DNA from: Synechococcus sp. Nb3U1
Lineage (GTDB): Bacteria > Cyanobacteriota > Cyanobacteriia > Thermostichales > Thermostichaceae
Assembly: GCF_021533835.1 (NCBI RefSeq)
Contig: NZ_JAKFYQ010000002.1
Location: 62,001-126,000, forward strand
DNA length: 64,000 bases
Reading direction: 5' to 3'
Shown here: positions 1 through 64,000 of the stretch, piece by piece
How the letters are laid out: each line of letters starts with the position of its first letter
Numbering within the stretch: the stretch's first letter is position 1
Made by a program: the position numbers and the translations under genes
The notes under the pieces: model-generated
The model's input: only the letters and a program-made list of their open reading frames with translations
What the model was told of the DNA's origin: nothing
Databases searched by the model: none

Positions 1-2691
1 ATCCCCACCAGCGTCAGCTTTGGTTTTTTGAAATCGTTACTGGAGGTGCTGGATAAACATACACCGACCCATGTAGCCGTTGCTTTTGATACTCGCCAAC
101 CCACCTTTCGCCATGAAGCCGACGAAACCTACAAAGCCGGTCGCCCAGAAACTCCACCGGAATTTATTGAAGACGTGGAAAACCTCAAGCAGTTGTTAAC
201 GGCGCTGCGGATCCCCATCTTGATGGCTCCAGGGTTTGAGGCAGATGATATATTGGGCACCCTCAGTACAGCATCTGCCAAAGACTATAAAGTCCAGATT
301 TTAAGTGGGGATCAAGATCTCTTTCAGCTCATTGACAACGATGGAAAGATTCGGGTTTTACACTTGAACAACAAAGATCGAATTAGCGAGTTCGGCCCGG
401 AGCAAGTGAAAGAAAAGCTAGGGATCTGGCCCTGGCAGGTGGTAGACTACAAAGCCCTTTGTGGAGATTCTTCCGATAATATCCCTGGAGTCAAAGGGAT
501 CGGCCCCAAACGAGCCGTAGAGCTGTTGGAACGCTACGGTAGCCTGACGGAGATTTTCAAGCATATTCCTGAAATTAAAGGCAAGGTTCAGCAATATCTA
601 CAGGAAGGGATCCAAGCTGCTCAGCATTCCCAGTTTATGGCCCAAATCAAGATGGATGTACCTTTGCCCCTAGACTGGGAGAGCATGAGACTCACAGGGT
701 TTGATCAGGAGGAGTTAATCCCTCTTTTGGAAAAATTGGAATTTCAGAGTTTCATCAATCAAGTTCGTAAAATCCAGGCTTCCTTGGGCGGGATCCAAGC
801 GGAATTAGGGGATCCCAGCGAAGGGAATAGCTCAACAGATTCGGAAAAAATTGTAGACAATGACGAAGCTCTTTGGTTTGATTTTGCCTTAGCTCCTACC
901 CGCACCTTACCTGCGGTGTGGATTGTGGATACTCCCGAGAAGTTAGCTATTTGGGTTCAGGATTTGTTGGCCTGTGAAGGGATCGTGGCCTGGGACACAG
1001 AAACCACCAGTTTGGATCCGCGAGATGCCCAGTTGGTGGGCATTGGCTGTTGCTGGTCAGAACAGGATATTGCCTATTTGCCCATCGCTCACAGCAGTGG
1101 CACCAACCTGAATTGGGAACTTGTCAAATCAGCCCTTCAACCGATCTGGGAGGATCCCCAACGGCCCAAGAGCTTACAAAATTGCAAATATGATCTGAGC
1201 GTCCTACGTGCCCAAGGGATCCGACTGCGAGGGATCCAATTCGATCCGATGTTGGCCAGCTACGTTTTGGATCCGGAAGCCAGTCACAATTTGGGGGATC
1301 TAGCAGCCACCTATCTGAATTTACCCACCACCCGTTATCAAGACTTAGTCGGGAAGAAGGGATCCATCGCCGATATTAGCATTCCCCAAGTGGCGGAATA
1401 CTGCGGCTCCGATGCCTATTGTGCCTACCAACTGGTGCCCATACTCACCGAAAAACTCCAACAGACCGGCCCACGTCTTTGGGATCTCTTCACCCAAGTT
1501 GAGTTACCTCTGGCGTTGATCCTAGAAGAAATGGAGTGGCTGGGCATTCGTATTGACACAGAGTTTCTCCGTCAACTCTCTCAGGAATTACAAGCAGAAC
1601 TAGAAGCCCTCGAAAACACCGCCTATACACAAGCTGGGGAGACCTTCAACCTCAACTCCCCCAAACAACTGGGATCCCTGCTGTTTGAAAAACTAAAACT
1701 GGATATTCGGAAAACCCGCAAAACAGCCACAGGCTACTCTACAGATGCCTCTGTTTTGGAAAAACTAGAAGGAGATCATCCCCTAATCGCGACCATCCTC
1801 CAACACCGCACTTTGGCCAAGCTAAAATCTACCTATGTGGATGCCCTGCCAGCCCTAGTGAGAAACGATACCGGCAGAGTGCATACGGACTTTAACCAAA
1901 CCGTGACTGCGACGGGCAGGCTGAGTTCCTCAAACCCTAACCTGCAAAACATTCCGATCCGCACCGAGTTTAGCCGCCGTATTCGACAGGCCTTTATTCC
2001 CCAAGCAGGGTGGTTGTTGGCTGCTGCCGACTATTCCCAAATTGAACTGCGCATCCTGGCCCATCTGAGTCAGGAACCCACCTTGGTACAAGGTTTCCAA
2101 TCAGGAGAAGATGTACATATCCTCACAGCTCGTTTATTGCTGGATAAATCAGAAGTCACCAGTGAAGAACGGCGATTGGCCAAAACCATTAACTATGGGG
2201 TGATCTACGGCATGGGAGCACAACGCTTTGCCCGTACTGCTGGGGTTTCTCTTTCGGAAGCGAAGCAATTTTTGGAACGATTCAATGAACGCTATGCTGG
2301 GATTTTTACCTATATGCGCTCCACGGAAGCCTTTGTAGAAGAGTATGGCTATGTGGAAACGATTTTGGGCCGCCGCCGCTACTTTCCCAACCTGTCTCGA
2401 TTAACGGGCTATCGCAAACAAGCAGAATTACGAGCAGCCATCAATGCCCCAATTCAGGGATCCGCCTCTGACATTATCAAAGTAGCTATGGTGCACCTGC
2501 AAAAGAAACTCCAGCAATTTCAGTCACGATTGTTGTTGCAAGTGCACGATGAATTGGTTTTCGAGGTTGAGCCCTCTGAATGGCAGGAGTTGCAACCTTT
2601 GATTCGTTCGGAAATGGAGGGAGCCCTCCCCCTATCCGTGCCGCTAACCGTGGATCTGCAAATCGGCCAGAATTGGAAAGAAGCCAAATAA
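1..2691 (+). CDS. polA: DNA polymerase I, 5'-truncated by the window edge
   Basis: PolA fills gaps and removes RNA primers in replication and excision repair. The reading frame is open from base 1 (IPTSVSFGF precedes the first in-frame TTG at 28), and this matches the inside of the 5'-nuclease domain, so the real start lies outside the window. Domains in order: 5'-3' exonuclease with its helix-hairpin-helix (DNIPGVKGIGPKRA, about residues 150-165), a 3'-5' exonuclease whose DTE motif (AWDTETTSLD, about 320) suggests active proofreading, and the polymerase with motif A (DYSQIELR), motif B (KTINYGVIYG) and motif C (VHDELVFE). Motif B has Tyr where E. coli PolA has Phe762. The protein ends normally, 7 bp before the -35 of the candidate grxC promoter. 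Identity is certain; only the N-terminus is missing. Confidence 0.97.
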   Translation: MPTSVSFGFLKSLLEVLDKHTPTHVAVAFDTRQPTFRHEADETYKAGRPETPPEFIEDVENLKQLLTALRIPILMAPGFEADDILGTLSTASAKDYKVQILSGDQDLFQLIDNDGKIRVLHLNNKDRISEFGPEQVKEKLGIWPWQVVDYKALCGDSSDNIPGVKGIGPKRAVELLERYGSLTEIFKHIPEIKGKVQQYLQEGIQAAQHSQFMAQIKMDVPLPLDWESMRLTGFDQEELIPLLEKLEFQSFINQVRKIQASLGGIQAELGDPSEGNSSTDSEKIVDNDEALWFDFALAPTRTLPAVWIVDTPEKLAIWVQDLLACEGIVAWDTETTSLDPRDAQLVGIGCCWSEQDIAYLPIAHSSGTNLNWELVKSALQPIWEDPQRPKSLQNCKYDLSVLRAQGIRLRGIQFDPMLASYVLDPEASHNLGDLAATYLNLPTTRYQDLVGKKGSIADISIPQVAEYCGSDAYCAYQLVPILTEKLQQTGPRLWDLFTQVELPLALILEEMEWLGIRIDTEFLRQLSQELQAELEALENTAYTQAGETFNLNSPKQLGSLLFEKLKLDIRKTRKTATGYSTDASVLEKLEGDHPLIATILQHRTLAKLKSTYVDALPALVRNDTGRVHTDFNQTVTATGRLSSSNPNLQNIPIRTEFSRRIRQAFIPQAGWLLAAADYSQIELRILAHLSQEPTLVQGFQSGEDVHILTARLLLDKSEVTSEERRLAKTINYGVIYGMGAQRFARTAGVSLSEAKQFLERFNERYAGIFTYMRSTEAFVEEYGYVETILGRRRYFPNLSRLTGYRKQAELRAAINAPIQGSASDIIKVAMVHLQKKLQQFQSRLLLQVHDELVFEVEPSEWQELQPLIRSEMEGALPLSVPLTVDLQIGQNWKEAK

Positions 2692-2697
2692 TCCTGG

Positions 2698-2727
2698 TTG
2701 ACAAGCCTAGGGATCCTTCTCTAACAA
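2698..2727 (+). promoter_or_regulatory. Candidate sigma70-type promoter for grxC
   Basis: TTGACA (2698-2703), an 18-bp spacer containing a GGATCC site, then TAACAA (2722-2727), ending 38 bp before the grxC ATG. The -35 is perfect and the -10 is weak; TAAGAT a few bases downstream is an alternative -10. Prediction by eye. Confidence 0.4.
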
Positions 2728-2765
2728 GAGTGTTAAGATATATAAAAGCATTCTTTGATTCTGCT

Positions 2766-3026
2766 ATGGCTGTTGAAATCTACACTTGGCGCTTCTGTCC
2801 CTTTTGCATTCGAGCCAAGCAACTTCTGGATCGCAAAGGTGTGAAATACACAGAATACGCCATCGATGGAGACGAGGTGGCGCGGGCGGAAATGGCTAAG
2901 CGAGCCAATGGCCGCCGTTCTCTACCGCAGATTTTCATCAACAACCAGCACATCGGCGGTTGTGATGACCTACACCATCTTGAGGCCCAAGGTCAGTTGG
3001 ATCCCCTCCTGCAACAAGCCAGTTGA
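2766..3026 (+). CDS. grxC: Glutaredoxin 3 (GrxC family)
   Basis: A small cytosolic thiol oxidoreductase that reduces disulfides and glutathione mixed disulfides. The 86-residue product has the dithiol active site CPFC at residues 11-14 after the first beta strand (VEIYTWRFCPFC), the cis-proline segment SLPQIF, and the glutathione-binding GGCDD motif, all in standard GrxC spacing. I chose the ATG at 2766 because it gives the family's usual N-terminus; the frame extends upstream without homology. It faces the DUF2470 gene, with only 15 bp between the two stop codons. Confidence 0.94.
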   Translation: MAVEIYTWRFCPFCIRAKQLLDRKGVKYTEYAIDGDEVARAEMAKRANGRRSLPQIFINNQHIGGCDDLHHLEAQGQLDPLLQQAS

Positions 3027-3041
3027 AGGTAAATTTTCCCG

Positions 3042-3329
3042 CTACTTCCGAACCTGAGCACGGGCCTGTTTCACCATCTCGATCAGGGTGTGGTGAGCAT
3101 CCTCTGAATCTTTAAGAGGATGGTCGAATCGAATCCGAACCGTCTGCTCTCCCTCTTCCCCCTGCACCTGCAAATCCATGCCCTCAGAGTCAATGGCTTG
3201 CATCTGGGCCTGAGTAGCCCCCTTGACCTGCCCAAACACCAGGGCATAGAGCACTACGGCGTCAGCGTGGTCGTCATTCATGTGCTTGCAGATGCGGTCG
3301 CTAACTTGCGGGGTGAGAAGGTCAGGCAT
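3042..3329 (-). CDS. DUF2470 domain protein
   Basis: A 95-residue soluble protein that is essentially one DUF2470 domain: the N-terminal motif SDRICKHMNDDHADAVVLYA is the family signature, followed by a small beta-rich part (MDLQVQGEEGEQTVRIRFDHPL) and a C-terminal helix. In other proteins this domain follows a pyridoxamine-phosphate-oxidase-like or heme-oxygenase-like split barrel, so binding of heme or a related cofactor is often suggested. A stand-alone copy has no assigned role. It lies convergent to grxC and downstream of the AI-2E exporter-family gene's start region on the opposite side. Confidence 0.75.
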   Translation of the reverse strand: MPDLLTPQVSDRICKHMNDDHADAVVLYALVFGQVKGATQAQMQAIDSEGMDLQVQGEEGEQTVRIRFDHPLKDSEDAHHTLIEMVKQARAQVRK

Positions 3330-3389
3330 GGCAAGGGATCCCTTCTGGATCGGCTACTGGCTTCAGTTTAGCCCCGGAATGGCTCTACC

Positions 3390-4433
3390 TCACCGTTTGG
3401 GATCCCCTTTCATCTCGTCAATTTCAAGCAAGTTGATCAAGACCCCCGTCACCGGGATCGCCAGGAAAACCCCCAGTAACCCTGCCAGAGTCCCGCCCAC
3501 AAATAGGGAAAAGAACATTACCACCGGGCTGATATTCAGGGATCCCTGCATCACGCGGGGCAAGAGCAAGTTCTCCTCCACCTGCTGCAAAGAAATACAA
3601 ATCACCAGCACCTGGATCGACAGCCACACACTTTTTGGCAACAAAATGAGCGCGATCAGGCTAATACCAATCGTGGCACCAATACCCGGAATTAGGTCGA
3701 ATAAACCCGCGATCATCGATAAAGTCAAAGCGGAGGGAATCCGAAAGACTAGAAAAACCAAAAAGCTAGAAACAGCAAAGAAAAACGATAGGACGACTCT
3801 CCCCCAAAAGAAACCCAAGAAATTTCGCCGCACCGTTTCAGTGATGCGGGTTTGCCACTCATCGGAAAAAGGCTTAAGGAACAAGCTCCACAATCGTTTG
3901 CCATCCAACAGCATAAAAAAGGCAACGATGAAGATCAAAAATAAATTCACCAAACTCAGGAGCAAACTGCGCAAAGTCAATACCCCAGATCCCAGCAGGT
4001 TCAGGGTTTGATCTTTGATCTGTTGTTCAAACTCTTGGATGTCGATTTCGATATTGAAGTTACCCAGTAGGAGCTCTAGTTGGTCGATGGCGTTAAAAAC
4101 GGTATTCAAGAAAGTGGCAATACTTTCCTGAAGCTGTGGCAACTGGGAAATCAACGTTAGGCCCAATACTGCCGTCATGCTGGACAGAGAAATGACAGTA
4201 ACAAAGGTAACTAGATAAACCGAAAAATTATGGGAAAAAAAGTGTGTCAGCCAGCCGACGGGGTAACTGAGCAAGTAAGCCAAAATAGCCGCGATCACAA
4301 AAATGGTGATCACCAGCTCGAAGTAGCTAAGCACCTGAGACAAAGCCCACGCGCAGGCCAAGAATAGCAAAATACGCAACAACTGAGAGTTGTTCAGTTT
4401 CGCCCAAACAGGCCAACGGGAAGGCTCAGGCAT
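3390..4433 (-). CDS. AI-2E family (PerM-like) membrane transporter
   Basis: A 347-residue polytopic membrane protein of the AI-2E exporter/PerM family. The hydrophobic pairs near the N-terminus (LLRILLFLACAWALS and ITIFVIAAILAYLLSY), a soluble coiled stretch around 95-150, and the conserved C-terminal block with GLFDLIPGIGATIGI, VEENLLLPRVM and LLGVFLAIPVTGVLINL are typical. Members have been linked to autoinducer-2 export or to cation/proton antiport, and the substrate cannot be told from sequence. The start ATG at 4433 gives the usual short cytoplasmic leader. It lies 34 bp downstream of the MATE gene on the same strand and may be cotranscribed with it. Confidence 0.88.
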   Translation of the reverse strand: MPEPSRWPVWAKLNNSQLLRILLFLACAWALSQVLSYFELVITIFVIAAILAYLLSYPVGWLTHFFSHNFSVYLVTFVTVISLSSMTAVLGLTLISQLPQLQESIATFLNTVFNAIDQLELLLGNFNIEIDIQEFEQQIKDQTLNLLGSGVLTLRSLLLSLVNLFLIFIVAFFMLLDGKRLWSLFLKPFSDEWQTRITETVRRNFLGFFWGRVVLSFFFAVSSFLVFLVFRIPSALTLSMIAGLFDLIPGIGATIGISLIALILLPKSVWLSIQVLVICISLQQVEENLLLPRVMQGSLNISPVVMFFSLFVGGTLAGLLGVFLAIPVTGVLINLLEIDEMKGDPKR

Positions 4434-4467
4434 CAGGATCCTGTCTAAACAGTTTTCCTATCTTCTC

Positions 4468-5844
4468 TCATCCAGACAAAGGCTGCTCCACCAGGATCGG
4501 CGGTCGCAACTGCTCACTGCGCCGAGACCACCAGACAGCCCCCAAGCCGACCCCCAAGTTGGCAATACAGGAGGCCAAGAAAACACCATTCACGCCGATC
4601 AACTGGCTGCCCACATAGGCCAGCGGGACATAAACCAAAAACATACGGGTCAGAGATAGGATCACAGCAGCCAGAGGCTTACCCAAGGCATTAAAAGCGG
4701 CACTCACCGTCAGGAGCAGCCCAGTCCCGGCATAGCTGAGGGGCACAATGCGTAGATAAGAAGCCGTGACCTCAATCACCGCAGGATTGCTATCAAACTG
4801 GGCGGCAATGGCCGTGGATCCCAGCCCCAACAGCACGGCCATCAGAACACCCCAGCCCAGACAAAAGAAAAAACTCAGGCGCAAACTCTCCTGAACACGC
4901 TGATACTGTTTGGCTCCCCAATTTTGGCCGATGAAAGGAGCGACACTGGTGGAAAGAGCTGCTAGAGCAGACAGGGAGAGTAACTCCAGCCGTGAAGCCA
5001 CCCCAAACCCCGCCACCGCCTCTGGGCCAAACCCGGCCATCAAGCTGGTGATGATCCCCGCTGAGATCGGGATCACCATATTGGTTCCAGCAGCAGGCAA
5101 CCCCACATGCAAAATTCTCGACCAACAGCCCCGTACATCCTCCCAAGTGGGCAGAAATAAGCTGAGCATGTGCTGGCGAAAATGCAAAAAGAGCAAGGCC
5201 AAAACCAAGCTTAAGGCCCGTGCTGCCACCGTTGCCAAAGCGGCTCCCTGCAATTCCAGTCGGGGGAACCCGCCCAAGCCAAAGATCAACAGCGGGTTCA
5301 GGCCAATATTGGTGATGGCCGCCAAGGTCATGATCAGGCTGGGGATCTCGGAGTTGCCAGCGGCTCGGATTGCCGTATTGCCCACCATCGGTACCACCAG
5401 AAACACCATGCCCAGATACCAAATGTGCATGTACTTCCGGATCAGGGGCAGGATGTCTGGTTCCGCCCCCAGCGCGGTGAACAAGGGATCCAACGTCAAA
5501 AACCCAAAGAGGACACACACCGCCACGATCAGCAAGGACAGGAACAGGCTATTGGTGGTCAGGCGTTGCACCCGCTGCGGGTTGCCTTCCCCGATCGCCC
5601 GCGCGATCACCGAAGAAGCCCCCACCCCCAAGCCAATCGCCAAGTTACTGAGCACCATCGTCACCGGGAAGGTGAAGCTCATGGCCGCCAGCTCCAGCGT
5701 GCCCAGTTGCCCGACGAAATAGGCATCCGCCAGCTCGATCGCCATGACGGCAAAAATGCCCCAGATCATCGGCAGAGTGAGGCGAATCAGCTGGGATCCA
5801 ACCGGGCCTTCGGTAAGGGTTTGGCGCGGGGTAGGTTGTGACAT
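4468..5844 (-). CDS. MATE family efflux transporter
   Basis: A multidrug and toxin extrusion antiporter, expected to export cationic or toxic organic compounds using a Na+ or H+ gradient. The 458-residue product has about twelve hydrophobic segments in two homologous halves. The first begins LIRLTLPMIWGIFAVMAIELADAYFVGQLG, with the MATE block AMSFTFPVTMVL and GLGVGASSVIARAIGEGN after it; the second carries SAGIITSLMAGFGPEAVAGFGVASRLE. The ATG at 5844 (MSQPTPRQ) is preferred to an in-frame TTG at 5856. The substrate is unknown. The gene is divergent from murD across an AT-rich gap of about 170 bp. Confidence 0.92.
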   Translation of the reverse strand: MSQPTPRQTLTEGPVGSQLIRLTLPMIWGIFAVMAIELADAYFVGQLGTLELAAMSFTFPVTMVLSNLAIGLGVGASSVIARAIGEGNPQRVQRLTTNSLFLSLLIVAVCVLFGFLTLDPLFTALGAEPDILPLIRKYMHIWYLGMVFLVVPMVGNTAIRAAGNSEIPSLIMTLAAITNIGLNPLLIFGLGGFPRLELQGAALATVAARALSLVLALLFLHFRQHMLSLFLPTWEDVRGCWSRILHVGLPAAGTNMVIPISAGIITSLMAGFGPEAVAGFGVASRLELLSLSALAALSTSVAPFIGQNWGAKQYQRVQESLRLSFFFCLGWGVLMAVLLGLGSTAIAAQFDSNPAVIEVTASYLRIVPLSYAGTGLLLTVSAAFNALGKPLAAVILSLTRMFLVYVPLAYVGSQLIGVNGVFLASCIANLGVGLGAVWWSRRSEQLRPPILVEQPLSG

Positions 5845-6014
5845 GTAGGTTCTCAAATAGGCAAGATGTACGGAATTATTTAATTCACTTCCTAATTAAG
5901 ACACATCTCCCCAATGGATGTCTGTCTGGGATCCCACGCTTTTTCTGGTGGGGGAGAGAGCTTTCGGTAAGATCGAACGGGTATTCCCAATCAACCAAAA
6001 AAGCAGAAACAAAC

Positions 6015-7451
6015 GTGCGACAACAAGTCTTAGGGTTGGGCATTGCCGGGCAGGCAGCAGCAAGGCTCTTGCGAGCCCAAGGGCATGAGGTACTGGCCTG
6101 GGATGAGAAAAACTCGGATCGGCTCCAGCAGATTCAGCAAGAACTGGAACCAGAAGGGATCCTGGTTCGATTGGGGGAACCGTTTCAACTGCAAGCGGGG
6201 GTGGAGCAGGTGGTGGTCAGTCCTGGCATCCGCTGGGATCATCCTCTGTTAGAGCAGGCCCGACAGAAGGGCATTGCAGTTCTGGGGGAGGCGGAATTGG
6301 CCTGGCAAAGTCTGGACTTTTTACCTTGGGTGGGGATCACCGGCACCAACGGCAAAAGCACCACCACTGCACTCATTGCAGAAATGGTTCAGGCAGCAGG
6401 CTTGAAAGGGATCCCCTGTGGCAACATTGGCCTCCCCCTCTGTCAGGTAGCTCTGGACACCTTACGGGGTGAGCGGCAACCGGATTGGATCGTGGCAGAA
6501 CTCAGCAGCTATCAACTGGAGGCCAGCACCAGCCTGATGAGCAGCAGCCCATCTGGGCCAGCTCGGATCGGGGTTTGGACAACCTTTACCCCGGATCACC
6601 TAGAACGGCATGGCACCCTGGAGCGCTATGCCAGCTTCAAAGCCCGTCTGGTGGATCGGGCCACCTGGCGGGTGCTCAATGGCGAGGATCCCTATCTTTT
6701 GGGCCGCAAGCAGGATTGGCCAAACACCTACTGGATCTGCACTCAGGATCAGTCGGCGCCGGTGCATCTGCGCAAGAATAGCCTTTGGATTCAAGCAGAA
6801 CCCATTGCCGAATTGGAAGCCTTTGGTGAACGGTGCCCAGGTCACCACAACCTACAGAACCTGCTCATGGCAGCAACAGCAGCCCATCTGGCCGGGATCC
6901 CCAACACGGCGATTCAACAGGCGATTCGATCTTTTGCTGGGATGCCCCACCGCCTGGAGCGTGTTGCCCAACTGCACATCGGCCCCACCCCCATTCGCTT
7001 CGTCAACGACAGCAAAGCCACCAACTACGATGCCGCCTGGGTTGGGTTGAATGCAGTGGAGCCCCCGATCCTCTTAATTGCGGGAGGAAAGGCCAAACAG
7101 GGAGATGCTCAAGCCTGGTTAAATCTAATTCAAACCAAGGTGGCGCGGGTGCTGCTGATTGGGGAGGCTGCCCCCGCTTTTGCCGCCGCTCTGGACAGGA
7201 TCCACTATACTGGCGTTGAGCTCGTGCAAACCCTAGATGTAGCGGTGGTGAGAGCCTTTGAGGCGGCTCGCTCCCTAGCCCAAACCCTGACGGATCCCAC
7301 CCAACCGATCACGGTCTTGTTCTCTCCCGCTTGCGCCAGTTTTGACCAGTACCGCAGTTTCGAACACCGTGGCGACCATTTCCGCACCTGCTGCCAAGCC
7401 CTCCAGGGATCCCTCGCCTGCTCTGGATCTGAGTCTGCCTTGGAACCCTGA
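6015..7451 (+). CDS. murD: UDP-N-acetylmuramoylalanine--D-glutamate ligase
   Basis: A cytosolic peptidoglycan enzyme that adds D-glutamate to UDP-MurNAc-L-Ala. Visible are the Rossmann-like N-terminus (QVLGLGIAGQAAARLL), the ATP-binding loop GITGTNGKSTTTAL, the central motif EHLERHGTLERYASFK-like TPDHLERHG, NDSKATNYDA, and the C-terminal SPACASFDQYRSFEHRGDHF. The frame is open upstream to 5838, but only the GTG at 6015 (MRQQVLGLG) gives the family N-terminus, so I start there. The 3' end overlaps the longest ftsW frame by 110 bp, so the two genes are probably translated together and make wall precursors and lipid-linked polymer in one pathway. Confidence 0.93.
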   Translation: MRQQVLGLGIAGQAAARLLRAQGHEVLAWDEKNSDRLQQIQQELEPEGILVRLGEPFQLQAGVEQVVVSPGIRWDHPLLEQARQKGIAVLGEAELAWQSLDFLPWVGITGTNGKSTTTALIAEMVQAAGLKGIPCGNIGLPLCQVALDTLRGERQPDWIVAELSSYQLEASTSLMSSSPSGPARIGVWTTFTPDHLERHGTLERYASFKARLVDRATWRVLNGEDPYLLGRKQDWPNTYWICTQDQSAPVHLRKNSLWIQAEPIAELEAFGERCPGHHNLQNLLMAATAAHLAGIPNTAIQQAIRSFAGMPHRLERVAQLHIGPTPIRFVNDSKATNYDAAWVGLNAVEPPILLIAGGKAKQGDAQAWLNLIQTKVARVLLIGEAAPAFAAALDRIHYTGVELVQTLDVAVVRAFEAARSLAQTLTDPTQPITVLFSPACASFDQYRSFEHRGDHFRTCCQALQGSLACSGSESALEP

Positions 7452-8523
7452 AGCCCGCTTGTTGCGCTGGCTAACCCTAATCTGGGTGGTGCTGGGGCTG
7501 GCGATGCTGTTTTCCGCCTCCTACCCCGTGGCCCAAAGAATCACCGGGGATGGCCTCTACTTCTTTAAGCGCCAGTTGATCTGGGTGGGGCTAGGGGCGC
7601 TCAGTTTTCTGGTCTTGGTGCAGATCCCGTTGCGCCGCTGGTTCCCGTGGGCCGGACTCCTCTGTCTACTGGGAATTGGCTTGGTCTGGGCCACCCAAGT
7701 GCCGGGGTTGGGGGTGACCCGGTTGGAAGCCAGCCGTTGGCTGGATTTGAAAGTGATCCCGATCATCCAACCCTCGGAATTTCTCAAACCCCTGCTAGTA
7801 CTGCAAGGAGCCTGGGTGTTTGGGCGTTGGTTTCATCATCCCCGCTGGTTTCGCTGTGTTTGGGTGGGCATTTTCGGTATCAGTCTGTTGGGCATTCTCA
7901 CCCAACCCAATTTGGGCACAACCGCCATTTGTGGCCTCACCCTCTGGATCATGGCCTGGACAGCAGGGATCCCTGCTCTGACGTTATTTGGCACAGCCGG
8001 CTTGGGGGCAATGGCAGCGGTGCTGAGCATCCTCAGCAAAGAGTACCAGCGGCGGCGGATATTGGCCTTTTTGGATCCCTGGGCTAGCGCCCAAGGGGAT
8101 GGCTATCAACTGGTGCAAAGTCTCTTGGCGATTGGCTCCGGGGGGTTATGGGGCAAAGGCTACGGCCTCTCCCAACAGAAGCTCTTTTATCTGCCCATTC
8201 AATACACAGACTTCATCTTCTCAGTGTTTGCAGAAGAATTTGGCCTGGTTGGATCCCTGTCGTTTTTGGGGTTGCTGTCGCTCTATGCCTTGGTGGGGCT
8301 ACGGGTGATGATGCGCTGCCGGGAGCTCCCGATCCGCCTAGTGGCCTGTGGCTGTGTGGTGTTTTTGGTGGGGCAGTCGCTGCTGAACATTGGCGTGGTC
8401 ACCGGGGCATTGCCCACAACAGGGGTGCCCTTGCCGCTGTTCAGCCATGGGGGCAGCTCTATTTTGGCGGGGTTAATCACAGCAGGATTATTAGTACGGG
8501 CGGCACGAGAATCGGAACTTTGA
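7342..8523 (+). CDS. ftsW: FtsW/RodA-family SEDS peptidoglycan polymerase
   Basis: A SEDS membrane protein that polymerises lipid II glycans with a partner class B penicillin-binding protein at the septum. The 393-residue frame has about ten hydrophobic segments and the SEDS signatures LKVIPIIQPSEFLKPLLV, GDGYQLVQSLLAIGSGGLWG, and the C-terminal TGVPLPLFSHGGSSILAGLI. The reported start is a TTG inside murD, giving a roughly 40-residue cytoplasmic leader before the first membrane helix at LLRWLTLIWVVLG. A later start would shorten the overlap. Its place directly after murD favours FtsW over RodA. Confidence 0.88.
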   Translation: MTSTAVSNTVATISAPAAKPSRDPSPALDLSLPWNPEARLLRWLTLIWVVLGLAMLFSASYPVAQRITGDGLYFFKRQLIWVGLGALSFLVLVQIPLRRWFPWAGLLCLLGIGLVWATQVPGLGVTRLEASRWLDLKVIPIIQPSEFLKPLLVLQGAWVFGRWFHHPRWFRCVWVGIFGISLLGILTQPNLGTTAICGLTLWIMAWTAGIPALTLFGTAGLGAMAAVLSILSKEYQRRRILAFLDPWASAQGDGYQLVQSLLAIGSGGLWGKGYGLSQQKLFYLPIQYTDFIFSVFAEEFGLVGSLSFLGLLSLYALVGLRVMMRCRELPIRLVACGCVVFLVGQSLLNIGVVTGALPTTGVPLPLFSHGGSSILAGLITAGLLVRAARESEL

Positions 8524-8869
8524 ATTAGGACTAGAACAAAAGAGCGCATTTCCATCGGGATCCCTTACGAAAGTCCGCATTCTAACAGTGCGGAAAAATG
8601 GGTTGACGGGATCCTATTCCTGAACTAACCTAAGTAGGGCTGAAGAGTTTCTCTTCTGGCTCTGCTAGTTTTGTGCTAGCGAAAGTTCTTTCGAGGAAAA
8701 CGATCAATAATGGACGCTTCTGGCAGTAGTTTGTGTGCTACCGAGCAGGAATTTGTCCTCGCGGATGAAGACCCTTATGGGCCCAGGTGTGGCCTACCCT
8801 GCCCTGAAAATGGCTGGGATCATTGGGTGATCGGGTTAGTGAGCTTGCTAAGTTAATTTTTGGCTTGGG

Positions 8870-8914
8870 GAGCTCATCTCGGTCGGCGATGAACCTAGCG
8901 ACTGAGCAGAGCTC
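8870..8914 (+). ncRNA. Strong stem-loop, candidate structured RNA element
   Basis: The arms are 8870-8885 and 8899-8914, 16 positions with 13 Watson-Crick pairs, one G-U and two mismatches, closing a 13-nt loop. It sits 356 bp before the mgtE ATG and is probably one domain of the larger structured region rather than a gene by itself. Confidence 0.35.
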
Positions 8915-8985
8915 CGACAGGGTGTTCCTTGTGAGAGTTTGTGTGAGCCGATTTGGCTTGCCTTGTTCAGAATTTGGGCAGCTTT

Positions 8986-9024
8986 GGGTGCTTCGGAGGA
9001 GAGGTTATCTCTATCCGGGCACCC
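8986..9024 (+). ncRNA. Long nested hairpin upstream of mgtE
   Basis: Three stacked helices fold on one axis: 8986-8991 with 9019-9024, CGGA with TCCG, and GAGA with TCTC, around a 5-nt loop. Only small bulges interrupt them. No U tract follows, so this is more likely a folded RNA domain than a terminator. Confidence 0.35.
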
Positions 9025-9270
9025 TGCTTGTTGCGTCATCAATCCAAGAGGGATCCCTTGGGATGACCGATATTGGTTTGTACATTCTTATGTGCATCCT
9101 TAACAGGACAGCTACATTTTTTAGGTGTTCATAGGCTATCTGTGAGCAACAAATTTCTGTGCTGAAGATGGCCAATGATTTTAGTGATCCTGGCGATCTT
9201 TAGGGATTGGTTTTGAGCGTTTACGGAAGGAGCATCATCCTGAGTTAATCCAAACGACTGGAGGTGTATT

Positions 9271-10653
9271 ATGCAAAGCAAAGCCAACGTACTCAACGAT
9301 CTCCTGCAACCCTTTGCTCTAGAAGCCGCCAAGCAAGAGGCCAATCGCATTGCGGCGGTGGAGCTGGTGCAGCTGTTGCTGGAACTACCCCACCACAAGC
9401 GGATCCTGGCCTTTCGGTTGTTGGAAAAAGACAAAGCAATAGCGGTGTTTGAGTACCTGCGACCGGAGCAGCAAGCGGATCTGATTCGCTCCATGGAAAG
9501 CCCAGAGGCCCTGGGATTAATCGAATCCCTTAAGCCAGATGACCGGGTGCGCCTGTTCGACGAGCTACCCGCCAAGGTGACCAAGCGATTGATGGCCAAC
9601 CTTAGCCCCCAGGCGCGGGAGAGCATCAACCTGTTGTTAGGCTATCCTCCCCGCAGTGTCGGGCACATTATGAACGTCCGCTACCTAGCGGTGCGGGATA
9701 CCGTTACCAATCGAGAAGCCCTAGAGCTGGTGCGGCAATCAAATCTTTCGGATAACGAGCTGGCCATTGTCTTCGTAGTCGATAGCCAGCGGTTTTACCG
9801 GGGGTTTGTGCGTACCATTCGCCTACTCAAAGCGGATCCTGATCTGCCCATTACCTCTCTAACCGAGGGGCAGCGCATCAGCATTGCTGCTACCGAACGG
9901 GATCTGATGGCGGCCAAGCTGCTCAAAGATCACGATCTACCAGCGGTGGCAGTGGTGGACAAAGAAGGCCGTCTGATCGGCGACATCACCTTCGACGATG
10001 TGATCGATCTGGTAGAAGAAGAGGCCACCGATGCTGCCTTTGCCAAAGCCGGGGTGGGCAACCTCCTCAGCCGAGACAAAGTCTGGAGCGAGAACCTAGT
10101 CAAAGGATCCATGTGGTACAGCGTCCGCCTGCGGATTCTGTTTTTGATCGTCACCCTCATCGGCGGAATGATCGTCGGGACGGTGATCACCACCTATGAG
10201 GAGGTTTTAGAAGCGGTGGCGGTGGCGGCCGTCTTCATCCCAGTGGTAATGGATATGGGGGGCAACACAGGGACTCAATCCACCACCATCTTTGCCCGGG
10301 GTTTGGCGTGGCAACACGTCAACACCAACCGGATCATCCCCTACATCCTGCGAGAAGCCCGGATTGGCGCCACCATGGGGGCTGTTTTGGGAGTTGCAGC
10401 TGGGGTGATCGCTTACTTTTGGCAAGGGTTGCCTAATGATGTCCCGCAATTGGGCTTGGCAGTAGGGCTGGCTTTGTTCTTTGTGGTCACCTTGGGGGCC
10501 GTCTTGGGGGCCATCCTACCTTGGGCTCTGTTAAAAATGGGCTTCGATCATGGGCCTGGAGCAGATCCATTCATCACCACCATCAAAGATTTCACCGGCT
10601 TGTGGTTTTACTTTGTCATGGTGTCGTGGTTGCTCGGCATTCAGGTTGAGTAG
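9271..10653 (+). CDS. mgtE: Magnesium transporter MgtE
   Basis: A Mg2+-gated inner-membrane channel for magnesium. The 460-residue protein has the N-terminal helical MgtE_N domain (to about residue 130, with LLELPHHKRILAFRLL and LPAKVTKRLMANLS), two CBS domains (about 135-260, with the second containing LPAVAVVDKEGRLIGDITFDD), the plug helix, and a C-terminal five-helix pore domain with the signature PVVMDMGGNTGTQSTT and the pore segment near GFDHGPGADPFITT. The ATG at 9271 follows a good GGAGGTG ribosome site. The N-terminal and CBS domains bind Mg2+ and close the channel at high concentration. The long structured stretch upstream suggests RNA-level control as well. Confidence 0.95.
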   Translation: MQSKANVLNDLLQPFALEAAKQEANRIAAVELVQLLLELPHHKRILAFRLLEKDKAIAVFEYLRPEQQADLIRSMESPEALGLIESLKPDDRVRLFDELPAKVTKRLMANLSPQARESINLLLGYPPRSVGHIMNVRYLAVRDTVTNREALELVRQSNLSDNELAIVFVVDSQRFYRGFVRTIRLLKADPDLPITSLTEGQRISIAATERDLMAAKLLKDHDLPAVAVVDKEGRLIGDITFDDVIDLVEEEATDAAFAKAGVGNLLSRDKVWSENLVKGSMWYSVRLRILFLIVTLIGGMIVGTVITTYEEVLEAVAVAAVFIPVVMDMGGNTGTQSTTIFARGLAWQHVNTNRIIPYILREARIGATMGAVLGVAAGVIAYFWQGLPNDVPQLGLAVGLALFFVVTLGAVLGAILPWALLKMGFDHGPGADPFITTIKDFTGLWFYFVMVSWLLGIQVE

Positions 10654-10701
10654 CCTTCTGATTGAACTAAGCAAACAGGAAGCACACAGGAAGAATCTGG
10701 T

Positions 10702-10727
10702 GAGAACCCTGATATCTCAGGGTTCTC
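10702..10727 (+). terminator. Perfect 11-bp hairpin downstream of mgtE
   Basis: GAGAACCCTGA (10702-10712), loop TATC, then TCAGGGTTCTC (10717-10727), starting 48 bp after the mgtE stop. It lacks a U tract, so it may end transcription weakly or protect the mRNA 3' end. Confidence 0.5.
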
Positions 10728-10791
10728 CTGGTAACTCCTAAGATTGAACATCAAATTTGGAAACTTTGCCTACGCATCTAGGAGGTGTGTC

Positions 10792-11010
10792 ATGAACCGC
10801 TTTCCCTCTCAAGCTCCCCTAGAGCAGTTTGAAAAGAAGCTACAGTATTTTGCCCATCGAATCTCGATCATCACGGCTCTAGAAACCGGGGGCAAGTTAT
10901 CTCCTGGCCAAGCCTTTGACATGATGGAATCCCTTTGGGTAAATCTAGAATCAACGGGTGATGAAGCGTTTTTAGCCATCAGTTATGACTATGAAGGGGG
11001 TGAGAGCTGA
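10792..11010 (+). CDS. Small conserved cyanobacterial protein, DUF7219-like
   Basis: A 72-residue soluble protein of unknown function. An ideal ribosome site (AGGAGGTG, 5 bp before the ATG at 10792) supports the start, although the frame is open to 10744. The central block FAHRISIITALETGGKLSP followed by QAFDMMESLW resembles the core of a small cyanobacterial family (DUF7219, as I remember it), in which an ETGGK(I/L)SPxEA motif precedes a helix with LW. There is no signal peptide or membrane segment. The tail is acidic. It stands alone between mgtE and the glutamine-synthetase-like gene. Confidence 0.68.
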   Translation: MNRFPSQAPLEQFEKKLQYFAHRISIITALETGGKLSPGQAFDMMESLWVNLESTGDEAFLAISYDYEGGES

Positions 11011-11185
11011 TTCACAAACAGAATCCATGAGATGGATCAGGGTTTAGGGCTGGTCAACAGATCTTGAGGGCTACCGGAGAGACAATAACAAACTGCAAAA
11101 CTCCTCCCATCCGGGATGCTTGACTTTCGCAACTTTCGTAACAGAAAGCACATTTTTGCTTCAGGGCAGATCCTAGCCTAAGCCC

Positions 11186-12490
11186 ATGACACAGCTACTT
11201 TCTGAGACCGCCCGCACCCAGGGCATCGACTATTTTCTGCTCTCCTTTACGGATCTATTCGGGATCCAGCGGGCCAAGCTGGTGCCTACCTCAGCGATCG
11301 ACGCGATGGCGGATGGTCAGGCGGGGTTTGCCGGGTTTGCTGCCTGGCTGGATCTCACCCCGGCTGACCCGGATGTGTTTGCTCAACCGGATCGAGAGCG
11401 ACTCTACCAACTGCCCTGGCAGCCTGAGCTGGGCTGGATGCCTGCTGATCTGATCCAGGCGAACGGGGATCCCCTCGAGCAAACGCCCCGCTGGGTTTTG
11501 AAAAGGGTGCTCGCTCAGGCGGAGGCCATGGGCTTGCGGGCGAAGACGGGGGTGGAGTGCGAGTTCATGCTCTTCTCCCCCGAAGAGTGGGCGGTTTCCG
11601 ATCCGCGAGATCAGCAGGCTAAGCCCTGTTATGACCAACAGAGCCTGATGCGCCGCTTCTCGGTGATTCGAGACATTTGCGATGGCATGCAAAAGCTGGG
11701 CTGGAATCCTTATCAAAACGACCACGAAGATGCCAATGGTCAGTTTGAGATGAACTGGCTATTTGATGATGCCCTCGTTACCGCCGATCGCCATGCTTTT
11801 TTTAAGTACATGGTGAAAAGCATTGCCGAGCAGCAGGGCTACCGCGCCACCTTTATGCCCAAGCCCTTCCCCCATCTGACGGGCAACGGCTGCCATACCC
11901 ACATTTCCCTCTGGGATCCCTCGGGGACAACCAATCTGTTTACCGATGCGACTGGAGAGTTGGGCCTGTCTAAGCTGGCCTATCACTTCATAGCGGGGGT
12001 GCTGCACCATGCCCCGGCACTGTGTGCCCTAACCAACCCAACGGTGAATTCCTATCGCCGCCTCAATGCACCCGTTACCCTCTCGGGTGCCACCTGGTCT
12101 CCCAGTACCATCAGCTACAGCGGCAACAATCGCACCCATACGATTCGTATTCCGGATGGGGGGCGGTTTGAGCTGCGTTTAGCGGATGCCTCGGCTAACC
12201 CCTATCTGCTGACAGCGGGCCTGATTGCAGCGGGCCTGGACGGGATCCAACAGCAGCGGGATCCTGGGCCTCGGTCTGATAACAACACGTACACTGCTCC
12301 GACTGCTAATGCCCCGATTCTACCAGGCTCTCTGCATGAGGCGCTGGATAACTTGGCTCAAAGTTCCGTCTTGAGAACAGCTTTAGGGGATCCGTTTGTG
12401 AATGCCTATTTGAAGCTGAAGCGGCAGCAGTGGCAGGAGTTTAGCCACCAGATCACCCCTTGGGAGCGAGAGACTACTTTAGATTGTTGA
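11186..12490 (+). CDS. glnT: Type III-like glutamine synthetase family protein (GlnT-like)
   Basis: A GlnA-fold ligase of 434 residues, the length of the family annotated as type III glutamate-ammonia ligase (GlnT). Conserved catalytic elements are GVECEFMLF (metal ligand Glu), NDHEDANGQFEMNW (metal-binding glutamates), the MPKPF and GNGCHTHISLW segment (metal and ATP site), NSYRRLNAP (substrate-binding Arg), and RFELRLADASANPYL (last metal ligand). It lacks the length and C-terminal adenylylation loop expected of GlnA type I. Relatives in this group can make gamma-glutamyl amides other than glutamine, so the acceptor is uncertain. No partner gene is adjacent. The ATG start at 11186 follows a weak ribosome site. 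Confidence 0.8.
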   Translation: MTQLLSETARTQGIDYFLLSFTDLFGIQRAKLVPTSAIDAMADGQAGFAGFAAWLDLTPADPDVFAQPDRERLYQLPWQPELGWMPADLIQANGDPLEQTPRWVLKRVLAQAEAMGLRAKTGVECEFMLFSPEEWAVSDPRDQQAKPCYDQQSLMRRFSVIRDICDGMQKLGWNPYQNDHEDANGQFEMNWLFDDALVTADRHAFFKYMVKSIAEQQGYRATFMPKPFPHLTGNGCHTHISLWDPSGTTNLFTDATGELGLSKLAYHFIAGVLHHAPALCALTNPTVNSYRRLNAPVTLSGATWSPSTISYSGNNRTHTIRIPDGGRFELRLADASANPYLLTAGLIAAGLDGIQQQRDPGPRSDNNTYTAPTANAPILPGSLHEALDNLAQSSVLRTALGDPFVNAYLKLKRQQWQEFSHQITPWERETTLDC

Positions 12491-12552
12491 AGAGGGTCTC
12501 CACAACAGCCACAGAATCGGGGATAGTTGAGGCATCCTCCCTGCTTCCACCC

Positions 12553-13430
12553 ATGCTCAGGCGACCTGGCGCTTTCGGCCTCTCCTCTATCCTGTTGCTA
12601 GGCAGCCTTTTGACGGTAATCCGTTCCGAGGAACCTACCCTGGCCTTGGAAGTGTTGCAACGGGGCATCACCGTCACCGTCCCGGCGGGAGAAGGAGCGA
12701 TCACCCTCTACGAGGATGTCAATCTGTTGGGGCGCTCTCTGACCTTGGTGCGAGATAGCGACTTCTTGGGCCATCAAAACTTTAACGACCGTGCCTCCAG
12801 CCTGCAAGTGCATTCTGGCCAATGGCAGCTTTGCCCCGATGCCTACTACGGGGCGGGCTATGTCGGCAGGTGGGGCCAGGGGTATATCCGAATCTGGCCA
12901 GCCTCGGGATCCCCAACGATACCCTCAGCTCGGTGCGATGGGTCAGCGGTGGGGGCAGTGGGGGCTCCGTGTTGCCCCCTAGCGGCGGCATTCAACCTCT
13001 CCCGCAACCGATCGGATCCCTGATCCTCTACGAAAACGCCAACTACCAGGGCCGTTCTTTGGGGGTATCCGACAGCCTGCGCGACCTCAACACTCAAGGG
13101 TTTAACGACCTCACCACCAGCTTGCAAATCAACAGCGGGGTTTGGGATCTCTGTGAAGATGTCAACTGGCAGGGTTACTGTCGCCGCTTGGGGCCAGGAC
13201 GCTATCCAGATGTCCGGTTGGTGGGCATCAACAATGACACCATCAGCTCCGTCCGCTTGGTTTCCGTCGATGGCTCCGGTGGATCGGGGGGAACCATTCT
13301 GCTGCCGCCCTCGGTCGTCTATCCACCCTATGTGCCCTCTGTGCCACCCCCTCGAGACAACTATGGCCGCGACAGCAGCGGTTGCTTGGATGGCTACTAT
13401 CGCCAAGGGGCCTATTGCGTGCGGTACTGA
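12553..13430 (+). pseudogene. Exported two-domain beta/gamma-crystallin protein, frameshifted
   Basis: Read across two frames this is one secreted protein: a signal-peptide-like N-terminus (MLRRPGAFGLSSILLLGSLL), then two beta/gamma-crystallin domains. Domain 1 has ITLYEDVNLLGRSL and NFNDRASSLQV before the break and LGIPNDTLSSVRWVS after it. Domain 2 (LILYENANYQGRSL, FNDLTTSLQI, VGINNDTISSVRLVS) is intact. A Gly/Pro-rich linker and a Cys-containing tail follow. Aligning the two domains puts the shift near 12859-12862, where one base is missing before TGTCGGCAG. The domains usually bind Ca2+ through an N/D-N/D-x-x-S/T-S loop, and the conserved (N/D)D(T)xSS and N-D-x-x-S-S elements are visible. 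Start ATG at 12553. Confidence 0.8.
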
Positions 13431-13435
13431 TTCGG

Positions 13436-14680
13436 TTACAGAGGAGAACCGACTGGCAAGGCGGTTGCAGACTGCTTTGTCGCCAGCTTGTCTCCTCCAA
13501 TCAGGGCATTGAGGCTTGCTGCCAAACCAAACCCTCCTGTTGCGAACTGGGTTAGTACCTGCGGGGCCAGATCTCCGAGGCGATACAAACTGACCCCCGC
13601 CACCAGCCCTGGAAAGAGGCCACTACCCCAGCCTCCCCACAGCCAAGATCCCAGCCCTTCCGCCAACAGCAGCAGGGCACTATTCACCACCAGCGGTCGC
13701 CACAAGCCCTCCTGACGGGATCCTAGCGCCCCACGTAGCGTTCCCCAGGGCAGTCTCAGTCGCAGACAGAGGCCCAACAGCCACAGGCCATCCAGGAGCG
13801 GGGCCAGCAGCAGATCCAACCCCAGGGGGGCCAACCCGATCCCAAGCCCTTTGGCGAGGCTACAGGCTTTGCTCCACCGATCCACAAAACCGGCATGATG
13901 CTGCCATTGTTTGCGGAGAATTTGGGCCTGAAGGCGATCCAGCCGCTTCAACACATTCAAAGCCAGCAGGGATCCCGCCTCTGTTTGCAGAATCTGCAAA
14001 ATTCGCCCCCGCAAAGCATCCATCTGGGGCGCAGGACGTTCCCAGTCGGTGGTGATGCGGCCATCCGGCCAGTGGGTACGCACCTTAACCGGTTTGGGGC
14101 AGGCGGCTACGGTTAAAATCTCTAACCCCAGGCCCAACTGCGGACGACTGATCTGGGCGCGAATTGCTTCCAAATCCTCTGCGGAATAGAGGTCGCACTT
14201 GTTCAACACCAGTAGGATCGGCTTGTGCAGGGTGCGCAGCTCGAGTAGCGCCTGATACTCCAATTGGGTCAAATCGGCGGCGATGACAAACAAGATCAGA
14301 TCTGCCGAGCGGGCCACATCCCAGGCCAACTGCTCACGGGCTTCCCCTTCTACTTCGTTCAAACCAGGGGTATCGATCAGCCTCACCCGCCACGGAATCC
14401 CTGACTCTGGACGCCACAGCATCGATTGCGGCTGTTGAGTCACTCCATTCAAAGGCCCTACTTTCAATCGTGTTTCCCCGGTCAGAGCATTCAACACTGC
14501 CGATTTACCTCGATTCACCAAACCAAACACAGCAATGGAAAACAGCCGCGATCCAAGCCGCTTGCGTAACTCCGACAAAGACCGTAACTCCGGCTTCAGA
14601 TCAGCACGGTTGGCGACCGCTTGCCAGTGCTCCCAGCAGTGATTCAAAACAGTTTCCGCTTGGGCTAGGGGAGTGATCAT
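13436..14680 (-). CDS. Era/dynamin-like membrane-associated GTPase
   Basis: A 414-residue P-loop GTPase of a cyanobacterial family. Motifs: G1 GLVNRGKSAV (about residues 52-61), G3 DTPGLNE, and G4 NKCD. The C-terminal third is rich in Leu and Gly with several hydrophobic stretches (GIGLAPLGLDLLLAPLLDG, LLLLAEGLGSWLWGGWG), suggesting membrane attachment as in DUF697-type GTPases. I start at the ATG at 14680 (MITPLAQAE) rather than an upstream in-frame codon at 14740, because the extra 20 residues are Arg-rich and not family-like. Related proteins are thought to act in membrane remodelling or ribosome or stress functions, but no role is established. It ends 5 bp from the crystallin stop. Confidence 0.85.
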   Translation of the reverse strand: MITPLAQAETVLNHCWEHWQAVANRADLKPELRSLSELRKRLGSRLFSIAVFGLVNRGKSAVLNALTGETRLKVGPLNGVTQQPQSMLWRPESGIPWRVRLIDTPGLNEVEGEAREQLAWDVARSADLILFVIAADLTQLEYQALLELRTLHKPILLVLNKCDLYSAEDLEAIRAQISRPQLGLGLEILTVAACPKPVKVRTHWPDGRITTDWERPAPQMDALRGRILQILQTEAGSLLALNVLKRLDRLQAQILRKQWQHHAGFVDRWSKACSLAKGLGIGLAPLGLDLLLAPLLDGLWLLGLCLRLRLPWGTLRGALGSRQEGLWRPLVVNSALLLLAEGLGSWLWGGWGSGLFPGLVAGVSLYRLGDLAPQVLTQFATGGFGLAASLNALIGGDKLATKQSATALPVGSPL

Positions 14681-14876
14681 AGACACCCGCGAACAGCTAA
14701 CCCTCACTCTAGTGGGAATTGCCCGCCACAGCCAGCCCACCTCTGCCTCCCCCCGAGCGTGGGGAAATGCGACTGGATCCGAACCCCTGAGAATAGGGCA
14801 TGATCACTTTAGGATGTGCTTGCGCTATCCCATGGTTAACAATTGACCAAGCTAGACACCCTCATCCTTGGCTGCC

Positions 14877-15026
14877 ATGCGCTATTCCATCCCCAAATCC
14901 CTCCGGTGGTTACGTCTAGGGGGATCCCATCGCTCCAAACAGGAGCGCATGATCGTGCGGGGTCTGCTGGCCTTTTCCGGGGCACTCCTGATTATGGATA
15001 TTGTGCTTTTGAGCCTTCTTCCCTGA
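14877..15026 (+). CDS. Predicted 49-residue single-pass membrane protein
   Basis: A short ORF: a basic N-terminus (MRYSIPKSLRWLRLGG, then SHRSKQER) followed by one clear hydrophobic helix (GLLAFSGALLIMDIVLLSLLP) and a stop. The basic-inside pattern predicts a cytoplasmic N-terminus. It sits in the roughly 490-bp gap between the divergent GTPase and the cyanophycin-synthetase-like gene. No strong ribosome site is seen. The pattern of a basic leader plus a clean transmembrane helix makes chance less likely, but I cannot check conservation. Confidence 0.5.
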   Translation: MRYSIPKSLRWLRLGGSHRSKQERMIVRGLLAFSGALLIMDIVLLSLLP

Positions 15027-15174
15027 CCGATTCAAATCGGGGCGACAAGGCCCCCTTGGGCTTAGCTGTGCGCTTTCGGCAACAAGGGAAAGATCAGGAA
15101 TAATAGAAGCGGCCCGGGAAGAGCACGAGCTCCAGAGCCTGGGTTGTCCTATTTTCCATTGTTTGAGGTCGATT

Positions 15175-17103
15175 ATGGCTTTGCACGAGGCGGCTAATAC
15201 GCCCCGGATTAATGCGCGTGAGTTCGATGCTTTCGATATTTTCAACCTCAAGCACTACCTCGGCCCCAACCCCTACCTAAATACCGCTGCCCTCACCTTC
15301 GACTTCACCCTCACCTACTCCCTCAAGCCGTTACCCATCGAGAGCTATCTAGCCCAGGTGTGTCAGCATCTACCGCAGCTACAGGGAGAAAGCTACCTGT
15401 CCTATGCCCACTTGTTTGCCCACCTAGTGGCGGAGGTGAACCGGTTGCAAATGGGCTTACACCTCTACCGTTGGAGCTTCCGCCTCTTTCCGGAGTATGT
15501 GCGCATTGCCGTTCAAACCTTGCATGGCCGCACCACCCGTGCCGCTGTGTACCTGGCCTGGGATTGGTTAGAGGCAATCACTCAAGAGCAGTTGTTTGAT
15601 TTTGAAGGCGAGCTGCGTCGTCTACAGCAATTGTTTCGGGAGTCGGTGTATGGGGGGCCGACAGTGTACGCCCTGTTGCGAGCTGCCCACGAACGCGGCA
15701 TCCCCACCTATTACCTGTGGGATGAGGGGGTGATGCAATACGGCTATGGACGCAAGCAAGTGCGCGGGGTTGCCACCACCTTTCACAGCGACAGCAACCT
15801 CGACTCCGCCTTCACCACCCGTAAAGACGATTGCAAAGCCTTTTTGGCAGCTCAAGGGTTTCCAGTACCGCCAGGGGAGGTAGTCACCTCCTTGGCAGAA
15901 GCCCTAGAGCAGGCTGCAGGGATTGGTTACCCAGTTGTACTCAAGCCGGTGGTCGGCCATAAGGGCATTGGGGTCACCGCCCACATTCGCACCCCGGAGG
16001 AGTTGCAGTTTGCCTATGACAAAGCTGTAGATGCTATTCCTTACGAACAGCCGATTCAGTTGATTTTAGAAAAACATTTGCAGGGCAGCGACTTTCGTCT
16101 ATTGTGTGTGGGTGGGCGTTTTGTAGCGGCTACAGAACGGCGTCCAGCTTCGGTGACAGGAGATGGCCAGAGCACCATCGGTCAGCTGATCCACCAAGCC
16201 AATCAGGATCCCGCCCGTTGGGATACCCCCACTTCCCCCTTGGGGCCAATCCAGTGGGATGACGCCATGGAGCATTTTTTGGCGGAGCAGGGCCTGACGG
16301 TGGAAAGTGTGCTTGAGCCGGGGCGGACGGTTTATCTGCGCAAGGTGTCTAATCTTTCGGCGGGGGGGGTGAGCCGGGATGTTACCGCCAGCGTTCATCC
16401 CGATAATATTGTCTTGGCCCAAACCATTGCCCAACAGTTTTCGCTGGTGTGTCTGGGCATTGATGTGATTGCCACCAGCCTGGAACGCTCCTGGACTGAG
16501 GGATCCCTGGGCATCATCGAGATCAACGCAGCGCCGGGGGTGCTGATGCACCAGAAACCTGCTATCGGGGATGGGGTAGATGTGCCAGGGGCGATCCTCA
16601 ACCATCTATTTCCGGCCAAGGCAACCGCCCGTATTCCGATTTTGACCTTCAATCGTTTGGCTCTAGGAGAGGTGCAGGCCTTGGTGGAGCACATTTTGGC
16701 TGCCCATCCCCAGTGGTGTGTGGGATCCCTCTGTCGCGAAGGAGTCTTGCTCAACCGGACTGTGAGACCGCGACAAGGCAGCCATTTCCGCCAGGTGAAA
16801 ACCCTGTTGCGCCATCCTCACCTAGATCTACTTCTGGTGGAAATCGACGAAGATGTTCTGGAGCACGAGGGCTTGGCCTATGAGGGCAGTGATCTGGTGG
16901 TGTTGCGGGATCCCTCTGAAAAAGAGCAGCAGATGCTCAAGCGGGATCTCAACCCCGGTGGCACCTTGATCCTGCAACAGGGATCCACCGTAACCCTGAC
17001 AGTGGCGGGCCAAGTGGAACGGTTTGATCTGATCGGGGCAGAACCGTTGCAGGGGATCCTGTTGCGTGCGGTGAGCCAGCTGCTCCAGACGTGGCGTGGG
17101 TAG
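15175..17103 (+). CDS. cphA2: Cyanophycin synthetase-like ATP-grasp protein (CphA2 type)
   Basis: A 642-residue relative of cyanophycin synthetase. It has the N-terminal CphA domain (to about 200), an ATP-grasp domain (about 215-470: TTRKDDCKAFLAAQGFPVP, VVLKPVVGHKGIGVTAHI, GDGQSTIGQLI, IEINAAPGVLMH), and a shortened C-terminal domain. Canonical CphA1 is about 870 residues and ends in a Mur-ligase-like domain with a GTNGKTT P-loop; that loop is absent here. This architecture matches CphA2, which re-polymerises beta-aspartyl-arginine dipeptides using one ATP site. Whether a full CphA1 exists elsewhere in the genome cannot be seen. The ATG at 15175 gives the best N-terminus. Confidence 0.8.
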   Translation: MALHEAANTPRINAREFDAFDIFNLKHYLGPNPYLNTAALTFDFTLTYSLKPLPIESYLAQVCQHLPQLQGESYLSYAHLFAHLVAEVNRLQMGLHLYRWSFRLFPEYVRIAVQTLHGRTTRAAVYLAWDWLEAITQEQLFDFEGELRRLQQLFRESVYGGPTVYALLRAAHERGIPTYYLWDEGVMQYGYGRKQVRGVATTFHSDSNLDSAFTTRKDDCKAFLAAQGFPVPPGEVVTSLAEALEQAAGIGYPVVLKPVVGHKGIGVTAHIRTPEELQFAYDKAVDAIPYEQPIQLILEKHLQGSDFRLLCVGGRFVAATERRPASVTGDGQSTIGQLIHQANQDPARWDTPTSPLGPIQWDDAMEHFLAEQGLTVESVLEPGRTVYLRKVSNLSAGGVSRDVTASVHPDNIVLAQTIAQQFSLVCLGIDVIATSLERSWTEGSLGIIEINAAPGVLMHQKPAIGDGVDVPGAILNHLFPAKATARIPILTFNRLALGEVQALVEHILAAHPQWCVGSLCREGVLLNRTVRPRQGSHFRQVKTLLRHPHLDLLLVEIDEDVLEHEGLAYEGSDLVVLRDPSEKEQQMLKRDLNPGGTLILQQGSTVTLTVAGQVERFDLIGAEPLQGILLRAVSQLLQTWRG

Positions 17104-17278
17104 AGGAGTTTGGATTTTTTTCAGATTCCCGGCAAAGGCAGAAAGGATGGGGGATCCCTGCCGGGCACACAGGGGTGCTCGCAGGTCAACTCTACACCAA
17201 TCGAAAAGAAACGTTATCATAGAAGTCTGCTGGAGAGTCCCCCTTGGTAGCTCTGTAAACCCTACGAGGCAGATCGGA

Positions 17279-17416
17279 ATGGATTGGGTGGAAAAAGTTC
17301 TGGAAAAGATCCGGGAATGGGTGGAACGTGTGCTCGACACCCTATTAGGGGATCCCCAGCCGCAGCCGCAACCGATTCCCATTCCGGTAGAAAATGGATC
17401 CCATCGTCGTCGCTGA
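17279..17416 (+). CDS. 45-residue amphipathic small protein upstream of aroQ
   Basis: A short ORF starting [19 protein letters not shown], an amphipathic helix with hydrophobic residues spaced i, i+3/4, followed by DTLLG, a Pro-Gln repeat ([11 protein letters not shown]) and a basic end. A GAGG element precedes the ATG. Its 3' end overlaps the aroQ start by 23 bp in another frame, which would allow translational coupling. No family is recognised. The alternative is that it is part of an aroQ leader. Confidence 0.45.
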
Positions 17417-17891
17417 TCCGACCGCCATTGCCCCCGGCCTGGAGGTTCTCAGCTTACTCGTGTTGCACGGCCCCAATCTGAACCTGCTGGGGGTACGTGA
17501 GGTTGGTATCTACGGATCCCTGTCTTTGGAGCAGATTGATCGGGCCCTGCACCAGCAGGCTCACTCCCTCAAAGCTAAGTTGGAGCTCCTGCAATCCAAC
17601 CATGAAGGGGTGTTGATCGATGCCATTCACCGCGCCCACCAGCAGCACCAAGGCATTTTGATCAACCCCGGCGCCTATACCCATACCAGCATTGCCCTAC
17701 GGGATGCGATTGCCGGAGTGGGCTTACCGACGGTGGAAGTACACCTGAGCAACATTCATCGCCGCGAAGCTTTCCGCCAGCACTCCTACATCGCCGCGGT
17801 AGCAATCGGGCAAATCAGTGGGTTCGGGGCACAAAGCTACCTGCTGGGGTTGCAAGCCCTGGTGCAGCACCTGCGACTGCAAACTTCTTAG
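17394..17891 (+). CDS. aroQ: 3-dehydroquinate dehydratase, type II
   Basis: Catalyses dehydration of 3-dehydroquinate to 3-dehydroshikimate in the shikimate pathway. The product has the type II signature [20 protein letters not shown] (with catalytic Arg and Tyr), the [13 protein letters not shown] segment, [17 protein letters not shown], the catalytic [15 protein letters not shown], and [18 protein letters not shown]. The annotated ATG gives a 165-residue protein, about 20 residues longer than usual, so translation could also begin inside. Type II enzymes form dodecamers in the cytosol. It follows and slightly overlaps the 45-residue ORF. Confidence 0.94.
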
Positions 17892-17954
17892 CTTCAGCTC
17901 AACAGACTGGGGTAGCATTTTGAGTAGCTGTTGCACCGATGGATAGGTTATCCG

Positions 17955-18404
17955 ATGGGATCCGGTTACCGCAAAGCGTTGTTGATCCTGGCAGGTTTGT
18001 CCTTGAGCTTGGGCGTTCCGGTAGCCTGGGGGCAAACCTCCAGCACGTTTCAGCCTGGGTTTTTCCAGCCTGTGGCCCGTTTTGATCCCAGCCGCCCGGT
18101 GCAAGTCGTGTTGATCAACTGCTCCGACGCAACTGTGGAATATGGGATTACCACCGATCTTGGCTCTGATCAGGAGCTGCTGCCGGATGAACAAGTGACC
18201 CTCACCATCCGCGAGTTGCCTGCCTACCTATCTATTCATACCCCCAGCCGACCTCCCTTTTCCGAGATCAGCCTGCGGTATGTGGTTTCAGGCGATGCAG
18301 ACCAAAATCGGATCACCGTGAATGTGGTAGTGAATCTGCTGCAGGAAGGGGGAGGAGATCGCACCCTCGACTTCAACCCAGAAGGAGGAGTCTACGTTTA
18401 TTAG
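17955..18404 (+). CDS. Secreted protein of unknown function
   Basis: A 149-residue protein with a typical signal peptide (MGSGYRKALLILAGLSLSLG, cleavage probably after VAWGQ) and a mature part rich in beta-strand sequence (PVQVVLINCSDATVEYGITT, RITVNVVVNLLQ), ending DFNPEGGVYVY. Only one Cys is left in the mature part. It may be a small periplasmic or surface beta-sandwich, but I recognise no family. The ATG at 17955 is chosen because it starts the signal peptide directly; the frame is open to 17931. A MITE-like repeat fragment lies 46 bp after the stop. Confidence 0.7.
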   Translation: MGSGYRKALLILAGLSLSLGVPVAWGQTSSTFQPGFFQPVARFDPSRPVQVVLINCSDATVEYGITTDLGSDQELLPDEQVTLTIRELPAYLSIHTPSRPPFSEISLRYVVSGDADQNRITVNVVVNLLQEGGGDRTLDFNPEGGVYVY

Positions 18405-18449
18405 TCTTATTGAGTCTTATTGTATTAGTCTTAGTCCAGTATCACCAAG

Positions 18450-18508
18450 TACAGCCTTTTCCGACTTCACGCAGGCCCTTGAGCTAGGCAAAAAACCTTA
18501 TGGAGGGG
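18450..18508 (+). repeat. Partial copy of a MITE-like dispersed repeat
   Basis: Starts TACAGCCTTTTCCGACTT and stays similar to the left end of the 51944 element for about 55 bp (through GCCCTTGAGCTAGGCAAAAA), then diverges. The opposite terminal inverted repeat is missing, so this is a truncated copy between the secreted-protein gene and the copper ATPase. Confidence 0.7.
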
Positions 18509-18539
18509 GTTGAGATCCCCGGGGTACTGCGATTTGGGA

Positions 18540-21098
18540 TTAATGAACCTCCGGTTCAAGATTGGGCTTGCTTTCTGAAAAAGTACGGCGCAACAACAAC
18601 GAGTTCAAAACAACACTGACGGAACTAAAGGCCATCAACCCACCTGCCATGGCCGGGCTGAGTACAATGCCGAACTTGGGCAAGAGCACACCCGCCGCCA
18701 CAGGGATCCCCAACAGGTTGTAGCCAAAGGCCCACACTAGGTTCTGGCGAATTTTGCGGAAGGTGGCCGAACTCAGCCGAATCGCTTCCACCACATCCCA
18801 AAGGCGGTTGCGCATCAGGATGATATCGGCAGTTTCAATCGCCACATCCGTAGCCGAATGCAGAGAAATACCCATATCCGCCTGCGCTAGGGCGGGAGCA
18901 TCGTTAATGCCATCTCCCACCATGCCCACCCTGATTCCTTGGGCTTGTAACTCTCGGATCACTTCTGCCTTGGCAGCCGGATGCACATTGGCAATCACTC
19001 GGATCCCTGGCAAGTTCAAAGACTGAATCATCTGTTCGGCCACTTCAGCTCGGTCGCCGGTGAGGAGCATCACCTGCAAGCCCATCTTTTGCAGTTGTTG
19101 CAGCGTGGCCCGAGCATCGGGACGCAGTTGATCTTGGGCGGCGATTAGCCCCATCAGGGATCCCTGTGGGCCGGAGCCTGGCGCACCCTGCACCACCACT
19201 CCCACCACGGTCTTTCCTGCCCCCACTAGAGCATCGATCTGGGCTTGAGCCTCTGGAGAAATCGGGATCCCCAGATCCGCTAACCCGTGCAGGGATCTCA
19301 AGATCACCCGTTGCCCCTCCACCTGAGCGGCAACCCCCAACCCCGGCTCCGTTTGAAATGCTGTGGCGGAAAGCAGCGGCAACCCCTGAGCGCGGGCTGC
19401 CCGTAAAATGGCTTCTGCCAAAGGATGGCGGGTTCCAGCTTCTACGGTGGCGGCCAGTTGTAGCAATCGGGTCGGGTTTAGGGAGGCATCCAGACTCAAG
19501 CAATCCGTCAGGCGGGGATCCCCTTGGGTGAGGGTGCCGGTTTTGTCGAACACCAACGTTTGCAGGTGATGGACCTTTTCCAAGACATCTCCCCCTCGGA
19601 TCAACAGGCCCCGTTCTGCCCCCAGGCCCGTACCCACCAAAATGGCCGTCGGGGTGGCCAACCCCAACGCACAGGGACAGGCCACCACCAAAACCGCGAT
19701 CGCCAACTTGAGGCTATTGAGCAAGGGAGTAGGGTGAGGAACATGGTCACTGGCCAGCAGGTGTGTACCCAGATGCAGACTCTGCCCCATCAGCCACTCG
19801 CTACCCCAAAGGGGGATCCCGATCCAATACCAAAACCCGAAGGTGAGCAGGGCCAGCGTCACCACCCCGTAGGTAAAATAGCCCGCCACAGTATCGGCAA
19901 TCCCTTGAATCGGGGCTTTGCGAGCTTGGGCTTCTTCCACCAGGTTGATGATTTGAGCCAGGGTAGTCTCTTTTCCGGTGCGGGTGGCCCGACAGACCAG
20001 CACCCCCGACTGGTTCAAGGTTCCGGCCACAACGGCATCCCCCGGCTGCTTCAGCACCGGCAACGGTTCCCCGGTCAACATCGCTTCATTGACTGTCGCC
20101 TGTCCTGCAATCACCTCGCCATCTACCGGGATCTGCTCTCCGGCCCGTACCTGTAGATAATCCCCCACCCGCACTTGCTCGATCGGGCACCATTCCTCAG
20201 CTTGTGACCCAAGGTCTAGGTCACCTTCTGTCAAGCCGGAAGGAGAAAGTTCAGCTTCGCCTCCCTGCGCGCCGGCGCCTGGCGCATCCTTGGTTTGTCG
20301 AGTAACTTGTCGAGCCAAACTCGGGCGCAAGTTCACCAGCGCTTGCAGACTGCTGGCAGCCCGCATACGGCTGTGTTGTTCCAGGGCTCGCCCCAGCAAG
20401 ATAAAACTGAGCAGCATCACGGGCTCATCGAAAAAGCATTCCCAGCCCACCTGCGGCGCCAAAAGCCCCACCAAACTGGCGGCATAGGCCGAGCCGGATC
20501 CCAGAGCCACCAAGGTGTTCATGTTGGGAGCCAGTCGTCGCGCTCCTTTCCAGCCATCCCAGATAATGCCTCGCGCCGGGCCGACAAATGTGAGGGTGGC
20601 CAATCCCCAGTGCAACCAGACATCGTTCAGAATCGGCAAACCCACACGAGTAAACAGGTTGAGATGTCCTGCCCCAGAGATCACCAGCAAAAAGGCAGCC
20701 GTCAACACTTGGCGAATTTGCTGTTGGGTCTGTTGTCGTTGTTGGGTCACCGGATCGGCAGGGATCCCGATCTCGGCACTAGGTTCGGTCTTGTCTATGG
20801 GCAGACGGGGGTGACTTGGAAACCCGGCTTCTGTCAAGATTTCTGCCAAATGCTCTGGGTCGGGCCTGATCCCTGCCGCAAACTCTACCAAGGCTGACTC
20901 GGTAATTAAGTTAACGCTGGCCTTGACCACCCCTGGCTGTTTCAACAGCTCCTGCTCCACAGCCCGGACACACCCGGCGCAACTCATACCCCCCACATCC
21001 AACGAAAGGGATCCCGCTGTGGTGATAGCCTGCTCAACCGGATCCCTCAGCGTGGCCACTGCATCAATATCAATGATGGGCATTGTGCTGTCTTTCAT
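18540..21098 (-). CDS. copA: Copper-transporting P1B-type ATPase
   Basis: A membrane pump that moves Cu+ across the plasma or thylakoid membrane (CtaA/PacS type in cyanobacteria). From the ATG at 21098 the product is 852 residues: an N-terminal heavy-metal domain with MSCAGC (Cys40, Cys43), paired membrane helices, the actuator domain with MLTGEPLPV, the ion-binding CPC motif ([12 protein letters not shown], about 474), the phosphorylation site DKTGTLTQG (about 517), and the hinge [17 protein letters not shown] Gly/Glu-rich insertion (about 35 residues, between LARQVTRQ and [12 protein letters not shown]) precedes the actuator domain and is unusual. The specific membrane cannot be decided from sequence. 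Confidence 0.92.
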
Positions 21099-21156
21099 GG
21101 TCAACTGCCTAAGCTCTCTGGGGAGCGCTTCCTCTACAACGTTCTAAAATCAAGCT

Positions 21157-21620
21157 CTAGGAATCCTCCACCCCCAGTGTCTGCAACTGTTCTGCCAGCC
21201 GTGCTGCCTGTTGCTCAGCCTGCTTTGCTCGCTCGTTCGCTTCTTATTCTGGCGTCGGGATCCATCCTGCTGATCACGTCCCTGATCCACCTCAATCGTC
21301 CTGGGGGAAAGCCATTCCACCACCACAATCAAGGAGCGACCTTCTTGCCAAACTACATAGCTGAGTCGGCCATGATCCAGAAGGGGGGGCACGCCCACAA
21401 CCGCAAACCAGTCGGGACGCTTATATAGGTGAGTCCGCTGCGAGTCGTAGTCAAGATTCAGATCCGAAGCTGTAAAGACTTGTTCCGGGGGATAGGTTTT
21501 CGATTGTGGCTGCCACAGGTGAAATTCATCTGGCAAACCCGGATCCTCTGGGTACTCGCTGGGCAGATCATACATGCTGGGCAAGATCTGCTGCTGAGAG
21601 GAGATAAGGGTCAGGGCCAT
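21157..21620 (-). pseudogene. Uma2-family endonuclease gene with internal deletion
   Basis: The N-terminal part is a clear Uma2 (DUF820) start: MYDLPSEYPEDPGLPDEFH, YPPEQVFTASDLNLDYD, YKRPDWFAVVGVPPL, LSYVVWQEGRSLIVVVEWLSP. The reading then jumps within about 20 codons to the family's C-terminal coiled tail, which is in another frame (AKQAEQQAARLAEQLQ, ending LGVEDS at 21157). About 90-100 residues, including the rest of the nuclease core, are gone, so the gene is dead. Start ATG 21620. Such repeat-rich families expand and decay often in cyanobacteria. Confidence 0.82.
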
Positions 21621-21684
21621 AGACAGGGAAAAAAAGAGCGCTCCCTCATCCTAGCGTTCTGAGTTGGAGGAGTTTGCAGCTTAT

Positions 21685-21951
21685 CTATCCGTTCTGAACC
21701 CGCCGCTCGAACTCATCGCGGGTGGCATCCACCAGCTGCACAGCCTCTGGGTAGATTTCAGCATGGTTTTGCTTCAGCCAGCTAAGCAGACGCGCCAGTT
21801 GTGCCGCACACAAGTCCAAATCTGCTTGGAAGATCACCGCTGCTGCCATGTGTTGGGCATAGTGCGGCGGATGCCCCTGCTTGGCCAGCTCGCTGGTGAG
21901 GGCAGCTAAGGCTTGCTGACGGATCAACTCAGGGGAAGCATCGGAAGGCAT
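21685..21951 (-). CDS. Small conserved helical protein downstream of fabF
   Basis: An 88-residue, mainly helical soluble protein (PELIRQQALAALTSELAKQG, AAVIFQADLDLCAAQLARLL, DATRDEFERRVQNG) of unknown function. It begins 11 bp after the fabF stop on the same strand, so it is probably cotranscribed with acpP-fabF. No signal peptide, no membrane helix and no recognised motif. The start ATG at 21951 is the first in the frame. Confidence 0.65.
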   Translation of the reverse strand: MPSDASPELIRQQALAALTSELAKQGHPPHYAQHMAAAVIFQADLDLCAAQLARLLSWLKQNHAEIYPEAVQLVDATRDEFERRVQNG

Positions 21952-21962
21952 AAGCTGGAGGG

Positions 21963-23273
21963 TTAGGAGTGGGGGTAGCGCCGCAGCACCAGAGTGACGT
22001 TGTGGCCACCAAAACCAAAGGCATTCACTAAGGCCACTTGCAAAGGCATCTGGCGAGCTTTGTGGGGGATAAAATCCAGATCACACTCGGGATCCGGGTT
22101 GTCCAGGTTGAGGGTGGGGGGAGCCCAACCGTGGTGAACCGCTAGGGCTGTCGCAATGGTGGCAATGCCGCCGGATCCCCCCAACAGGTGGCCGGTCATG
22201 GACTTGGTGGCGCTGATGGCCAAGGCGTGGGCATGCTCCCCAAAGACGGCTTTGATCGCCTGGACTTCTGCGATATCCCCCACGCCGGTGCTGGTGGCAT
22301 GGGCGTTGATGTATTGCACCGCTTGTACGGGGATCCCGGCATCTTTGAGGGCTAGGCGCATCGCTCGGGCCGCACCCTCTCCTCCAGGGGCGGGGTTGGT
22401 CATGTGGTGGGCATCGCAGGTGAGGCCGTAGCCGGCGATCTCGGCGTAAATACTCGCCCCACGAGCACGGGCATGTTCCAGCTCCTCCAACAGGAGGATC
22501 CCGGCTCCCTCTCCCATAACAAAGCCGTCCCGATCCCGATCGAAGGGGCGACAGGCTTGCTCTGGGGCCTCGTTGCGGGTGGAGAGGGCCTTCATAGAGG
22601 CGAACCCCGCCATCGACAGGGGGGTAACCGCCGCTTCTGTCCCGCCCGTGATCACCGCCTGCGCATCCCCCCGCTGAATCAGTCGGAAGGCATCCCCAAT
22701 CGCATTGGATCCCGAGGCACAGGCCGTCACTGTGCAGGAGTTGGGGCCTTTGGCCCCGAAATGAATGGCCAACTGACCGGCGGCCATATTGGCAATCATC
22801 ATCGGCACCATAAAGGGGCTACAGCGATCCGGCCCTTTTTGCAGGTAGATCGTCTGCTGTTCCTCCAGGACGCGAATGCCGCCGATGCCGGTACCCAGAA
22901 TTACCCCCACCTGCTCAGCATTGAGATCGGTGATTTGAAAGCGGGCATCTTCTAGGGCCTGTTGGGTTGCCGCCAGCGCCAGATGTACAAAACGATCGTT
23001 GCGCTTGACATCCTTGCGATCCAGATAGTCGAGGGGATCAAATCCCTTCACCTCCCCCGCGATACGACAATCGTGGTGAGAGGCATCGAAGAGGGTAATC
23101 GGCCCAATGCCAGAACGTCCCGCCAGCAAGCCCTGCCAAAACTCGGCCGGGGAGTTGCCGATCGGGGTCAGCGCACCCAAACCCGTAATCACAACGCGGC
23201 GATGACCCTCCGGGTCGTGCGGAGCACGATAGGGAGTTGGCTGAGCAGGCATAGAGGCAATTTCGGGATCCAT
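21963..23273 (-). CDS. fabF: 3-oxoacyl-ACP synthase II
   Basis: Elongates acyl-ACP with malonyl-ACP in type II fatty acid synthesis. The 436-residue protein has the thiolase-fold catalytic triad of KAS II: the Cys in TVTACASGSNAIGDA, His in NAHATSTGVGD, and His in KSMTGHLLGGSGGI, plus the N-terminal RRVVITGLGALTPIGN and C-terminal NAFGFGGHNVTLVL. The ATG at 23273 gives an extra roughly 25-residue leader; an ATG at 23252 would also fit. It lies 53 bp after acpP, its acyl carrier substrate protein, in the usual cyanobacterial acpP-fabF order. Confidence 0.96.
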   Translation of the reverse strand: MDPEIASMPAQPTPYRAPHDPEGHRRVVITGLGALTPIGNSPAEFWQGLLAGRSGIGPITLFDASHHDCRIAGEVKGFDPLDYLDRKDVKRNDRFVHLALAATQQALEDARFQITDLNAEQVGVILGTGIGGIRVLEEQQTIYLQKGPDRCSPFMVPMMIANMAAGQLAIHFGAKGPNSCTVTACASGSNAIGDAFRLIQRGDAQAVITGGTEAAVTPLSMAGFASMKALSTRNEAPEQACRPFDRDRDGFVMGEGAGILLLEELEHARARGASIYAEIAGYGLTCDAHHMTNPAPGGEGAARAMRLALKDAGIPVQAVQYINAHATSTGVGDIAEVQAIKAVFGEHAHALAISATKSMTGHLLGGSGGIATIATALAVHHGWAPPTLNLDNPDPECDLDFIPHKARQMPLQVALVNAFGFGGHNVTLVLRRYPHS

Positions 23274-23326
23274 AACAACAACTATCCGGTTAAGTCAGGA
23301 GCGGCAAAAGGGAAATCCCTTTACAG

Positions 23327-23569
23327 TCAGGCAGCTTTTTTGGAGATGTAATCGACAGCATCTTGCACCGTGGCAATGCCTTCTGCATCTTCGTCGGGGA
23401 TTTCCAGGTCGAATTCTTCTTCAAAGGCCATGACCAGTTCCACCGTATCGAGGCTATCGGCCCCCAGGTCGTTCTGGAAATTGGCTTCCGGGGTCACTTT
23501 GCCGTCTTCTACCCCCAGCTGATCCGACACGATCTTGCGAACACGGCTATAAACGTCATCTGCGCTCAT
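23327..23569 (-). CDS. acpP: Acyl carrier protein
   Basis: An 80-residue acidic helical protein with the 4'-phosphopantetheine attachment serine in the motif [19 protein letters not shown]. It carries growing acyl chains for fatty-acid synthesis and for FabF next door. The ATG at 23569 ([10 protein letters not shown]) is chosen over an open upstream extension that has no homology. Its promoter should lie in the 253-bp divergent gap to rpsF. Confidence 0.96.
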
Positions 23570-23822
23570 GCTTGGAACCTTAGATATCGATAGAAGTGTC
23601 TTGGCCGAGCCAACCGGCGGCCATTGAAGCAACTTTTATTCTATCGGAGAACGGATCCCCTCTACTGGGAGGTATGGCCCTTGTCTACCAACGCTAGCAG
23701 GGCCCAACTCTTGAAGTTCTTGGGTCACGATCTTTTCGATCGCCAGTTGAAGAAGTTAAGATAACCAACTGCGTCTCTACTGATTGATATTGATCTTAAT
23801 CCCCAAAGGAGAACCCACTTCC

Positions 23823-24119
23823 ATGCCCCGCGCCTATGAAACGATGCTGATTTTGCGTCCTGACATGTCGGATGAACCTCTCGAGCAGCTGCTCAACAGT
23901 CAGGAGGCGATCCTGCGAGAAAATGGGGCGGCCAATTTGGAGACCACCAACAAAGGGAAGCGCCGCTTTGCTGGGTTTGAGATGAAAGGCTTTAAGGAAG
24001 GGCTTTACATCCACATGAACTACGAAGCGGAACCCAGCGCCGTGGCCACCTGGGAAAAAGGATTGCGCCTGAATGAGAGTGTGTTGCGCTACATGACGAC
24101 CCGGCCCGATTTGGTTTGA
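23823..24119 (+). CDS. rpsF: 30S ribosomal protein S6
   Basis: A primary 30S subunit protein that pairs with S18. The 98-residue sequence shows the S6 signatures [44 protein letters not shown] and [14 protein letters not shown]. The ATG at 23823 has a strong ribosome site (AAAGGAG, 10 bp before). It lies upstream of ssb, as rpsF-ssb order is common, with a 68-bp gap. Confidence 0.96.
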
Positions 24120-24187
24120 CGGGATCCCGGTCTGTGGGCATGATGGAGTTGCTTTGAGCTGCCCTTCTACACCCTGCTGGTACTGAG

Positions 24188-24613
24188 ATGAACTCGATCG
24201 TCTTGATCGGTGAGGTTCTGGCCGAACCGGAGCTTCGCTACACTCCTGACAACCTAGCCGTGACTTCTCTCCTGCTCAGCTTCCCTAGTTTGCGTCCTGA
24301 AGAGCCAGCGTATCAGGTGCGGGTTTCTTCTTTCGGGGAGCTGGCGCAAAAGGTGGTGGATAACTGCCGTGTGGGGGATCAGGTGACGGTGGAAGGGCAA
24401 CTGCACATGAACCTGGTGGAGCGAGACGGACGCAAGGAGAAACTGGCAGAAATTACTGCCCGACGCATCCATCAACTGGGAGCCGGCCAGGTGCTCTCTT
24501 TAACGGGGATGAGCGAATCCTCAACTGCCGTTCGCGATAGCGGGACGGAGTCCTTATCGCCCAAGCCTGCCCCTGCTGCTGCTCCGTCTAACCCGGACGA
24601 GATCCCGTTTTAG
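24188..24613 (+). CDS. ssb: Single-stranded DNA-binding protein
   Basis: Coats single-stranded DNA in replication, repair and recombination. The 141-residue protein is an OB-fold (MNSIVLIGEVLAEPELRYTP, VRVSSFGELAQKV, VTVEGQLHMNL) followed by a low-complexity linker and an acidic C-terminus ending DEIPF, the variant of the DDIPF peptide that binds partner proteins. It is shorter than typical Ssb and its OB-fold is divergent, so it may be a secondary SSB paralogue. It follows rpsF. Confidence 0.88.
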   Translation: MNSIVLIGEVLAEPELRYTPDNLAVTSLLLSFPSLRPEEPAYQVRVSSFGELAQKVVDNCRVGDQVTVEGQLHMNLVERDGRKEKLAEITARRIHQLGAGQVLSLTGMSESSTAVRDSGTESLSPKPAPAAAPSNPDEIPF

Positions 24614-24832
24614 CTTTTTGCCGGGTCAAGCCCATACCGCAAGAGCTCAGCACCAGTGTCCAAAGGATCCAAACCCTTTTGTCATCCCTGGAGTTGAGGG
24701 AGCAATCTGATCTGATTCGGATCACTGAAGGGGAAATCATTGCTGTTGTCGCCCAGCCCGGGAGGATCAAAGTTGGTCGTTCTACCCTGAGACATGCCAT
24801 TTGCAAGCCGCGGAGCGGAGGACTGACCGAGA

Positions 24833-25531
24833 GTGCAGCACCCAGAAAAGAGCGAATTGCCCCGGCAGCAGGTTCTCGGATATTCAGTGCAGGGGCGGCC
24901 TATCCACCTGTGGCAACTCACCCAAGGGATCCCTTCCCTACTTCTGATCGGAGGGGTTCACGGCAATGAGGTAGAGGGGTACAACCTGATCGAGCAGTAT
25001 GTGACCTCAGGCCTTTGGGGATCCCTGGCAGGCAGAGCAAGCCTGTGGGTGATCCCACGACTGAATCCGGATGGCTGTGCAGTGGGGCAGAGGGTGAACG
25101 CTCGCGGCGTGGATCTCAACCGCAACATGCCCACCCAAGATTGGATTCAAACTCCCTTAGAAGCCCGTTATCCACCGGGATCGGCGCCAGGATCCGAACC
25201 GGAAACGCAGGTATTGCTAGCTTGTCTGGAGCAGATCCAACCCCAACTCATTCTCTCCGCCCATGCTTGCGAGAAAAATCCTTGTGTGAATTACAATGGC
25301 CCTGCCCTAGAGCTAGCAGAGGTGATGGCTACCCACAACGGTTTGCCGGTCACCGACGACATTGGCTACCCCACCCCTGGCTCTCTGGGCACTTGGGCCG
25401 GCTGGGAACGGGGGATCCCCACCCTGACCCTAGAAATCTTGCGGGGTACGCCCCTAAACCAGGTTTGGCAGGAGCAAGCTCAGGCGCTGCAGGCACTGTT
25501 GGAATATGTGGCGCGGCTGTCAAGCGAATAA
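24833..25531 (+). CDS. M14-family zinc carboxypeptidase (MpaA-like)
   Basis: A 232-residue peptidase of the M14 fold. Zinc ligands and the carboxypeptidase motifs are visible: GGVHGNEVEG (His and Glu), LNPDGC, NARGVDLNRN, the third ligand in LILSAHACEKNP, and the catalytic Glu in LTLEIL. There is no signal peptide, so a cytosolic role in trimming cell-wall peptides (as in murein-peptide amidase MpaA) is plausible but unproven. The start is a GTG at 24833; no other start lies close upstream in frame. Confidence 0.85.
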   Translation: MQHPEKSELPRQQVLGYSVQGRPIHLWQLTQGIPSLLLIGGVHGNEVEGYNLIEQYVTSGLWGSLAGRASLWVIPRLNPDGCAVGQRVNARGVDLNRNMPTQDWIQTPLEARYPPGSAPGSEPETQVLLACLEQIQPQLILSAHACEKNPCVNYNGPALELAEVMATHNGLPVTDDIGYPTPGSLGTWAGWERGIPTLTLEILRGTPLNQVWQEQAQALQALLEYVARLSSE

Positions 25532-25724
25532 ATTTTGGATTGTGTCAAGATCCTTGAATTTTGGTTACTGTTCCAATGCCGGGCTGGGCATGTTCACAAT
25601 TTCCTCACTTAGATCTTCTACAACGCAAATAGGGGGCAAGGAAAAGGAAGTTGGAGTCGAAACCCAAGTCAACCATCTCATCTCCATCCCTTGCTCGGCT
25701 GTTGACAACCTGGAGGAAGCCAAT

Positions 25725-26252
25725 ATGTACAGCAGAATTTTGGTGGCCTTGGATCGGTCAGAATTGAGCGACATGGTGTTTCAGAAGGCGATCCAACTGG
25801 CGGAAGCCATGCAAGCCAATCTGATGGTGCTGCATGTTCTATCCCACGAAGAGCCTGGCGCCCCAGAACCGCCGATGATCTTGGGAGTGGACTATAGTTC
25901 CACCATTAGCGCCGAGCTGTGGCAATCCTATCGGGAGCAGTGCGCTATCTTCGAGCAAAACCAGCTGGATTATCTGCGCTCGCTGACCGATAAAGCCAGT
26001 GAACGCGGGATCCACGCTGAATTTAGCCTTAACTACGGTAATCCCGGTCGCGTGATCTGCGATCTGGCCCGCTCTTGGGAGGCCGATTTGGTGGTGGTGG
26101 GCCGCCGAGGGCACTCCGGCTTAAGTGAGTTGTTCATGGGTAGCGTCAGCAACTACGTGTTGCACCGCGCCCCCTGCTCCGTGCTAACGGTGCAAGGGGA
26201 AATCCTGAAGAAAACGGCTGCTCCCGTGGCAGAGATGGCGACTGCCAGTTAA
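25725..26252 (+). CDS. Universal stress protein A family
   Basis: A 175-residue Usp domain protein. N-terminal MYSRILVALDRSELSDMVFQKA and the C-terminal nucleotide-binding motif VVGRRGHSGLSELFMGSVSNYVLHRAPCSVLTV (G-2x-G-9x-G-S/T) fit ATP-binding UspFG-type proteins. The strong GGAGGAAG ribosome site before 25725 decides the start; the frame extends to 25506 without homology. The partner and signal are unknown. It converges on the DUF4340 gene with a 32-bp gap. Confidence 0.92.
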   Translation: MYSRILVALDRSELSDMVFQKAIQLAEAMQANLMVLHVLSHEEPGAPEPPMILGVDYSSTISAELWQSYREQCAIFEQNQLDYLRSLTDKASERGIHAEFSLNYGNPGRVICDLARSWEADLVVVGRRGHSGLSELFMGSVSNYVLHRAPCSVLTVQGEILKKTAAPVAEMATAS

Positions 26253-26284
26253 GGATATACCTAGACCTACGCCAACGACTTGCC

Positions 26285-27682
26285 TCATTCCTCAAACAGC
26301 AGATTCACTTCTGTTTCCAGAGTGTTGAAGGTGCTCAGGTCAATCACGGCGATATCCGGTTGGTAGCTGCTCTGCACATAGGCCCGTAACCCCGCAGAAG
26401 CTAGGCTCAAAGTCAGGGGATCCTGCCCAGAATCTGGTGTTGGCCGGAAGGTCAGCCGCAGGGCGGGATCCTTCAAGGTGTTTTGGGCCTCTGGGTCGTC
26501 CTGCAGAAACTCGCTGGCTCGGGTGGAGTTGAGGGTGGAAAAAATGGTATTCAGTTCCACCGCTTGCCCCGGTCGGTTGGGGTTTTCCCAGCGTGGGTTG
26601 AGGGATCCCGATTCAGCAGGCAGCCGTTGCAGGGTGATCTCCTCTCCATCGGCTTCTAGGGTGATTTCCTCAATTTGGTTGATATTGAGGCGGGCAATGC
26701 GATGATCCCGCAGATCCTCGAGATCGGAGCGCAGAATATCTGCCGTACTGGTGAGTAGGGTGGCCACCGCCGGATTCTGTGAGGTGATCACGTACACTTG
26801 TTGATTGTCGTTTTCCGAGCCGAGGGCAACAGTGAGGGTTTCTGGCGGGGAGCCTTCCGGGGGGTTGGCAAGGTGAATCGTGAACTGGGCCGAGGGCTGA
26901 TCCAGACCGTAGGGGGCCAAATCCGCTTGGGTTTCGGCGGGGAACTCAACGGCTTGTAAACGGGCCAGGGTATTGAGCAGACGGTTCACATTGGCATCAT
27001 CGGCAGGTAGCACTTTCGGCTCGACAATCTGCCAGCCATTGCCCTGCCGCTCAATCTGAAATTGCTCGGGCTCTGCTTCCGCTAGCCGCACCTGGAAAGA
27101 ATCCACCTCAGCCGAATCAAAGCTGAGCAGGGTTTTATCCCGTAGGGCCAGCAGCGAGGGCAACAGGGATCCCTTTTGGTTACTGGCGATCAGCACCACT
27201 TCCCCGTCATTAGCACGAGCGTAGAAACCGGAGCCATCAAAGTTGTCGTTGCCGATCGAGAGCCGATAGGGATCCCCTTCCCGAGGAATAAGGGTGATCT
27301 GCTGTTGGGGACTATCCAGGCCAAAGGCCGCACCATCGGGGTTATCCAGAGCTCCCTCGAGGGTGATTTCCGGGGTGAGGCGGGAGAAGGTCACCAACAG
27401 ACTGGAGATGGGAAAATCCAGAGCTGTCGACTGAATGGGGCTGAGAATCTGCCACTGGGGGGGATCCGCATCGGCAACCCGTTCCAGGATCAGCTCTTCC
27501 GGCTCATCAGGGCGATTTTGGCGAATCTCGATGCGGGCAATCGTATCGGTCTGGAAATGGAACAGTTTTGCCCGCTCGGCTTCCGCCTGTTGGCGCAGTT
27601 GTTGGACATTGTCCAAGAGGAAATAGCCGAGGATGCAGGCCACGGCCAAACCCAACAGGATCAGTGTGGTGCGCTTGAACAT
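26285..27682 (-). CDS. DUF4340 protein of the Gld-like ABC cluster
   Basis: A 465-residue protein with an N-terminal membrane anchor (TLILLGLAVACILGYFLLDN) and a long extracytoplasmic part made of DUF4340 repeats (strand-rich segments around FHFQTDTIARIEIRQN, DSAEVDSFQVRLAEAEP, LNINQIEEITLEADG). DUF4340 proteins are commonly found with GldG- and ABC-2-type genes and are regarded as accessory subunits of unknown function. It is the last gene of the cluster, 165 bp after the GldG-like gene. Confidence 0.85.
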   Translation of the reverse strand: MFKRTTLILLGLAVACILGYFLLDNVQQLRQQAEAERAKLFHFQTDTIARIEIRQNRPDEPEELILERVADADPPQWQILSPIQSTALDFPISSLLVTFSRLTPEITLEGALDNPDGAAFGLDSPQQQITLIPREGDPYRLSIGNDNFDGSGFYARANDGEVVLIASNQKGSLLPSLLALRDKTLLSFDSAEVDSFQVRLAEAEPEQFQIERQGNGWQIVEPKVLPADDANVNRLLNTLARLQAVEFPAETQADLAPYGLDQPSAQFTIHLANPPEGSPPETLTVALGSENDNQQVYVITSQNPAVATLLTSTADILRSDLEDLRDHRIARLNINQIEEITLEADGEEITLQRLPAESGSLNPRWENPNRPGQAVELNTIFSTLNSTRASEFLQDDPEAQNTLKDPALRLTFRPTPDSGQDPLTLSLASAGLRAYVQSSYQPDIAVIDLSTFNTLETEVNLLFEE

Positions 27683-27847
27683 CGTCCTCCTTGCTCCTCT
27701 GATTCTCTGATTCAGATCAAGATTATTTGATTAGATTATTTGACTATTTAGATTAGATCTTTAGATCTATCCAGAGATTGATCCAGATTCACGGGCATCC
27801 AATCGATTGGGAATCCCTTCTCCCACCCGGCCAGCAGCCCCATTTCT
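27683..27847. other. AT-rich gap between GldG-like and DUF4340 genes
   Basis: The 165-bp gap contains an AT-rich block (about 27710-27790) with repeated GATTATTTGA and TTAGAT units, in a GC-rich operon. No gene or clear promoter is visible, but a separate promoter or mRNA-processing site for the last gene is possible. Confidence 0.5.
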
Positions 27848-29416
27848 CTACCGTCTTTGCCACCAGAGTACTGCACCGGATCCCAAGGCCAGCAAGGGCA
27901 GGAGCACCGTTGATCCAAGGATCAGCAGGTTCAGATTTTGCCCCGTCAGAGTCAGGCGACGGTTGGTGATCGATTTGGGTCGAATGGAGATTTGATCCGT
28001 TTGTTCTGTCAACCAGTTCAGGGTGTTCAAGAATAAGTCGCGGTTACCCTGCTGTTGTAAGTTGCCATTGACGGCAAAATTGACGTTGCCGATCACCACG
28101 AAGCGGGCCTCTTCCGGTTCAGATCCCCCCTCAGATTCAGCCTCGTCGTTCTCCGGGCTGCGGGTTAGAGCCACTCCTAGGGTTAGGGGGCCGGGCTTGT
28201 CGCGATCGGGATCAAATTGCACTGGGGTATTCTCCAGGTCGGTGCTGGTCTCCCCCCAACTTTGCGGGCTGGTGCGAAGCAGAGGCGTGGCCTGGATCCC
28301 TGAGCGCTCCTCGGTTTCGACGGAACGAGCCAGCGGGAAGAGGGTCATCAACCGCTGGGCTGCCAAGGGTGCGGTGATCGGGTGATCGCCATAGCTGGTG
28401 ACCAGAGCGACGGCCGGGCCTGTCCCCAAAAGCTGGCTAACGCTGCTGGCTTCAACAACAATGTCATCCGCCAAGACCACCCCCCACTCCTCCAACAAAG
28501 GATCCAGTCCGGCCTCCACCCGAGGGCCAATCAACAACAAAACTCTGCCTCCATCGGCTAAGTAGTCTTGCAGCTTCTCGACTTCCCCTGGGAACAAAGG
28601 CCGCTGTGGCCCCGCTAGCACCAGCACGTCCGCATCCTCAGGGATCTCCGCCTGCACCAAGTTCAGGGGTTCAGCCCGGTAGCCTTCCCGCCCCAGGGAT
28701 CCCACCGCCTGGACAAAACTGAGGTTGCCGCCACCGGCTTCCAGAGAGACCTCGCCATGTCCTTGTACAAAGTAGGCCACAGCTTCTCCCCGGTTCACCA
28801 CCCTAGCAAGAATTGGGGTGAGGTTGCTTTCCAGATCGGGGGCGGGCGGTTGCGGCAGTTGTTGGCGGCTGTCTCCCGATTCCACCACCAAGGTATTGCT
28901 CTGGGTAACCTGGAGACGTTGGGCCACCAAGGGGTTGCGGTTGGGATCCACAAATTCAAACTGGAAGCGGCTGGGGTTGAGGTGCTGGTAGCGTTCCAGT
29001 TGTTCTCGCAAGTTGGGATCCGCAGCGGTGGTTACCACCCACACTTTCACCGGGCGCGGTAGGCCCTGTACCAATTGCTGGGTTTGGGGAGACAGGGTAA
29101 ATAGCCCCCCTTCGGTCAGATCCAGGCGGCCATCGTAACGCACCGCCACCACATTCAGCAGCACCAGAATCACCCCCATGGCTGCCACCGATACGAGGAT
29201 ATTGGCGTTGGTTTGGGTGGAGCGCAAGCCCAGGAAGGATCCTACCTGTTGCCGGTGGGTGATACCCCAAAACACCAGCAGCCCCAACCCGGTGGCCAGC
29301 ACAGCAAAGGGAATGGCTGTCCAACCCGTCAGGGCGGATCCCAGCATCAAACCGATGGCAATCACCCCAATGCCGACGATGCCCGTCCAATCGGATAAGG
29401 CTTGCCAGTCTTTCAT
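27848..29416 (-). CDS. GldG-like ABC-type transport auxiliary protein
   Basis: A 522-residue membrane protein of the GldG/ABC-type uncharacterized transport family: N-terminal membrane helices (GVIAIGLMLGSALTG, ILVSVAAMGVILVLLNVVAV), a large periplasmic part with the GldG-like core (ADPNLREQLERYQ, DVLVLAGPQRPL, GRVLLLIGP), and a C-terminal helix (LLILGSTVLLPLLALGSGAVLW). It belongs with the ATPase, permease and DUF4340 genes. In Bacteroidetes GldFG are linked to gliding, but homologous sets in cyanobacteria have no assigned function. Start ATG 29416. Confidence 0.88.
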   Translation of the reverse strand: MKDWQALSDWTGIVGIGVIAIGLMLGSALTGWTAIPFAVLATGLGLLVFWGITHRQQVGSFLGLRSTQTNANILVSVAAMGVILVLLNVVAVRYDGRLDLTEGGLFTLSPQTQQLVQGLPRPVKVWVVTTAADPNLREQLERYQHLNPSRFQFEFVDPNRNPLVAQRLQVTQSNTLVVESGDSRQQLPQPPAPDLESNLTPILARVVNRGEAVAYFVQGHGEVSLEAGGGNLSFVQAVGSLGREGYRAEPLNLVQAEIPEDADVLVLAGPQRPLFPGEVEKLQDYLADGGRVLLLIGPRVEAGLDPLLEEWGVVLADDIVVEASSVSQLLGTGPAVALVTSYGDHPITAPLAAQRLMTLFPLARSVETEERSGIQATPLLRTSPQSWGETSTDLENTPVQFDPDRDKPGPLTLGVALTRSPENDEAESEGGSEPEEARFVVIGNVNFAVNGNLQQQGNRDLFLNTLNWLTEQTDQISIRPKSITNRRLTLTGQNLNLLILGSTVLLPLLALGSGAVLWWQRR

Positions 29417-29531
29417 CCTCCACCTCCTAAACCGCTATTTTCGGTCATGCCCAAATCTTGAGTGCTCAGCCTGAAACCTTGTCATCTTTTGGCCATCTAT
29501 GAGTAGATCCCGTAGCGATCGCCCCTCCGCT

Positions 29532-30317
29532 CTAGCTCTGTTGCCAGCGCAGGCTCTCCACCGATTGCACCGTGGCAAATAACCCCAACACCGTGATGCT
29601 AAGGAACAAGATCAGGCCGCTGCTGCTGACGAGCCCCTGCACCCAGTTGCCATACTGCTGCAACAAAGACAAATGTCTGAGGGTGGCCGCAATCCAGTTG
29701 CTCTCCTGCCCAGCCGCCGCATCCACCACCCAAAGCAGCAGCACCAAGCCAAAGGTGGCTACCGCCGCAATCAAGGTATTGTCGGTGAGGGAGGAGACGA
29801 ATAACCCCAAGGCCATGACACTGCCCGCCATCAGCGCCAACCCGATATAGCCCACCAGGGGCAGCCGATAATCCACTGCCGGATTGGAACTGCTTAAGGT
29901 GAGCAACTGGTACACCAAAGGCGGGATGAGCAGCGTAATAAAGAACACCCACACCGCCAGCCACTTGCCCACCGCCACCGCCAAGTTGGTGACTGGGGAG
30001 GTGGCCAGCAACTCCATCGTGCCCCGCCGCCGTTCTTCGGCATAGGATCCCATCGTCAGGATCGGCAGCAAAAACAGAAAAATCGTGCCCAACAGGTTCA
30101 AAAACTGCTGCGAGAGGATGGTGGCCGCATCGAAGGAGCTGTCTTGGCCAAATTGGGCGAACACATCCACCTGCTGAGAATAGTTGATCACCCGCACCAA
30201 GATATTGGTGAAAAAGAACCCGGCCAAGCCCCAAAAGACGGCAGCCACTACGTAGGCAATCGGGGAGGTGAAATAGCCGCGCAACTCTTTGCGGAAAATG
30301 GCAATCACTCCGTTCAT
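29532..30317 (-). CDS. ABC-2 type permease (GldF-like)
   Basis: A 261-residue permease with six membrane segments and the family start MNGVIAIFRKELRGYFTSPIAYVVAAVFW. The conserved loop GSYAEERRRGTMELLATSPV is the ABC-2 coupling region that contacts the ATPase. It overlaps the ATPase gene's stop by 4 bp (30314-30317), so the two are translationally coupled. The transported substrate is unknown. Confidence 0.9.
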   Translation of the reverse strand: MNGVIAIFRKELRGYFTSPIAYVVAAVFWGLAGFFFTNILVRVINYSQQVDVFAQFGQDSSFDAATILSQQFLNLLGTIFLFLLPILTMGSYAEERRRGTMELLATSPVTNLAVAVGKWLAVWVFFITLLIPPLVYQLLTLSSSNPAVDYRLPLVGYIGLALMAGSVMALGLFVSSLTDNTLIAAVATFGLVLLLWVVDAAAGQESNWIAATLRHLSLLQQYGNWVQGLVSSSGLILFLSITVLGLFATVQSVESLRWQQS

Positions 30318-31342
30318 GCTGCTACCTCCTCAGGGTTCTCAGAGTCTGGGGCTGAGTCGGATCCCTCTTGGCCAGCTCCCTCTTGGGTAGTCAGTTGCAG
30401 GAAAATTTCCTCTAAAGAGGCCTGGGAACGACCAATTTCGTAGAGAGCTATCTCCGACTGAACCAGAGCTTTGGCCACTCCAGGGATCCACTTATCGGCA
30501 GGGGTGCTGCTGCTCAGTTGCAGTTGCCAACGTTGGCCCTCTGCTGGGGGGCTGGGTTCCAGGCTTAGAATTTGTACCTGTGGGATCCGTTCTACGGCTT
30601 CGCGGATGGCGGTTTCGCTGGAAGCACCGATGTGCAGATGGGCCTGGTGTTGCCCCTGAAATTGCGCCGTTAGCTCACCGGGGGTACCGATGGCCGCTAC
30701 CTGGCCGCGGTTGATGATCACCACCCGGTCACAGGTCATGCTCACCTCCGGCAGGATGTGGGTAGAGAGGATGATCGTGTGTTCCCCGGCTAGGCTTTTG
30801 ATCAGATTTCGCACCTCAATAATCTGCTTGGGATCCAGGCCAACAGTCGGCTCATCCAGGATGATCACAGGCGGATCATGAACGAGCGCCTGGGCAATCC
30901 CCACCCGTTGCTTAAACCCCTTAGAGAGCTTGCGGATCAGGGTGTGGCGTTTTTCTTCTAGGCTGCAGCGCTGAATCGCTCGATCCACCTGGGTAGCTCG
31001 GTTGCCGGGGCTGACCCGCTTCAGTTGCGCCACAAAATGTAGATAACCCTCCACCGTCATTTCGGTGTACAGGGGGGGATTTTCCGGCAGGTAACCGATG
31101 TGTTGCCGCACCGCCATAGAATCTTGGTGGATATCGAACCCCGCCACCCGTGCTGTGCCTTCACTGGCGGGCAAAAATCCGGTCAGAATGCGCATGGAGG
31201 TGGTTTTTCCAGCCCCGTTGGGCCCTAAGAACCCCATGATCTCTCCGGCATTCACCTGAAAAGAAATATCCCGGATAGCGGTGAAAGTGCCGTAGGTTTT
31301 GCTCAGATGTTCAACTTCGATCGCGTTTCCTAGAACGGTCAT
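30314..31342 (-). CDS. ABC transporter ATP-binding protein (GldA-like)
   Basis: A 342-residue ATPase that powers the adjoining permease. Motifs in order: Walker A GPNGAGKTTS, Q loop YLPENPPLYTEM, signature LSKGFKQRVGIAQAL, Walker B VIILDEPTVGLDP, and switch His in ILSTHIL. A C-terminal extension of about 100 residues (after the switch) is typical of GldA/NatA-like proteins. Start ATG 31342 is followed directly by the domain start (VEHLSKTYG). It is first in the four-gene cluster. Confidence 0.93.
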   Translation of the reverse strand: MTVLGNAIEVEHLSKTYGTFTAIRDISFQVNAGEIMGFLGPNGAGKTTSMRILTGFLPASEGTARVAGFDIHQDSMAVRQHIGYLPENPPLYTEMTVEGYLHFVAQLKRVSPGNRATQVDRAIQRCSLEEKRHTLIRKLSKGFKQRVGIAQALVHDPPVIILDEPTVGLDPKQIIEVRNLIKSLAGEHTIILSTHILPEVSMTCDRVVIINRGQVAAIGTPGELTAQFQGQHQAHLHIGASSETAIREAVERIPQVQILSLEPSPPAEGQRWQLQLSSSTPADKWIPGVAKALVQSEIALYEIGRSQASLEEIFLQLTTQEGAGQEGSDSAPDSENPEEVAA

Positions 31343-31492
31343 CAGTGGCTCCTACAGGGTCATCGATGGCTCGCAAACGGCCCTGGTGTGTGAACCTCAG
31401 AGGCTGTCGCGGGTTGTCTGCATCCCCTTGCGGGACATAGGCAACTGTGCTTAGGCCACATGCAAACTTAGCATAGCCAAGCATGGTTTCGC

Positions 31493-31512
31493 GGGAACGG
31501 GATCCCGTTCCC
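31493..31512 (-). terminator. 20-bp perfect palindrome downstream of purM
   Basis: GGGAACGGGATCCCGTTCCC is a fully self-complementary palindrome with the GGGATCCC repeat at its centre, 26 bp past the purM stop on the minus strand. The RNA would form a strong hairpin, but no U tract follows on the minus strand, so termination is inferred only. It may equally be an expanded HIP-type motif. Confidence 0.4.
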
Positions 31513-31537
31513 CCTTTTGGTGGGGATCCCGCTCATC

Positions 31538-32608
31538 TCAGAGGGATCCCCAATTCTCAAGACCCAAGACTCGTACAGGGTCTTCCCCAGAACTGGCCCG
31601 CCCCGGGGCTGAGGCCACCACTTCCCCAATGGCCTGGGCTTCCGGCAAGAGAGTTTGCACCTGCGCCTGTGCCTCGGGGGGCACTACCAACACGTAACCC
31701 ACCCCCAAATTAAAGGTTCGGAACATCTCGGCAGTCTCCACCTGCCCCTGTTCCTGCAACCAGCGAAACTCCGGCGGGATCCGCCAACTGTGGGGCTCAA
31801 GACGAGCGGCCTGGGTAGGAGCCAAACAGCGGGGCAAATTTTCCGGAATGCCGCCGCCGGTGATGTGGGCCATGCCGTGAATAGGAATTCCTGCTTGCTG
31901 AAGCTGGTGTACGGCCCCAGCGTAGATACGGGTCGGGGTGAGAAACACTTCCCCCAAGGGCCGATCCCATCCCTGCGGTTGATGATCCCAAGTCCATCCT
32001 CTCTCAGCCACAATCCGGCGTACCAAGCTGTAGCCGTTGCTGTGAATGCCGCTGCTGGGCAGGGCCAACAGTTGGTCTCCGATGTGTACCCGGGATCCGT
32101 CTAGGATGGCGGGTTTCTCCACAATGCCCACACAAAATCCTGCCAAGTCGTACTCTCCGGGGGGATAAAATCCCGGCATCTCCGCCGTCTCGCCGCCGAG
32201 CAGTTCACAGCCTGCCTGTTGACAGCCCTCCAGGATCCCGTCGATCACCTGCAGGAGGGCGGCTGGCTCCAGCTTGCCTGTGGCGATGTAATCCAGGAAA
32301 AACAGCGGCTTTGCTCCCACCGTCAGCACATCGTTGACGCACATGGCCACCAAATCGATGCCGACGCCGCGGTGCTGACCCCATTGCTGAGCAATCTGCA
32401 GCTTGGTGCCCACCCCATCCGTCCCCGCCACCAAAACCGGTGCTTGATAGCCCCCCGGCAACTCAAACAAACCGGCAAACCCACCGATCCCCCCTAGCGT
32501 TCCTGAGGAACTTGAAGACGGAACTTTAGCACGTGCAACTCGTTCCTGGATCGCCTTGACAAGGGCACGACCCAGATCTATGTCAACCCCTGCCGAACGG
32601 TAGTCCAA
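31538..32608 (-). CDS. purM: Phosphoribosylformylglycinamidine cyclo-ligase
   Basis: Closes the imidazole ring in purine synthesis (AIR synthetase). The 356-residue protein shows MDYRSAGVDIDLG at the N-terminus, the ATP/substrate motifs VLVAGTDGVGTKLQIA and MCVNDVLTVGAKPLFFLDYIA, LLGGETAEMPGFY, and the C-terminal HITGGGIPENLPR and FNLGVGYVLVV. The start is a TTG at 32608, chosen because it gives exactly the standard N-terminus. It is divergent from rlpA. Confidence 0.95.
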   Translation of the reverse strand: MDYRSAGVDIDLGRALVKAIQERVARAKVPSSSSSGTLGGIGGFAGLFELPGGYQAPVLVAGTDGVGTKLQIAQQWGQHRGVGIDLVAMCVNDVLTVGAKPLFFLDYIATGKLEPAALLQVIDGILEGCQQAGCELLGGETAEMPGFYPPGEYDLAGFCVGIVEKPAILDGSRVHIGDQLLALPSSGIHSNGYSLVRRIVAERGWTWDHQPQGWDRPLGEVFLTPTRIYAGAVHQLQQAGIPIHGMAHITGGGIPENLPRCLAPTQAARLEPHSWRIPPEFRWLQEQGQVETAEMFRTFNLGVGYVLVVPPEAQAQVQTLLPEAQAIGEVVASAPGRASSGEDPVRVLGLENWGSL

Positions 32609-32665
32609 TGTGCCGAGAGTCCTTTGCTGGCGAGACTTGGTCTTTTCGTGCCACGTTGCCGTAAC

Positions 32666-32693
32666 TTGTCAACTTAAAAACCTATGGTACATT
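32666..32693 (+). promoter_or_regulatory. Candidate promoter for rlpA
   Basis: TTGTCA (32666-32671), a 16-bp spacer, TACATT (32688-32693), about 60 bp before the rlpA ATG in the divergent purM-rlpA gap. A near-consensus sigma70-type promoter by eye. Confidence 0.45.
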
Positions 32694-32752
32694 AGCTTTT
32701 GCTTCAACTGTCGCATCGGAAGTTGTACAAGTTTGGAGAGGAGCGCGGCCTC

Positions 32753-33913
32753 ATGCGAAATTGGAAACAGCTTGGACAGGGACTCGAGCCCGCCCAGAAA
32801 TTGGGCTTAGTCAGTTGCCTCTGTGTCACGGCTTTGGGCTTGCCTATCGGAATTGTCGGTAGTTTTGCCCCACGGGCACAAGCCTCGACTCGAGTGGGAT
32901 CCCCCAGTGGTTGGGCAGCAGAGTTGTTAGCCGAGCCTATTCCCCCAGTCCCAACTGCCGACCTCATCCCTGCAGTCCAATCCAGCACCGTTGGAATGGC
33001 TCAAGCGGGATCCCGGGTCGAACCCAAGAAAAATCCTGCCACTGCTACTGTTCCTGCCCCTGCCAAGCCGGGCACTCTCAATTTGGAACAGCTCCTGGAG
33101 CAGGCCCGCCAAGCGATTCCCACTCCTGCCGAAGAATCTGCCCTCAAGATTGGTGAACAACAGCAGCAACCCAGCCAGCCCATCTCCACCCTGTACAGTT
33201 ACCAGATGGACGGCCAGCAGGTGGTGACGGTTTATGTGCGAGATCTGCCCGTGGTCAGCTTTGTGGAGCGACCGGAGTTGGATGCTCCACTAGAACGAGC
33301 AACTTCTCTGGTGGCTCAGCTGAACCAAATGGCCCAGGGATCCCTGAAAGACACGACGATCACCCTCGATTGGACAGAACCGGAGCCGCACGAGACGGAG
33401 TCAGCCCCCCTCCTCTACGCCATCCATGTCAACGACGAGGAATTGCTGCGCATCGACAATGGGGTTCTGTTGGTGGATAACCAGCGTCAGGTAGATACAG
33501 CAGTTTTGGCTACCAACCGCTTGCGCCGTCTGTTACTGGATGCCCCCCCCATTCAAGCCCCAGCTTTGCCTCAAGCTCCCACCCTAACTGCCACCGCCCA
33601 CGAGACGGGATCCCCGCAACCACCGGTTCCTACTGCCACTCGCGTCGTTGGGCCTGTGCAAGAGGGCATTGCCTCCTGGTACGACCTGCACAAAACCCGC
33701 TACGAAATGACCGCCGCCCACCCCACCTTGCCCTTTGGCACAGAGGTACGGGTCACCAATGTGGAAAATGGCCGCCAGGCCATTGTGCGCATCAACGATC
33801 GAGGCCCTTTTATTCCTGGTCGTATTATTGATGTCTCCCTCCGAGCAGCAGAGGTGCTAGGGATGGTGCGCTCCGGGGTTGTCCCTGTACGGGTGGAAGT
33901 GGTGCAGCCCTAA
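32753..33913 (+). CDS. rlpA: RlpA-like septal ring lytic transglycosylase
   Basis: An exported protein of 386 residues. The N-terminus (MRNWKQLG ... [20 protein letters not shown]) is a signal peptide, followed by a Pro/Gln-rich linker and an unassigned beta-rich middle part with a repeated [13 protein letters not shown] and [13 protein letters not shown] pattern. The last 85 residues are the RlpA double-psi beta-barrel ([56 protein letters not shown]). The catalytic-type Asp in INDRGPF is present. RlpA cleaves glycan strands lacking stem peptides during cell separation; in cyanobacteria it is often described as septal. No SPOR domain is seen. Start ATG 32753 has a GGAG site. Confidence 0.88.
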
Positions 33914-34959
33914 GGAATGGGGGAAAACCGCTTGGAATCTGAAGAATACCGCCAGGAGATGCCATCGGGATCCCGGCTGCGGCTCCACTCAGGAAACCCT
34001 GTTTTGAATTTCCAGTAGGTGATGGCGGAAACCACCACCCCTAGACGTTCTGCCAACTGAGTTTGGTTGAGGGGGCGTAGCGTCGCCCGTGGTACCGTGA
34101 TCGCCTCACCCGTAACCACCGGGGTCGCAGGGGGAAAAGTTGAAACTGCTGCCTGCATAGGCATAGTAGCGACTCCAGCGGGCGGAGTTGGCGCAGACAG
34201 AGTGGGCCTTTCCCCTTCCGCCAGCCGACCCTGACTAGGTTCCTGAGGCCGCAAGAGGCTGAATTGGCTAAGCAGGCCGACATTTTCCAAGTTGAGTAGC
34301 TCTTCCAGGTTAGAGGTCTGGTGGATCAGCTCCAACTCGCGGCGAAATTCGTCTTCGAACACCTGCAGATAGTGCTCGCGCTTGGGGTCAACCTCAGCAT
34401 CCTTAAGAAGTTCCAAAGCAAAGCTGAGGTTGGATAGCGGCTCGCTCAGATCCTGCAAGAACTTTTTGAACAGAGTGTCCTTCACATCGGTAAACTGCTG
34501 CAGCTTTTGGAGGTTTTGCCTTAGCTCCTCGATTTTTTTCTCCTCTGATTTGCGGTTTTCAATATTCTGCCGGTGATTGTGCAGGGCGATCTCGATGGTG
34601 GTGTACAGCTCCCGCTCTTTGAAGGGTTTGATGATGTAGCCGAAGGGCTGAGTTTCCTTGACACGAGCCAAAGTGTCATCGTCGGCATAGGCAGTCAGAT
34701 GCACCACCGGAATATGGAACCGCTCAGTAATGCGCTTAGCCGCCTCTATACCGTCGATATTCCCTTTCAGGACGATATCCATTAAGACCAAATCCACACG
34801 GGCCTCTTCCAACCGCCGGATCGCTTCTTCTCCCGAGGAGGCAATGGCAGGCACGGTATAACCAAATTTTTTCAGAACGGTGGCGATATCCTTGGCAATA
34901 ATCTTTTCGTCTTCGACGACCAGAATACTGCCTTTGACCAGTGGGGAAACTTTCTTCAA
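33910..34959 (-). CDS. Response regulator with REC domain and C-terminal HTH-like segment
   Basis: A 349-residue regulator. The REC domain (residues 10-130) has [10 protein letters not shown], the phosphorylation Asp61 (VLMDIVLKG), a Thr/Ser switch in VVHLTAYAD, and Lys in [10 protein letters not shown] coiled-coil region (about 135-230, with [16 protein letters not shown]) follows, then a Pro/Ala-rich linker, and a C-terminal block with [20 protein letters not shown] that resembles a small helix-turn-helix, so DNA binding is inferred only. It overlaps the histidine kinase by 4 bp (TTGA), so the TTG at 34959 is probably the start and the kinase is its partner. Confidence 0.85.
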
Positions 34960-37900
34960 GACTCGATCCTCGGGAAGGTAATGATGAAGGTTGTACCAGC
35001 TTTGCTTTTTAATTCTATCTTGCCCTCCAGCTGATCGGTGAGAGTTGCAACCAGTTGTAAACCCAAAGATTGAGTTTCCTTGAAATCGAAATCGGGAGGT
35101 AGGCCGATGCCATTGTCAGAGACCCGCAGTTGCGTGTTTTTATGAGTTTGGCTGAAGTGGACGCGGATTTCGCCACTGCCCCCCTTCGGAAAGGCGTATT
35201 TGAGGCTGTTGGTCACCAGCTCGTTGATGATCAGGCCACACAAGACGGCATCATCAATGCTGAGGCGGATCCCTTCGGCCCGAATGCTGGCGCGAATGCT
35301 CTCCGGGTTAACTCCATAGGAGTGAAAGAGGTTGGAGATCAAATTGTGGAGGTACTGGTTCAGATCCACCGCAGCCAGATTGGTAGATTGGTACAAACCC
35401 TCGTGGATGAGGGACATGGCTTGAATGCGGCTGCCGGCATCCTTAAACACACGGGCATACTTGCGGCTTTTGATCTGGTCGGCCTGTAGGCGCAGCAGAC
35501 TGGAGATGATTTGCAAGTTGTTCTTAACACGGTGATGGATCTCCCGTAGCAAAATTTCTTTTTCCTGGAGGGCCGCCTGAATTTGCAGCTCGGCTCGCTT
35601 CTCTTCGGTGATATCTTCAGAGATGCCGATGGTGAAAAGGTTCTTGCCCTCTGGGTCGCGTACAGAAGAGACTGCCAGTCGGCACCAAAACACCTGTCCG
35701 TTGCGGTGGATGTAGCGTTTTTCCAGGCGATAATGATCCCGTCGACCATTTAGAATTTCCTGAAAAAGCTGCCAATTTTGGGGGGCATCCTCAGGATGAG
35801 TGAAGTCGCAAAAGCTCATGTTGGCCAGCTCGGCAGCGCTATAGCCCAACATCTCTTCTAGGGCAGGGTTGACTTTAATGTAGTGGCCGCTTTGATCGGC
35901 GATGAAGATACCCAAAGCCGATTGCTCGAAGATACCCCGTAAACTCAGCTCGCTTTGGCGCAGGGCTGCTTCTGTTTGTTTTCGCTCAGTGATGTCGAGA
36001 ATTTGGCTGAGAAAGTAGCTGGGATCCCCTTGGGCTGTGCGCACAAGGGTGATACGGAGGATTGCGTAGACGATTTGGCCATTTTTGTGAAGGTAGCGTT
36101 TTTCCTGTTCACACTGATGCGCAGCTCCAGTCAACAGCTGGTTGCCATTCTCTACTGTGGCCGCCACGTCCTCGGGATGAGTAATGTCAAGGATGGTTTT
36201 ATCTTGTAGATCAGTCAGGGTGTAGCCAAGGGTTTGGGTAAAAGCTGAGTTGATTTGTAGGTATTCACCCTTGAGATTGGTCATAGATTTAGCGATGGGA
36301 GCCAATTCAAAGGTCTGCCGAAACCGTTCTTCGCTCTCTTTCAGAGCATGCTCTGCTTCAACACGGGCGCTGATGTCGATCACCTGCACCAGAAATTCGG
36401 TAGGATTGCTCGCTTCATCTGTCAGTAGAGTGACCCGAAAGAGCAGGTGAATCACCTGACCCGAACGATGGGTGTAGCGAATTTGCCGCTGGCTAACCGA
36501 TGTTTTCCCGGTGAGGAGCGCCTCGTTAGCCTCTAGCAATTGGGTGATATCTTCTGGGTAAAGGATATCGAGCTGTTGCTGTCCCCTCAATTCTTCGGGG
36601 GTGTATCCAATAATTTGGGCAAAAGCATCATTGACCTGGATAAACCGTCCCTGCAAGTCGATAAGGGCAATGCCATTGGGAGCCAGTTGAAAGATTTGTC
36701 GAAAATGTTCGGCGCTTTGTTGCAAAGCTTGTTCGATCTGGCGTCGTTCGGCTTCTAGTTTCTTGGATTCTGTAATATCTTCGGCAATGCCCGCTACCCG
36801 GTAGACCTTTCCGTTTTTATCACGAATGGGAAAACTGCGTTCCCGCAGCCAAATTAGTTGACCATCAGTGCGAATAATACGAAAGATAACATCCGTTTTT
36901 TGGCCTTCCGATTGGGCCTTTAAGATGGCGGGGAACAGCCAACGATCGTCGGGATGAATCTGACGGATCCAGGCCTGAGGATTAGCATAAGAATCTTCAA
37001 CAGAGCGTCCCCAAATAGTCTCACAAGCAGGACTAACATAGAGGAGATCTTTGCTGTAAACTGTGGTAATCCAAAATAGTTGTTGGGTATTCTCCGCTAG
37101 TTGTAAAAAGCGAAACTCGCTCTCTCGCAAGGCTTCTTCCGATTGCCGCTGTCGTTCTTTTAGCTGATGGGCTGCTGTGATGTCGGTCACGAACCCTTCA
37201 AAATAAAGGGGCTCTCCTTGGTCGTTATAAATGGTGCGAGCATTGAGAGAAACCCAGATCAGTTTTCCATCTTTACGACACACCTGATGTTCAAAATCCA
37301 CCACTTGGCCTTCGGTCAGCATTCGCTGTACAAACTCTGCACGGCGTTCTGAATCGGCATAGATCTGGCTACCAATATCTGAGACATTATGCATCAGATC
37401 TTCTGGGGAGTCGTACCCAAAAATGTGGGCCAAAGCTGGGTTGGCAACCAAGTGTTTGCCCTCTGGGGTGGTTTGAAAAATACCTTCGATGGCGTTTTCG
37501 AAGATCTGTCGGTAGCGGGTGGCACTGTTTTGGCTGTCTTGTAGTTGTGTCTGGAGATGTTCTTGGACTCGCTGATGTTCTTGGAGCTGAATGAGCATTC
37601 GCTTGAGGCTAAGGGCAATTAGGGCCATCTGCTCACGTTCAGAGGGACTCAGTTGGCGGGGGTGGCAGTCGAATAGATGAAGATCCGCCAGCCGGAATCC
37701 TTGGTCATCTTGCAAGCCAATCGATTGATGAAAGAGCCACTGTTCAGGAGCTAGGTGAAGATCGGGGCCGAACCGATCCCCATTGGGCAAAAGCTGTGGA
37801 TCTCGATAAAGGATCTCCTCGGAAGCTGAGAATGAGCAGGACTTGGCTCTGAGCGGGTCAAGTTCCAGGTAGATCAAAGGAACCTTCAGCAGGCGTCCTA

Positions 37901-38021
37901 ACACTTGCAGCAACGGGTACAGCGGTGAGGCTGATTCAGGATCAGCTTCAACAGGGGCAGCCTGTTGAGCAACCAAGCCATTGACAGGGGATCCCGGCAA
38001 GCGAGAAATAGGAGGTGACAT
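34956..38021 (-). CDS. Multi-PAS sensor histidine kinase (HisKA_2 type)
   Basis: A 1021-residue soluble sensor kinase. N-terminal GAF-like domain (about 20-150), then five PAS domains starting near residues 177, 309, 447, 573 and 702, each with its PAC tail (RDKNGKVYRVAGIAEDITES and similar), then the HisKA_2 dimerisation helix with phospho-acceptor His in EIHHRVKNNLQIISSLL (about 830), and an HWE/HisKA_2 ATPase domain (LIINELVTNSLKYAFP, VSDNGIGLPPDFD, GLQLVATLTDQLEG). No membrane segments, so it senses an internal or diffusible signal, possibly light or redox. It is directly upstream of its response regulator. Confidence 0.93.
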   Translation of the reverse strand: MSPPISRLPGSPVNGLVAQQAAPVEADPESASPLYPLLQVLGRLLKVPLIYLELDPLRAKSCSFSASEEILYRDPQLLPNGDRFGPDLHLAPEQWLFHQSIGLQDDQGFRLADLHLFDCHPRQLSPSEREQMALIALSLKRMLIQLQEHQRVQEHLQTQLQDSQNSATRYRQIFENAIEGIFQTTPEGKHLVANPALAHIFGYDSPEDLMHNVSDIGSQIYADSERRAEFVQRMLTEGQVVDFEHQVCRKDGKLIWVSLNARTIYNDQGEPLYFEGFVTDITAAHQLKERQRQSEEALRESEFRFLQLAENTQQLFWITTVYSKDLLYVSPACETIWGRSVEDSYANPQAWIRQIHPDDRWLFPAILKAQSEGQKTDVIFRIIRTDGQLIWLRERSFPIRDKNGKVYRVAGIAEDITESKKLEAERRQIEQALQQSAEHFRQIFQLAPNGIALIDLQGRFIQVNDAFAQIIGYTPEELRGQQQLDILYPEDITQLLEANEALLTGKTSVSQRQIRYTHRSGQVIHLLFRVTLLTDEASNPTEFLVQVIDISARVEAEHALKESEERFRQTFELAPIAKSMTNLKGEYLQINSAFTQTLGYTLTDLQDKTILDITHPEDVAATVENGNQLLTGAAHQCEQEKRYLHKNGQIVYAILRITLVRTAQGDPSYFLSQILDITERKQTEAALRQSELSLRGIFEQSALGIFIADQSGHYIKVNPALEEMLGYSAAELANMSFCDFTHPEDAPQNWQLFQEILNGRRDHYRLEKRYIHRNGQVFWCRLAVSSVRDPEGKNLFTIGISEDITEEKRAELQIQAALQEKEILLREIHHRVKNNLQIISSLLRLQADQIKSRKYARVFKDAGSRIQAMSLIHEGLYQSTNLAAVDLNQYLHNLISNLFHSYGVNPESIRASIRAEGIRLSIDDAVLCGLIINELVTNSLKYAFPKGGSGEIRVHFSQTHKNTQLRVSDNGIGLPPDFDFKETQSLGLQLVATLTDQLEGKIELKSKAGTTFIITFPRIES

Positions 38022-38155
38022 GAGAAAACCTGGCTAAGGGGTTAGCTCAATCCAACCCATCACATCTGAAGTACCCGATTGGGGGGATCCGCAGCTAGGA
38101 AGAGTCCGGGATCCCTTGCAGCTATATCAGGTCTGCCCTCAATTTTAGTGAAACT

Positions 38156-39154
38156 CTAGTGAAACATGCTGCTGACAGAGCTGTCTTCGTGGATACGCCA
38201 AATCGCCTCCCCCAGCACGTTAGCCACCGACAGAATGGTCAGTTCTGGGAAACGCTGTTCTGCGGGAACGGGGATGGTGTTGGTGACGATCACCTCTTCA
38301 AACAACCCACCCTGAAGGCGCTGAATGGCGGGCTCAGAGAAAACAGGATGGATAGCACAGGCGTAAACAGCCTTGGCTCCCAGCTTGCGCAACAGCTTTG
38401 CCCCTTCGGAAATGGTGCCCGCCGTATCGATCATGTCATCCACAAGGATGGCGGTTTTGTCCCGTACATCCCCGATCAAATTCATCACTTCTACGTCGTT
38501 ATGGGCTTGGCGGCGCTTGTCGATGATCGCCAGAGGGGCTTCCTTGAGTTTTTTGGCAAAGGCGCGGGCGCGGGCTACCCCTCCCACATCCGGTGAAACC
38601 ACCACGATCTCTTCGTTTAGCACCCCCTTCTCTTTCAAATAAGCTTGCAACACCGGCTGAGCATAGACGTGATCAAGAGGGATGTCGAAGTAGCCTTGGA
38701 TTTGGGCCGAGTGAAGATCCATGGCCAGTACCCGATGTGCCCCCGCCTGGGTGATCATGTTGGCCACTAGCTTGGCGGTTATCGCTTCACGCCCTGCAGT
38801 TTTCCGATCAGCACGAGCATAGCCATAGTAGGGCAAGACTGCGGTGATTTGTCGGGCAGAGGCGCGGCGGCAGGCATCGATGATCACCAGCAATTCCATC
38901 AGGTGATCATTAACGGGACGACAGGTGGGCTGCACCAGGTAAACATCCGCACCACGAATCGACTCTTGAATCTGGATATACAGCTCGCCATCGGCAAAGC
39001 GCTTTTGCACCATGGGGCCCAGATCCATGCCCAAATAGCGTGCTACCTCCTGAGCCAGAGCTGGGTTAGCACTGCCCGAGAAGATCTTGAGGCGGTTGCT
39101 GTCTGAGATCGGAACTAGAGGGGAAGGGGGGAGAAGGGGAGCAGAGCGAACCAC
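38156..39154 (-). CDS. prs: Ribose-phosphate pyrophosphokinase
   Basis: Makes PRPP from ribose 5-phosphate and ATP for purine, pyrimidine, histidine and tryptophan synthesis. The 332-residue protein has the N-terminal LKIFSGSANPALAQEVA, RADRKTAGREAITAKL (ATP-binding), DLHSAQIQGYFDIPLDH (metal and flexible loop), KRRQAHNDVEVMNLIGDV, and the PRPP-binding VDDMIDTAGTISEGA. A roughly 15-residue N-terminal extension starts at a GTG at 39154. It lies between the TM2 gene and the histidine kinase, all on one strand. Confidence 0.95.
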   Translation of the reverse strand: MVRSAPLLPPSPLVPISDSNRLKIFSGSANPALAQEVARYLGMDLGPMVQKRFADGELYIQIQESIRGADVYLVQPTCRPVNDHLMELLVIIDACRRASARQITAVLPYYGYARADRKTAGREAITAKLVANMITQAGAHRVLAMDLHSAQIQGYFDIPLDHVYAQPVLQAYLKEKGVLNEEIVVVSPDVGGVARARAFAKKLKEAPLAIIDKRRQAHNDVEVMNLIGDVRDKTAILVDDMIDTAGTISEGAKLLRKLGAKAVYACAIHPVFSEPAIQRLQGGLFEEVIVTNTIPVPAEQRFPELTILSVANVLGEAIWRIHEDSSVSSMFH

Positions 39155-39244
39155 AGATTGGAGTTGAACTCGTCCGTAGCCAACGCCTGACGGCGAGCTG
39201 TCGCTATCGTAGCACCGGCACTTCTCACCTCAGCAACCGTATTT

Positions 39245-39784
39245 TTAGATAAGAGGTTGATCTGGAGAGCGGGGCAACAAGTGAACAAACTGATATTCCA
39301 CTGCCCCTGTGATCCGGTTGTTCTCGGGGAAAGCCATGCCGCGGCGACTCAGTTCTTGCAGCGCCTGTTCGATCTCATCAAAATCAGCAGGCAAGTCGAT
39401 GGCAATTTCCGAGAGGGTGAGGATCCCCTGACGCTGTTGGGCCAGTCGTAGGATCTCCCGCATTAGGGCCTGTCCTTTCAGGGGTTCCTGGGGTAGGGAA
39501 GCCGGTGTTGTCTGGGTTGGAGGTTCCAGGCTGGGCTGGGATCCCTGGCTGCGGAGAACCGCTTGCTTGAAGTTGTAATCTTCCACCATGCCTGGGATCA
39601 AAAACAGGTCGATCAACTGGCCAATGCCTAACAACCCAAAAGTGAGTAGCCAGAGGATGCCTGTGCCGGTTTTGCCTGCATAGAGACGGTGGATGCCACA
39701 AGCTCCGAAGAAACCCAAACACCAAAAGGCATAGGCTGTACCGGTGGATTTGGGGGTCATCGGAACTAAGTAGCGGGAACTCAT
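39245..39784 (-). CDS. TM2-domain membrane protein with C-terminal winged-helix-like part
   Basis: A 179-residue protein. Residues 10-75 are a TM2 domain with two membrane segments (GTAYAFWCLGFFGACGIHRL, GTGILWLLTFGLLGIGQLID). The C-terminal half (about 110-179) is predicted soluble, and the sequence ALMREILRLAQQRQGILTLSEIA and EIEQALQELSRRGMAF looks like a small winged-helix domain. The ATG at 39784 (MSSRYLVP) gives a natural TM2 start; the frame is open 30 codons further up. The function is unknown. Confidence 0.75.
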   Translation of the reverse strand: MSSRYLVPMTPKSTGTAYAFWCLGFFGACGIHRLYAGKTGTGILWLLTFGLLGIGQLIDLFLIPGMVEDYNFKQAVLRSQGSQPSLEPPTQTTPASLPQEPLKGQALMREILRLAQQRQGILTLSEIAIDLPADFDEIEQALQELSRRGMAFPENNRITGAVEYQFVHLLPRSPDQPLI

Positions 39785-40087
39785 AGAATATTGACCAGGT
39801 ATACCTTCAGTCTGCCATCTCCTACTCTTGGCAGGCAAAGGGGAGCTGGAGAGCCTGATCCCCGATTCAGCCACTGGAACTGGGATGGGATCCCTCCCTC
39901 AGCCAGAGCACCCGCCTGCTTTGATCCCACATCCCTTGCGATTCAAAAGGAACGGAGTTTTTGTGTGCAAGTCCCCGGGTGGATCCCAGAGGGTGGAAAG
40001 CGAGATGGACAGGAGCAACTCTCGGGATAAACTTTTAGTGACAGGCTGGTTTGCAACTGGCCTGGGTTCTGATGGGTTCGGGTAAGG

Positions 40088-40939
40088 ATGGTTTCCCGCT
40101 CCTCTTGGATCTCTGGTGCTGCTGCTGCGGGGCTCGGGGTCATGACATTGGCTTTGGTGGTGGGGTTATTCGATCAGATCCTGCCGACACTGCCCAAACT
40201 TTCGATTTCGCTGGCTTGGCTCCCTGGGATCCTGGTGGGTGTTGGGGCGACTTATGGGGCTTTGAAGACACTGAGACTGGCCCTGTCATCGGATTCTTGG
40301 GCGGACTTGCGAGCGTCATTGCTGGCAACTTGGGTGCCCTTTGATCCGGCGGAGCATGGCGGTAAGCCCCGACAACCTGAGGTGGAGCCCCGCCCTGGGC
40401 AAATCGCACAAGAGATCCGACAAATCCAGATCCGCCATCAAAAGCTCCTTAACCGCATCAAGCAACAGGTGCGGGCGGAGATCCAAACCTGTGAACAGGC
40501 CCAAGCCCAACTGCGCAGCGAGCAACAACGCTGTCAAGCCCTCCAGGCCCAAGCCCAACAGCTGCAACAGCACTTACAAACTTTGCCCCCGCACACCCCT
40601 CCCCCATCCCCAAAAGCCAACCAAGAGGGAGAACTGCGCCGTCAGCTCCGTCAGCTTCAATTTCAAATCATCACCCTCAAAACAGAATTGGAACAGCAAG
40701 GGCTCCAACTGCAACACACAGAGGCAGAACGGGCCCAACTGCAACAACAGCAGCAGAAACTGAAGCGCCTGCTGCGCCACATAAAGGCCGAAAACCAGGA
40801 GCTGCGCTCACAACAAGACCAATGGGCACAGCAGGCCGAGCAATCTCAACAGCAGCTGCAGGCTCTACAACATTCCTACCGCGCCCTGCAGGTCTTGCGG
40901 GAAGTGGAAGTGGACTTATCCCAGAGCGATTCTGCCTGA
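40088..40939 (+). CDS. Membrane-anchored coiled-coil protein
   Basis: A 283-residue protein with two N-terminal hydrophobic segments (GAAAAGLGVMTLALVVGLFD and LAWLPGILVGVGATYGALKT), a basic/Pro hinge, and a long C-terminal coiled coil (about 120-275, heavy in Gln, Glu and Leu heptads, for example ELEQQGLQLQHTEAERAQLQ). There is a Pro-rich break near PPHTPPPSP. It could be a cytoskeletal or envelope scaffold, but I recognise no family. The ATG at 40088 follows GGTAAGG. Confidence 0.7.
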   Translation: MVSRSSWISGAAAAGLGVMTLALVVGLFDQILPTLPKLSISLAWLPGILVGVGATYGALKTLRLALSSDSWADLRASLLATWVPFDPAEHGGKPRQPEVEPRPGQIAQEIRQIQIRHQKLLNRIKQQVRAEIQTCEQAQAQLRSEQQRCQALQAQAQQLQQHLQTLPPHTPPPSPKANQEGELRRQLRQLQFQIITLKTELEQQGLQLQHTEAERAQLQQQQQKLKRLLRHIKAENQELRSQQDQWAQQAEQSQQQLQALQHSYRALQVLREVEVDLSQSDSA

Positions 40940-40966
40940 TCCTTCTGATCCCTAGCCCAGAGCCAA

Positions 40967-41014
40967 CCAAGATTCAGTCCAAGATTTAGTCCAAGATTTA
41001 GTTCAAGATTTAGT
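40967..41014. repeat. Four tandem copies of a 12-bp unit
   Basis: Copies of CCAAGATT(C/T)AGT at 40967-40978, 40979-40990, 40991-41002 and 41003-41014, with one or two changes each. The last copy overlaps the stop codon of the minus-strand gene at 41010. A short minisatellite, probably from replication slippage. Confidence 0.85.
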
Positions 41015-41408
41015 CGCTGAAGCGATAGCGGGTGAGCCGCTCTACCTGTTGGGTTGTTAAACCAAGCTGCCGGGCCAAGTTGAGCGTCACCTCGTTGGGA
41101 TCCAATTCCGCAAACTCGTACTCCAATTTCCGCAAGACAGGACTGGAGGTGGTGACATCCACCTTGGTGTAGCCCCGGTTCGTGCGGATCTCGGCTTCAA
41201 TTGCCAAGATATCCAAAACCAAGGTGGCCTGTTGCTGACTGGTAATGGTTAGGGGCTGATCCAGAGGTCGCGGTTGGCTGAGGGCTTGCTCCGTAATCCA
41301 CTGCCCCCCCACCCAGAATGAAAGCCCCACCAGAGGCAAGGGCAACCAGAACTCCCAGCCCAGCTTGTACAGGAGATGGTGTAAGTGGCGCGCTCTCCCC
41401 AGCAACAC
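41010..41408 (-). CDS. Conserved membrane-associated protein, function unknown
   Basis: A 132-residue protein with one N-terminal membrane segment (FWLPLPLVGLSFWVGGQWIT) and a soluble tail (SQQQATLVLDILAIEAEIRT, KLEYEFAELDPNEVTLNLAR, GLTTQQVERLTRYRFSD). The tail is strand- and helix-rich and conserved-looking. The start is a GTG at 41408. It is divergent from rppA across 69 bp. Confidence 0.65.
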   Translation of the reverse strand: MLLGRARHLHHLLYKLGWEFWLPLPLVGLSFWVGGQWITEQALSQPRPLDQPLTITSQQQATLVLDILAIEAEIRTNRGYTKVDVTTSSPVLRKLEYEFAELDPNEVTLNLARQLGLTTQQVERLTRYRFSD

Positions 41409-41477
41409 AGCGGAATCTTTCCTTGCAAACAGCTGTCAACTGCGTTGATCCTAACCTAAGTAGCGTGGAGCAGTGAC

Positions 41478-42161
41478 GTGCGCATTTTGTTGTTGGAGGA
41501 TGATCCCGAACAACTGGAGCCTCTGCAGGCGGCGCTTCAGGAATCCGGGCATGTGGTGGATCCGGTTCGAGAGGGGGAGACCGCCGCCTGGTTACTGGAG
41601 GAAAAGAGCTATGACTTGTTAATTTTGGACTGGATGGTGCCCCTGCAAAGTGGGGTGCAGTTGTGTCGTCAGTATCGGCAAAAGAAGGGGGCAGCACCGG
41701 TGCTGATGCTAACCGCCAAAGATACCACCCAGGACGTGGTGCAGGGGTTGGATGCGGGGGCAGATGATTACTTGGTTAAGCCCGTCGATGTGGTGGAATT
41801 GCTGGCACGAGTACGGGCTTTGGGACGACGCTCGCCTGAGTGGCGGGAGGATACGCTGGCTCTGGGATCCCTGCAACTGCATTTGACCAGCTTGCGGGTG
41901 GAGCGGCACGGGCAGGAGGTGCAGCTTTCGGGCAAAGAATTTCAACTGATGGAATATCTGATGCGTCACCCAGAACAGGTGATGAGTCGTGGGCAAATTG
42001 AGCAATCGGTATGGGAGTGGGGATCCGAGCCGGAGAGCAATGCGGTCACGGCGCTTGTGCGGCGGCTGCGGTTACGGTTAAAGGAGGTGGAGGCCCAAGA
42101 GTGGATCGAGTCGGTCTATGGCCAGGGCTATCGCCTGAGGATCCCACCAGGGGAAACCTGA
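41478..42161 (+). CDS. rppA: OmpR/PhoB-family response regulator (RppA-like)
   Basis: A 227-residue DNA-binding regulator. REC domain with acidic residues at 7-9, phospho-acceptor Asp51 (LLILDWMVPL), a Thr in VLMLTAKDT, and Lys in DDYLVKPVD. The C-terminal winged helix (LQLHLTSLRVERHGQEVQLS, KEFQLMEYLMRHPEQVMSR, VTALVRRLRLRLKE, VYGQGYRLR) is standard OmpR/PhoB. In cyanobacteria RppA (NrsR) with RppB controls redox or nickel responses. It precedes the kinase by 46 bp. The GTG at 41478 is the start. Confidence 0.92.
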   Translation: MRILLLEDDPEQLEPLQAALQESGHVVDPVREGETAAWLLEEKSYDLLILDWMVPLQSGVQLCRQYRQKKGAAPVLMLTAKDTTQDVVQGLDAGADDYLVKPVDVVELLARVRALGRRSPEWREDTLALGSLQLHLTSLRVERHGQEVQLSGKEFQLMEYLMRHPEQVMSRGQIEQSVWEWGSEPESNAVTALVRRLRLRLKEVEAQEWIESVYGQGYRLRIPPGET

Positions 42162-42207
42162 AGGGTTATGGTCAGTTGCGGGCTTTTGCAAGAACGGTTA
42201 GGGGCGC

Positions 42208-43530
42208 ATGAGTACGGGAACTCCCTCCCAATTGTTTAACCGCAGTCGTCGCCAGTTGGCGGGCAGTTTTACCGCGGTGATGGGCGGGATTTTGGTGGTG
42301 TTTGCCGGCTCCCTCTACGCTTGGGAGTCCCACAATCAGTTGCGGGCCTTCGATCAGGATTTGCAGGCTAAGGCCACGGTGATGGCATCGGCAGTGAAGG
42401 TGGAACTGCGCCAAGGCCAATGGCGGGTGGTTCTGAACGAGGTGCCTTTTTTGGGGGGCAAAAGCCAGCCCATTGACAATGATCTGGTCTATGTCCGCTG
42501 GTTTGAGGCTGATGGATCCCTGCGGCAATACGTGGGATCCCGACCGGAAAGGGTCTTATCCGATGTGCCGGGGTTCAAAACCTTGGGATCCCTGCGTCAG
42601 CTCACCATCCCGGTGCAACAGGAAGAGCAGTTGATTGGCTATTTGCAGATGGCGGTACCCCTAACCCCGCTGCACGTAACCCTAGCCCGCTTGCGCTGGA
42701 TATTGGTGTTGGGAGTGCCGGGAACCTTGGCTTTGATCGCGGGGGCAGGCTGGATCCTGGGGGACTTGGCTATGCAACCGATTCGCCGTTCCTACACCCA
42801 GTTGCAACGGTTCACTGCCGATGCTTCCCACGAATTGCGGGCACCCTTGGCAGCTTTGATGAGCAATGCCCAGGTGGGGCTTCTGTCTCCCGACCAAGCT
42901 CAGCACCGTCTGGAAAAGGTGGTGAACACCACCCGCCGCATGAGTTTTCTGGTGGAGACTCTGCTCACCTTGGCCCGCCACGAAGGATCCTTGGATGTGG
43001 GCCAATTGCCAGAGATAGATTTGACCCAGTTACTTCAGGAGCTGAGCCAGATCTATCAACCCCAGGTCCAAGCGCAAGGGCTGAAATGGGTCTACGAGAT
43101 TCCGCCTGGAACCTGGCTGGTGCGCGGAGAGCGGCATCTGCTGCGCCAAGCCATCGATAATCTCCTCAGAAATGCCCTGCAATATACCCCAGTCGGGGGA
43201 TCCGTTCGCCTCAGTCTGGCCCTCCGAGATCGCTGGCTAGAAATTGGGGTTGCCGATACAGGCATTGGCATTCCAGCGGAGCATCTGCCCCACTTGGGGG
43301 AGCGGTTTTACCGGGTGGATGAGACACGGGCACGACATACAGGGGGGTTTGGACTGGGATTGGCTCTGGTGAAGCAGATCGCCGCAGCTCATGGGGGATC
43401 CGTGCAAGTGACCAGCCAAGTGGGCAAGGGATCCCAGTTCATCCTGCGATGGCCCTTGTCATCTTCTCGTCATCTTTCTTCTGCACCTTTGGAATGTACT
43501 GCTCAGACTTCGGTGGAAATACCCGGCTGA
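42208..43530 (+). CDS. rppB: Membrane sensor histidine kinase (RppB-like)
   Basis: A 440-residue transmembrane histidine kinase, partner of the regulator upstream. Two membrane helices (about 15-40 and 160-185) bracket a periplasmic sensor of about 120 residues. Then come the HisKA domain with His208 (FTADASHELRAPLAALMSNA), and the ATPase domain with N box LRQAIDNLLRNALQYTP, G1 VADTGIGIPAEHL and G2 GGFGLGLALVKQIAAAHGG. Residues after about 410 are a low-complexity tail. The overall layout and operon order match RppAB/NrsRS, so the signal may be redox or metal. ATG 42208. Confidence 0.9.
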   Translation: MSTGTPSQLFNRSRRQLAGSFTAVMGGILVVFAGSLYAWESHNQLRAFDQDLQAKATVMASAVKVELRQGQWRVVLNEVPFLGGKSQPIDNDLVYVRWFEADGSLRQYVGSRPERVLSDVPGFKTLGSLRQLTIPVQQEEQLIGYLQMAVPLTPLHVTLARLRWILVLGVPGTLALIAGAGWILGDLAMQPIRRSYTQLQRFTADASHELRAPLAALMSNAQVGLLSPDQAQHRLEKVVNTTRRMSFLVETLLTLARHEGSLDVGQLPEIDLTQLLQELSQIYQPQVQAQGLKWVYEIPPGTWLVRGERHLLRQAIDNLLRNALQYTPVGGSVRLSLALRDRWLEIGVADTGIGIPAEHLPHLGERFYRVDETRARHTGGFGLGLALVKQIAAAHGGSVQVTSQVGKGSQFILRWPLSSSRHLSSAPLECTAQTSVEIPG

Positions 43531-43635
43531 GGGGAGCGGATCCCGATTTCGCCACCGGCTGTGGTCACAGAATCCCTGATTTCGAGCGGTCTTGTCTGCA
43601 TTCGTGTTGTTACGTGTTGTTAGGAACAATCATTC

Positions 43636-44304
43636 ATGATGAACCGTACTTTGAATCCCAACCATACCCGCCTCTTGCCCTTGTTGGTCTTACTTACCCC
43701 TCTGCTGTTGGTATCTCCGGCTGCAGCCCAGCGGGGGCGGAATTCTTCTCGGGTAGTCCAACAACCTCAGATCTCTCAACCGGCAGTCTTTGATCAGCGA
43801 ACCCTGAATCGCGCCGGTCGAGATTTGGCAAAAGCCGAGCGCTCCCTGCTACAGGCGGAGTTTTTCGCGCAGCGGCTATCTTCTTCCGAGGCAGCCACCC
43901 TGACCGAGCTGGGTCGGGAGACCCTACAGGAGGCACGGGCTTCCTTCCAGGCAGGCGACTTTTTTGCCGCCAGAGAGGCTGCCAAAGCAGCCGATAACCT
44001 TTTCAAGGCAGCTAACGCCCTCTACGAGGGGGAAACTGGCTATATGGGCCATCATTCCAGTCGCTCCTTTTTCGAAGCTCCTTTTCGCGCCCAAGAGAAC
44101 CTTACTCGCCTGAAAGCAGAGCTAGCTTACTACGGCAACAGTGACAGTAGAGTCTCTGAGCTGATGCAGCAAGCAGAGGACTTGTTAAGCAATGTCAATA
44201 CAGCTCCCGGCAGCTACAGCTTCAAGGATTTTGCCCAGAGTCGTGCTGCCCGCCACACTGCCCGCGCTGCTCTACACCTGATGGCCTCTGAGCGGGGGTT
44301 CTAG
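43636..44304 (+). CDS. Secreted helical protein, function unknown
   Basis: A 222-residue protein with a signal peptide (RLLPLLVLLTPLLLVSPAAAQ, cleavage after AAAQ) and a mainly helical mature part rich in Ala (TLNRAGRDLAKAERSLLQAEF, QEARASFQAGDFFAAREAAK). The Glu/Arg/Ala composition resembles TPR-like or four-helix exported proteins. I recognise no family. It follows rppB by 105 bp and could be a target of that system. Confidence 0.68.
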   Translation: MMNRTLNPNHTRLLPLLVLLTPLLLVSPAAAQRGRNSSRVVQQPQISQPAVFDQRTLNRAGRDLAKAERSLLQAEFFAQRLSSSEAATLTELGRETLQEARASFQAGDFFAAREAAKAADNLFKAANALYEGETGYMGHHSSRSFFEAPFRAQENLTRLKAELAYYGNSDSRVSELMQQAEDLLSNVNTAPGSYSFKDFAQSRAARHTARAALHLMASERGF

Positions 44305-44477
44305 CTTCTACCCTCGGCAGGTGACAACCTTCGGGATCCCATCCGACTCGGGATCCCGACAGGGCTTCCTTCGCAGCTAACCTTGTTGCCCCGACCAACC
44401 CATGAGTCCTCATCTAGGCAGTCCTGTCTAGCCAACCTGTTCGTCCCCGGCAACACTATTTGACTTTGTGTCGTACA

Positions 44478-44497
44478 TGAAGTCGGAAAAGGCTGTA
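44478..44497 (-). repeat. Isolated end of the MITE-like repeat
   Basis: The reverse complement of TACAGCCTTTTCCGACTTCA, identical to the first 20 bp of the copy at 18450, lies in an otherwise gene-free gap of 280 bp. It is a solo remnant. Confidence 0.6.
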
Positions 44498-44584
44498 GCC
44501 TAGCTCAAACCGGAAAAAGGGCTGGAAAATGAGAGCTAATCCATTTCTGGCTGCAACTAGGCTTGAGGAAGCACAGGGAGAGAG

Positions 44585-44860
44585 ATGCTCGAGCCAATCT
44601 TAATCGGGTTGAGTGCCCTGCTCTGGGGCAGTCTTTGGGGCTACGCTACGCTGTTGATTCTGCTGGTGAATTTTAAAGAGAGCGACTCGGTTTACGCCTA
44701 CCCGATGCAAACGGTGCTGGATCGCTTCGTAGAATCTTTGGGGTTAGGCTGGCTGAAAACCTTACATGCGATGCAACTAAAGCCCCTGCGCCAGATCAGC
44801 TATGCTCTGTTCGGCGCTGTCACTCTAGGAGTAGCCTTCATGCTCTGGGTGTTGGGCTAA
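44585..44860 (+). CDS. Small membrane protein, function unknown
   Basis: A 91-residue protein with two membrane segments (LIGLSALLWGSLWGYATLLILL and ISYALFGAVTLGVAFMLWVLG) and an intervening amphipathic loop. It is close to a GGGAGAG ribosome site. It precedes the nucleoside-type ABC permease by 28 bp and may be cotranscribed with it. Confidence 0.65.
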   Translation: MLEPILIGLSALLWGSLWGYATLLILLVNFKESDSVYAYPMQTVLDRFVESLGLGWLKTLHAMQLKPLRQISYALFGAVTLGVAFMLWVLG

Positions 44861-44888
44861 GGTATTTTCGCCCCACAATGGGTAAGTT

Positions 44889-45863
44889 ATGAACACGGCT
44901 CAACTGATCGCCATCCTCTCCACCGCCATCGCCACCGCCACACCGCTGGTGTTTGCCTGTGTGGGGGAAACCCTCACCGAACGGGCAGGGGTGATCAATC
45001 TCTCGGCGGAGGGGACAATCATGCTGGCGGCCATGACCGGGTTTGCAACAGCCAAGCTGACCGGAAACCTCTGGCTGGGTTTTTTAGCCGCTGCAGCCGT
45101 AGGAGCAGGGTTTGCGCTGATCGTGGCTTTTGGATCCATTAGTTTGAAAGGATCTCAAATTGCCATTGGCTTTGTCTTGGCCTTGTTGGGGGCGGATTTA
45201 TCCTCTTTTTTGGGCAACCCGTTTGTGCGGATCCCAGGGCCAACCGTGCCGAGCTGGCCGATTCCTTTTTTGAGAGATGTGCCGCTGTTGGGCCCCCTCT
45301 TGTTTCGCGGGGATCTGTTGGTTTATGCCAGCTACGTTCTCATCGTGGGAACCTGGTTCTTTTTTTATTGCACTCGGCCCGGCTTGATGTTGCGAGCCAT
45401 AGGGGAACAACCGGCGGCAGCTTTTGCTCGCGGCACCGATGTCATTTTCTGGCGATATTTTTACACTCTGCTTGGGGGATCCCTGTTGGGCATCGCCGGA
45501 GCTGCTTTTTCTCTGGATTTTAAGGCCGGTTGGAGCCACCGACATACGGCGGGATATGGCTGGATTGCCCTGGCCATCGTGATTTTCGGCGGTTGGAACC
45601 CGCTGCGGGCCGCTCTAGGAGCCTATCTATTTGGGATTTTGCAATCCTTTGCCGGGGTTGCCCAAACCACCATCCGTGCTGTACCCACCCAAGTCTTTAC
45701 AGTTGCCCCCTTTGTGCTGATGATTTCGGTGCTGGTGCTCACCTCCGGGGAATGGTGGGAGTATGGCTTGCGTGGGATCCCGCCACGAGTGCGACGCTGG
45801 ATTCAGCAAACGGTGAAGGCGACTCCGCCCGCAGCCTTGGGGCAAGTGTTTGAGCCTGATTAG
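44889..45863 (+). CDS. ABC transporter permease, nucleoside/BMP type
   Basis: A 324-residue permease of the BPD_transp_2 family (as in BmpC/NupQ/YufQ systems that import nucleosides). It has about nine membrane helices, starting LIAILSTAIATATPLVFACV, with the family blocks ERAGVINLSAEGTIMLAA, RAIGEQPAAAFARGTDV and HTAGYGWIALAIVIFGGWNP. A full system also needs a BMP binding protein, a second permease and an ATPase, none of which is next to it. ATG 44889. Confidence 0.87.
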   Translation: MNTAQLIAILSTAIATATPLVFACVGETLTERAGVINLSAEGTIMLAAMTGFATAKLTGNLWLGFLAAAAVGAGFALIVAFGSISLKGSQIAIGFVLALLGADLSSFLGNPFVRIPGPTVPSWPIPFLRDVPLLGPLLFRGDLLVYASYVLIVGTWFFFYCTRPGLMLRAIGEQPAAAFARGTDVIFWRYFYTLLGGSLLGIAGAAFSLDFKAGWSHRHTAGYGWIALAIVIFGGWNPLRAALGAYLFGILQSFAGVAQTTIRAVPTQVFTVAPFVLMISVLVLTSGEWWEYGLRGIPPRVRRWIQQTVKATPPAALGQVFEPD

Positions 45864-45877
45864 GAGCGAATCTCCCC

Positions 45878-46390
45878 TCAAAAAACGGCGTGCAGCCGTT
45901 GCAGAGCAGTCTGGATTTCGGCGATCTCCGAGGGATCCAACTTTTGAAAGCGCTCTTTTAGATAGGCAATGTGAGCTGGGAAAATGTCCTCAAACAGTTT
46001 TTCTCCTGCCTCCGTGAGCACGATCTTGAAGCAGCGTCGATTTTCGGGGGGCACTTCTCGGCGCACCAAGCCCTTTTGCTCCAGACGATCCACAATGCCT
46101 GTCAGGGTTCCTTTGGTCACCAACGTTTTTTTGGCCAAAACGTTCATGGTCATGCCGGGGGTATTGCCGAGGGTAACCAACACATCAAACTGGGGGGAGG
46201 TCAGCCCCATTTGCCGAACATGCACTCCAGAATAATTTTCAAAGGCTTGATAGGCCCGCGCCAGATCTCGCAACAGCCCCAAAAAGGGTTCGCGGGCGGC
46301 CAACACGGAGGGCTTGAGGGGTTCACTTTTCTTGCTGCTGGTGCTGTTTTTGGGGGTGCGAGGAGAACGAGTGGCAGTGGTGGTGGGCAT
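45878..46390 (-). CDS. MarR-family transcriptional regulator
   Basis: A 170-residue winged-helix repressor. The N-terminus is a Ser/Lys-rich extension (about 30 residues), then the MarR fold with LTSPQFDVLVTLGNTPGMTM, recognition helix in VLAKKTLVTKGTLTGIVDRLEQKGLV, and the wing REVPPENRRCFKIVLTEAG. It would bind its own or a neighbouring promoter. It lies convergent to the ABC permease, 14 bp apart, and upstream of moeA in the same direction. The effector is unknown. Confidence 0.9.
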   Translation of the reverse strand: MPTTTATRSPRTPKNSTSSKKSEPLKPSVLAAREPFLGLLRDLARAYQAFENYSGVHVRQMGLTSPQFDVLVTLGNTPGMTMNVLAKKTLVTKGTLTGIVDRLEQKGLVRREVPPENRRCFKIVLTEAGEKLFEDIFPAHIAYLKERFQKLDPSEIAEIQTALQRLHAVF

Positions 46391-46493
46391 AGTGAAGGTG
46401 AGTGAATCGGGCTAAACGATCGAGTACAGTCTTAACTAAATGATAGCCAATTCCAACATAGTCCTAATACAAAGTAAGTATTTGCAATCTCTT

Positions 46494-47711
46494 TCAGAGC
46501 AGCCGAAGAACCTGAACTGGCGATCCGGCAGGGATTTGAGTGGTTCCTGGGGGTAGCACCGCCAAGGCATCACATCCCGCTAGGTTAATTAAGTTACCAG
46601 AATGGTGACTGTCGGCGGGCTGAAACTGAATTTGATCTGGCTTGAGGCGCAATTTACCCCAGAGATAGTGCTCGCGCTTGCCATCCGCATGAAGATCTTT
46701 AGGGCTAGTAGCCGAAATAACCTCTAAATAAGGCGGCAGGGATCCCCCCATCTTCAACAGGGCCGGGCGCAAAAAGCGCCAGAATGTCACCAAGGCAGAG
46801 GCGGGGTTACCCGGCAGGCCAAAGTACAACTGGTCAGGGCCGTGCGGATTCGAAAAACGGGCCACCGTCAGGGGTTTGCCCGGTTTGATCGCCACGCTGC
46901 GAATGAAAATCTTTCCCCCCAGCTCCTCCAGCAACTTTTCCACATAGTCAAAATCCCCCACCGACACGCCACCAGAAGAAATCACCCCATCGGCAGCCCC
47001 AAGCGCCTGCTGCATGCGCTCCCGCAATACCTGCGGCTGATCGGGCACAATGCCCAGTTTCACGGGGATCCCGCCCGCTGCCCGCACCAAAGCCGCCAAG
47101 CCATACTGATTGGAATCGACGATTTGCCCCGGCCCCGGCCCCTGCTGGATCGGCACCAACTCATCCCCAGTCGATAAAATGGCCACCCGTGGCTGACGAA
47201 ATACCGGCACCACCGCCTGCCGTATGGCTGCCAAGACCGCCAGTTCTGCCCCCCTCAAGCGTTGCCCGGCCTCTAGGATCGGATCCCCTTGACGTGCAAA
47301 GCTCCCCTGGGGCCGGACAAATTCGCCCTGCTGTGGATCTTTGAGAATCCGAACTTTGGTTTCTGATGGCCGCTGAGTATATTCCTGCATCACCACCGTA
47401 TCGGCCCCAGCAGGCAAGACCGAGCCAGTGTAGAGGCGTACTGCCTGCCCCGTTTGTACCTCTGTTGTGGGCGCTTTCCCGGCGGGGATGGTCTCGATCA
47501 CCTGCAGCTCACAGGGGATCCCCTGTTGCACATCTTCGTAGCGCAAAGCATAGCCATCCATGCTGGAGGTGGGCTGGGCGGGAAAATCCTGCGGGCTACA
47601 CAAGGTCTGGCCGAGAACCCGGTCTTGGGCGGATCCCAGCTCCACCCACTCCGTACCCAAGGGTTGAACAGCTTGCAAAATGAGAGCTTCCGCTTCGGCA
47701 ACCGGTAACAT
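46494..47711 (-). CDS. moeA: Molybdopterin molybdenumtransferase
   Basis: Inserts molybdate into adenylated molybdopterin. From the ATG at 47711 the product has 405 residues with the MoeA N-terminal domain (LPVAEAEALILQ, SSMDGYALRYEDV), the MoCF-biosynthesis core (RVAILSTGDELVPI, VDSNQYGLAALVRAAGG, ISSGGVSVGDFDYVEKLL, VAIKPGKPLTVARF, GLPGNPASALVTFWRFLRP) and the C-terminal MoeA domain (ending LPPGTTQIPAGSPVQVLRLL). A TTG at 47729 also fits. Its product serves molybdoenzymes such as nitrate reductase. Confidence 0.95.
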   Translation of the reverse strand: MLPVAEAEALILQAVQPLGTEWVELGSAQDRVLGQTLCSPQDFPAQPTSSMDGYALRYEDVQQGIPCELQVIETIPAGKAPTTEVQTGQAVRLYTGSVLPAGADTVVMQEYTQRPSETKVRILKDPQQGEFVRPQGSFARQGDPILEAGQRLRGAELAVLAAIRQAVVPVFRQPRVAILSTGDELVPIQQGPGPGQIVDSNQYGLAALVRAAGGIPVKLGIVPDQPQVLRERMQQALGAADGVISSGGVSVGDFDYVEKLLEELGGKIFIRSVAIKPGKPLTVARFSNPHGPDQLYFGLPGNPASALVTFWRFLRPALLKMGGSLPPYLEVISATSPKDLHADGKREHYLWGKLRLKPDQIQFQPADSHHSGNLINLAGCDALAVLPPGTTQIPAGSPVQVLRLL

Positions 47712-47989
47712 CACAGACGGGATCCCCAATCCCCTCTATCCTAAGGCCACGGCCCTGCTGTAGGTATCTGGCTGCGTCACAACCTCCTGAAAGTTCGAGA
47801 CCACTTCTTCAATCCGTCTTCTCAAGCTCAGAGAAGGTTTGGCAACTCAACAGGTGGGACGCATAGCCGCCGCTGAAGTGACCGGTTGAAAGTCGTGGCT
47901 GCGAATCTAGCGGCTAAGACCGTGGAGGCTGGATACTGAATGATACTGAATGAACTGGATCATGCTCAAACGCGGCGAGTGAGGTGCGA
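47712..47989. other. Gene-free left boundary of the Mrp operon
   Basis: 278 bp between moeA and mrpC without a supportable gene. It holds short open pieces in all frames and a direct repeat (GATACTGAATGA, then ATACTGAATGAA, near 47931-47956). This is the junction where the GGATCC-rich genome gives way to the HIP1-type operon, so an insertion scar is plausible, but no terminal repeat is visible. Confidence 0.4.
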
Positions 47990-48328
47990 ATGTTGAATGC
48001 TGCCGTCGTCATCACGATCATCCTTGGCTTTTTGGGAGTCGTGGTCAAGCGCAACCTGATTATGAAGATCATTGCTATGGATGTGATGAGTACGGGTGTC
48101 ATTGCCTTCTTTGTGATTTGGGCGGCGCGGAGCGGTATGTTCACGCCCATTTATAAACCCTGGCGTGAGCTCACCTATGCCGATCCGGTGCCTCAGGGGA
48201 TAATCCTCACGGCGATTGTGATTGGTCTATCGGTGCAAGCCTTGATGCTGGTGGGAGCGATGAAGCTGGCGCGCAACCACCCCACCCTAGAAGTCGAGAG
48301 TATCGAGCAGGCCATCGCAGATGACTGA
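47990..48328 (+). CDS. mrpC: Mrp antiporter subunit C (NuoK-like)
   Basis: A 112-residue, three-helix membrane protein homologous to NuoK/MnhC of the Mrp Na+(Li+)/H+ antiporter. Visible are MLNAAVVITIILGFLGVVVK, LIMKIIAMDVMSTGVIAFF, and DPVPQGIILTAIVIGLSVQAL (the NuoK signature PQALILTAIVI variant). The ATG at 47990 follows GAGGTG. It is the first gene of a seven-gene operon and overlaps mrpD by 8 bp. Its codons and motif content differ from the flanking genes. Confidence 0.92.
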   Translation: MLNAAVVITIILGFLGVVVKRNLIMKIIAMDVMSTGVIAFFVIWAARSGMFTPIYKPWRELTYADPVPQGIILTAIVIGLSVQALMLVGAMKLARNHPTLEVESIEQAIADD

Positions 48329-49775
48329 GCTGACATTGGTATGGGTGGCGCTGCCCTTTTTGTTGGCATTCACAACCTACCTGGTTCCAGCTCTAACACG
48401 CTCTGGCGCGATCGGCATGGCAGTGTTGACGGTGGCCTACGCGGTGCAGCACGGGGGCTTGCCCGGTACCACAGCCGTGCCGCTGGAGCTAAGGCTGCTG
48501 GATCACTTTGGGGTGACGCTGCGCGTTGATGCCAATGTTGCACCGATGCTCTTGGCCCACGGCCTAGTCACGCTGGTTGTGGCGTTGTATTTGGATCGGC
48601 AGTTTGTGGGCAATCGCTTTGTGGCAATGCAACTGCTGATTGTCCACGGCAGTGCCAACGCAGTTGTTATTAGCGCCGATCTGATCAGTGTCTACGTTGC
48701 CCTCGAAGTGTTGAGTGTTGGGGTGTTTTTGCTTTTAACCTACGGGCGGCGCGCCGCGCACCAACCGATGGTGGGAGAACGTCAGCTCTGGGTGGGGCTG
48801 CGCTACCTGTTTATGAGCAATGTCGCCATGCTCTTCTATTTGATGGGTACGGTGCTGGTTTATGTGCGCACGGGTTCCTTTGCCATGAGCAGTTTGGCTA
48901 CGGCCCCACCGACTGCTTTGGCGTTGCTTGTCATTGGTCTCTTGGCGAAGGGGGCGATCTTCGTCCCAGGGTTATGGTTGCCCCTGACCTATATCAGTGC
49001 CGACCCCGTCATCGTAGCCGTGCTCAGCGGCTTTACGACCAAAGCGGGAGCCATGGCCTTGGTTCGCTGTAGTGAAACTTCGGGGGTCTTAGCGCAGTGG
49101 CTACCCTACTTGAGTGCAGGCTCAGCCGTTTTTGGGATCGCGTTTGCCCTGGTATCAACGACACCGCAGCGCCTCTTGGCCTGGAGTTCGGTATCGCAGA
49201 TGGGATTTGTGATTGCGGCGCCCCAGTGGGCGGGTTTGTATGGCCTTGCCCACGGCTTAGCGAAACCGTTGCTTTTTATCGGCACAGCCGTGACCCATCG
49301 CTGGCGCTGGCCGATGCTGATGCTGGGTGCGGCTTCACTGGCGGGGTTGCCGGGGGGGGTGGGCTATGCGGCAAAAGCCCTGAGCTTAGCTGCCCTAGCC
49401 CCTTGGCACGAGTGGCTGCTCACGGGAGTGACGGTGGGGACAACCTGTGTGGTAGTACGAGTGCTGTTGGCACCTCCTCCCCAGGCGACAATGAAAATCA
49501 CCCATCAAGTAGGCTGGCCAGATAAGGCGGCGCTGGTGATTTGGGGTGGGGGCTTGCTCTGGGGCTGGCTACCGGCGGCTTACAGTTCTGCCAGTCTCTT
49601 CAAGGCACTGGCCAGCCTCAGTCTTGGGATCCTCCTCGGCTGGTGTTGGGAGCGTGTTCCGCAGAAGCGATGGCGCTTGGATGAGAGGCTAGAAGCGGTG
49701 ATTGGGGGCTTGAGTGTGGTGTTGGTGCTGATGTTGGTTCTGTTCGGTGGGGTGAACCATGTCGCACTACCCTAA
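48321..49775 (+). CDS. mrpD: Mrp antiporter subunit D (ND4/NuoN-like)
   Basis: The large proton-pumping-like subunit, 484 residues with about fourteen membrane helices. The proton_antipo core is visible: SADLISVYVALEVLSVGVFLLL (conserved Glu in helix 5), LALLVIGLLAKGAIFVPGLWLPL (Lys in helix 7), VSTTPQRLLAWSSVSQMGFV. In cyanobacterial Mrp operons two MrpD-like genes often occur; here only one. It overlaps mrpC and mrpE by a few bases. Confidence 0.93.
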   Translation: MTELTLVWVALPFLLAFTTYLVPALTRSGAIGMAVLTVAYAVQHGGLPGTTAVPLELRLLDHFGVTLRVDANVAPMLLAHGLVTLVVALYLDRQFVGNRFVAMQLLIVHGSANAVVISADLISVYVALEVLSVGVFLLLTYGRRAAHQPMVGERQLWVGLRYLFMSNVAMLFYLMGTVLVYVRTGSFAMSSLATAPPTALALLVIGLLAKGAIFVPGLWLPLTYISADPVIVAVLSGFTTKAGAMALVRCSETSGVLAQWLPYLSAGSAVFGIAFALVSTTPQRLLAWSSVSQMGFVIAAPQWAGLYGLAHGLAKPLLFIGTAVTHRWRWPMLMLGAASLAGLPGGVGYAAKALSLAALAPWHEWLLTGVTVGTTCVVVRVLLAPPPQATMKITHQVGWPDKAALVIWGGGLLWGWLPAAYSSASLFKALASLSLGILLGWCWERVPQKRWRLDERLEAVIGGLSVVLVLMLVLFGGVNHVALP

Positions 49776-50163
49776 GTTGGGTTTATTAGAAATTGGCCTG
49801 CGGCTTTTGATCTGGTTTTTGCTGACGGGCGATCTGAGCTGGGCCAATATCGCCATCGGTGTAGCTGCAACGCTACTGCTGCCGCGTCAAGCCTCCGCCC
49901 CAGTGCAATGGCGCGACTGGGGGCGTGTACTCAAGGAAATTGTGCTGGCCATTCCGCAGGCCTACCGGGAAGCCTTTGAGATGATCCTCAAGCCCCACAC
50001 CGTTGAGGCGGTTGTTCACAAACAAGCACCCCCCAATCGTTCGGCGGGGTTGGTGTTTCTGGATATCTTTTTGATTACCTTTACGCCCAAGACCATTGTG
50101 CTCGATTGCGATGCCCAAGGCACTTATGAAGTGCATGTGGTGAAGCCCCGGGAGGAAGTGTGA
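49759..50163 (+). CDS. mrpE: Mrp antiporter subunit E
   Basis: A 134-residue protein with N-terminal membrane segments (LLIWFLLTGDLSWANIAIGVAATLLL) and the MrpE/MnhE soluble tail (ILKPHTVEAVVHKQAPPN, FLDIFLITFTPKTIVLDCD, YEVHVVKPREEV). It overlaps mrpD by 17 bp and mrpF by 4 bp. MrpE is needed for stable complex assembly. Confidence 0.9.
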   Translation: MSHYPKLGLLEIGLRLLIWFLLTGDLSWANIAIGVAATLLLPRQASAPVQWRDWGRVLKEIVLAIPQAYREAFEMILKPHTVEAVVHKQAPPNRSAGLVFLDIFLITFTPKTIVLDCDAQGTYEVHVVKPREEV

Positions 50164-50411
50164 ATTTACTGCTGTTTCTGTTGACACTGACGCTGTGCTT
50201 GCCGCTGTATGCTGCGTGGCTGAAGGAGGATATTTGGCAGACGATGCTGGCGTTTGCCAGTTTGGCCACCAAGACATCGATCATGATTTTGGTGGTATCG
50301 GTGCTGCGGGATGATTGGATGATCGGCATCGTCGGGGTTTTGATTTTGTCGGTGGGGAATGCGGCGCTGATGCTTTTGGCACATGTGCTCAAGCGTCTTG
50401 AAATGCTCTAG
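50160..50411 (+). CDS. mrpF: Mrp antiporter subunit F
   Basis: An 83-residue protein with three membrane helices (LLLFLLTLTLCLPLYAAWL, MLAFASLATKTSIMILVVSVL, IVGVLILSVGNAALMLLAHVL), the MnhF/PhaF fold. The GTG start at 50160 overlaps mrpE by 4 bp. It is a small structural subunit of the antiporter. Confidence 0.88.
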   Translation: MNLLLFLLTLTLCLPLYAAWLKEDIWQTMLAFASLATKTSIMILVVSVLRDDWMIGIVGVLILSVGNAALMLLAHVLKRLEML

Positions 50412-50419
50412 GGGGTGGC

Positions 50420-50704
50420 ATGATGGAACGACTGATCGAGGGTCTGAGCTATGTTCTGTTCGCCATCGGGGTGCTGTTTTGGCTTTGGGGAACGGCCCCG
50501 CTGATTGGCGATCGCTCGATTTTGTTTAAACTGCATAGTCTTTCGGTGTCCGATACGTTGGGCTCGATGAGCATCATGATCGGGCTGTTGCTGCGGATCC
50601 CGCGTGAATGGCCGCTGTTGGTGTTGGCGCTGATTTCGCTGGCGATTTGGAACACGATTTTGGGCTATGTGCTGGCGTTTTGCTCGCAGCGCAAGCCGTT
50701 GTAG
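50420..50704 (+). CDS. mrpG: Mrp antiporter subunit G
   Basis: A 94-residue protein with three membrane helices and the MnhG/PhaG signature (YVLFAIGVLFWLWGTAPL, RSILFKLHSLSVSDTLGSMS). Start ATG 50420, with a second ATG immediately after. GCGATCGC (HIP1) occurs inside it at about 50509. Confidence 0.9.
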   Translation: MMERLIEGLSYVLFAIGVLFWLWGTAPLIGDRSILFKLHSLSVSDTLGSMSIMIGLLLRIPREWPLLVLALISLAIWNTILGYVLAFCSQRKPL

Positions 50705-50737
50705 GAGGATGCGTTCGCGTTAGCGTTGCGGAGCAAT

Positions 50738-51259
50738 ATGGAAGAGACTGTGTTGCTGGTGATTGTGTTGCTGCTACCCCTGACGGCGAGTTTGGTGGTC
50801 ACCCAGGTCAATCCCTATCATGCCTTAGTGATGCGGGGGATTCTGGGGGCAATCGCGGCCTTGATCTATGCCCTGTTTGGGGCGGCGGATGTGGCTCTAA
50901 CTGAGGCACTGGTGGGTACGATGCTTTCGATTACGCTCTACGCCATCGCGGTGCGTTCGTCGTTGAGTATGCGCCTAGGGGTACTCGAAGGCAGTCCCGT
51001 ACTGGATGCCAGCACGTCAGCGGCGCGGCAGTTATTGCAGCAGGTTCGTAAGGGGTTGCAGCCGCAGCATATGCGCCTAGAATTGGCCGCCTATGCCAGT
51101 CCCGAAACATTGGCGGCAGCGCTTCGCGATCGCGAGGTGCACAGTATTGCCCTTGAGCCCACCAGCGAAACGACTGGCTATCGCCTGATCACGCGCGTGC
51201 CCCGCCTGCAAGCCATTTTGGCCCAGCAAACCATCGTCTCTGAGGTGATCGCGGCATGA
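50738..51259 (+). CDS. mrpA: MrpA C-terminal-type subunit (DUF4040/MbhD-like)
   Basis: A 173-residue protein with four membrane helices (VLLVIVLLLPLTASLVVTQV, GILGAIAALIYALFGAADVAL, LVGTMLSITLYAIAVRS) and a soluble end. In most bacteria these residues are the C-terminal part of an 800-residue MrpA; here, as in cyanobacterial operons, it is a separate gene lacking the ND5-like half. The ATG at 50738 (MEETVLLV) is preferred. HIP1 occurs at about 51127. Confidence 0.85.
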   Translation: MEETVLLVIVLLLPLTASLVVTQVNPYHALVMRGILGAIAALIYALFGAADVALTEALVGTMLSITLYAIAVRSSLSMRLGVLEGSPVLDASTSAARQLLQQVRKGLQPQHMRLELAAYASPETLAAALRDREVHSIALEPTSETTGYRLITRVPRLQAILAQQTIVSEVIAA

Positions 51260-51939
51260 AATGGCTTTATGGTGTGGCGACGCTACTGGTGGCGTTATGG
51301 CTGATTGTCACCGTTCGCGCTAGTGGGACGGAGTCCTCTGCGGGGGCTGTTTTCCCGACGGTTGACGCGGTGAAGGTTCTGGCAACGGAGAGTGGGGTGC
51401 CCAATGCAGTGACGGGCTTAATTTTGCGCAATCGTCTCTACGATACGGTCTTTGAAGTGGTTGTATTTTCGACGGCAATTTTGGGTGCGAAATACTTGCT
51501 GACAGATGAACAGCCGACGGCAAGTGTGGCTCAGTTTAGCGATATTCCCTCCATTGTGTTGGCGCGAGTCGGGGCGACCATTTCGGCCTTGATTGCGGTC
51601 GAGCTAGCGATTCGAGGGCACCTCACTCCGGGCGGCGGCTTTGCTGCAGGGGTGGCCGGGGGTACGGCAATTGGATTGATTGCGATCACGGCCTCTTCGA
51701 CGTGGATGGAGCAGATCTACACCCAGTGGCGGGCCGCGATGTGGGAGAAGCTGTCGGTGGTGGCGTTTATTGGTGTTGCGATCGTTGCCCTTGCCGGTTG
51801 GCAGCTGCCCACAGGCGAACTAGGGGCTCTGATTAGCGGCGGCTGGATCCCGATCCTGAATATCTTGGTTGGGATCAAGGTGGCATTGGGTTCTTGGGCC
51901 GCAATTTTAATCTTTATTCGCTACCGCGGTTTGTTGTGA
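51256..51939 (+). CDS. mrpB: Mrp antiporter subunit B
   Basis: A 227-residue protein with six or so membrane segments. The MnhB block is visible: YDTVFEVVVFSTAILGAKYL, then the conserved RGHLTPGGGFAAGVAGGTAIGL, and GALISGGWIPILNILVGIKVALG. It overlaps mrpA by 4 bp and ends the operon, 4 bp before the MITE. Confidence 0.9.
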   Translation: MKWLYGVATLLVALWLIVTVRASGTESSAGAVFPTVDAVKVLATESGVPNAVTGLILRNRLYDTVFEVVVFSTAILGAKYLLTDEQPTASVAQFSDIPSIVLARVGATISALIAVELAIRGHLTPGGGFAAGVAGGTAIGLIAITASSTWMEQIYTQWRAAMWEKLSVVAFIGVAIVALAGWQLPTGELGALISGGWIPILNILVGIKVALGSWAAILIFIRYRGLL

Positions 51940-51943
51940 AGGC

Positions 51944-52052
51944 TTACAGCCTTTTCCAACTTTACGCAAGCCCTTGAGCTAGGCAAAAACCCTCATGGGG
52001 CAAGGGAGTGACCTGAATCTGCTATATCAGATAACGCTGGAAAAGGCTGTAA
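51944..52052. mobile_element. 109-bp MITE-like element with 15-bp terminal inverted repeats
   Basis: The left end TTACAGCCTTTTCCA (51944-51958) is the exact inverse of the right end TGGAAAAGGCTGTAA (52038-52052). Between the ends there is no ORF. Left-end relatives occur at 18450 and 44478. Flanks show no clear target duplication (AAGGC and ATGGG). It is therefore a non-autonomous transposon-like repeat whose parent element is not in the window. It sits directly at the right edge of the Mrp operon. Confidence 0.82.
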
Positions 52053-52152
52053 ATGGGTTGACGAGAAGCACCCCTGTTCCAACAAAGTCACTGACATTGC
52101 CAGTCACCAGAGTGAGTCCGTTGATAATAGCTACCTGAGCCGGCAGGCGCCC
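52027..52152 (-). pseudogene. C-terminal remnant of a VapC-type PIN-domain toxin
   Basis: On the minus strand, [20 protein letters not shown] followed by SDFVGTGVLLVNPF is the C-terminal end of a VapC PIN domain (the IALVNGLTLVTxNTxDF block). The preceding 90-100 residues and any antitoxin are absent. Its tail and stop codon (52027) come from inside the MITE, so insertion and deletion have ruined the gene. Confidence 0.75.
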
Positions 52153-52193
52153 TCTACAATGAGATGCTGACTCTGCAATCCACGGGATCCCTC

Positions 52194-55100
52194 ATGCCGC
52201 GCCGTACCGATATTCAAAAGATCTTGCTGATCGGAGCTGGGCCGATTGTCATTGGTCAGGCCTGTGAGTTCGACTATTCCGGCACCCAAGCCTGCAAAGC
52301 CCTACGGGAGGAAGGCTACGAGGTGATCTTGGTCAATTCCAACCCGGCTACAATCATGACGGATCCGAGCATGGCGGATCGCACCTACATCGAGCCGGTC
52401 ACCCCTGAGTTTGTGGCCAAGATCATCGAGCGGGAACGCCCCGATGCCCTGCTCCCCACCATGGGGGGACAAACTGCGTTGAATGTGGCAGTCAAGCTGG
52501 CGCAAATGGGGATCCTGGAACAATACGGGGTGGAGCTAATCGGGGCCAAGCAGGAAGCAATCGAAAAAGCCGAAGACCGAGAGCTGTTTAAGCAGGCGAT
52601 GCAGCGGATTGGCCTGGCGGTGCCCCAGTCGGGGTTGGCCCACACTCTGGAAGAAGCCAAACAGATTGCCCAGGACATTGGCTATCCCCTGATTATCCGC
52701 CCTGCTTACACCCTGGGGGGAACAGGGGGTGGAGTGGCCTATAACCAAGAGGAATTTGAGGAGATCTGCACCGCTGGATTGGATGCCAGCCCCGTCTCGC
52801 AAATTTTGGTGGAAGAGTCGGTGATCGGCTGGAAGGAATTTGAGCTGGAGGTGATGCGGGATCTGGCGGACAACGTGGTGATCATCTGTTCGATCGAAAA
52901 CATTGACCCGATGGGGGTGCATACCGGCGATTCCATCACTGTGGCTCCGGCCCAAACCTTAACCGACAAAGAATACCAACGGCTGCGGGACTACGCCATC
53001 GCCATCATCCGCGAAATTGGCGTAGAAACCGGCGGCTCCAATGTGCAATTTGCCGTCAATCCTCTGAATGGAGAAGTCCGGGTGATCGAAATGAACCCGC
53101 GGGTTTCCCGTTCCTCAGCGCTGGCCAGCAAAGCCACGGGTTTCCCGATCGCCAAAATGGCCGCCAAACTTGCTGTCGGCTACACGCTGCCGGAGATCCC
53201 CAACGACATCACCCGTAAAACTCCCGCTAGCTTTGAGCCCACTATCGACTACGTGGTCACCAAAGTGCCCCGCTTTGCCTTTGAGAAATTCCCCGGCTCG
53301 GAGCCGATCCTGACCACACAAATGAAGTCGGTGGGGGAAGCGATGGCGATTGGCCGCACCTTCCAGGAATCGGTACAGAAAGCGCTGCGCTCTTTGGAAA
53401 TTGATCGCCCGGGTTTTGGTGCCGACAAGCCAGAGACCTTTCCCCCCCCGGAAGCAGTGCGCGCCAACCTGCGCATTCCCAACCCCTTTCGTTTGCTCAC
53501 CATTCGCGCCGCTTTATTGATGGGCTTTGCGGCTGAAGAAATTGTTAGGCTCACCCAGATGGATCCCTGGTTTATTGATAAATTGGAAGAGTTGGTGGAG
53601 GTGGAACAGGCCGTGAAGGGACGGGAGTTGGGATCCCTCACTGAGACGGATCTGCGCCACCTTAAGCGGATGGGTTTTAGCGACCGGCAAATTGCCTACC
53701 TGACGGGATCCTCCGAAGGCCAGGTGCGTAGCTACCGCAAAGAACTGGGGGTGAGCCCCACCTACAAAACCGTAGATACCTGTGCCGCCGAATTTGAAGC
53801 CAGTACCCCCTATCAGTACTCCACCTACGAAAGCGAATCGGAGCTTTTTCCCTCTCAGAAAGAGAAGGTGATGATCTTAGGGGGTGGCCCCAACCGCATC
53901 GGCCAAGGGATCGAGTTCGACTACTGCTGCTGCCACGCTGCCTTTGCCCTCAGCCGCCTCGGCTATGAGGCGATCATGGTCAATTCCAACCCGGAAACCG
54001 TTTCCACCGACTACGACACCTCCGATCGCCTCTATTTTGAGCCCCTCACCCACGAGGATGTGATGAACCTGGTGGATGCCGAGCAGCCAGTGGGCCTGAT
54101 TGTGCAGTTTGGCGGCCAAACCCCCCTGAAATTGGCCCAGGGATTGGCGGCGGCCCAGGCTCCTATTTGGGGAACCTCCCCCGACTCGATCGATATTGCC
54201 GAAGATCGGGAGCGGTTTGAGCAGATTCTGCGGGAACTGGAGATCCAGCAACCTGCCAACGGCATTGCCCGGAGTGTGGAAGAAAGTCTCAAGATTGCCC
54301 AACGCATTGGCTATCCGGTGGTGGTACGGCCCAGCTATGTGTTGGGGGGCAGGGCGATGGAGATTGTTTACTCTGACCAAGATCTGAATCGCTACATGCA
54401 ACTGGCGGTGGCGGTGGATCCAGAACGTCCGGTGCTGGTGGATCAGTTTTTGGAAGATGCGGTGGAGGTGGATGTGGATGCCATCGCTGACCGGACGGGG
54501 GCTGTTACTATTGGTGGCATTATGGAGCACATCGAGCAGGCTGGGATCCATTCCGGCGATTCCGCCTGTGTGTTGCCCAGCCGTACCCTCAGCCCAGCGG
54601 TTTTGCGGGTCATCCGGGAGTGGACGGTGAAATTGGCCCAGGCCCTCAAAGTGGTGGGGTTGATCAACGTGCAGTACGCCGTGCAAAAAGACCAGGTGTA
54701 TATTCTGGAGGCCAACCCGCGGGCTTCTCGCACCGTGCCCTTTGTCAGCAAGGCTATCGGCCATCCTCTGGCAGATTATGCCGCCCAAGTGATGAGTGGC
54801 AAAACCCTGGTGGAATTGGGCTTTACCCAGGAGGTGATCCCCCCCCACATCGCCGTCAAAGAGGCGGTCTTGCCCTTCAACAAGTTCCCCGGTACCGATA
54901 CGCTCTTGGGGCCGGAAATGCGCTCCACCGGTGAGGTGATGGGGATTGACACGGAGTTTGGACGTGCCTTTGCCAAAGCCCAAATTGCTGCCGGCCAGGA
55001 TCTACCCCTCCAAGGAACTGTCTTCATCAGCCTCAGCGACCGCGATAAACAGGCGGTGATCCCAGTGGCACAGGAGTTTGCCGCCATGGGCTTTCGCCTG

Positions 55101-55406
55101 GTGGCCACGGAGGGCACCCAAACCTTTTTGACCCAGCAGGGGATCCCGGTGGAGAAAATCCTCAAGCTGCATGAGGGTCGTCCCCATGTGATTGATGCCA
55201 TTAAAAACCGCCAGATTCAGCTGATCATCAATACCCCTTCTGGCATCGAAGCCCAGCAGGATGGTCACAAAATTCGTCGTACCGCCTTGGCCTACAAGAT
55301 CCCTTTGGTGACTACTCTAGCTGGGGCCAGAGCCACTGCCGCCGCCATTCGCGCCCTGCAATCGGGATCCCTCGGGGTGAAGTCGTTGCAGGAGTTTCAT
55401 GCTTAG
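52194..55406 (+). CDS. carB: Carbamoyl-phosphate synthase large subunit
   Basis: Makes carbamoyl phosphate from bicarbonate, glutamine-derived ammonia and two ATP, for arginine and pyrimidine synthesis; works with CarA, which is not in the window. The sequence shows two homologous ATP-grasp halves ([18 protein letters not shown] and [18 protein letters not shown], the [18 protein letters not shown] and [18 protein letters not shown] repeats), the oligomerisation domain, and a C-terminal MGS-like allosteric domain ([18 protein letters not shown]). I start at ATG 52194 (MPRRTDIQ, the family start); an in-frame ATG at 52164 is possible and would add ten residues. Confidence 0.97.
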
Positions 55407-55578
55407 GGTTTGACATTTGAGATTGACATCTGAGACCAGAATCGGATCCCACTGCCTCCCTCCCAGACTGACAAAGATTGCAATATCCCGGCCCCATTTG
55501 TATCAGAAGATGAATTTGTTTCACATTCCCCCTAGGGATCCCTGTTGCTCAGAATTGGATTGTTTAGCCTGAAAGAAG

Positions 55579-55597
55579 AGGCTGATCCAGCCTTTTT
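55579..55597 (+). terminator. Rho-independent terminator downstream of carB
   Basis: AGGCTG - ATC - CAGCCT followed by TTTT (55579-55597). A compact stem with a U run, 173 bp after the carB stop, on the strand that reads toward the D1 gene. Confidence 0.6.
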
Positions 55598-55801
55598 CAA
55601 TGGCCTAAAGGGCCTAAGGCACATTGTGCTGTGTGAGGGGTGCTGTGTGAGTGTTTAACTGTTTGCATCTTGCATCTTTGTGCTGGTCAGTTGCCGATTC
55701 ACTGAGCCATTATCATCCCGTTCTTTCCACCAAGGCTCAGAGGTACAACGGATCGACTGATCGGCAGGCTGTGTCGGTGATTGTTCAGGAGTCATTTGCT
55801 G
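55598..55801 (+). promoter_or_regulatory. Upstream region of the D1-like gene
   Basis: Contains direct copies of GTGCTGTGTGAG at 55626-55637 and 55640-55651 and two copies of TTGCATC near 55665-55680. I could not settle a -35/-10 pair, so the promoter is only assumed to lie here. The direct repeats could be a regulator site. An AGGAG ribosome site lies about 10 bp before the ATG at 55802. The rest of the 395-bp gap (55407-55578) shows nothing clear. Confidence 0.35.
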
Positions 55802-56872
55802 ATGAGCATTCTGATTCAACGCTCCTCTAGCACAACAAGCAATTGGAGCTGGGATGGTTTTTGCCGATGGATTACCAGCACTGAAAATCGACTGTATATC
55901 GGTTGGTTTGGGGTGCTGATGATCCCCACTTTGCTGGCGGCGGCTATTTGTTTTGTGATTGCCTTTATTGCCGCCCCACCTGTAGATATGGATGGGATCC
56001 GTGAGCCAGTGATCGGCTCCTTGATGGGGGGAAACAACTTCATTTCGGCGACAGTTGTACCCACCTCAGCAGCTATTGGCCTCCATTTTTACCCGATTTG
56101 GGAAGCGGCTTCGTTGGATGAATGGCTATATAACGGCGGTCCCTACCAACTGATCGTGCTGCACTTTTTAATCGGGGTGTGGTGTTATCTGGGGCGGCTG
56201 TGGGAGCTGAGCTATCGGCTGGGGATGCGCCCCTGGATTGCGGTGGCCTTTTCTGCACCTGCGGCGGCTGCCACATCGGTGCTGTTGGTATACCCGATGG
56301 GTCAAGGCAGCTTCTCCGAAGGCTTGCCTTTAGGAATTGCCGGAACCTTCCATTTCATGCTGGCCTTCCAGGCTGACCACAATATCTTGATGCATCCCAG
56401 CAGTTGGCTGGGGGTAGCGGGGGTATTGGGCGGAGCGCTGCTGGCTGCCATGCACGGTTCTTTGGTGACCTCCAGCTTGATTCGAGAAACCAGCGAAATA
56501 GAATCTGCCAATACCGGTTATCGCTTCGGGCAACAAGAGATCACCTACAACTTCCTAGCAGGACACTATAGCTTCTTGGGACGGCTGTGGATACCCAGCT
56601 TCGGCTTCAAAAACAGCCGTTCGGTGCACTTTTGGATGGCAGCACTGCCCACCGTTGGCATTTGGGCAGCAGCGATTGGGATTGGCCTGATGAGCTTCAA
56701 CCTGAATGGGTTGAATTTCAACCAGTCGATTTTGGATAGCCAGGGGCATTTCATTGGCACCTATGCCGATGTGCTCAACCGCGCCAACCTGGGGCTCCAA
56801 GCGATGCATGCTCCCAATGCCCATCATTTCCCGATGCTATTGGCAGCAGAAGAAACTCAATCCATTAGCTGA
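55802..56872 (+). CDS. psbA: Divergent (rogue-type) photosystem II D1 protein
   Basis: A 356-residue D1-family protein with the five-helix fold and intact ligands to accessory chlorophyll (His118), iron/quinone (His215, His272) and the tyrosine Yz/His190 pair (Tyr161, His190; standard numbering, three less than here). Functional residues have changed: Asp170 to Glu, Glu189 to Asp, Glu333 to Ala, Asp342 to Leu, His198 (P_D1 axial ligand) to Ser, Gln130 to Leu, Tyr147 to Phe, Ser264 (Q_B site) to Gly, with one inserted residue just after His252. The C-terminal extension after Ala344 is only 8 residues. It cannot assemble a normal Mn4CaO5 cluster, so a non-oxygen-evolving role like that of rogue D1 is inferred. 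Start ATG 55802 with an AGGAG site. Confidence 0.9.
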
Positions 56873-57026
56873 CAATCAACCTAAAAAAATAGAATTAACT
56901 AACAAACAATTGACTCTAAGACAATTAGCAATGAGCCGAGATTAGTGCAAGTCAATGCGGAATGATGGCCGGTGAGGAGTGTTCATCTGCGATAGGGACG
57001 ATTGACCCTAGAGGGAGGATCTGGCC

Positions 57027-58566
57027 ATGGAACTGTTTGACTATGTGGTGTTGGGTGCTGGATTGGGGGGACTGGCAGCTGCGGCCTGCCTGAGCCGTCA
57101 GGGATCCCGGGTGGCGGTGCTGGAGAAGCACTATTTGCCCGGGGGCTGCTGCCATACCTTCGACTATGGGAATTATCGCTTTTGTGCAGATGTGCACTAC
57201 ATTTCCCAATGTGGGCCTGGGCAAGCGATTGATCAGTTCCTCAACTATATTGGCCGTGAGGTTGAATTTAATTCACTGGATCCCGATTGTATTGACCGGG
57301 TGATCACTCCTGAGGTGGAGTTTGCCATTCCCCTAGGCTGGGAGAACTTGCGCGACCGTCTTTTGGAGCAATTTCCAGAAGAAGCACTGGCCATCAATCG
57401 CTACTGCGATGAAATTCAACGCTTGCATAACGATATTCACCACCTCAACCAAGAGGTGCGTTGGTACGACCCGAAATGGTACGACTGGCTAAAACTGCCC
57501 AAGTATTTCAACCTTTTCCAGAAGCGCCACTGGACACTCCAGGATCTCTACAATCACGTCGGCCTTTCTCCTAAATTACAAGCGGTGTTGGCGGGCCAAA
57601 GTGGAGATTATGCCCTCCCCCCCAAAGAGATCGCCCTGCTCACTCATACGGCGCTGGTTTGGGATTATTCTGAGGGGGCCTATTATCCACGAGATCACTT
57701 CAAGGGGTTTGTAGACACGATTGTGGATGCCATCCTGCAACAAGGGGGCACGATTCGCTATTCCACCTCAGTGGAGCACATTGAAGTCAACAAAGGTAGG
57801 GTGGAGTGGGTAACAGCAGGGGGCACGAGTTTTGTTGCTAGCAAAGCCTACATCAGCGATCTTGACCCGAAACTGACGGTAGAGCTGATGCACAGGGGAT
57901 CCCTGAGCCAAGGGGAACGGCAGCGCCTCACGAGCTATGAATATTCCGCCAGCGCCTTTAACCTTTACCTGGGTTTGGATAGCCGCTTTAACCCTGCCAG
58001 ATATGGCATCGGCAACTGGAACATCTGGTACTATCCCGACGGGGATCTAAACCGGGCCTACGACCAACAACTGGCGGGCAACCTGGAGCACCCCTGGATC
58101 TTCCTCTCTTGCCCAACTCTCAAATCCACCGCACCGGGCATGGCCCCCCCCGGGCATCATGTGCTGGAGATTGCCACCGTTTGCCCCCTACGAACCCTTT
58201 AAGCAACTGCATGACGAGGATCCCAAAGCCTACAAGGCCAAAAAACGGGAGGTCTACCAGGCGGTGATGGCCAGCGTGCGGGATCGGATCCCGGATGTGG
58301 ATCGCTACATCCGCATGAAGGTGTACGGCACCCCCACCACCAGCGAATACTTTTTGGGCCAACCGCGGGGCAATATTTACGGCGCCAAGTTGGTGCCCCA
58401 ACAAGTGGGGCTGCATCGCCTCGGTTATGAAACGGAACTGCCCAATCTGTTTTTGGTGGGGGCCAGCGCTGGGTATCCCAGTGTGCCGAGGGTGATCAGC
58501 AATGGCATGGATGTGGTGGAGCTGATCACGGACAAACAGGTGCGGCGTGCTCCTGTAAGGGTCTGA
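57027..58566 (+). pseudogene. RetSat/carotenoid-isomerase-like oxidoreductase, frameshifted
   Basis: An FAD/NAD(P)-dependent oxidoreductase of the retinol saturase/CrtI-like family: dinucleotide motif VVLGAGLGGLAAAACLSRQG, EKHYLPGGCCHTF, FCADVHYISQCGPGQ, and C-terminal SEYFLGQPRGNIYGA and NLFLVGASAGYPSVP. The first frame ends at 58202 (VCPLRTL) and the second continues (PYEPFKQLHDEDPKAY). Removing one C from the five-C run at 58184-58188 restores ATVCPYEPFKQL. So this is either a pseudogene or a one-base sequence error. Start ATG 57027 with a GGGAGGA site. It follows the D1 gene by 154 bp on the same strand. Confidence 0.85.
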
Positions 58567-58574
58567 GTCGGGGT

Positions 58575-60431
58575 CTAGGGTTTATCCAGCTCGAAGGTGC
58601 GGTGAATGGCCTGCAGGGCGAGGATCCCTTGTTCTCGCCGCACTACACAGCTCACCTTGATCTCGGAGGTGGCAATCATCTCGATGTTGATCCCGGCCTG
58701 AGCCAGGGTGGCAAACAGACGGGCCGCCACTCCAGGATGAGCCTCCATCTCCGCCCCGACAATGCTGACCTTGGCGATATCGTGGTCTGTGTCGATCCCG
58801 GCGGCCTGCAGCTCACGGGCCACCTGCTGACATACCGTCTCAGCGGCCACCGCCTGATCTTGGGGCACGGTAAAGGCAATGTCATTGCTGGGGATCCCGT
58901 TGTGGTAGCCCCGCTGGCTTTGGATGATCGTATCGACGATGATCCCGGCAGCCGCCAACTGCCCGAACAAATAGGCTGCCGTGCCGGGTCGATCCGGCAC
59001 TTTGCGAATACCTAAACGTGATTGCTTCAGATCCAGAGCGATACCCCGTACAGGCTGGCTGTGGGGAGGAGGGGCTGGGAGAGTGCCGGGATCCCTGGGG
59101 GGCAACTCCGCCCGATGTAAGCGCGGGATCACCTGAAACGCTTCCCCCAGCGCCAGGGCGGCATCGCTGGCCCGATCGGCAGCCACCACACAGCTCACCT
59201 TCATCTCCGACATTGAGATCATCTGCAGGTTAATCCCGGCTTCTGCCAGTACCTGAAACATCTGGGCAGCAATCCCAGGCCGACCGATCATTCCCACCCC
59301 GGCGATGCTGACCTTGGCCACCGCCTCATCTACGAGCACCGCCCCACAACCCAGCTCCTGGCCGATGCGTTGGGCCACGGCTGCTGCTGTACCGGCCTGA
59401 GACTGGCTGACCGTAAAAGCAATGTCATTGGTAGGCTGAGCCGAGGCGGATGGATCGTCTGGGCTAAATTGCAGGGATTGCAGGATCAAATCCACATTCA
59501 CAGCGGCGGCTGCGATCCCCTGAAAAAGCTGAGCAGCAATCCCGGGCCGATCCGGTACCCCCACCAACACCAACTTGGCCTGATCCCGATCCAACTCGAC
59601 GGTATCCACTGCCAAGCCCATTTCAATGCCACCACTGCGGACGCCAGAACGCGGGGGCGGAGACACAATGAATGTGCCCAGGTTCGCCTCCTCCCCCTGC
59701 AAGGGCTGCAAACTGGAGCGTACCCGTAGCTTTACCCCATAGTTGCGGGCGATCTCCACTGAGCGGGGATGCAGCACCTGTGCCCCCAAACTGGCTAGCT
59801 CCAACATTTCGGCACTGGTGATCTCTGGCAGCAGCCTGGCTTCCGGTACCTTGCGGGGATCGGTAGTAAAAATACCGGGTACATCCGTGTAGATCTCACA
59901 CAGTTGTGCCTGTAACGCCACCGCTAAGGCCACGGCCGTGGTATCGGATCCACCCCGACCTAGGGTGGTAATCTCCAGCTCCGTCGGGCTGGTAATGCCC
60001 TGAAACCCGGCCACCACCACCACTTCTCCCCGTTCCAAGTGGTGCTGTAGGCGTTCGGTGTTGATCTCCAAGATGCGAGCGCGAGTGTGATCCCGCGTGG
60101 TAACAATGCCCACCTGCGCCGCCGTCATGGAGAGGGCAGCACACCCCCACTGCTGCAGAGCGAGGGCCAGCAGGGCAATGCTCACCTGTTCCCCGGTGGA
60201 CAGAAGCATATCCCACTCCCGCTGTTGGCTCGGGGTAGTTGGGGATCCCTGTAGGATCTGCTCCGCCAGATCCACCAGGCGATCGGTTTCATCCCCCATC
60301 GCCGAAACCACCACCACCACTCGGTGTCCCTGCTCTACCGTATGGGCCACCCGCCTGGCCACCGCCCGAATCCGTTCGATGGAGCCGACAGACGTTCCAC
60401 CGTATTTTTGGACAATCAGGCTGGACTTCAT
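58575..60431 (-). CDS. lysC: Aspartate kinase with four ACT domains
   Basis: First step of lysine, threonine and methionine synthesis. From ATG 60431 (MKSSLIVQKYGGTSVGS) the product is 618 residues. The amino-acid-kinase domain (VVVVSAMGDETDRLVDLA, EVVVVAGFQGI, LGRGGSDTTAVALAVAL) is followed by four ACT domains in two tandem pairs (VGVPDRPGIAAQLFQGIA, GMIGRPGIAAQMFQVLAEAG, RKVPDRPGTAAYLFGQLAAA, EMEAHPGVAARLFATLAQAG), the arrangement seen in cyanobacteria, and mediating feedback by lysine and threonine. It lies convergent to the frameshifted oxidoreductase, 8 bp apart. Confidence 0.94.
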   Translation of the reverse strand: MKSSLIVQKYGGTSVGSIERIRAVARRVAHTVEQGHRVVVVVSAMGDETDRLVDLAEQILQGSPTTPSQQREWDMLLSTGEQVSIALLALALQQWGCAALSMTAAQVGIVTTRDHTRARILEINTERLQHHLERGEVVVVAGFQGITSPTELEITTLGRGGSDTTAVALAVALQAQLCEIYTDVPGIFTTDPRKVPEARLLPEITSAEMLELASLGAQVLHPRSVEIARNYGVKLRVRSSLQPLQGEEANLGTFIVSPPPRSGVRSGGIEMGLAVDTVELDRDQAKLVLVGVPDRPGIAAQLFQGIAAAAVNVDLILQSLQFSPDDPSASAQPTNDIAFTVSQSQAGTAAAVAQRIGQELGCGAVLVDEAVAKVSIAGVGMIGRPGIAAQMFQVLAEAGINLQMISMSEMKVSCVVAADRASDAALALGEAFQVIPRLHRAELPPRDPGTLPAPPPHSQPVRGIALDLKQSRLGIRKVPDRPGTAAYLFGQLAAAGIIVDTIIQSQRGYHNGIPSNDIAFTVPQDQAVAAETVCQQVARELQAAGIDTDHDIAKVSIVGAEMEAHPGVAARLFATLAQAGINIEMIATSEIKVSCVVRREQGILALQAIHRTFELDKP

Positions 60432-60478
60432 GACAACCGGGTACCCCATCAAGACGTGGTGAGGATCCTACCCCGGAT

Positions 60479-62044
60479 TTAGGCCAAGCCAAGCCAAGTC
60501 TGTAAAAAAGGCGGCACCGGCAACAGGATCAGCACCAGCAACGTCAGCGCTCCCAACCCCAACAGATCGCGCACCTCATCTAATTCCGTCACATCGTTGA
60601 GGGCAGGCTCATCGGCGCTGGAAATCACAAACAACAACAGTGCCCACAACAACAGCCAGGGCTGCACCGTCAAGGCCAGCAACAGCACCAGCCAGCGGGC
60701 CACTCGACCGACATTGGCCCCCATCTGCTGCCCATACACCGCATGCACAATATGGCCCCCATCCAGTTGGCCCACCGGCATCAAGTTAAAAGCAATCACC
60801 ACCAACCCTAGCCAGCCGGCAAAGGCCAGCGGATGCAAATCGATCACCTGCCCCGGCCCCAACTGATCCCAGAGCACGATGCGGGAGAGGATCCCGAGCA
60901 ACACCGACAGACGGGGATCAATTTGATGAAAACTAATCGGGGTGGGTTGCCCTTCTGGCACGGCAGGGGCAGTCTGAGGTTCAGAAAAAAACAACCCCAG
61001 CAGCAACATCGTCAAGGCGACAACACTGCCTGCCAAAGGCCCAGAAATGCCGATATCGAACAACACCTTGCGATTGGGCACCGGCTCTTTCAACTGGATA
61101 AAGGCCCCGAAGGTTCCCAACACAAACGGCACCGGGATGAAATAGGGCAGGGAGGTTTTGATGTTGTGGCGGCGGGCCACCCAGTAGCGGATCCACTCAT
61201 GGGATCCCAAAATGGCGATGATCGCCAGAGCGTAGGGTAACCCCTTCATCAGTGAAGGCAGGTGCAACAACTGGTCGGAACTAACCCCGGCAGCTTGGGC
61301 CCCGGCACTCAGGGTTGTCCAGAAGGTAAACAGCAGTAGCCCCACCGCCAAGATCGGCAGATCGCCATTGCCCGTCAAAGAGCGCCGCGCCGCCGGGTTG
61401 GGCACCAAGGCAAAAAAGGGTTTACCAGCAAACCCCTCCTGTAGCACCAGCAGAAAGCGATTGCCAAAGGTGGTTTCCACATTCTGCTGCACCCGCTCGT
61501 AGGCTTCGCTGGGATCCGCCCGCAAGTTGCCCCGACAGATGATTGCCTGCGGACGGTACTCCACGTTTTGCAGATAAAAGACATTCCAGGGGAAGCAATT
61601 GCTCAGCTTTTCCCGGGGCACATCTGAAATGGGGGTATGGGCAAGGGCCGCAACGATGGGATCCGTTGGAGCATCTGCATCTGCGTCTTCCGGTTCGGGG
61701 TTGCTTTCAGAGGTTAACTCGGGATCCCTGTCTTCTTTTGAAGCCTCTCCTAAAGAGCCTAAAGAGATTTCTGACTCTGACTTAGGGCCTGCTACCGGGG
61801 GGCGAATACGTCCACGGCGCACCAGGGTCATGCTGGTGAAGTAGGAGGTGAGAAACAGTACCAACATCACCAGAGGCGGCATTTCGTACTGGAAGACCTG
61901 ACGCCCCAGCACCCACACCAAGGGCGGCATCATCATCACCAGCCACAGGATCCGCCACGGCACCTTCGAGAGGCGGGCCACACTTTTTTGGAGCAGCAGG
62001 TAAGTTGCAGAACCCACCAGTGCCAAGAGGATCCAATCTGCCAT
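60479..62044 (-). CDS. Site-2 protease (M50) family protein with altered HExxH
   Basis: A polytopic membrane protein of the cyanobacterial/plastid EGY-like M50 family. The usual metal motif HExxH reads HEWIR (SHEWIRYWVARRHNIK), so the second His is Arg. The second conserved motif FNLMPVGQLDGGH (LDG) is intact. The block TSLPYFIPVPFVLGTFGAFIQ is characteristic. An N-terminal extramembrane insert (about 110-230) is Glu/Asp-rich. ATG 62044 (MADWILL) is chosen as start; a GTG at 62107 is also in frame. The protein may be proteolytically inactive or tolerate Arg. Confidence 0.85.
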   Translation of the reverse strand: MADWILLALVGSATYLLLQKSVARLSKVPWRILWLVMMMPPLVWVLGRQVFQYEMPPLVMLVLFLTSYFTSMTLVRRGRIRPPVAGPKSESEISLGSLGEASKEDRDPELTSESNPEPEDADADAPTDPIVAALAHTPISDVPREKLSNCFPWNVFYLQNVEYRPQAIICRGNLRADPSEAYERVQQNVETTFGNRFLLVLQEGFAGKPFFALVPNPAARRSLTGNGDLPILAVGLLLFTFWTTLSAGAQAAGVSSDQLLHLPSLMKGLPYALAIIAILGSHEWIRYWVARRHNIKTSLPYFIPVPFVLGTFGAFIQLKEPVPNRKVLFDIGISGPLAGSVVALTMLLLGLFFSEPQTAPAVPEGQPTPISFHQIDPRLSVLLGILSRIVLWDQLGPGQVIDLHPLAFAGWLGLVVIAFNLMPVGQLDGGHIVHAVYGQQMGANVGRVARWLVLLLALTVQPWLLLWALLLFVISSADEPALNDVTELDEVRDLLGLGALTLLVLILLPVPPFLQTWLGLA

Positions 62045-62137
62045 GAGTTGCAAAAAGAAGGGAATAAGGGAGAATACCTCTACCAAGCTAGCGACAAATC
62101 CAATCACCCTGCTACGGCTCTCTCAAAGCAGCGCCTC

Positions 62138-62308
62138 TCAAGACCCAAATTTCTGCTTGGCCTGTTCGTACACCTCCACGGTGATTTGTTGGATCCCGGA
62201 TTCTTGGGCAAATTTTTCAATTTTTTTACGGGCGGCGGGGCGCACAAAAAAAGGGATCTCTTTAAGGCGAGCTTCCGCTTCCGGAGTCCATTGCACCGCT
62301 TCGCTCAT
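62138..62308 (-). CDS. PCP_red domain miniprotein (ChlB C-terminal-like)
   Basis: A 56-residue protein: MSEAVQWTPEAEARLKEIPF then FVRPAARKKIEKFAQESG and a final helix (ITVEVYEQAKQKFG). This is the small PCP_red domain (W-(T/S)-x-E-A-x-x-x-L-x-x-(I/V)-P-x-x-x-R) otherwise found at the C-terminus of the ChlB/BchB subunit of dark-operative protochlorophyllide reductase. Here it is a free-standing protein, whose role is unknown. It overlaps the DUF751 gene by 4 bp, so the two are coupled. Confidence 0.82.
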   Translation of the reverse strand: MSEAVQWTPEAEARLKEIPFFVRPAARKKIEKFAQESGIQQITVEVYEQAKQKFGS

Positions 62309-62589
62309 GAGAGACCCCCTGAGGGGTTACCCCAACGCAATATCCATCCCGGCAAAAAAGTATCGCCCGTCATGCCCCGCAAGGTGAAATAGACAAACAA
62401 CAGCAGCAAAAGGCTTCCTAGGGTCACCATTGTCCCTGCCATCGGACTTTTGCGATACAGATTCACAAACGGCTGTAGACCAGCCCAGATCCCTCCCAGC
62501 AAGACCGTGACAAAGTAGATGGGATAGCGGGAGACATTCTCCACAAATTGATCTTCTAGTTTGCGGGGGGGCTGCGGTTGCGGCGGCAT
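62305..62589 (-). CDS. ycf33: DUF751 (Ycf33-like) small membrane protein
   Basis: A 94-residue protein with two membrane helices (FVTVLLGGIWAGLQPFVNLY, TMVTLGSLLLLLFVYFTLRG) and the conserved ENVSRYPIYFVTVLLG start. It matches the DUF751/Ycf33 family, which occurs in cyanobacteria and red-lineage chloroplasts with unknown function, probably in the thylakoid membrane. Its stop overlaps the PCP_red start by 4 bp. Confidence 0.85.
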   Translation of the reverse strand: MPPQPQPPRKLEDQFVENVSRYPIYFVTVLLGGIWAGLQPFVNLYRKSPMAGTMVTLGSLLLLLFVYFTLRGMTGDTFLPGWILRWGNPSGGLS

Positions 62590-62795
62590 AGAGGAAAGAA
62601 ACCCGACTTCTCCTCAGTTTGCCACAAGTGCGGGATCCCTGGGGAAATACCCTGTGTAAAGGCTGCTATGACTACGGGGTTTGGGACTAGCCATCCTCAG
62701 GGAATTGCCAACGAATCAAGCAGCGAATTCATCGAGCAACACATTAAAGCGAGCATCAGTTTCCACCTGACGTTGGCGCAATTCCGAAATTTCAG

Positions 62796-62984
62796 TTGAA
62801 TGATCAATTTTCCCAGCTAGTGGATGCACAGCCCCGGTTTCAAGCGCAACTTGGGGATTTGGCCTGTCTGTTCCGTGAAAAGTCAAAGTTACAGGAACAG
62901 CGGGTTGCAGAACTAGAGGCCAGAGCTAACAGACTGGATGAGCAGGTGGAGCAGCTGGAAATGTTGTTTGAGAATTGGATCTAG
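62796..62984 (+). CDS. Small coiled-coil ORF, possibly a gene remnant
   Basis: A 62-residue reading (MNDQFSQLVDAQPRFQAQLG, ending in a coiled coil EARANRLDEQVEQLEMLFEN) from a TTG. The frame is open a further 16 codons upstream without a start, and another frame upstream (from ATG 62669, ending QFRNFS) may be the missing 5' part after a shift. I recognise no family. It is either a real small coiled-coil protein or the end of a broken gene. Confidence 0.4.
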   Translation: MNDQFSQLVDAQPRFQAQLGDLACLFREKSKLQEQRVAELEARANRLDEQVEQLEMLFENWI

Positions 62985-63039
62985 AGACAATATTTATAGG
63001 CTCCACAAACAGAGTGAACGAGAGTGAATGCTGATCTAT

Positions 63040-64000
63040 TTACTTGATTGCAATCACATTGAGGCTAATCAACTCTCCAAAGACAACGATCTCACTACAA
63101 TCATCGAATAAATTGAATCGATCGACCTTGCGGATGATTCTAAATCCTACCTGACTGAGAAGCATAAATAAATGCTCCCAAGATAAACCCACTTTATGAA
63201 AATCATACTCATCTACTTGCCCGCCAAACATCATTCGCATAATGACAAAGCGTTGAGCAGGCGTGATTCCCTCTTTTAAGTAAAGGCGGCAGAGGGTAGG
63301 TAAGTCTGGAACACTAATCATTAGTTGTCCACCAAACTTAAGGGTGCGGTGCCATTCTTTGAGGACTTTAGGTAACTCTTGCGTGTAATCAAAGTGCTCT
63401 AGGGTGTGGGAAGTATAGATGGCCTCGAGGGTATTATCTGGAAATTGACTGAGATCAATGGCATTGCCAACATAATCTACATTTTCGCCCGATTGGATAT
63501 TAAATATCTTCCAGTCTGGGTGCGGTTCTTTTCCACCAATGTGTAGACGTATGGTTTCAGATACGATCTTCGCAGGATCTAGATCCTCCTTTATTGAATC
63601 TAGATTAGGTACTTGCTCAATCAATTCACGCTTGTATGCCAAATCAAAACATGTCTTCTCCATTGCCTTTGCTAGTCGCTTCGGATCCCAGATCACCGAC
63701 TTGTCATAGGAATCTCGAATGGTTTGTTTGGCTTTCGCCAAGCGCTCCGGATTGTTACCCAATTGGATACCGCGTTGGATAAATTCTTCGATAGACCAGG
63801 TGATGCAGTCGTCAAGGCCCACGTTTTTGAGCAAGCTATAACTCATGCGGCCATAGTAGTGGCGACCCACTAACGTAAGCACAGGCACACCCATGTAGAG
63901 AGCTTCGATGGTGTGAGTAGCTCCTGTGTAGGGGAACGTATCTAGCACAAGGTCAACCAACCCCAATTGACCCCGGTGTTCTTCCACGCTTTTTGTGTTT
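63040..64000 (-). CDS. GT41-type glycosyltransferase C-terminus fused to a methyltransferase, 5'-truncated
   Basis: The frame runs open to the window edge, so the N-terminus is missing. The first visible part is the end of a Spy/OGT-like GT41 domain (LVDLVLDTFPYTGATHTIEALYMGVPVLTLVG, MSYSLLKNVGLDDCI) that binds UDP-sugar. It is followed by a SAM-dependent methyltransferase of the type common in cyanobacterial TPR-glycosyltransferases (LHIGGKEPHPDWKIFN as motif I, IDLSQFPDNTLEAIYTSHTL, LKEWHRTLKFGGQLMISVPD, MRMMFGGQVDEYDFHKVGLS). It is AT-richer than its neighbours. Probably an enzyme modifying surface glycans or glycoproteins. Confidence 0.85.
   Translation of the reverse strand, partial: NTKSVEEHRGQLGLVDLVLDTFPYTGATHTIEALYMGVPVLTLVGRHYYGRMSYSLLKNVGLDDCITWSIEEFIQRGIQLGNNPERLAKAKQTIRDSYDKSVIWDPKRLAKAMEKTCFDLAYKRELIEQVPNLDSIKEDLDPAKIVSETIRLHIGGKEPHPDWKIFNIQSGENVDYVGNAIDLSQFPDNTLEAIYTSHTLEHFDYTQELPKVLKEWHRTLKFGGQLMISVPDLPTLCRLYLKEGITPAQRFVIMRMMFGGQVDEYDFHKVGLSWEHLFMLLSQVGFRIIRKVDRFNLFDDCSEIVVFGELISLNVIAIK

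Follow-up and report, generated by a model that had tools for sequence, protein, structure and literature searches.

The 64,000-nucleotide stretch of Synechococcus sp. Nb3U1 DNA analysed here (the window) has a gap of 747 nt (positions 8524–9270) between ftsW (7342–8523) and the Mg2+ channel gene mgtE, and the question raised by this locus is whether the gap controls mgtE and, if so, what does the sensing. An earlier note, made from the sequence alone, had described the gap as about 750 bp of structured non-coding sequence and had proposed either a new Mg2+-responsive leader or an unrelated small RNA gene. The reading that we favour, with a probability of about 0.62, is attenuation of mgtE coupled to an upstream open reading frame (uORF), with Mg2+ being read by the abortion of translating ribosomes.

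A long structured region upstream of mgtE

The gene presumed to be under control is the following.

9271–10653, + strand: mgtE, Mg2+ channel gene, the putative regulated gene (Pfam MgtE; NCBIfam TIGR00400)

Its product scores 322.7 bits against the NCBIfam model TIGR00400 mgtE (cut-off 232.75), and its Shine–Dalgarno sequence starts at 9260. The region upstream is indeed as strongly structured as had been proposed, with a predicted fold energy of −295.1 kcal/mol for 8524–9270 compared with −239.8 ± 6.75 kcal/mol for shuffled sequences (z = −8.2 over the 747 nt). Both hairpins singled out in the earlier note were recovered, namely 8865–8918 (8870–8914 in the note; z = −3.7) and 8984–9026 (8986–9024 in the note; z = −4.6), neither being equalled by any of 200 shuffles, and a third, longer hairpin at about 8815–8896 (z = −7.4) is an alternative to the one at 8870–8914. 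The note had seen no M-box consensus, and our searches agree: neither the window nor 11 homologous loci matched any known RNA family in Rfam at gathering thresholds, M-box (RF00380) included, and relaxed thresholds and E-values gave chance-level matches only, again with no M-box. A DNA search with the leader matched only close relatives and short pieces.

An upstream open reading frame that evolves as coding sequence

Our genome set comprised 390 genomes of the class, 23 of which have MgtE orthologues of at least 60% identity; orthologues are also present in named genomes of Nodosilinea, Arthrospira, Thermosynechococcus, Gloeomargarita and a Pleurocapsales strain. The regions 5' of these genes share short similarities and, placed side by side, reveal a short ORF starting with ATGGA. 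A peptide profile (A1) built from 13 such ORFs and searched against the 390 genomes gave about 30 matches at E < 1e-3, and it matched the leader of the window's genome with E = 4e-17, the next best match in that genome having E = 0.34. A match in G043 (E = 0.003), which has neither a start codon nor a leader, was dropped as a chance peptide match. The uORF of the window and the signals around it are listed here.

8603–8631, + strand: leader promoter, with a −35 element TTGACG (8603–8608), a 17-nt spacer and a −10 element TAACCT (8626–8631); TTGAC occurs in homologues
8693–8699, + strand: Shine–Dalgarno sequence GAGGAAA of the uORF; a similar purine stretch lies 5' of the uORF in homologues
8710–8856, + strand: uORF of 48 codons, MDASGSSLCATEQEFVLADEDPYGPRCGLPCPENGWDHWVIGLVSLLS (MDASGSS...DEDP...), supported by the peptide profile (E = 4e-17) and dN/dS
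8764–8775, + strand: acidic/proline codons DEDP, residues 19–22, the proposed ribosome-destabilising stretch; the motif occurs in homologues

Of 38 homologous leaders, 37 have the TTGAC promoter hexamer, in most cases 50–95 nt 5' of the uORF. For the N-terminal part of the uORF through DEDP, dN/dS is 0.42 in frame compared with 0.83 and 1.23 in the other frames, and none of 500 column shuffles matched the observed value; these ratios were computed within groups of relatives picked by eye after the alignment had been seen, and they come from a leader set which, being gathered by peptide similarity, is biased towards intact frames. Between the window and its nearest relative (G005), dN/dS over the N-terminal part is 0.12. 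As judged from this comparison, about 150 bases of the gap (8710–8856) evolve as coding sequence, so the description of the gap as non-coding holds for most of its length only. Other short ORFs overlapping 8524–9270 lack conservation support and were set aside.

The leader peptides follow the pattern M-(D/E)-x-x-(G/S)-S-S, with an acidic-proline motif further on. This motif is present in 34 of 40 leaders, at residues 19–30 in most, with G029 and G183 having it at residues 2–4 only; it is absent from the other six, including the congeners G001 and G004. The uORF of G097 is shortened by a stop codon. The C-terminal half shows weak protein conservation and doubles as a pairing strand (S1, see below), and the peptide has no match in Pfam or NCBIfam.

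The serine codons deserve separate mention. AGT accounts for 81 of 122 serine codons within the first nine uORF codons and for 22 of 149 later ones (window positions 8722–8733 and their equivalents). This early bias is a nucleotide-level constraint on GGTAGTAGT that a model with the ribosome as sensor leaves unexplained; complements of the ACTACT type were sought, and no conserved pairing partner for GGTAGTAGT was found.

Two mutually exclusive helices at the end of the uORF

The RNA around the 3' end of the uORF can be divided into three strands and an inner hairpin.

8838–8848, + strand: strand S1, the last uORF codons, pairing with S2 (S1:S2 covariation)
8867–8880, + strand: strand S2, pairing with S1 or S3 (covariation, window folds)
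8878–8906, + strand: inner hairpin P3 between S2 and S3, 8878–8885 with 8899–8906 (covariation in homologues, window fold)
8909–8915, + strand: strand S3, which with S2 and P3 makes the hairpin 8870–8914 (z = −3.7; covariation; its equivalent in G054 is the mgtE ribosome-binding site)
about 8816–8895, + strand: alternative long hairpin with S1:S2, exclusive with S2:S3 (z = −7.4; predicted to form if the uORF 3' end is free)

Covariation was scored on a sequence-only alignment of 32 leaders (A2), with 500 shuffles per feature. Double changes were found in 13 of 18 pairs of S2:S3 and P3 (87% of cells paired) and in six of eight pairs of S1:S2 (88.6% paired), MAFFT-misaligned S3 cells of the window's genus and a few other leaders having been left unrepaired and counted as gaps or unpaired. 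The stop codon of the uORF, 7–8 nt 5' of S2 in the main group, lies within a hairpin that covaries as well, and a contact between the S1 flank and the P3 loop shows weaker covariation; in each case no shuffle (0/500) reached the observed score. Controls with slid partners gave 30–55% pairing as opposed to 87–89% for S1:S2 and S2:S3/P3, and we give them as much weight as the shuffles, since related sequences inflate shuffle tests. RNAalifold recovered the S1:S2 helix unprompted. The comparative alignment suggested in the earlier note thus reveals covariation among relatives rather than a lack of it.

On the evidence of the alignment, S1:S2 and S2:S3 are mutually exclusive through their common strand S2, and both covary. 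Folding of the window itself gave the hairpin 8869–8915 when the uORF 3' end was constrained to be unpaired, as it would be under a ribosome, and the S1:S2 hairpin 8816–8895 when it was left free. Covariation and the constrained window folds together point to a structural potential for uORF translation to switch between exclusive RNA structures.

The leader is associated with Mg2+ transporter genes

A covariance model restricted to S2–P3–S3 (R1), searched separately from the peptide profile, returned the same loci and additionally G183 and G054, both before mgtE. R1 misses the window's genus, in which S3 has diverged; the evidence in that genus is the uORF, S1:S2, P3 and the window fold. Weak RNA-model matches in G154 and G294 (E 0.002–0.005) are not Mg2+-transporter leaders and were rejected. 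The S3-like strand of the former (L200) is the ribosome-binding site of a gene for an RRM-like RNA-binding protein, probably an unrelated hairpin hiding a ribosome-binding site.

Nearly all leader loci with a readable downstream region precede mgtE, a gene for a Mg2+-translocating P-type ATPase, or both, the ATPase of G023 being of the mgtA type (TIGR01524, 1274 bits, cut-off 611); one locus is followed only by DUF7219 and small ORFs, and two leader contigs end too early for a downstream gene to be called. All 23 genomes with a close MgtE have the leader before mgtE or before an mgtA that precedes mgtE. One leader of G139 stands before mgtA and its second leader (L145) apparently before an mgtE remnant. 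In L146 (G096) the leader precedes an Nramp-family gene, possibly a cyanobacterial Mg2+ transporter of the NrmT type; the Nramp family includes a Mg2+-transporting branch (NrmT) regulated by the M-box (PMC4072509). The leader thus accompanies Mg2+ uptake genes from two unrelated families, mgtE and mgtA, and possibly from a third, Nramp. In our view these loci very likely represent one conserved type of leader, coupled to a uORF, for Mg2+ transporter genes. Of the earlier proposal, a leader acting in cis on Mg2+ transporter genes is supported, but a simply non-coding, aptamer-like RNA or an unrelated small RNA gene is not.

Small genes recur at these loci. In more than 20 leader loci a DUF7219 (PF23856) gene is a neighbour of mgtE or mgtA (10744–11010 in the window; L042, L044, L046, L047 and L131–L168), and its product may assist or regulate Mg2+ transport. 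More small ORFs lie between the leader and mgtA in L131 (G023), L167 (G185b), L150 (G148) and L151 (G016), with products of 50 aa (MFE(I/V)CLSC...) and 59 aa (MFVLFEFxLDHIDDVLAIVCGQF...) and no Pfam matches.

The output step may differ among relatives

The role of S3 is clearest in G054 (L201), where it reads AAGGAGGTGAACC and the mgtE ATG follows directly, the predicted S2:S3 helix (−19.1 kcal/mol) hiding the mgtE ribosome-binding site; a clear S1 was not found in this leader, the best pairing reaching −7.2 kcal/mol. At roughly a dozen loci (L132, L133, L137, L143 and L150 among them), mostly mgtA leaders, S3 and an ATG start a second very short ORF (for example MKSFESPFW, MNKFQSTS, MKDFT or MQDFT). 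Taken together with G054, these leaders suggest that S3 in many relatives is a ribosome-binding strand that can be locked by S2.

The window's genus has no Shine–Dalgarno sequence in S3, the mgtE ribosome-binding site lying 345 nt further 3', and there S3 is followed by another element.

8986–9035, + strand: terminator-like hairpin (8986–9024) and imperfect U-rich tract (9025–9035), candidate attenuator output (z = −4.6; −24.8 kcal/mol in the scan)

Since S3 lacks a Shine–Dalgarno sequence and this strong hairpin follows, transcription attenuation at 8986–9035 appears the likelier output in the window's genus, and from the sequence features we give a transcriptional output there an even chance. 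Terminator-like elements follow S3 in 16 of 32 leaders, compared with 11% of shuffles; similarity of the window to its nearest relative ends near 9081. The hairpin is retained in both constrained window folds. An antiterminator formed by S3 and the 5' arm of the terminator was considered for the window and rejected, the duplex having −12.3 kcal/mol compared with about −24.7 kcal/mol for the hairpin, which is present in both folds. A search of 25 leader-bearing genomes for the RNA-binding domain of Rho found it in none of them (controls were positive), and the output is for this reason not the Rho-dependent terminator of MgtL.

A translating ribosome as the putative Mg2+ sensor

From the elements that genome comparison brings out (a promoter, a uORF under coding constraint, a pair of exclusive helices that both covary, a link to Mg2+ transporters and a lack of Rho) we infer how Mg2+ may be sensed by ribosome abortion, in which direction the switch would work and what the window's output step may be. 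A ribosome would translate the 48-codon leader peptide with DEDP at residues 19–22. With Mg2+ plentiful, it would reach the end of the uORF and cover or unwind S1, and S2 would pair with S3 (8870–8914). At low intracellular Mg2+, ribosomes would lose stability at the acidic/proline codons and stop translation prematurely, a process known as intrinsic ribosome destabilisation; if they did so before S1, the free S1 could capture S2, S3 would be released and the transporter would be switched on. In some relatives, the release of S3 would open the site where ribosomes bind for mgtE or for the second short ORF, while in the window's genus the step would more likely be transcription attenuation at the terminator-like hairpin 8986–9035. 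The expectation that the importer is on at low Mg2+ thus derives from the anatomy, abortion before S1 being what frees S3. An acidic/proline uORF coupled to exclusive helices suggests that the sensing is done by the translating ribosome and not by an RNA aptamer, and by analogy with enterobacterial leaders we consider it quite probable that Mg2+ is read through ribosome destabilisation. Several points count against the model: six of 40 leaders are without the motif, and in the window S3 does not serve as a ribosome-binding site, the U tract has imperfections and both predicted states retain the terminator-like hairpin.

The enterobacterial precedents are instructive in both their likeness and their differences. 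E. coli MgtL has an early acidic-proline motif, EPDP, and ribosomes fall off this uORF at low Mg2+ (PMC11282234). The mgtL-mgtA system of E. coli and Salmonella shares with the cyanobacterial leader a short uORF before a Mg2+ transporter gene, an early acidic-proline motif and a decision between RNA conformations by uORF translation, the last being on the cyanobacterial side a structural potential. The cyanobacterial peptide is, however, longer (typically 40–50 aa) and has a conserved N-terminus of its own, its motif lies at about residues 19–30 rather than 2–5, and the leader stands before mgtE and one Nramp gene as well as mgtA. Because these genomes have no Rho, the best-studied precedent, MgtL, cannot be transferred whole. 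Salmonella MgtQ has the ribosome-destabilising residues Asp2 and Glu5, and in its RNA alternative stem-loops mask or expose the ribosome-binding site of the transporter gene (PMC8092293). The G054 leader, with a stem hiding the ribosome-binding site directly on mgtE, resembles mgtQ of the mgtCBRU operon, but mgtQ is intergenic and has 8 codons, whereas the cyanobacterial element is a 5' leader with a uORF of 20–58 codons; the stem topology also differs (1:2 against 2:3), and S3 of the window is without a ribosome-binding site. The M-box (ykoK leader, RF00380) is likewise a leader RNA before mgtE, mgtA and Nramp-related (NrmT) genes (PMC4072509), but its model has no matches in the window and the 11 homologous loci, which have a conserved coding uORF and different helices.

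Alternative explanations

An architecture of exclusive helices suits any sensor of ribosome position, and the uORF could be a classical attenuator for a signal other than Mg2+ (charged tRNA, general translation stress or an antibiotic), the levels of Mg2+ transporters being set indirectly. Salmonella mgtM and mgtP are readers of ATP and charged tRNA-Pro. The conserved serine (AGT) and proline codons would fit such an attenuator, as would the six leaders without the acidic-proline motif. We nevertheless consider it unlikely, as the uORF does not contain runs of any one amino acid, the associated genes relate only to Mg2+ transport and not to amino acids, and the motif lies in most leaders at residues 19–30, a position that agrees with destabilisation of the ribosome at an early stage of synthesis (PMC11282234).

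Next in rank, and improbable, is a metal-sensing riboswitch, that is, a new Mg2+ aptamer formed by the RNA itself within which the short ORF merely happens to lie. The long, very stable fold, the compact structure with its conserved P3 loop and possible S1–loop contact, and the position of M-boxes at the equivalent genomic site in other phyla (PMC4072509) would all agree with it. The ORF is, however, under coding constraint, and translation must affect the switch because the last uORF codons form S1. Moreover, if Mg2+ stabilised S1:S2 and the loop contact, S3 would be freed and the importer turned on at high Mg2+, which is the wrong direction, and Rfam offers no match.

Least of all, and very improbably, might the short ORF encode a small protein working in trans (e.g. 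on the transporter) with the RNA structure incidental: its conserved N-terminus and the other conserved small ORFs of these operons would suit that role, but its C-terminal half is poorly conserved and doubles as S1, its stop codon lies in a covarying hairpin 7–8 nt before S2 in the main group, the peptide has no Pfam or NCBIfam match and the exclusive helices covary.

Significance

Mg2+ is central to chlorophyll, Rubisco and ribosomes, and, to our knowledge, Mg2+ sensing in cyanobacteria has been little described. We found no cyanobacterial leader of this kind in the open-access literature; an earlier description elsewhere is possible. We lean towards regarding these leaders as an undescribed, cyanobacteria-wide class in which the ribosome on the conserved M(E/D)xxGSS...SDEDP peptide is the Mg2+ sensor, a class independent of MgtL and MgtQ, free of Rho, and with a switch that has passed from one gene family to another (mgtE, mgtA and Nramp) and from one kind of output to another, translational or transcriptional. 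If uORF-coupled attenuation with ribosome abortion is indeed how these genes are controlled, the instability of ribosomes on acidic nascent chains would have been adopted for gauging Mg2+ in another bacterial phylum too, with an apparently unrelated peptide, and would be a general principle and not a peculiarity of enterobacteria.

Follow-up and report, generated by a model that had tools for sequence, protein, structure and literature searches.

The psbA-like gene at 55802..56872 (+) of the window, the whole 64,000-nucleotide stretch of DNA analysed here, raises the question of what kind of D1 protein lacks both ligands of the manganese cluster and the ligand of the P_D1 chlorophyll, and what role such a protein may play. 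The gene is an intact frame of 356 amino acids, running from an ATG at 55802 to a stop at 56872 and preceded by a ribosome-binding-like site, AGGAGT (55787..55792, +), that is present in all six members of the genus; comparison of the upstream regions across the genus revealed little conservation beyond this site. The TIGR01151 psbA profile scored it at 591.7 bits against a cut-off of 596.05, just under standard psbA. Four matches were found in this genome: the rogue psbA studied here, one standard psbA (L002, 73% identity to the rogue) and two psbD copies. PADLOC returned no match. An AlphaFold2 model built with a ten-sequence alignment reached a pLDDT of 36, and no reading was drawn from it. 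The D1 numbering was checked against L002, in which each numbered position carries the residue expected of a standard D1; the Thermosynechococcus sequence that served as numbering reference adjoined the database-derived L023 in the tree.

Alignment with L002 confirmed every substitution listed by an earlier note made from the letters alone (D170E, E189D, E333A, D342L, H198S, Q130L and S264G), together with the retention of Tyr161, His190, His118, His215 and His272. At the manganese site, Asp is replaced by Glu at position 170 (56318..56320, +; Glu in 39/53 rogue D1s), Glu by Asp at 189 (56375..56377, +; Asp in 27/53), Glu by Ala at 333 (56810..56812, +; Ala or Ser in 52/53) and Asp by Leu at 342 (56837..56839, +; Asp in 0/53), the last of which abolishes the LDLA motif close to where the C-terminus is processed. 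As in nearly all rogues, H332 and H337 remain, and the manganese site is thus only partly stripped. Position 264 of the Q_B pocket, normally Ser, is Gly (56603..56605, +; Gly or Ala in 49/53, S264 being replaced in 50/53), and position 130, where Gln or Glu normally forms a hydrogen bond to Pheo_D1, is Leu (56198..56200, +; Leu in 21/53). Y_Z (Tyr161; 56291..56293, +, from the alignment with L002 and others) and H190 are retained, and the residues at the pheophytin and quinone sites are for the most part unchanged. Since the states at 170, 189, 333, 342, 264 and 130 are common among the 53 rogues, the changes at the Mn-ligand, Q_B and pheophytin sites typify the rogue group rather than this gene, and E189D and Q130L do not extend to the whole genus, E189 and Q130 being retained in four of the six orthologues. 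The changes at the Mn ligands, position 130 and S264 are typical of Group 2 and do not set the protein apart from rogue D1; only the loss of His198 is unusual.

The family placement drew on a named collection together with 390 genomes of cyanobacteria, from which 150 distinct D1-like sequences were gathered, counting the reference (81 standard, 53 rogue and 16 ChlF, labelled from residues 127/128 and 333/342), a sample that is large, not exhaustive, and that may miss divergent rogue copies scoring under standard D1. Two G0-like proteins (L172/L173) were added apart from the 150. In the tree, the rogue rows formed a starred branch (95/96) that includes this gene, the six genus members formed one clade (100/99), and ChlF was separate (100/100). 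The 333/342 states both labelled the rows and define the rogue test, and the tree supports the grouping independently; the residue pattern agrees with that of rogue D1 at positions 130, 147, 170, 181, 264, 333 and 342. Because the G0 pair and the D2 outgroup are very long branches, the placement of G0 within the rogue branch is not trusted. A standard Group 3/4 D1 was rejected on the missing Mn ligands and the sub-threshold TIGR01151 score, and so was a G0 D1 of the Gloeobacter kind, characterized by H332/H337 loss and a D2-like C-terminus, as H332/H337 are kept here and L172/L173 are clearly different. The gene is the rogue/sentinel (Group 2) psbA of a cyanobacterium of the Thermostichus type. 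PMC11304991 reports both Group 2 and Group 4 psbA in Thermostichales. Separately, the sample contained rogue psbA genes of other cyanobacteria whose matched region is interrupted by a stop codon (L083/L170 in G361, L062 in G319 and L166 in G167), the frames of L083 and L166 ending near residue 344, which suggests that the C-terminal extension is missing, and a D1 from a Chroococcidiopsidaceae MAG (L092) with Glu170 and every other Mn ligand standard.

A pigment-modifying photo-oxidoreductase akin to chlorophyll f synthase was also considered. ChlF (super-rogue D1, Group 1) is likewise a D1 relative without Mn ligands, and it shares Phe147 and the retained Y_Z-H190 with the rogue D1. However, residues 127-128 are Leu-Gly here, in place of the Q127-D128 of ChlF, H252 is kept where 16/16 ChlF sequences have Gln, S264 is replaced, and the gene falls outside the ChlF clade; ChlF itself retains H198, as PMC10535343 also states. 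A motif scan detected Q127-D128 in neither this genome nor eight other Thermostichales, and the flanks of the rogue psbA are carB and lysC, not a far-red gene cluster. On the motif scan and the tree, ChlF identity was rejected, and we consider a ChlF-like activity very unlikely.

His198 is the axial ligand of the P_D1 chlorophyll. It was kept in 81/81 standard D1s, 16/16 ChlF proteins, 46/53 rogue D1s and both G0-like proteins; its retention is a trait of D1 in general and no published criterion for Group 2. The seven D1s without it all belong to Thermostichales, with Ser in six Thermostichus and Gln in genome G008, an outgroup from this order, the remaining 143 D1s of the set having His. In the present gene, position 198 is encoded by AGT (56402-56404, +, by alignment), and positions 197-199 read Ser-Ser-Trp (56399..56407, +), where other D1s have Phe/Leu-His-Met/Gln. 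Within the D1 set, Ser198-Trp199 occurred only in the six genus members, in all of which Ser198 is encoded by AGT or AGC, while position 197 is a variable small residue; the genus-specific columns further include 197, 199, 274, 285, 288 and 313. As Ser198 occurs in six separate genomes, it is not a sequencing error. In the best tree, G008 stood apart from the Thermostichus clade (97/90), and a joint clade was not rejected (p-AU 0.269), so that one or two losses of His198 are both compatible with the data. Masking of positions 197-199 missed 9 of 79 rows, none of which was a Thermostichus rogue row or the rogue row of G008. Compensation by His181 was judged unlikely, as His181 is common in rogues with His198 and three of the Ser198 genus members have Tyr181. 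The loss of His198 is shared by the entire rogue lineage of Thermostichales, which are hot-spring cyanobacteria, and is not peculiar to this genome.

Each of the five other genus genomes carries one orthologue (L005-L009), 86-92% identical to the present protein. Pairwise dN/dS by the Nei-Gojobori method was 0.045-0.075, with dS reaching about 1.8 and its higher values close to saturation; this shows that the rogue psbA is maintained. A degenerating gene or a sequencing artefact might be suspected given that other genes of this assembly are frameshifted (nifH and the gene at 57027-58566), but the intact frame, the strong purifying selection and the presence of Ser198-Trp199 in six separate genomes leave this explanation a negligible chance, and the orthologues and dN/dS refute a pseudogene or error. 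The rogue psbA lies between carB and lysC wherever both flanks lay on the stretch examined; carB was not found on the G005 stretch examined. At window positions 57027-58566 (+), we observed a carotenoid-desaturase-like FAD oxidoreductase gene, which follows psbA and is split by a frameshift near a C run (about 58140). Its counterparts in G005 and G002 are single frames, whereas G001, G003 and G004 lack the gene at this locus; with only three of six genus members having it next to psbA, a functional link between the two is weakened.

Among known systems, the closest are the rogue psbA genes of Synechococcus JA-3-3Ab (CYA_1748) and JA-2-3B'a (CYB_0216), to which we provisionally assign G001 and G004, respectively. 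These orthologues are 86% identical to the present gene and have Ser198-Trp199 and carB/lysC neighbours, but they differ in Q130, E189 and Tyr181, and no FAD-oxidoreductase gene comes after their psbA as it does here. PMC4477158 names both as rogue psbA, describes a transcript pattern resembling that of genes for nitrogen fixation and puts forward sulfide oxidation as a function. Other Group 2 rogue/sentinel D1s, of the Cyanothece PsbA4 type, fall in the same clade and have the same Mn, Q_B and pheophytin residue pattern, whereas the 46 rogues outside Thermostichales all have His198 and, at position 199, Met (45) or Gln (1) but never Trp. According to PMC9640542, the PsbA4 protein of Cyanothece occurs in darkness, deletion of psbA4 in Cyanothece has mild effects only, and Synechocystis with PsbA4 only is not photosynthetic. 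L002, this genome's standard D1 (Group 4), is of the same family and differs from the rogue in keeping all Mn ligands, His198, Ser264 and Tyr147. The rogue gene was thus already known, and the loss of its P_D1 ligand appears unremarked in the literature covered, where no mention of a natural D1 without His198 was found; key papers lay outside that search, and an earlier report is possible.

Among the partner proteins, D2 keeps His197 and CP43 keeps the GETMR segment corresponding to E354/R357, and with these intact the remaining photosystem II core looks normal. Several CP43-like antenna proteins (IsiA/Pcb type) were also seen beside psbC, at G000:C1:782275-784895, 1044186-1045133 and 1502547-1503359. 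With regard to nitrogen fixation, nifH scored above the cut-off in G001, G003, G004 and G005 and occurred as two frames in the present assembly, G000 (G000:C1:712478-713294, L035), where one extra G is seen by eye near L035:1504; as nifH is intact in the four genus relatives, this split may be an assembly error. No nifH above the cut-off was found in G002, a draft, or in G008, a single contig estimated to be complete. A rogue D1 without His198 therefore also occurs in a genome lacking nifH, and the absence from G008 and G002 indicates that the tie of rogue D1 to nitrogen fixation is not universal.

Taken as a whole, the best explanation, to which we give a probability of roughly 0.72, is that the gene encodes a Group 2 non-oxygen-evolving D1 which in Thermostichales has also lost the P_D1 ligand His198. 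The present data contribute the sequence, the family placement, the lineage-wide His198 loss, purifying selection and the intact D2-His197 and CP43 Glu354/Arg357, and published work contributes the transcript pattern and the finding that a strain of a different species with rogue D1 only is not photosynthetic. A non-oxygen-evolving role is likely. The mild effects of psbA4 deletion in Cyanothece and the absence of nifH from G008 and G002 count against this reading. The rogue D1 would replace the standard D1 beside the usual D2 and CP43 under conditions where oxygen would be harmful or undesired, as in the dark, under anoxia or during nitrogen fixation, and if it assembles into photosystem II here, the resulting core would have Y_Z, the non-heme iron and a Q_B site but no working Mn4CaO5 cluster, serving as a non-oxygen-evolving placeholder or a low-yield reaction centre. 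P_D1 would probably still be bound, through Ser, Gln or water, and its potential may be changed, perhaps lowered, which would limit damage from un-reduced P680+. The alignment and tree that the earlier note had called for placed the gene among the rogues, outside standard D1 and ChlF: rogue D1, one of the options it named, was the right family, its reluctance to put ChlF first was justified, and a subunit of a silenced photosystem II became the best-supported role, whereas its other idea, a novel photochemical enzyme, found no support.

Alternative accounts concern the electron donor and the meaning of residue 198. A photosystem II containing the rogue D1 could oxidise another donor such as sulfide and feed nitrogenase or carbon fixation without producing oxygen, as proposed for the orthologues on transcript timing in PMC4477158, and the largely retained Y_Z, H190, pheophytin and quinone positions would suit such a function. 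That proposal was itself a hypothesis, however; we identified no sulfide-binding feature, nothing near the gene points to sulfide use, and a lowered P680+ potential would neither require nor prove a sulfide donor, which makes this explanation quite unlikely. We also considered that Thermostichales may possess a dedicated anoxygenic photosystem II, with an asymmetric special pair of lower potential, running or recombining safely without the Mn cluster and possibly using a non-water donor; this is a speculative extension that we regard as unlikely.

Neutral drift of residue 198 where tuned P680 energetics are unneeded would bear on this position only and is compatible with the non-oxygen-evolving role. 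According to PMC8517396, mutants at this His in Synechocystis had a P680 potential lower by ~80 mV (Diner 2001, cited therein), but no effect could be discerned in the equivalent mutants of Thermosynechococcus (Sugiura 2008, cited therein); that review calls the mutated residue His198 of D2, whereas the title of the cited Diner paper says D1-His198. The reportedly unchanged Thermosynechococcus mutants suggest that Ser198 may be nearly neutral, and His198 may have been lost independently to Gln and to Ser, given that G008 lies outside Thermostichus in the best tree. Drift is harder to reconcile with the observation that no other lineage among the 46 rogue D1s lost His198, and that Ser198 and Trp199 are fixed across the genus while position 197 varies. 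We therefore hold drift at this residue to be a serious possibility, at somewhat less than even odds.

For the group 2 D1 that in Thermostichales has also lost His198, a natural lineage without the P_D1 histidine and under purifying selection represents a ready test of the role of this ligand for P680, and the same lineage is a test of the purpose of the rogue photosystem II.
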